In this document: positions 1-10,461 of the stretch, piece after piece | How positions within the stretch are numbered: the first letter of the stretch is position 1 | Layout of the letters: the number at the start of each line of letters is the position of its first letter | Assembly: GCA_016186945.1 (NCBI GenBank) | Contig: JACPKR010000068.1 | Location: 1-10,461, forward strand | Source: Deltaproteobacteria bacterium | Lineage (GTDB): Bacteria; Bdellovibrionota_B; Oligoflexia; Oligoflexales; Bog-1112 | DNA length: 10,461 nucleotides | Reading direction: 5' to 3' | Translations under genes and position numbers: made by a program | Notes under the pieces: generated by a model | The model's input: only the letters and a program-made list of their open reading frames with translations | What the model was told of the DNA's origin: nothing | Database searches by the model: none

Positions 1-24
1 GATTTGCGCTGTTTTTAAACTCGA

Positions 25-558
25 ATGCCTGAAAATAAAACACAAGATGAATCATTTTGCTTTGAGGGTAAAACTGTTGCTTACAGCAACTCAGCAGGCT
101 TATTTTCAGCTACAAAAACTGCAGGGTGCGTAACATCAGTTAGTAATGCTGTGACAGACTTCATTTCGTCCCTCGGAAACATTAACGCTTCAAACATCGT
201 CCAAGAGTATGACGGACTCAAACAGTTTATGAGCGATACGTTTCGGATCAAGTTTGACGCTGAGACGAGGGAGTGGATTGGACAGGTTCGAAACGAGGAC
301 CTCGCACAAATCTTCAAGATCAAATCAAAGGAAATCATCTCCGACCAAAAAGGAGCCTATCAGGTCACAGCCTTTGCCAGAGCCGACTTCTACATGGCCG
401 GTCAGTATCTGGGTAACGAAGAGCAAGTCGTTGAAATGCAACTTAGACTCGTGCCACCCGACCGAAAAAAGCGCTGGTACCTGGAAATCACGAGTCTTAC
501 CTGGAGCAAGCTAGAGAAATTTCAAAAACGATCGGACTACCAAAACCTTACAAAATAG
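25..558 (+). CDS. traE: TraE-like (VirB8-fold) conjugation protein, anchor missing as read
   Basis: This 177-residue protein is probably TraE, the VirB8-like scaffold of F-type secretion channels. In the family, a short cytoplasmic tail and one membrane helix precede a periplasmic domain. Here the periplasmic part is recognisable: a predicted helical stretch (TDFISSLGNINASNIV, about 45-60) and a C-terminal beta pattern ending in LVPPDRKKRWYLEITSL (about 142-158). Its place directly before traK and traB matches F operons. The membrane helix is absent. The ATG at 25 has no clear Shine-Dalgarno site, and an in-frame TAA at 16-18 closes the frame upstream. The hydrophobic residues FALFL occur in another frame at 3-17, so the true N-terminus may lie outside the window and be separated by a frameshift. 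The start is therefore uncertain. Identification rests on context plus a weak fold-level pattern. Confidence 0.72.
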   Translation: MPENKTQDESFCFEGKTVAYSNSAGLFSATKTAGCVTSVSNAVTDFISSLGNINASNIVQEYDGLKQFMSDTFRIKFDAETREWIGQVRNEDLAQIFKIKSKEIISDQKGAYQVTAFARADFYMAGQYLGNEEQVVEMQLRLVPPDRKKRWYLEITSLTWSKLEKFQKRSDYQNLTK

Positions 559-569
559 GGGAAATAAAC

Positions 570-1361
570 ATGAAAAAAATCTTGATGATGCTCACAAGCT
601 TAAGCATCTCACTCAGTTCAGACCTAGCACTCGCTAAGATGATCTACTACGGCTCCGAGACGGAAACTCTCACTATTGCTTATGGAGCCGCTACCCTATT
701 ACGCTTTGATGAGGAGGTGAAGACCATCTCTCAGGCGTCGAAATTTATCATTGAACCCGCTGACCAAAACGATCCTAACTACCGCCTCTTATCCATCAAA
801 GCAAGGGTTCCTGAAGGCAAGGATTCTGTGAGCTTCATCCTTGCAAATGATACAGTTGTCAACCTGCAAGTCGTCACTGTGCCAAGTCACGTTCCGGAGA
901 AAAAAGACAGTTTTTACGACCTGAAAGCCAAAGAGCTTAGCATTGATCCTGCCAAAGACTCCGTCCAGGGTTCTGATGTGTCGGAATTGGAATTGATGAA
1001 GGCCATGATCCGATCTGACAAAATTATCGGCTACGAGGCTAAAGCCATCATTCGTTCTGTTGACACGGGGGTTGAAGGGATTACCGCAAAGCTCGTCAAG
1101 GTCTATACAGGGCCTAAATTTAACGGTTACATCTTTAAAGTGAGCAACGTTTCTAGCAGTATGAGTTATGCAGTTGATCTGAAAAGTTTGACCCTTGGCA
1201 GACCCAACACTGCACTCCTTTCCCAAGTCGACACAAAAATCCTTGCGCCACACGGTTCAGAAGGCGGAAGGGACTCCTCAACGTTTCTGCGCATCGTTGC
1301 AAAGTCATCCTCGGTCTACTATACCGTGACTCTTCCCGTAGCGCCGATTCAGCAAAAATAG
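570..1361 (+). CDS. traK: TraK, secretin-like outer-core protein
   Basis: This 263-residue exported protein is probably TraK, the VirB9-like component. In F systems TraK joins TraV and TraB in the ring complex across the outer membrane. A signal peptide is clear: basic MKK, a hydrophobic core, then a signal peptidase I site after ALA at residues 20-22. The mature part is rich in alternating beta-strand patterns, and no further membrane helix is seen. Length is close to that of F TraK (about 240). The start at 570 is set by AGGGGA at 557-562, seven bases upstream, which overlaps the traE stop. The gap to traE is 11 bp, so the genes are co-transcribed. Sequence identity to F TraK looks low, so the name rests on size, signal peptide, predicted fold and position between traE and traB. 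Confidence 0.78.
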   Translation: MKKILMMLTSLSISLSSDLALAKMIYYGSETETLTIAYGAATLLRFDEEVKTISQASKFIIEPADQNDPNYRLLSIKARVPEGKDSVSFILANDTVVNLQVVTVPSHVPEKKDSFYDLKAKELSIDPAKDSVQGSDVSELELMKAMIRSDKIIGYEAKAIIRSVDTGVEGITAKLVKVYTGPKFNGYIFKVSNVSSSMSYAVDLKSLTLGRPNTALLSQVDTKILAPHGSEGGRDSSTFLRIVAKSSSVYYTVTLPVAPIQQK

Positions 1362-1380
1362 AAACATTAAAAAAACAAAA

Positions 1381-1386
1381 GGAGAA
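1381..1386 (+). promoter_or_regulatory. Ribosome binding site that decides the traB TTG start
   Basis: GGAGAA sits four bases before a TTG at 1391 (GGAG alone is six bases before it). No ATG in this frame is suitably placed. The product from this TTG begins with a basic tail followed by a membrane helix, as expected of TraB. The rare start codon is therefore supported both by the ribosome site and by the protein's N-terminal architecture. Confidence 0.7.
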
Positions 1387-1390
1387 CGTA

Positions 1391-2620
1391 TTGAAGTTAT
1401 TGAAAAACTTTAATCACAGAAAAGTCGTGTCATTTATCGAAAACAATCGTTCTTTGGTAATAATTGTAGCTGTCACAATCATTTTAGGAGCGATCTATAT
1501 TCTGGGTAAAAAAGAAGACAGCAAAGTTGTGTCCTATTACAATCACGAGCAACCCGATTTCACAAGTGGCCGCATTCTATCATCCAATATCGACATCTAT
1601 CAGAAGAAGGATCGTGTTATTAGCGACAAGTTGGAGGACATGGAGGCGAAAATAAATTCGTTAACCGAACTTTTAAAGGAACAAAAAGACGACATTTCCC
1701 TGCTGAAAGAAAGCAAAACCAAGACACAGGATGAGTCAGGGGAGCCAGTGATTCCTGCTTCTCCCCAGAGTGATACCCCTCCTGGAGCATTTGACGAACA
1801 GCCTCGCCATTTCAGCAATGAAGTTCATGATCCTGTGCCGGTAATTCAGGAAGTCCCTCTTGTGAGACAGGCGTCTCCCTCCTTGCCCCCGACAGAAGGA
1901 CCAGTGGTTATTTCGTTTCCGGTAAAGGCAAAAACGAAGGATGGTCCGATGGGAGTGACGCTTCCTAGCGGATCCTTTGTGCGGGCAAAGCTTTTGACCG
2001 GCGTTGAGGCCCCCGAGGGAAAAGCTCTTCCCGTCCTCCTGCAAGCAGACTATGCGTTCGTCGGGCCTAATAAAGCCAAGGTCGACCTTTCAGGCTGCTT
2101 CTTAATCGCTAAGTCAACGGGAAACTTGTCCATTGAACGTGTCGAGATGCAGACTACCAAGATATCTTGTGTCGCCAAATCGGGGCGAATGTTTGAACGG
2201 GAGATCAGCGGTTTTGTAGCTGATAGCAAGGACAATTCCTTTGCAGTTGTGGGAGATGTCAACAGCAAGCAGGACCGCGTGGCAACCATGGCGTTTTTGT
2301 CGTCCATCGTTGAAGGCATCGGCAGTGCAATTGCCCGGTCTCAAACAAGCGCCGTCCCCGGCACTAACGGAGGATCCACGCTGGCAATCACTGGCGACCA
2401 ACAGAGCTACATTGCTGCCAGTGGTGCCAGTAACGCGGCCTCCGCCGTCACCCAGTGGTACCTAAAACACGCTGAAAACCTGTTGCCAACGATCAACATT
2501 GGTTCCGGTCAAGATCTTTGGGTCGTGGTTCAAGAGTCCGTCGAACTTCCTAACTGGTATTTCAAAAAATCTTCCACAACTCACAGTGAATTCGGTTTCT
2601 TAAGCAAACTTGTTGACTAA
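1391..2620 (+). CDS. traB: TraB, VirB10-like channel scaffold
   Basis: This 409-residue protein is TraB, the VirB10-family protein that spans from the inner membrane to the outer core of the conjugation channel. It shows the full family layout. A short cytoplasmic tail is followed by one membrane helix (about 22-38), a coiled coil (about 74-108), and a proline-rich periplasmic linker (about 119-175). A C-terminal beta barrel then begins near LPSGSFVRAKLLTGVEAP and ends with a DLWVVVQESVELP strand. The barrel contains two cysteines in the GCFL and ISCVA stretches. At 409 residues it is somewhat shorter than F TraB (about 475). Translation starts at TTG 1391 behind a good ribosome site, 29 bp after traK. 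It should assemble with TraK and TraV, encoded on either side. Confidence 0.9.
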   Translation: MKLLKNFNHRKVVSFIENNRSLVIIVAVTIILGAIYILGKKEDSKVVSYYNHEQPDFTSGRILSSNIDIYQKKDRVISDKLEDMEAKINSLTELLKEQKDDISLLKESKTKTQDESGEPVIPASPQSDTPPGAFDEQPRHFSNEVHDPVPVIQEVPLVRQASPSLPPTEGPVVISFPVKAKTKDGPMGVTLPSGSFVRAKLLTGVEAPEGKALPVLLQADYAFVGPNKAKVDLSGCFLIAKSTGNLSIERVEMQTTKISCVAKSGRMFEREISGFVADSKDNSFAVVGDVNSKQDRVATMAFLSSIVEGIGSAIARSQTSAVPGTNGGSTLAITGDQQSYIAASGASNAASAVTQWYLKHAENLLPTINIGSGQDLWVVVQESVELPNWYFKKSSTTHSEFGFLSKLVD

Positions 2621-2621
2621 G

Positions 2622-2627
2622 AAAGGA
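2622..2627 (+). promoter_or_regulatory. Ribosome binding site for traV
   Basis: AAAGGA lies six bases before the ATG at 2634, immediately after the traB stop at 2618-2620. It selects the ATG at 2634 rather than a TTG at 2610 inside traB. The 2634 start gives a proper lipoprotein signal beginning MRTLTAILLII. Confidence 0.65.
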
Positions 2628-2633
2628 CAAAAA

Positions 2634-2981
2634 ATGCGTACCCTCACAGCCATTCTCCTTATTATTGCTCAAGGATGTGCTCTGAACCGTGCTCCAAGCT
2701 TGAATCTTCTGGAAAAGCGCGCCGACTTTGATGGTATCAACGAAATCGAAACATCCCTTCAGGCCGTAGACAACCCCCTGCTTGTACCTGTTCGCACTGA
2801 GCCTGTCGTTGCGGATATCTGGGTCCATCCTCATGAGTTGCCCAATGGGGACTATTTCCGCGGCGCCTGGATTCGTACTGTCGTAACCCGATCGGGGTGG
2901 AGAGTTGATGATGAACCTAAACCCCTTCTGATAGGGAACGAGCAAAAACAAAAGAGAAAGGGCCATCATGAGCATGAGTAG
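2634..2981 (+). CDS. traV: TraV, short outer-membrane lipoprotein of the core complex
   Basis: This 115-residue lipoprotein is probably TraV, which has the role of VirB7. In F it anchors the TraK-TraB ring to the outer membrane. The signal peptide ends in IAQGC, so the lipidated residue would be Cys15. The lipobox is slightly unusual, with Ala and Gln at -3 and -2. The C-terminal part carries the TraV-like stretch PVRTEPVVADIWVHPHELPNG followed by a W-containing end, matching the family's P-R-T-P...IWI.P.D..G pattern. It is short compared with F TraV (about 170), and most of the variable middle is missing. The final 14 bases overlap the start of traC, which suggests translational coupling. 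Position between traB and traC supports the call. Confidence 0.8.
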   Translation: MRTLTAILLIIAQGCALNRAPSLNLLEKRADFDGINEIETSLQAVDNPLLVPVRTEPVVADIWVHPHELPNGDYFRGAWIRTVVTRSGWRVDDEPKPLLIGNEQKQKRKGHHEHE

Positions 2982-5538
2982 CACAAACCAGTCTCCTGGT
3001 ATGCGTAACGCTTTGCGGAACAGATCAGTTTTGACCAAGGAACTGTCCCAACGCCCTCAGTCTCTTGCCGCGCTTTTACCTTATGACGAATACCTGCCGG
3101 ATCACCAGGTGTTTGTGATGAAGGATGGTTCATTGGGTGCAGTCTTCGAAATCCATCTTGTGGAGCATGAGTCGCTAACGGAGCAGCAAATTCTCAAAGT
3201 TGTTCACTCCACGAAAAGCTGGTTTAGCCTACCCGAGCGCTTCGTTCTTCAGTTCCACTATGACTCGTCCTATTACTCGCCCCTTGACAGGCGACTGACG
3301 CAGATCGCCAAAAGTTATCCAGAGGCAAACCAGGTTGCAAAAATCCTGTTCGAAAAAAAGGTAGAACGTCTCAAAACGTCATGCCACCAGCAGGGGCCTG
3401 AAACACCCATGGAAAGACTCCTTTTTGTCTCGATTCGTTATTTTCCGTTTGGAACGAAAACGACGTTCAGACAACCCGTCCGGGGCAAGCATGGCATTCT
3501 TCGTTCGCAAATCAAGGGGTTTCAAGACGATTTGGCAACCTTTCTTCATCATGTGCGAAGTTTCGCGTCAAGCGTTCAATTTGGAATTATACCATTGTCG
3601 AATCATGGGTTATGCGAGTTCTTACGCAAATTCTTTAATCCGTCCACCTACTACAAGCGATCATTTGCCCCGGTAAATGACCATACGACCCTTGCTGATC
3701 AGGTTGTTTACGCAGCACCCGTCCTTGATTTTGACGGAATCACGAGAGAGGGATTTAAAACGAGAACCATAACTCTCAAGACTTCGCCTGCATTTTCTTA
3801 CCCGGGAGGCATGGCACAATTTGTTGTTCTTGATTTTCCGTTTCGTATTGGCATCAATATCTCGTTTCCTACGTTGGGGAAAGTGAAGAAGTTTCTGGCC
3901 CTGAAAGAGTTTTTCCTCGAAAACGCCATGACAGCGCGGGCCAAGATTCAACAAGAGGAGATCAAAGCGATAGGAGAAGCTCTGGCACGAGACGATCGTG
4001 TTCTTCAGATGACTTTTACTGCAATCATCGAAGGGAAAAACGATGAGGAACTGGACGAACGTGCTCGCCGCATCTGCCAGGTTTTTCATCACGACTTGGA
4101 ATGCGAGGCGATCCAGGAAGACGACATCGGACTTGGGCTTTGTCTCAACACCCTTCCACTCAATTACACTCCCGATGCTGACTACTCTAGCAGACGGGCG
4201 ATCAGGATTTTAAAATCAGACATCATGACCTTCATCCCACTCTTTGATTCATTTAAAGGGCTTCTAAATCCGCTCTCTATTTATCTGTCGAGGGAAAACA
4301 ACCTGGTTTCGTTTTCGCTCCTCGAAAATGAAACCTCCAATCACACCGTCGTTCTCGCTGATACGGGATCCGGCAAATCAGCATTTGTCATCGACTGCAT
4401 TCAAGCTGCAAAGAGACTCAGTCCAGAGCCGATCGTTTTCGTCATCGACAAGAAGTCGAGCTACGGGATGTTGAGCCAGTATTTCGGTGGCGATCTGACC
4501 GTTTTTGACAGAGGAAAGGAGATTCCGTTTTCACCATTTCGGGGAATTTACAATGACGAAAAAATCGCGTTTCTCACCAAGATGATCGTCATGGCCGTCA
4601 AACTCACCTCCCCTACGTTTGTTGTCGAAAGCGAGCACCAGACCGCAATCAGTAAGGCTCTGAAACTAGCGTTTCTAAAAAAGTGCGAACGAGAAGGATT
4701 AGAATACGTCGATGGTGAGTTTGTCAGAAGGTCACAGGCTGATCAGGTGGCCATCAGCATGAACGATTTCGTGGTCGAACTGGGAAGCCTGACCAAGGAT
4801 AAAACGCAAGATCAGGATTTCGTATCGCCCTTAGTATCAAAGCTCAAACCCTTCTATGGGGATGGCACCTATGCAAGGTTTTTCACAGAAGGCAAAAGCT
4901 GGGACGACAAACAAAAGCTCTTCTATGTCTATGACCTCGACGCCCTTGACGGTGATTCCACTTTGCAGACACTTATGACCATGAGTGTTATTGAAGAAAT
5001 TCGCTGCATTCTGTCCTTGCCACAACATCAAGGACGGACAGGATTTTTGGTCATGGAAGAATTTGCCATGCTTGGACGCAACAATCCAGCTTTCCGAGAT
5101 TTTGCCATCGACTTTGCGGAAACCATGCGCAAACGGGGCTGCTGGTTGATAACCCTGACACCACGACCACAGAATTACTTTGATCTGGAGGTGGGCAAAG
5201 CTTTCTGGGGCGTTGCCGACAACTTTGTTTTTTTGCAGATGAGTTCCGATAACGTCGATTACATTGCCGAGAAGTCTTCTCTTCTTGACGAAGCGAACCG
5301 GGAAATCATCCGGTCACTACGAACGAAGAAAGGTCAGTACGCCGATGTGTTTTACATGAACAAGAGCAAAAACAGGCAAGGTGCCTTCCGCTTTCGACAA
5401 ACCTCTTATGATCGGTGGATGAGTCCGACCAATGCTTTGGATGCCCTGGAAGCGATGAGGGCGCTGGAGAAGTTTCCAAACAAATGGGAGGCGCTGGAGT
5501 ATCTTGCGGCAACCTTCCCGCGCGCCGTTCCCCAATAA
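2968..5538 (+). CDS. traC: TraC, VirB4-family ATPase of the conjugation machine
   Basis: This 856-residue protein is TraC, the cytoplasmic VirB4-type ATPase that powers pilus assembly and substrate transfer in F-type systems. The TraC N-terminal domain is clear: SLAALLPYDEYLPDHQVFVM at about 32-51, then DGSLGAVFEI. The P-loop domain follows. Walker A is ADTGSGKS (464-471). Walker B is FLVMEEF (693-699), with Glu697-Glu698 in place of the usual Asp-Glu. A TLTPRPQNYFD stretch (about 729-739) corresponds to the conserved Gln motif of the family, and GQYADVFYM near the C-terminus is also family-like. Length matches F TraC (about 875). Two ATGs, at 2968 and 2974, follow AAAGGG; the first gives a 14-bp overlap with traV. 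Both are plausible. The identity of the gene is very secure. Confidence 0.95.
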   Translation: MSMSSTNQSPGMRNALRNRSVLTKELSQRPQSLAALLPYDEYLPDHQVFVMKDGSLGAVFEIHLVEHESLTEQQILKVVHSTKSWFSLPERFVLQFHYDSSYYSPLDRRLTQIAKSYPEANQVAKILFEKKVERLKTSCHQQGPETPMERLLFVSIRYFPFGTKTTFRQPVRGKHGILRSQIKGFQDDLATFLHHVRSFASSVQFGIIPLSNHGLCEFLRKFFNPSTYYKRSFAPVNDHTTLADQVVYAAPVLDFDGITREGFKTRTITLKTSPAFSYPGGMAQFVVLDFPFRIGINISFPTLGKVKKFLALKEFFLENAMTARAKIQQEEIKAIGEALARDDRVLQMTFTAIIEGKNDEELDERARRICQVFHHDLECEAIQEDDIGLGLCLNTLPLNYTPDADYSSRRAIRILKSDIMTFIPLFDSFKGLLNPLSIYLSRENNLVSFSLLENETSNHTVVLADTGSGKSAFVIDCIQAAKRLSPEPIVFVIDKKSSYGMLSQYFGGDLTVFDRGKEIPFSPFRGIYNDEKIAFLTKMIVMAVKLTSPTFVVESEHQTAISKALKLAFLKKCEREGLEYVDGEFVRRSQADQVAISMNDFVVELGSLTKDKTQDQDFVSPLVSKLKPFYGDGTYARFFTEGKSWDDKQKLFYVYDLDALDGDSTLQTLMTMSVIEEIRCILSLPQHQGRTGFLVMEEFAMLGRNNPAFRDFAIDFAETMRKRGCWLITLTPRPQNYFDLEVGKAFWGVADNFVFLQMSSDNVDYIAEKSSLLDEANREIIRSLRTKKGQYADVFYMNKSKNRQGAFRFRQTSYDRWMSPTNALDALEAMRALEKFPNKWEALEYLAATFPRAVPQ

Positions 5539-5571
5539 CTCAAATAGACAAAACAAATTGCGAGGTTTTCT

Positions 5572-6966
5572 ATGCTCCCTGAAACCAAGACTGAGAAAGT
5601 TTTTTGTGTTCCAGGATCGATTCTACGGGACTTTCTCTTAGGAGATAGGGGTTTGGCATGGGTCGGAATAGCGGCTCTAGGAGTGCTGATTTCGGCATCG
5701 TCAATCTTAGCAAAAGATATCGGATACTTTTCTACCAACTATTTTGAGCCTTCCGACTACTTATACGGATCCAATGGCGCCCATGGTGATCCTGTGTTTG
5801 ACCAGTACCGAACCATTGACCTTGATATCGACATTGGGGTCAATTCCGACTGCGGACGCATCAGCATCCGCAACACTTTGCGGGCTGCTTTAAAGAATAT
5901 ACTCGACTCAAAATATCTCGGTGCGATCGGTCGAGATATTATGGCAGCTAGTCCCATGCTTATGGTTTGTTATTTTAGTCCGACGTGGTGTGCGATTTTG
6001 AAGCAAGCACAGCTAAAAGCCGGTCTTCTGGCTCAATTTCGTCTCAATCAATGTGGATTAATCGACAAATACACCGATCAACGGGTTTCCGACTTTTACG
6101 AGGACCGTTCTCGCTGCGTGCAAGGTGCGATTAGAAAATACGACGGAAACTTCGAGGAGGCGATGGAATCCTGTAAAAACTACGCCGATTTCGACATCAA
6201 AGACTGGGGTGGACAAAAGGGAAATGGAATGAAGAAGCTCATCGAGTCCACCGCAAGATGGGCCAAGATGACAGACGAGCAAAGTAAACGCATTGTTGAC
6301 CTTACCAAGGCTTTCATTGGAGACACGATTGTCAGACAAGGCGAAATCCATGTCGACTTTGGTCCAAGGCGGGTACAACTTACGCCTAGAACCTATCTTA
6401 TGGAGGTGAAGGCGACTACATTTAAGAAACTTTGCAGTGAGCTTTTGCCCAAACTCGTGCGAGCAGGAGGCTACCGCGCTAATGTTTACAAGGTTATTAG
6501 CGAAAGCGATCTAAAAGACGTAAGTGGATCGAACAATATCAGGCTCGATCACCAGACCATGTTGTCGCTGGCCTACATGCCGTATCAGAAAAGAAATCTA
6601 GCCTGTCGCAAACTTTCCGATGCCCTCGCCATGGGCACGTATACAAACGACATGGGCAAAGCCCTCGACTTTATCTCGTCCACTTTGCAGAGCAACCCGC
6701 ATCTGCCAGAAAAACACAAAAAGGAAGCGGAGTTAAAACGTCGAGCGTTCAAGGATCACGTAGAAATCACTCTATCGTTAGAGAGCCAAAACAGTGACCC
6801 CATCAATCAGGTTCTCTTCCAGATCAATCAGGAAGGCATGAAGTACCTGAAAACTGCGTCAGATAGGGAACTTGATAATGAACGTGAATCTGTTCATTCC
6901 AAGCAAGTCGACAATCTGTTCTTTGATTGCGCTGACGGCGTAGGCTGTCAGTATCAACATCGTTAA
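5572..6966 (+). CDS. traH: TraH-like exported, cysteine-rich pilus assembly protein
   Basis: This 464-residue protein is probably TraH, a periplasmic or outer-membrane-associated protein needed for F pilus assembly. A basic N-terminal tail of about 27 residues precedes a hydrophobic segment (28-46) ending in ILA before Lys48, so it looks like a long signal peptide. The mature part has the cysteine pattern of TraH. DCGR (Cys94) corresponds to the GCGG site, MVCYFSPTWC (Cys133, Cys140) to the VCPQC region, and NQCG (Cys161) to the NSC site. Ten cysteines lie after the signal region: 94, 133, 140, 161, 182, 201, 288, 345, 453 and 459. This suggests disulfides. The ribosome site is GAGG at 5562-5565. 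The gene sits 33 bp after traC and before traG, the order TraH-TraG as in F. TraU was considered, but the TraG neighbour and cysteine spacing favour TraH. Confidence 0.75.
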   Translation: MLPETKTEKVFCVPGSILRDFLLGDRGLAWVGIAALGVLISASSILAKDIGYFSTNYFEPSDYLYGSNGAHGDPVFDQYRTIDLDIDIGVNSDCGRISIRNTLRAALKNILDSKYLGAIGRDIMAASPMLMVCYFSPTWCAILKQAQLKAGLLAQFRLNQCGLIDKYTDQRVSDFYEDRSRCVQGAIRKYDGNFEEAMESCKNYADFDIKDWGGQKGNGMKKLIESTARWAKMTDEQSKRIVDLTKAFIGDTIVRQGEIHVDFGPRRVQLTPRTYLMEVKATTFKKLCSELLPKLVRAGGYRANVYKVISESDLKDVSGSNNIRLDHQTMLSLAYMPYQKRNLACRKLSDALAMGTYTNDMGKALDFISSTLQSNPHLPEKHKKEAELKRRAFKDHVEITLSLESQNSDPINQVLFQINQEGMKYLKTASDRELDNERESVHSKQVDNLFFDCADGVGCQYQHR

Positions 6967-6984
6967 AAACAAGCCGTAGTTATT

Positions 6985-7030
6985 CTGAGCCTGATAGTCC
7001 CATCTGCGATTCCTCGGCCTTCAGGTTCAG
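6985..7030 (+). promoter_or_regulatory. RNA hairpin candidate between traH and traG
   Basis: CTGAGCCTGA (6985-6994) pairs with TCAGGTTCAG (7021-7030) over ten pairs, one of them G-U, and a further T-A pair at 6984/7031 extends it. The loop is 26 bases. No T-run follows, so it is not an intrinsic terminator. It occupies the only sizeable gap in the operon, just before the traG ribosome site at 7043-7048. The loop contains TCCTC (7011-7015), complementary to GAGGA (7045-7049) of that site. The function is unknown. Translational control, mRNA processing or mRNA stability are possibilities. Confidence 0.4.
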
Positions 7031-7042
7031 ATAAAGGCTTTC

Positions 7043-7048
7043 AGGAGG
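7043..7048 (+). promoter_or_regulatory. Strong ribosome binding site for traG
   Basis: AGGAGG lies four bases before the ATG at 7053. It is close to the consensus and fixes the traG start. It may be controlled by the upstream hairpin, because its GAGGA is complementary to TCCTC in the hairpin loop. Confidence 0.7.
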
Positions 7049-7052
7049 ATTC

Positions 7053-8576
7053 ATGTTTGCTTCAACAGCATACGAAGCTTTCTATACATATATTGGACTT
7101 TACCTACATCAAGCATCGATCGCCATTATTACATCCCAGGAAGTTCTCATGGCCCTCATGCTTTTGATCCTGGGGTGTACCTTTATGTTGGGCACCTGGC
7201 GCTACTTTTCAAAGTATATGCCGGGAATAATTGGCGGTGGCCGAACGGGGGGAGCTGGATTTTTCGTAAAAATCTTCGCCTGCTTTCTCCTTGGTGTCTC
7301 GCTCTTAAAAGTTGACACCCACGAAACTGTAAAAAGCTTTCAACGAGAATCATGGTCGTCAAATCCCTATATTTACTCCAGGTTGCCTGCTGTTCATGAT
7401 CGTTATCAGGTGAGCTTTATTTTCTCTCTGTTAACCAGAGCCGCGGAGGAATTTGCAAAACTCGGTACCGAAATTGTCGACCTTCTCTTTAAGAAAACCA
7501 ACTCTGAACTAGACGCTCCAGCCGCATTCTATCGGGCTGTGATGTTTGCGGGAGCGCAAACGATCGACGATCCCGGTCTCACGGACATGATAGATGTTTA
7601 TACCAACAACTGTTTTGATAAAGTTCTACCCATTTTGGGACAAGCCAAAAACACCGACCGTATCGATGAATTCTTCAAAGAAAGTGGCGTCGTCGATCAG
7701 GAACTTAAGCTGATCCCGATCGTCACAGAGGACGGCGGCAAAATTACCTGTCTTGACCTTAAGAAAGACACGCGCAGGCAGCTTTTGACCTTTGCCCAAG
7801 AAAAAGGCGCCCAATTTAGCAAGTACTACCACGGCAAAGTTAGCATTCACCGGGTGGAGTACGATGATGTGCAAAAAAATCTCATTGCCTCAAACGCATT
7901 GGTAAACCATTACCTTTCGAAAAGCGAGGATTCCCTAGGTACAGCTTCCGGTGCCCAGGTGGAAGGGACCCTGGCAAAGTTACTCATGGACTGGGGTCGA
8001 TTCTGGTCCTTTGATGGGTTTCTGAATCTGATCGGCCAAGGAGATCAGGTAGGAGCCGCTCTTACGGCAAAACGGGCTTCGCAGTTCTCGGAATATCTGC
8101 AAAGGGCTCCCCATCTCAAGGGTATGGTTAAACTCTTTCTCATAGCTATCTTTCCATGGCTTATTTTTTTCGTGATTGCGGGTCGATGGAGGGTTTTAGT
8201 TTCCTGGTTTGCGGTTTATATTTCGGTGCTTTTGTGGACTCCGATTTGGAGCCTGCTTTATCACCTCATGACGAGCATTGCCTTGTCTAACGAACTCCTA
8301 GCCGAATTCGGACGTATTAACGATGGGGTTTCTTTGTATGCGTCAAGCTTCATAACCGCAAAGCTTTACCAATTCTATGCGATCTATTCTTGGTTGCAAT
8401 TGATCGTCGGTCCCTTACCAACTTTGGTGCTGGGCTACGGTCTTTTCTCAGCTTTCCTAAAGGACTCGGAAACGGAACAAACGCCCACTGTTATCACGGC
8501 AGCCAGGGACGTAGGTATTGGCGCAGCGACAGGTGGTGTGTCGGGGGCAGCCGGGGCTGCAATTAAAAAAGTCTAG
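7053..8576 (+). CDS. traG: TraG-like membrane protein, N-terminal domain only
   Basis: This 507-residue polytopic membrane protein resembles the N-terminal half of F TraG, an inner-membrane protein needed for pilus assembly. Membrane helices are visible near 31-48 (VLMALMLLILGCTFML), about 68-85 (FFVKIFACFLLGVSLL), 360-377 and 380-405 (a strongly hydrophobic pair), and about 440-465. A largely soluble loop of about 270 residues lies between the second and third helices and contains YTNNCF near residue 190, as in TraG-type proteins. The C-terminus is a short glycine- and alanine-rich tail ending in KKV. F TraG is about 940 residues and its C-terminal periplasmic part works in mating-pair stabilisation and entry exclusion. 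That part is absent here. No broken remainder follows, because the coupling ATPase starts 10 bp after the stop. The adjacent traH supports the name. Confidence 0.78.
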   Translation: MFASTAYEAFYTYIGLYLHQASIAIITSQEVLMALMLLILGCTFMLGTWRYFSKYMPGIIGGGRTGGAGFFVKIFACFLLGVSLLKVDTHETVKSFQRESWSSNPYIYSRLPAVHDRYQVSFIFSLLTRAAEEFAKLGTEIVDLLFKKTNSELDAPAAFYRAVMFAGAQTIDDPGLTDMIDVYTNNCFDKVLPILGQAKNTDRIDEFFKESGVVDQELKLIPIVTEDGGKITCLDLKKDTRRQLLTFAQEKGAQFSKYYHGKVSIHRVEYDDVQKNLIASNALVNHYLSKSEDSLGTASGAQVEGTLAKLLMDWGRFWSFDGFLNLIGQGDQVGAALTAKRASQFSEYLQRAPHLKGMVKLFLIAIFPWLIFFVIAGRWRVLVSWFAVYISVLLWTPIWSLLYHLMTSIALSNELLAEFGRINDGVSLYASSFITAKLYQFYAIYSWLQLIVGPLPTLVLGYGLFSAFLKDSETEQTPTVITAARDVGIGAATGGVSGAAGAAIKKV

Positions 8577-8577
8577 C

Positions 8578-8584
8578 GGAGGAG
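8578..8584 (+). promoter_or_regulatory. Ribosome binding site for the coupling ATPase
   Basis: GGAGGAG lies just after the traG stop (8574-8576), with the ATG at 8587. It selects this start over longer readings inside traG. The protein from 8587 begins MSNYPNNK and then reaches two membrane helices. Confidence 0.75.
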
Positions 8585-8586
8585 AT

Positions 8587-10131
8587 ATGTCCAACTATCC
8601 GAACAACAAAGACAGTTTTTCGAAATTTGCCTCAAAGCCTGACGCAATAGGTCAGTTCGTAACTGAAGTATTGCAGGAAGCCATCATGGTAGGGTCCATA
8701 GGGTTTTGGCACCTCCTGAAGTCCATTTTTTCCAAGCGCGGGATCATCACAATACCGCTGATCTCCGGTATCGGATGGGTTAGTTACCGGATCGGGTCCA
8801 AAGCGCAGCATCTTGTGTATCTGTACGAGCTGGAGCCGCGACTGTTCACAGCGTCCAGGGTCAACTGGCTGTGGACTTTTCCCATGATGTATCACGTGGG
8901 TATCCTCTTTGCGCTGTTCGCCTTCCCCGTTGTGATTGTCATGGGAATTTGGGCGCGAAGTATACGTACGAAATTCAAACGAATTTTTAAAAATGCCCGC
9001 CTGGTCAATGGCCTGGGGGACACACCGAAACTGATAAGAGAACGTCGAATCGATAAAGAACGACGACTGTATCTTTTTGATGCGAATGGCATAGGGATTA
9101 GCGAATTTGAAGGGAAAAAGGAGCAAATAGAAAGTCATTTTAGGTCGAATGTCGAGACGATCAAGTATGGAGCCCACAAAGGGCAAATTGCCGTTACGTT
9201 TTCGAAGCAAATATTCCCCGAGAAGCTCCATTTTAACGAACTCGTGACCATGAAAGTCCTCCCGAAAGAGAGTTTTTATATCGGAATCTCCGTTGAAGGC
9301 GTTAAAACCCAAGAGATTGCCGCGCTGCCACACATGTTAATTGCCGGTACCACAGGAGGGGGCAAATCTGTCTTTTTCAAGCAATGCCTCTTGGGGCTGC
9401 TCGAATCATCACCCCACCTGCAAATGTATCTGATCGATTTGAAGTCGGGTTTGGAGATGATCGACTTTAAGAAAGCCCCCAACGTCCAAGTGATAAAGCA
9501 TATTGATCAAGCTGTGCTGGTCCTTGGGCTTGTGGAAAGGGAAATGAAAGATCGCTTTGCGTATCTTGAAATGGTTAATCGGAAGCAGATCGTTCCCGAA
9601 ATCGACAACAAAGATCGCGTCATCATTGGTGTGGATGAGGCATCTGTGCTGTATATGAACCGCAGCAGGCACGATCCAGATTACGAAGCAGCACTTGAAG
9701 CAAGAAGATTGGCCGATTCGATATCGAAACTGAGCCGTGCGGCAGCGATTCACCTTTTGCTCGCGACCCAAAAACTTGACCGACAGGTTATTCCCACGTC
9801 CGTATCTGAAAACATCTCGGGACGTATGGCGTTTAGGGCCAATTCGCTGCAAGGAAGTTTAATTGTGCTGGGTACGAAAGATGCTTGCGAGCTGCCTGAA
9901 ATCCCTGGTCGCGGTATCTGGAGCTTCGGGACAAGGAAAGTGATCGTCCAGGCACCATTTGTCGACGAGAAAACGGTTAAAAGCAGATGCCAAGGCATCG
10001 AGGACATGTTCAAGACGGGTAAACGAAAAATCCTTGGAAAAATGCTTGGTGATGCCCAATGGGAAGCGACCAGTCAAAAACAGGATGACACTTATGTCGT
10101 AGTGGAGGGAAAAAATGACCTTCAGGCTTAA
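8587..10131 (+). CDS. FtsK/SpoIIIE-type membrane ATPase, probable conjugative coupling protein
   Basis: This 514-residue protein is probably the coupling protein that delivers DNA to the secretion channel. Two membrane helices (about 52-68 and 103-122) precede a cytoplasmic FtsK-type motor domain. Walker A is GTTGGGKS (254-261). A LIDLKSGLEM stretch, typical of FtsK/SpoIIIE (LIDPK-like), follows. Walker B is VIIGVDEAS (345-353), and HLLLATQKLD (389-398) is the FtsK-type LATQRP-like motif. The GTKDACELPEIPGRGIW stretch matches the FtsK pattern of a Gly-Asp-like turn followed by a P-G-R-G or P-G-R-A segment. This looks closer to TcpA-type or ICE FtsK-like couplers than to TraD or VirD4, which have an all-alpha domain between the Walker motifs. 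It has no FtsK gamma domain, so a role in chromosome segregation is unlikely. The gene follows traG by 10 bp and overlaps the next ORF by 17 bp. The motor class is sure; the coupling role is inferred from context. Confidence 0.85.
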   Translation: MSNYPNNKDSFSKFASKPDAIGQFVTEVLQEAIMVGSIGFWHLLKSIFSKRGIITIPLISGIGWVSYRIGSKAQHLVYLYELEPRLFTASRVNWLWTFPMMYHVGILFALFAFPVVIVMGIWARSIRTKFKRIFKNARLVNGLGDTPKLIRERRIDKERRLYLFDANGIGISEFEGKKEQIESHFRSNVETIKYGAHKGQIAVTFSKQIFPEKLHFNELVTMKVLPKESFYIGISVEGVKTQEIAALPHMLIAGTTGGGKSVFFKQCLLGLLESSPHLQMYLIDLKSGLEMIDFKKAPNVQVIKHIDQAVLVLGLVEREMKDRFAYLEMVNRKQIVPEIDNKDRVIIGVDEASVLYMNRSRHDPDYEAALEARRLADSISKLSRAAAIHLLLATQKLDRQVIPTSVSENISGRMAFRANSLQGSLIVLGTKDACELPEIPGRGIWSFGTRKVIVQAPFVDEKTVKSRCQGIEDMFKTGKRKILGKMLGDAQWEATSQKQDDTYVVVEGKNDLQA

Positions 10132-10333
10132 AGGGATGTATCTTTATCCTCGGGACATCGAATTTTTGAAGTACCTTCATGCGGTTAAGATTGCAACGTA
10201 TGAACAGATCAGACGAGATATCTATGGCGAAATTTGCATCCATGCTGTTGGCAATCGAATGCGTAAGTTTAATGGCAATCGCCTCGTGCATATAGGTATC
10301 AGCAGGACTTACCGTCAAGGGGGACCGTCGTAA
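10115..10333 (+). CDS. Short replication-relaxation-like winged-helix protein, possibly truncated
   Basis: This 72-residue ORF starts at ATG 10115 behind GGAGG (10104-10108) and overlaps the ATPase gene by 17 bp, so it is likely translated by coupling. The N-terminal residues LYPRDIEFLKYLHAVKIATYEQIRRDIYG, given here as positions 9-37, fit the first helices of plasmid replication-relaxation or MobC-like winged-helix proteins: an R-D start, a leucine-rich helix, then a T-x-x-Q-I helix. A second helix with AVGNRMRKF and RLVHIG follows, like the RL..L...GLV pattern. The family is normally about 200 residues, so this is short. In another frame, GLTVKGDRRK (10308-10337) resembles the L-T-x-K-G turn that usually comes next, which suggests a frameshift near 10295-10307. 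The remainder to 10461 shows nothing else that can be named. Function is uncertain: a nicking accessory, a transfer-related regulator, or a decayed copy. Confidence 0.45.
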   Translation: MTFRLKGMYLYPRDIEFLKYLHAVKIATYEQIRRDIYGEICIHAVGNRMRKFNGNRLVHIGISRTYRQGGPS

Positions 10334-10461
10334 AATCTGTGTCTGCTAAGATTTAGTTGACAAGACCAATTCTTGCAACAGTACTTTCTATAACATTTAT
10401 CTTTTGACCTACTCGCTGGTTAAAAACACCAGAGTCTATTGCGTGATGCTGCCAGTTCAAC

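Follow-up and report, generated by a model that had tools for sequence, protein, structure and literature searches.

Which motor hands DNA to an F-type conjugation channel when the gene behind traG encodes a protein similar to FtsK? VirD4 couplers are assigned to all Gram-negative T4SSs and TcpA is limited to an MPF_FA subset (2025 review, PMC12857230), with TcpA having been reported in Firmicutes only (PMC5357655). No paper on the couplers of Bdellovibrionota was found in the open-licence literature. The original prediction had placed an FtsK/TcpA-like ATPase in the coupler position of an F-type system.

The F-type operon and the state of its copy

The window, that is, the whole stretch of DNA that was analysed, comprises all 10,461 bases of contig C62 of a draft genome (G000; 2.66 Mb in 76 contigs, 91% complete). 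By its named relatives the genome belongs to Bdellovibrionota, kin to predatory bacteria, and lies close to Oligoflexales. The features of the window are the following.

1-138, plus strand: 3′ end of an insertion sequence (IS) transposase gene and IS terminal inverted repeat, interrupting traE
139-558, plus strand: traE (VirB8-type), 3′ part, with the 5′ part on contig C61
570-1361, plus strand: TraK (VirB9-type), profile match including TraK_C
1391-2620, plus strand: TraB (VirB10-type), PRK13729 2e-29
2610-2981, plus strand: TraV lipoprotein, profile match
2968-5538, plus strand: TraC (VirB4-type ATPase), TIGR02746 2.5e-53
5572-6966, plus strand: TraH-like periplasmic protein, from a weak PF06122 match (0.003) of a homologue and gene order
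7053-8576, plus strand: TraG-like polytopic membrane protein (channel component), from weak PF07916 matches of homologues (3.8e-7) and gene order
8587-10131, plus strand: putative TcpA/FtsK-like coupling ATPase of 514 aa, from Pfam, profile and model
10115-10333, plus strand: Replic_Relax/MobC-like relaxase gene, 5′ part only, family identity via intact homologues
10321-10461, no strand: 141-base repeat with an exact copy at the end of contig C58, an assembly repeat and probable insertion point

The missing upstream half of the operon is contig C61 (L176; 6,139 bases), which contains three small ORFs, traU, a GspE/PilB-like ATPase gene, a gene for a TrbC-like thioredoxin protein, a TraA-like ORF and the 5′ part of traE. 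The F-type core (TraC, TraB, TraK, TraV and TraE) is thus all present in the window and C61. The F-specific set, as seen in the window, C61 and homologues, consists of TraU (on C61, PF06834 above cut-off), the thioredoxin-like TrbC/TraF and weak TraH and TraG_N matches; TraN and TraW were not identified. The profiles for TraC, TraB, TraV and TraK_C, together with TraU, bear out the F-type context that had been proposed. The ATG of the motor ORF sits 11 bases past the traG stop at 8576, and the order TraH-TraG-FtsK is seen again in 11 other loci, so that it is not due to chance.

In the F-type operons that were read, traU and trbC are separated by a gene for a GspE/PilB-like ATPase (L176 2620-4215, with PF00437 at E 4e-87; L005 1549-2586; and relatives). 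A VirB11-type ATPase is normally missing from F-type systems.

The end of C61 (about 6008-6139) and the start of the window (1-138) appear to be opposite ends of a single transposase gene. Matching inverted repeats stand at the contig break (TGATGTTACGCAC on C61 and GTGCGTAACATCA in the window), the 7-base repeat TTAGTAA flanks it, and the two halves of traE belong together. An insertion sequence thus splits traE. At the other end, the relaxase gene is cut off after about 64 family-matching residues, at the 141-base repeat. Barring an assembly error, the disruption of both genes probably makes the window's own copy of the element inactive. The coupler ORF itself is intact.

The motor protein and its relatives

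FtsK_SpoIIIE (E=5e-16) was the sole Pfam family found in the 514-aa protein. The Walker A (GTTGGGKS, K260) and Walker B (VIIGVDE, D350) motifs are unchanged across 39 homologues, and the FtsK/SpoIIIE motifs originally noticed behind traG are thereby confirmed. The two N-terminal membrane helices proposed at the same time are reasonable, the second being strongly hydrophobic (aa 104-122, mean KD 2.55) and the first weak (aa 47-65, KD 1.23 in the window protein, reaching 2.1 among homologues).

The AlphaFold model (pLDDT 86.8) has N-terminal helices at residues 18-47, 52-71 and 100-136. Its architecture is one of N-terminal membrane helices, an FtsK alpha-like domain and a single RecA-type motor. 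The motor ends near aa 477; the remaining C-terminal residues, about 37, are modelled for the most part with low confidence. The DNA-reading gamma domain that housekeeping FtsK carries at its C-terminus was not found in the Pfam scan. In conclusion, the protein encoded at 8587-10131 is a membrane-anchored FtsK-type motor, right after traG in an F-type operon.

A profile from the 39 homologues, compared with solved structures, ranked pCW3 TcpA first (E 1.7e-55, covering the alpha domain and motor), followed by FtsK (7e-37) and then type VII EssC/EccC, with VirD4/TrwB not among the matches listed. Respective comparisons of the model gave Z 32.6 with TcpA 6o1z (350 residues, 3.3 A), Z of about 32 with FtsK chains (335 residues) and Z 16.3 with TrwB (200 residues). 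Since the first two scores are about equal, TcpA and FtsK are not separable by structure alone.

The profile searches do not assign the protein to the TraD/VirD4 family. PF10412, PF02534 and PF12696 gave no match up to E 0.1, and a helical insertion of the size of an all-alpha domain is absent from the model. In detail, the distance from Walker A to Walker B is 90 aa in the window protein and in L061-L069, and 220-250 aa in three VirD4 proteins of the same phylum. The structural check suggested for a TraD-like all-alpha domain was thus negative.

Similarly to TcpA of pCW3 from Clostridium perfringens (PDB 6o1w-6o1z), the protein combines a single FtsK-type motor, an alpha domain and N-terminal membrane helices, lacks an all-alpha domain and would serve as a T4SS coupler, a role that is known for TcpA and proposed here for the window protein. 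On the other hand, the two are merely 22-24% identical, and pCW3 TcpA works with an MPF_FA channel and the TcpM relaxase in a monoderm, whereas the motor studied here goes with a MobC-like relaxase and with an F-type or VirB-type channel of a diderm. The motor is called TcpA-like and is not filed as TcpA, because it lies outside the published distribution (MPF_FA, Firmicutes) and the tree does not group it firmly with TcpA. With F plasmid TraD, VirD4 and TrwB it shares the proposed role and a distant FtsK/HerA superfamily kinship; it differs in having neither the all-alpha domain nor a VirD4 profile match, and in its gene position after traG, beside a MobC-like gene.

The homologues were collected by an alignment-based search of genome contigs, mostly of drafts or MAGs; a single-protein pattern search of the same contigs yielded none. 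About 40 loci spread over Bdellovibrionota carry the motor, in nearly all of them with a MobC-like gene beside it, behind F-type or VirB-type channels. Within the window's own order or class, motors of this family occur in 13 of the 58 genomes searched. One locus, L076 ("Nomurabacteria"), is near-identical to L073 and probably mis-binned.

The loci fall into classes by gene order. Class A (the window with C61, L061-L070, and L079, which displays just traH-traG-ftsK-mobC) has the order traU-gspE-trbC-traA-traL-traE-traK-traB-traV-traC-traH-traG-ftsK-mobC-like. Intact class A operons are found at least in L064, L066, L067 and L070, with couplers 49-56% identical to that of the window. Class B, with most of L074-L101, is VirB-type: VirB2-, VirB3/TraL- and VirB4-like genes, an unknown gene, VirB6- and VirB8-like genes, a second unknown gene (VirB9-like by position), a VirB10-like gene and then the ftsK-mobC-like pair. 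Class C (C4, L194-L197) repeats the F-type operon of class A, but its traU is joined to the gene for a TraD-like coupler.

In the phylogenetic tree, the 39 motors form a single clade (support 100/99), in agreement with the separate coupling-motor lineage of diderm bacteria that had been suggested. Class A is a subclade (99/97) with L079 apart, and the VirD4 proteins fall outside the motors (98/95) on long branches. The backbone, with its long branches, is not firmly supported, and the tree gives no firm join of the motors to TcpA (represented by a TcpA-like protein of Enterocloster instead of pCW3 TcpA), chromosomal FtsK or the Bacillota FtsK-Replic_Relax proteins.

Several further observations concern these genomes. 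In G000, a draft that is 91% complete, the PF01580 scan picked up only the window protein and a single weak GspE match; a housekeeping FtsK was not detected. Upstream of the class A operon, two genomes share a conserved divergent cassette (L180 10393-13622 and L181 11241-14548) of an HTH protein, a response regulator, a solute-binding-like protein and a sensor kinase-like protein. Downstream of the MobC-like gene, a DUF3560-type protein of 543-580 aa is encoded in L064 (12950-14692), L066 (13065-14717) and L067 (14182-15813), with integrase-like genes farther on. Distant FtsK matches on proteobacterial plasmids (Polaromonas, Methylobacterium) proved to be large proteins beside phosphorothioation/defence-like genes, and were rejected as conjugation couplers; the IMG/VR matches are FtsK proteins with 24-33% identity.

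The MobC-like partner and the VirD4-type couplers

In nearly all loci, a MobC-like gene, with a product of about 240-280 aa, stands directly downstream of the motor gene and usually overlaps it (by 17 bases in the window). The same pair follows VirB10 in the VirB-type operons. The original pairing of the motor with an F-type channel holds, with the correction that the unit is a motor and MobC-like relaxase pair, which serves VirB-type channels too.

PF13814, which PMC5357655 treats as the MobC relaxase superfamily, barely passes its gathering score in two loci, L064 and L026, and stays below it in the others. The NCBIfam "MobC family replication-relaxation protein" model (NF041423) matches L064 at E 6.5e-6, under its 200-bit cut-off. 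The structural model (pLDDT 92) contains a MarR-like winged helix (Z 12, the match spanning the winged helix alone) and a C-domain of alpha-beta-beta-beta-alpha-beta order with invariant E124, D148 and E165. Its nuclease matches, to BsaWI and FokI, are weak; MOBC relaxases are treated as restriction-endonuclease-like in PMC6499999. In a sample of 25 proteins taken from four elements of this kind, no other relaxase family was seen. In the CloDF13 record, read as a yardstick for MobC, mobC was not recognised.

There are two cases, L192 and L193 (G045, contigs C89 and C52), where the coupler gene that a MobC-like gene overlaps is genuinely VirD4-type, the one on C89 matching NCBIfam SXT_TraD at 7e-38. 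MobC-like genes thus pair with either motor type, and the FtsK-like motor fills the coupler's place. This exchange in the slot beside the MobC-like partner is the best independent argument for a coupler role. The pairs themselves (L192 672-3273 and L193 3-2233) are likely mobilizable elements; on the L192 contig a recombinase-like ORF follows the pair and no T4SS channel gene was recognised.

Couplers encoded with MOBC/Replic_Relax relaxases are known from CloDF13 (MobB-MobC) and from the PF13814-VirD4 pairs of streptococcal IMEs, although these couplers are VirD4-type. The coupler of the MOBC plasmid CloDF13, MobB, is encoded by the plasmid itself and aids relaxation as well (PMC7431656), a precedent for the coupler-relaxase pairing. 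No TcpA with a PF13814 relaxase is reported in the surveys (PMC5357655, PMC12479173).

The same adjacent or overlapping FtsK and replication-relaxation pair is found on the Bacillota plasmids pMU3262, pGspE55-2 and pBEH4. Unlike in the present operons, no conjugation operon was recognised in the stretches read, and the motors are only about 25-28% identical. Such pairs, on Bacillota plasmids typed non-mobilizable (L188, L190, L191 and L206), are candidates for overlooked mobilization modules. One Bacillota pair stands beside phage lysis genes, and no T4SS gene occurs in the stretches read; an FtsK-Replic_Relax pair therefore need not mean T4SS coupling everywhere. A possible analogous pair is found on a linear pELF-type plasmid of Enterococcus (L209 4821-6823), where the FtsK gene overlaps a 209-aa ORF without a PF13814 match.

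For VirD4-type genes, the class C coupler profile was used as the probe, and it detects every class C locus (positive controls). The class A loci, 289 kb in all, gave no match, and neither did the class B loci. A second TraD-like coupler on the same element, which would have spoken against the original prediction, is thus absent from the class A loci searched. At the level of whole genomes, G006 and G007 (94% and 92% complete, both carrying class A) have no match to PF10412 (over cut-off), PF02534 or PF12696. The class A genomes G043-G048 have VirD4-type couplers on other contigs.

The window's genome contains one TraD-like gene, with disrupted frames, in a second, paralogous F-type operon on contig C4. 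This is the sole class C operon read to its end, and its traG is not followed by an ftsK gene. As this paralogous operon carries a TraD-like gene at TraU and lacks a terminal FtsK gene, the coupler slot is swapped between the two operons.

The TraD-like coupler joined to TraU was seen in L195 (10866-13913), L194 (9042-12109), L196 (10117-13168), L197 (1-2650) and C4 (9580-12718; L004/L005). In G070 the two are fused in one 1015-aa frame. In three other loci the protein is split by a frame change at about residue 270-280, which could reflect programmed frameshifting or a gene in two parts; C4 is broken nearby too. A 342-aa ORF that precedes the C4 coupler (L004 7538-8566) weakly resembles the MobC-like family (hhalign P 0.012), a similarity that is no more than suggestive.

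The proposed coupling role and its alternatives

In this F-type conjugation system the motor is likely to be the coupling ATPase, TcpA-like (FtsK-class) and replacing TraD/VirD4. We infer this function from the motifs, the predicted fold, the operon order, the co-occurrence with MobC-like genes and the absence of VirD4-type genes from the loci. The best reading is that a TcpA-like coupler and a MOBC-like relaxase form a module mounted on diderm channels. The relaxase would bind the oriT of the element through its winged helix, cut it with the endonuclease-like domain and pass the DNA to an FtsK-like hexamer. The latter would be anchored in the inner membrane via its N-terminal helices and dock on the TraB/TraC/TraG complex, and its ATP hydrolysis, judging from fold and motifs, would pump the DNA into the channel.

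The likeness of TcpA to FtsK has prompted a dsDNA proposal for pCW3 (PMC12857230). It seems unlikely, though conceivable, that the MobC-like endonuclease cuts dsDNA at oriT and that the motor here pumps this dsDNA, and not relaxase-bound ssDNA, through the diderm F-type channel. TraB of Streptomyces is likewise an FtsK-type motor in DNA transfer, as is proposed here, but it moves dsDNA without a T4SS (PMC5365140). Its profile matches the window protein weakly (E 0.009) and a class B member at 1e-11.

Alternatively, the FtsK-like motor and Replic_Relax protein might be a maintenance or segregation module, with the true coupler a VirD4 protein supplied in trans by another element. Dimer resolution and copy-number or replication control, as perhaps on the Bacillota plasmids, are roles that such a module may have. 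The pairs on those non-mobilizable-typed plasmids without T4SS genes in the stretches read agree with this, as do the VirD4-type genes elsewhere in G043-G048 and on C4 in the window's own genome. However, G006 and G007 carry class A without any VirD4-type match, and class C operons bring their own coupler, so self-sufficiency seems to be the rule. Moreover, the motor gene lies within transfer operons of two channel types, straight after the last channel gene, and in L192 and L193 the partner of the MobC-like gene is a genuine VirD4 gene. This explanation is accordingly a doubtful one.

A functionless remnant, whether an artefact of the contig or a set of degenerate genes confined to one genome, is very improbable. 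The insertion in traE and the truncated relaxase gene fit it, and the window's own copy may still be such a remnant; for the family it is refuted by the intact operons named above, and the window's coupler ORF is whole. Least credible of all is the loss of the all-alpha domain from a divergent TraD/VirD4 coupler: the two kinds of protein share the FtsK/HerA superfamily and the coupler role (general knowledge; PMC12857230), but the VirD4-family profiles do not match, TcpA ranks first and FtsK second, the VirD4 proteins stand outside in the tree on their long branches, and the model contains an FtsK/TcpA-type alpha domain.

The gene pair itself is already known, since FtsK and "replication-relaxation" neighbors are annotated on Bacillota plasmids; no role assigned to them turned up in the open-licence literature. 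New with respect to that literature are the use of TcpA-like couplers by F-type and VirB-type systems of diderms, and a TcpA-like motor with a PF13814/MobC-like relaxase. A lineage of this kind across Bdellovibrionota, on F-type and VirB-type channels, breaks the published coupler rules. A TcpA-like motor on diderm channels implies that couplers are exchangeable modules, and provides a setting in nature in which to study what decides whether a T4SS passes ssDNA or dsDNA. Mobility typing by VirD4 profiles alone would miss the TcpA-like/MobC-like elements.
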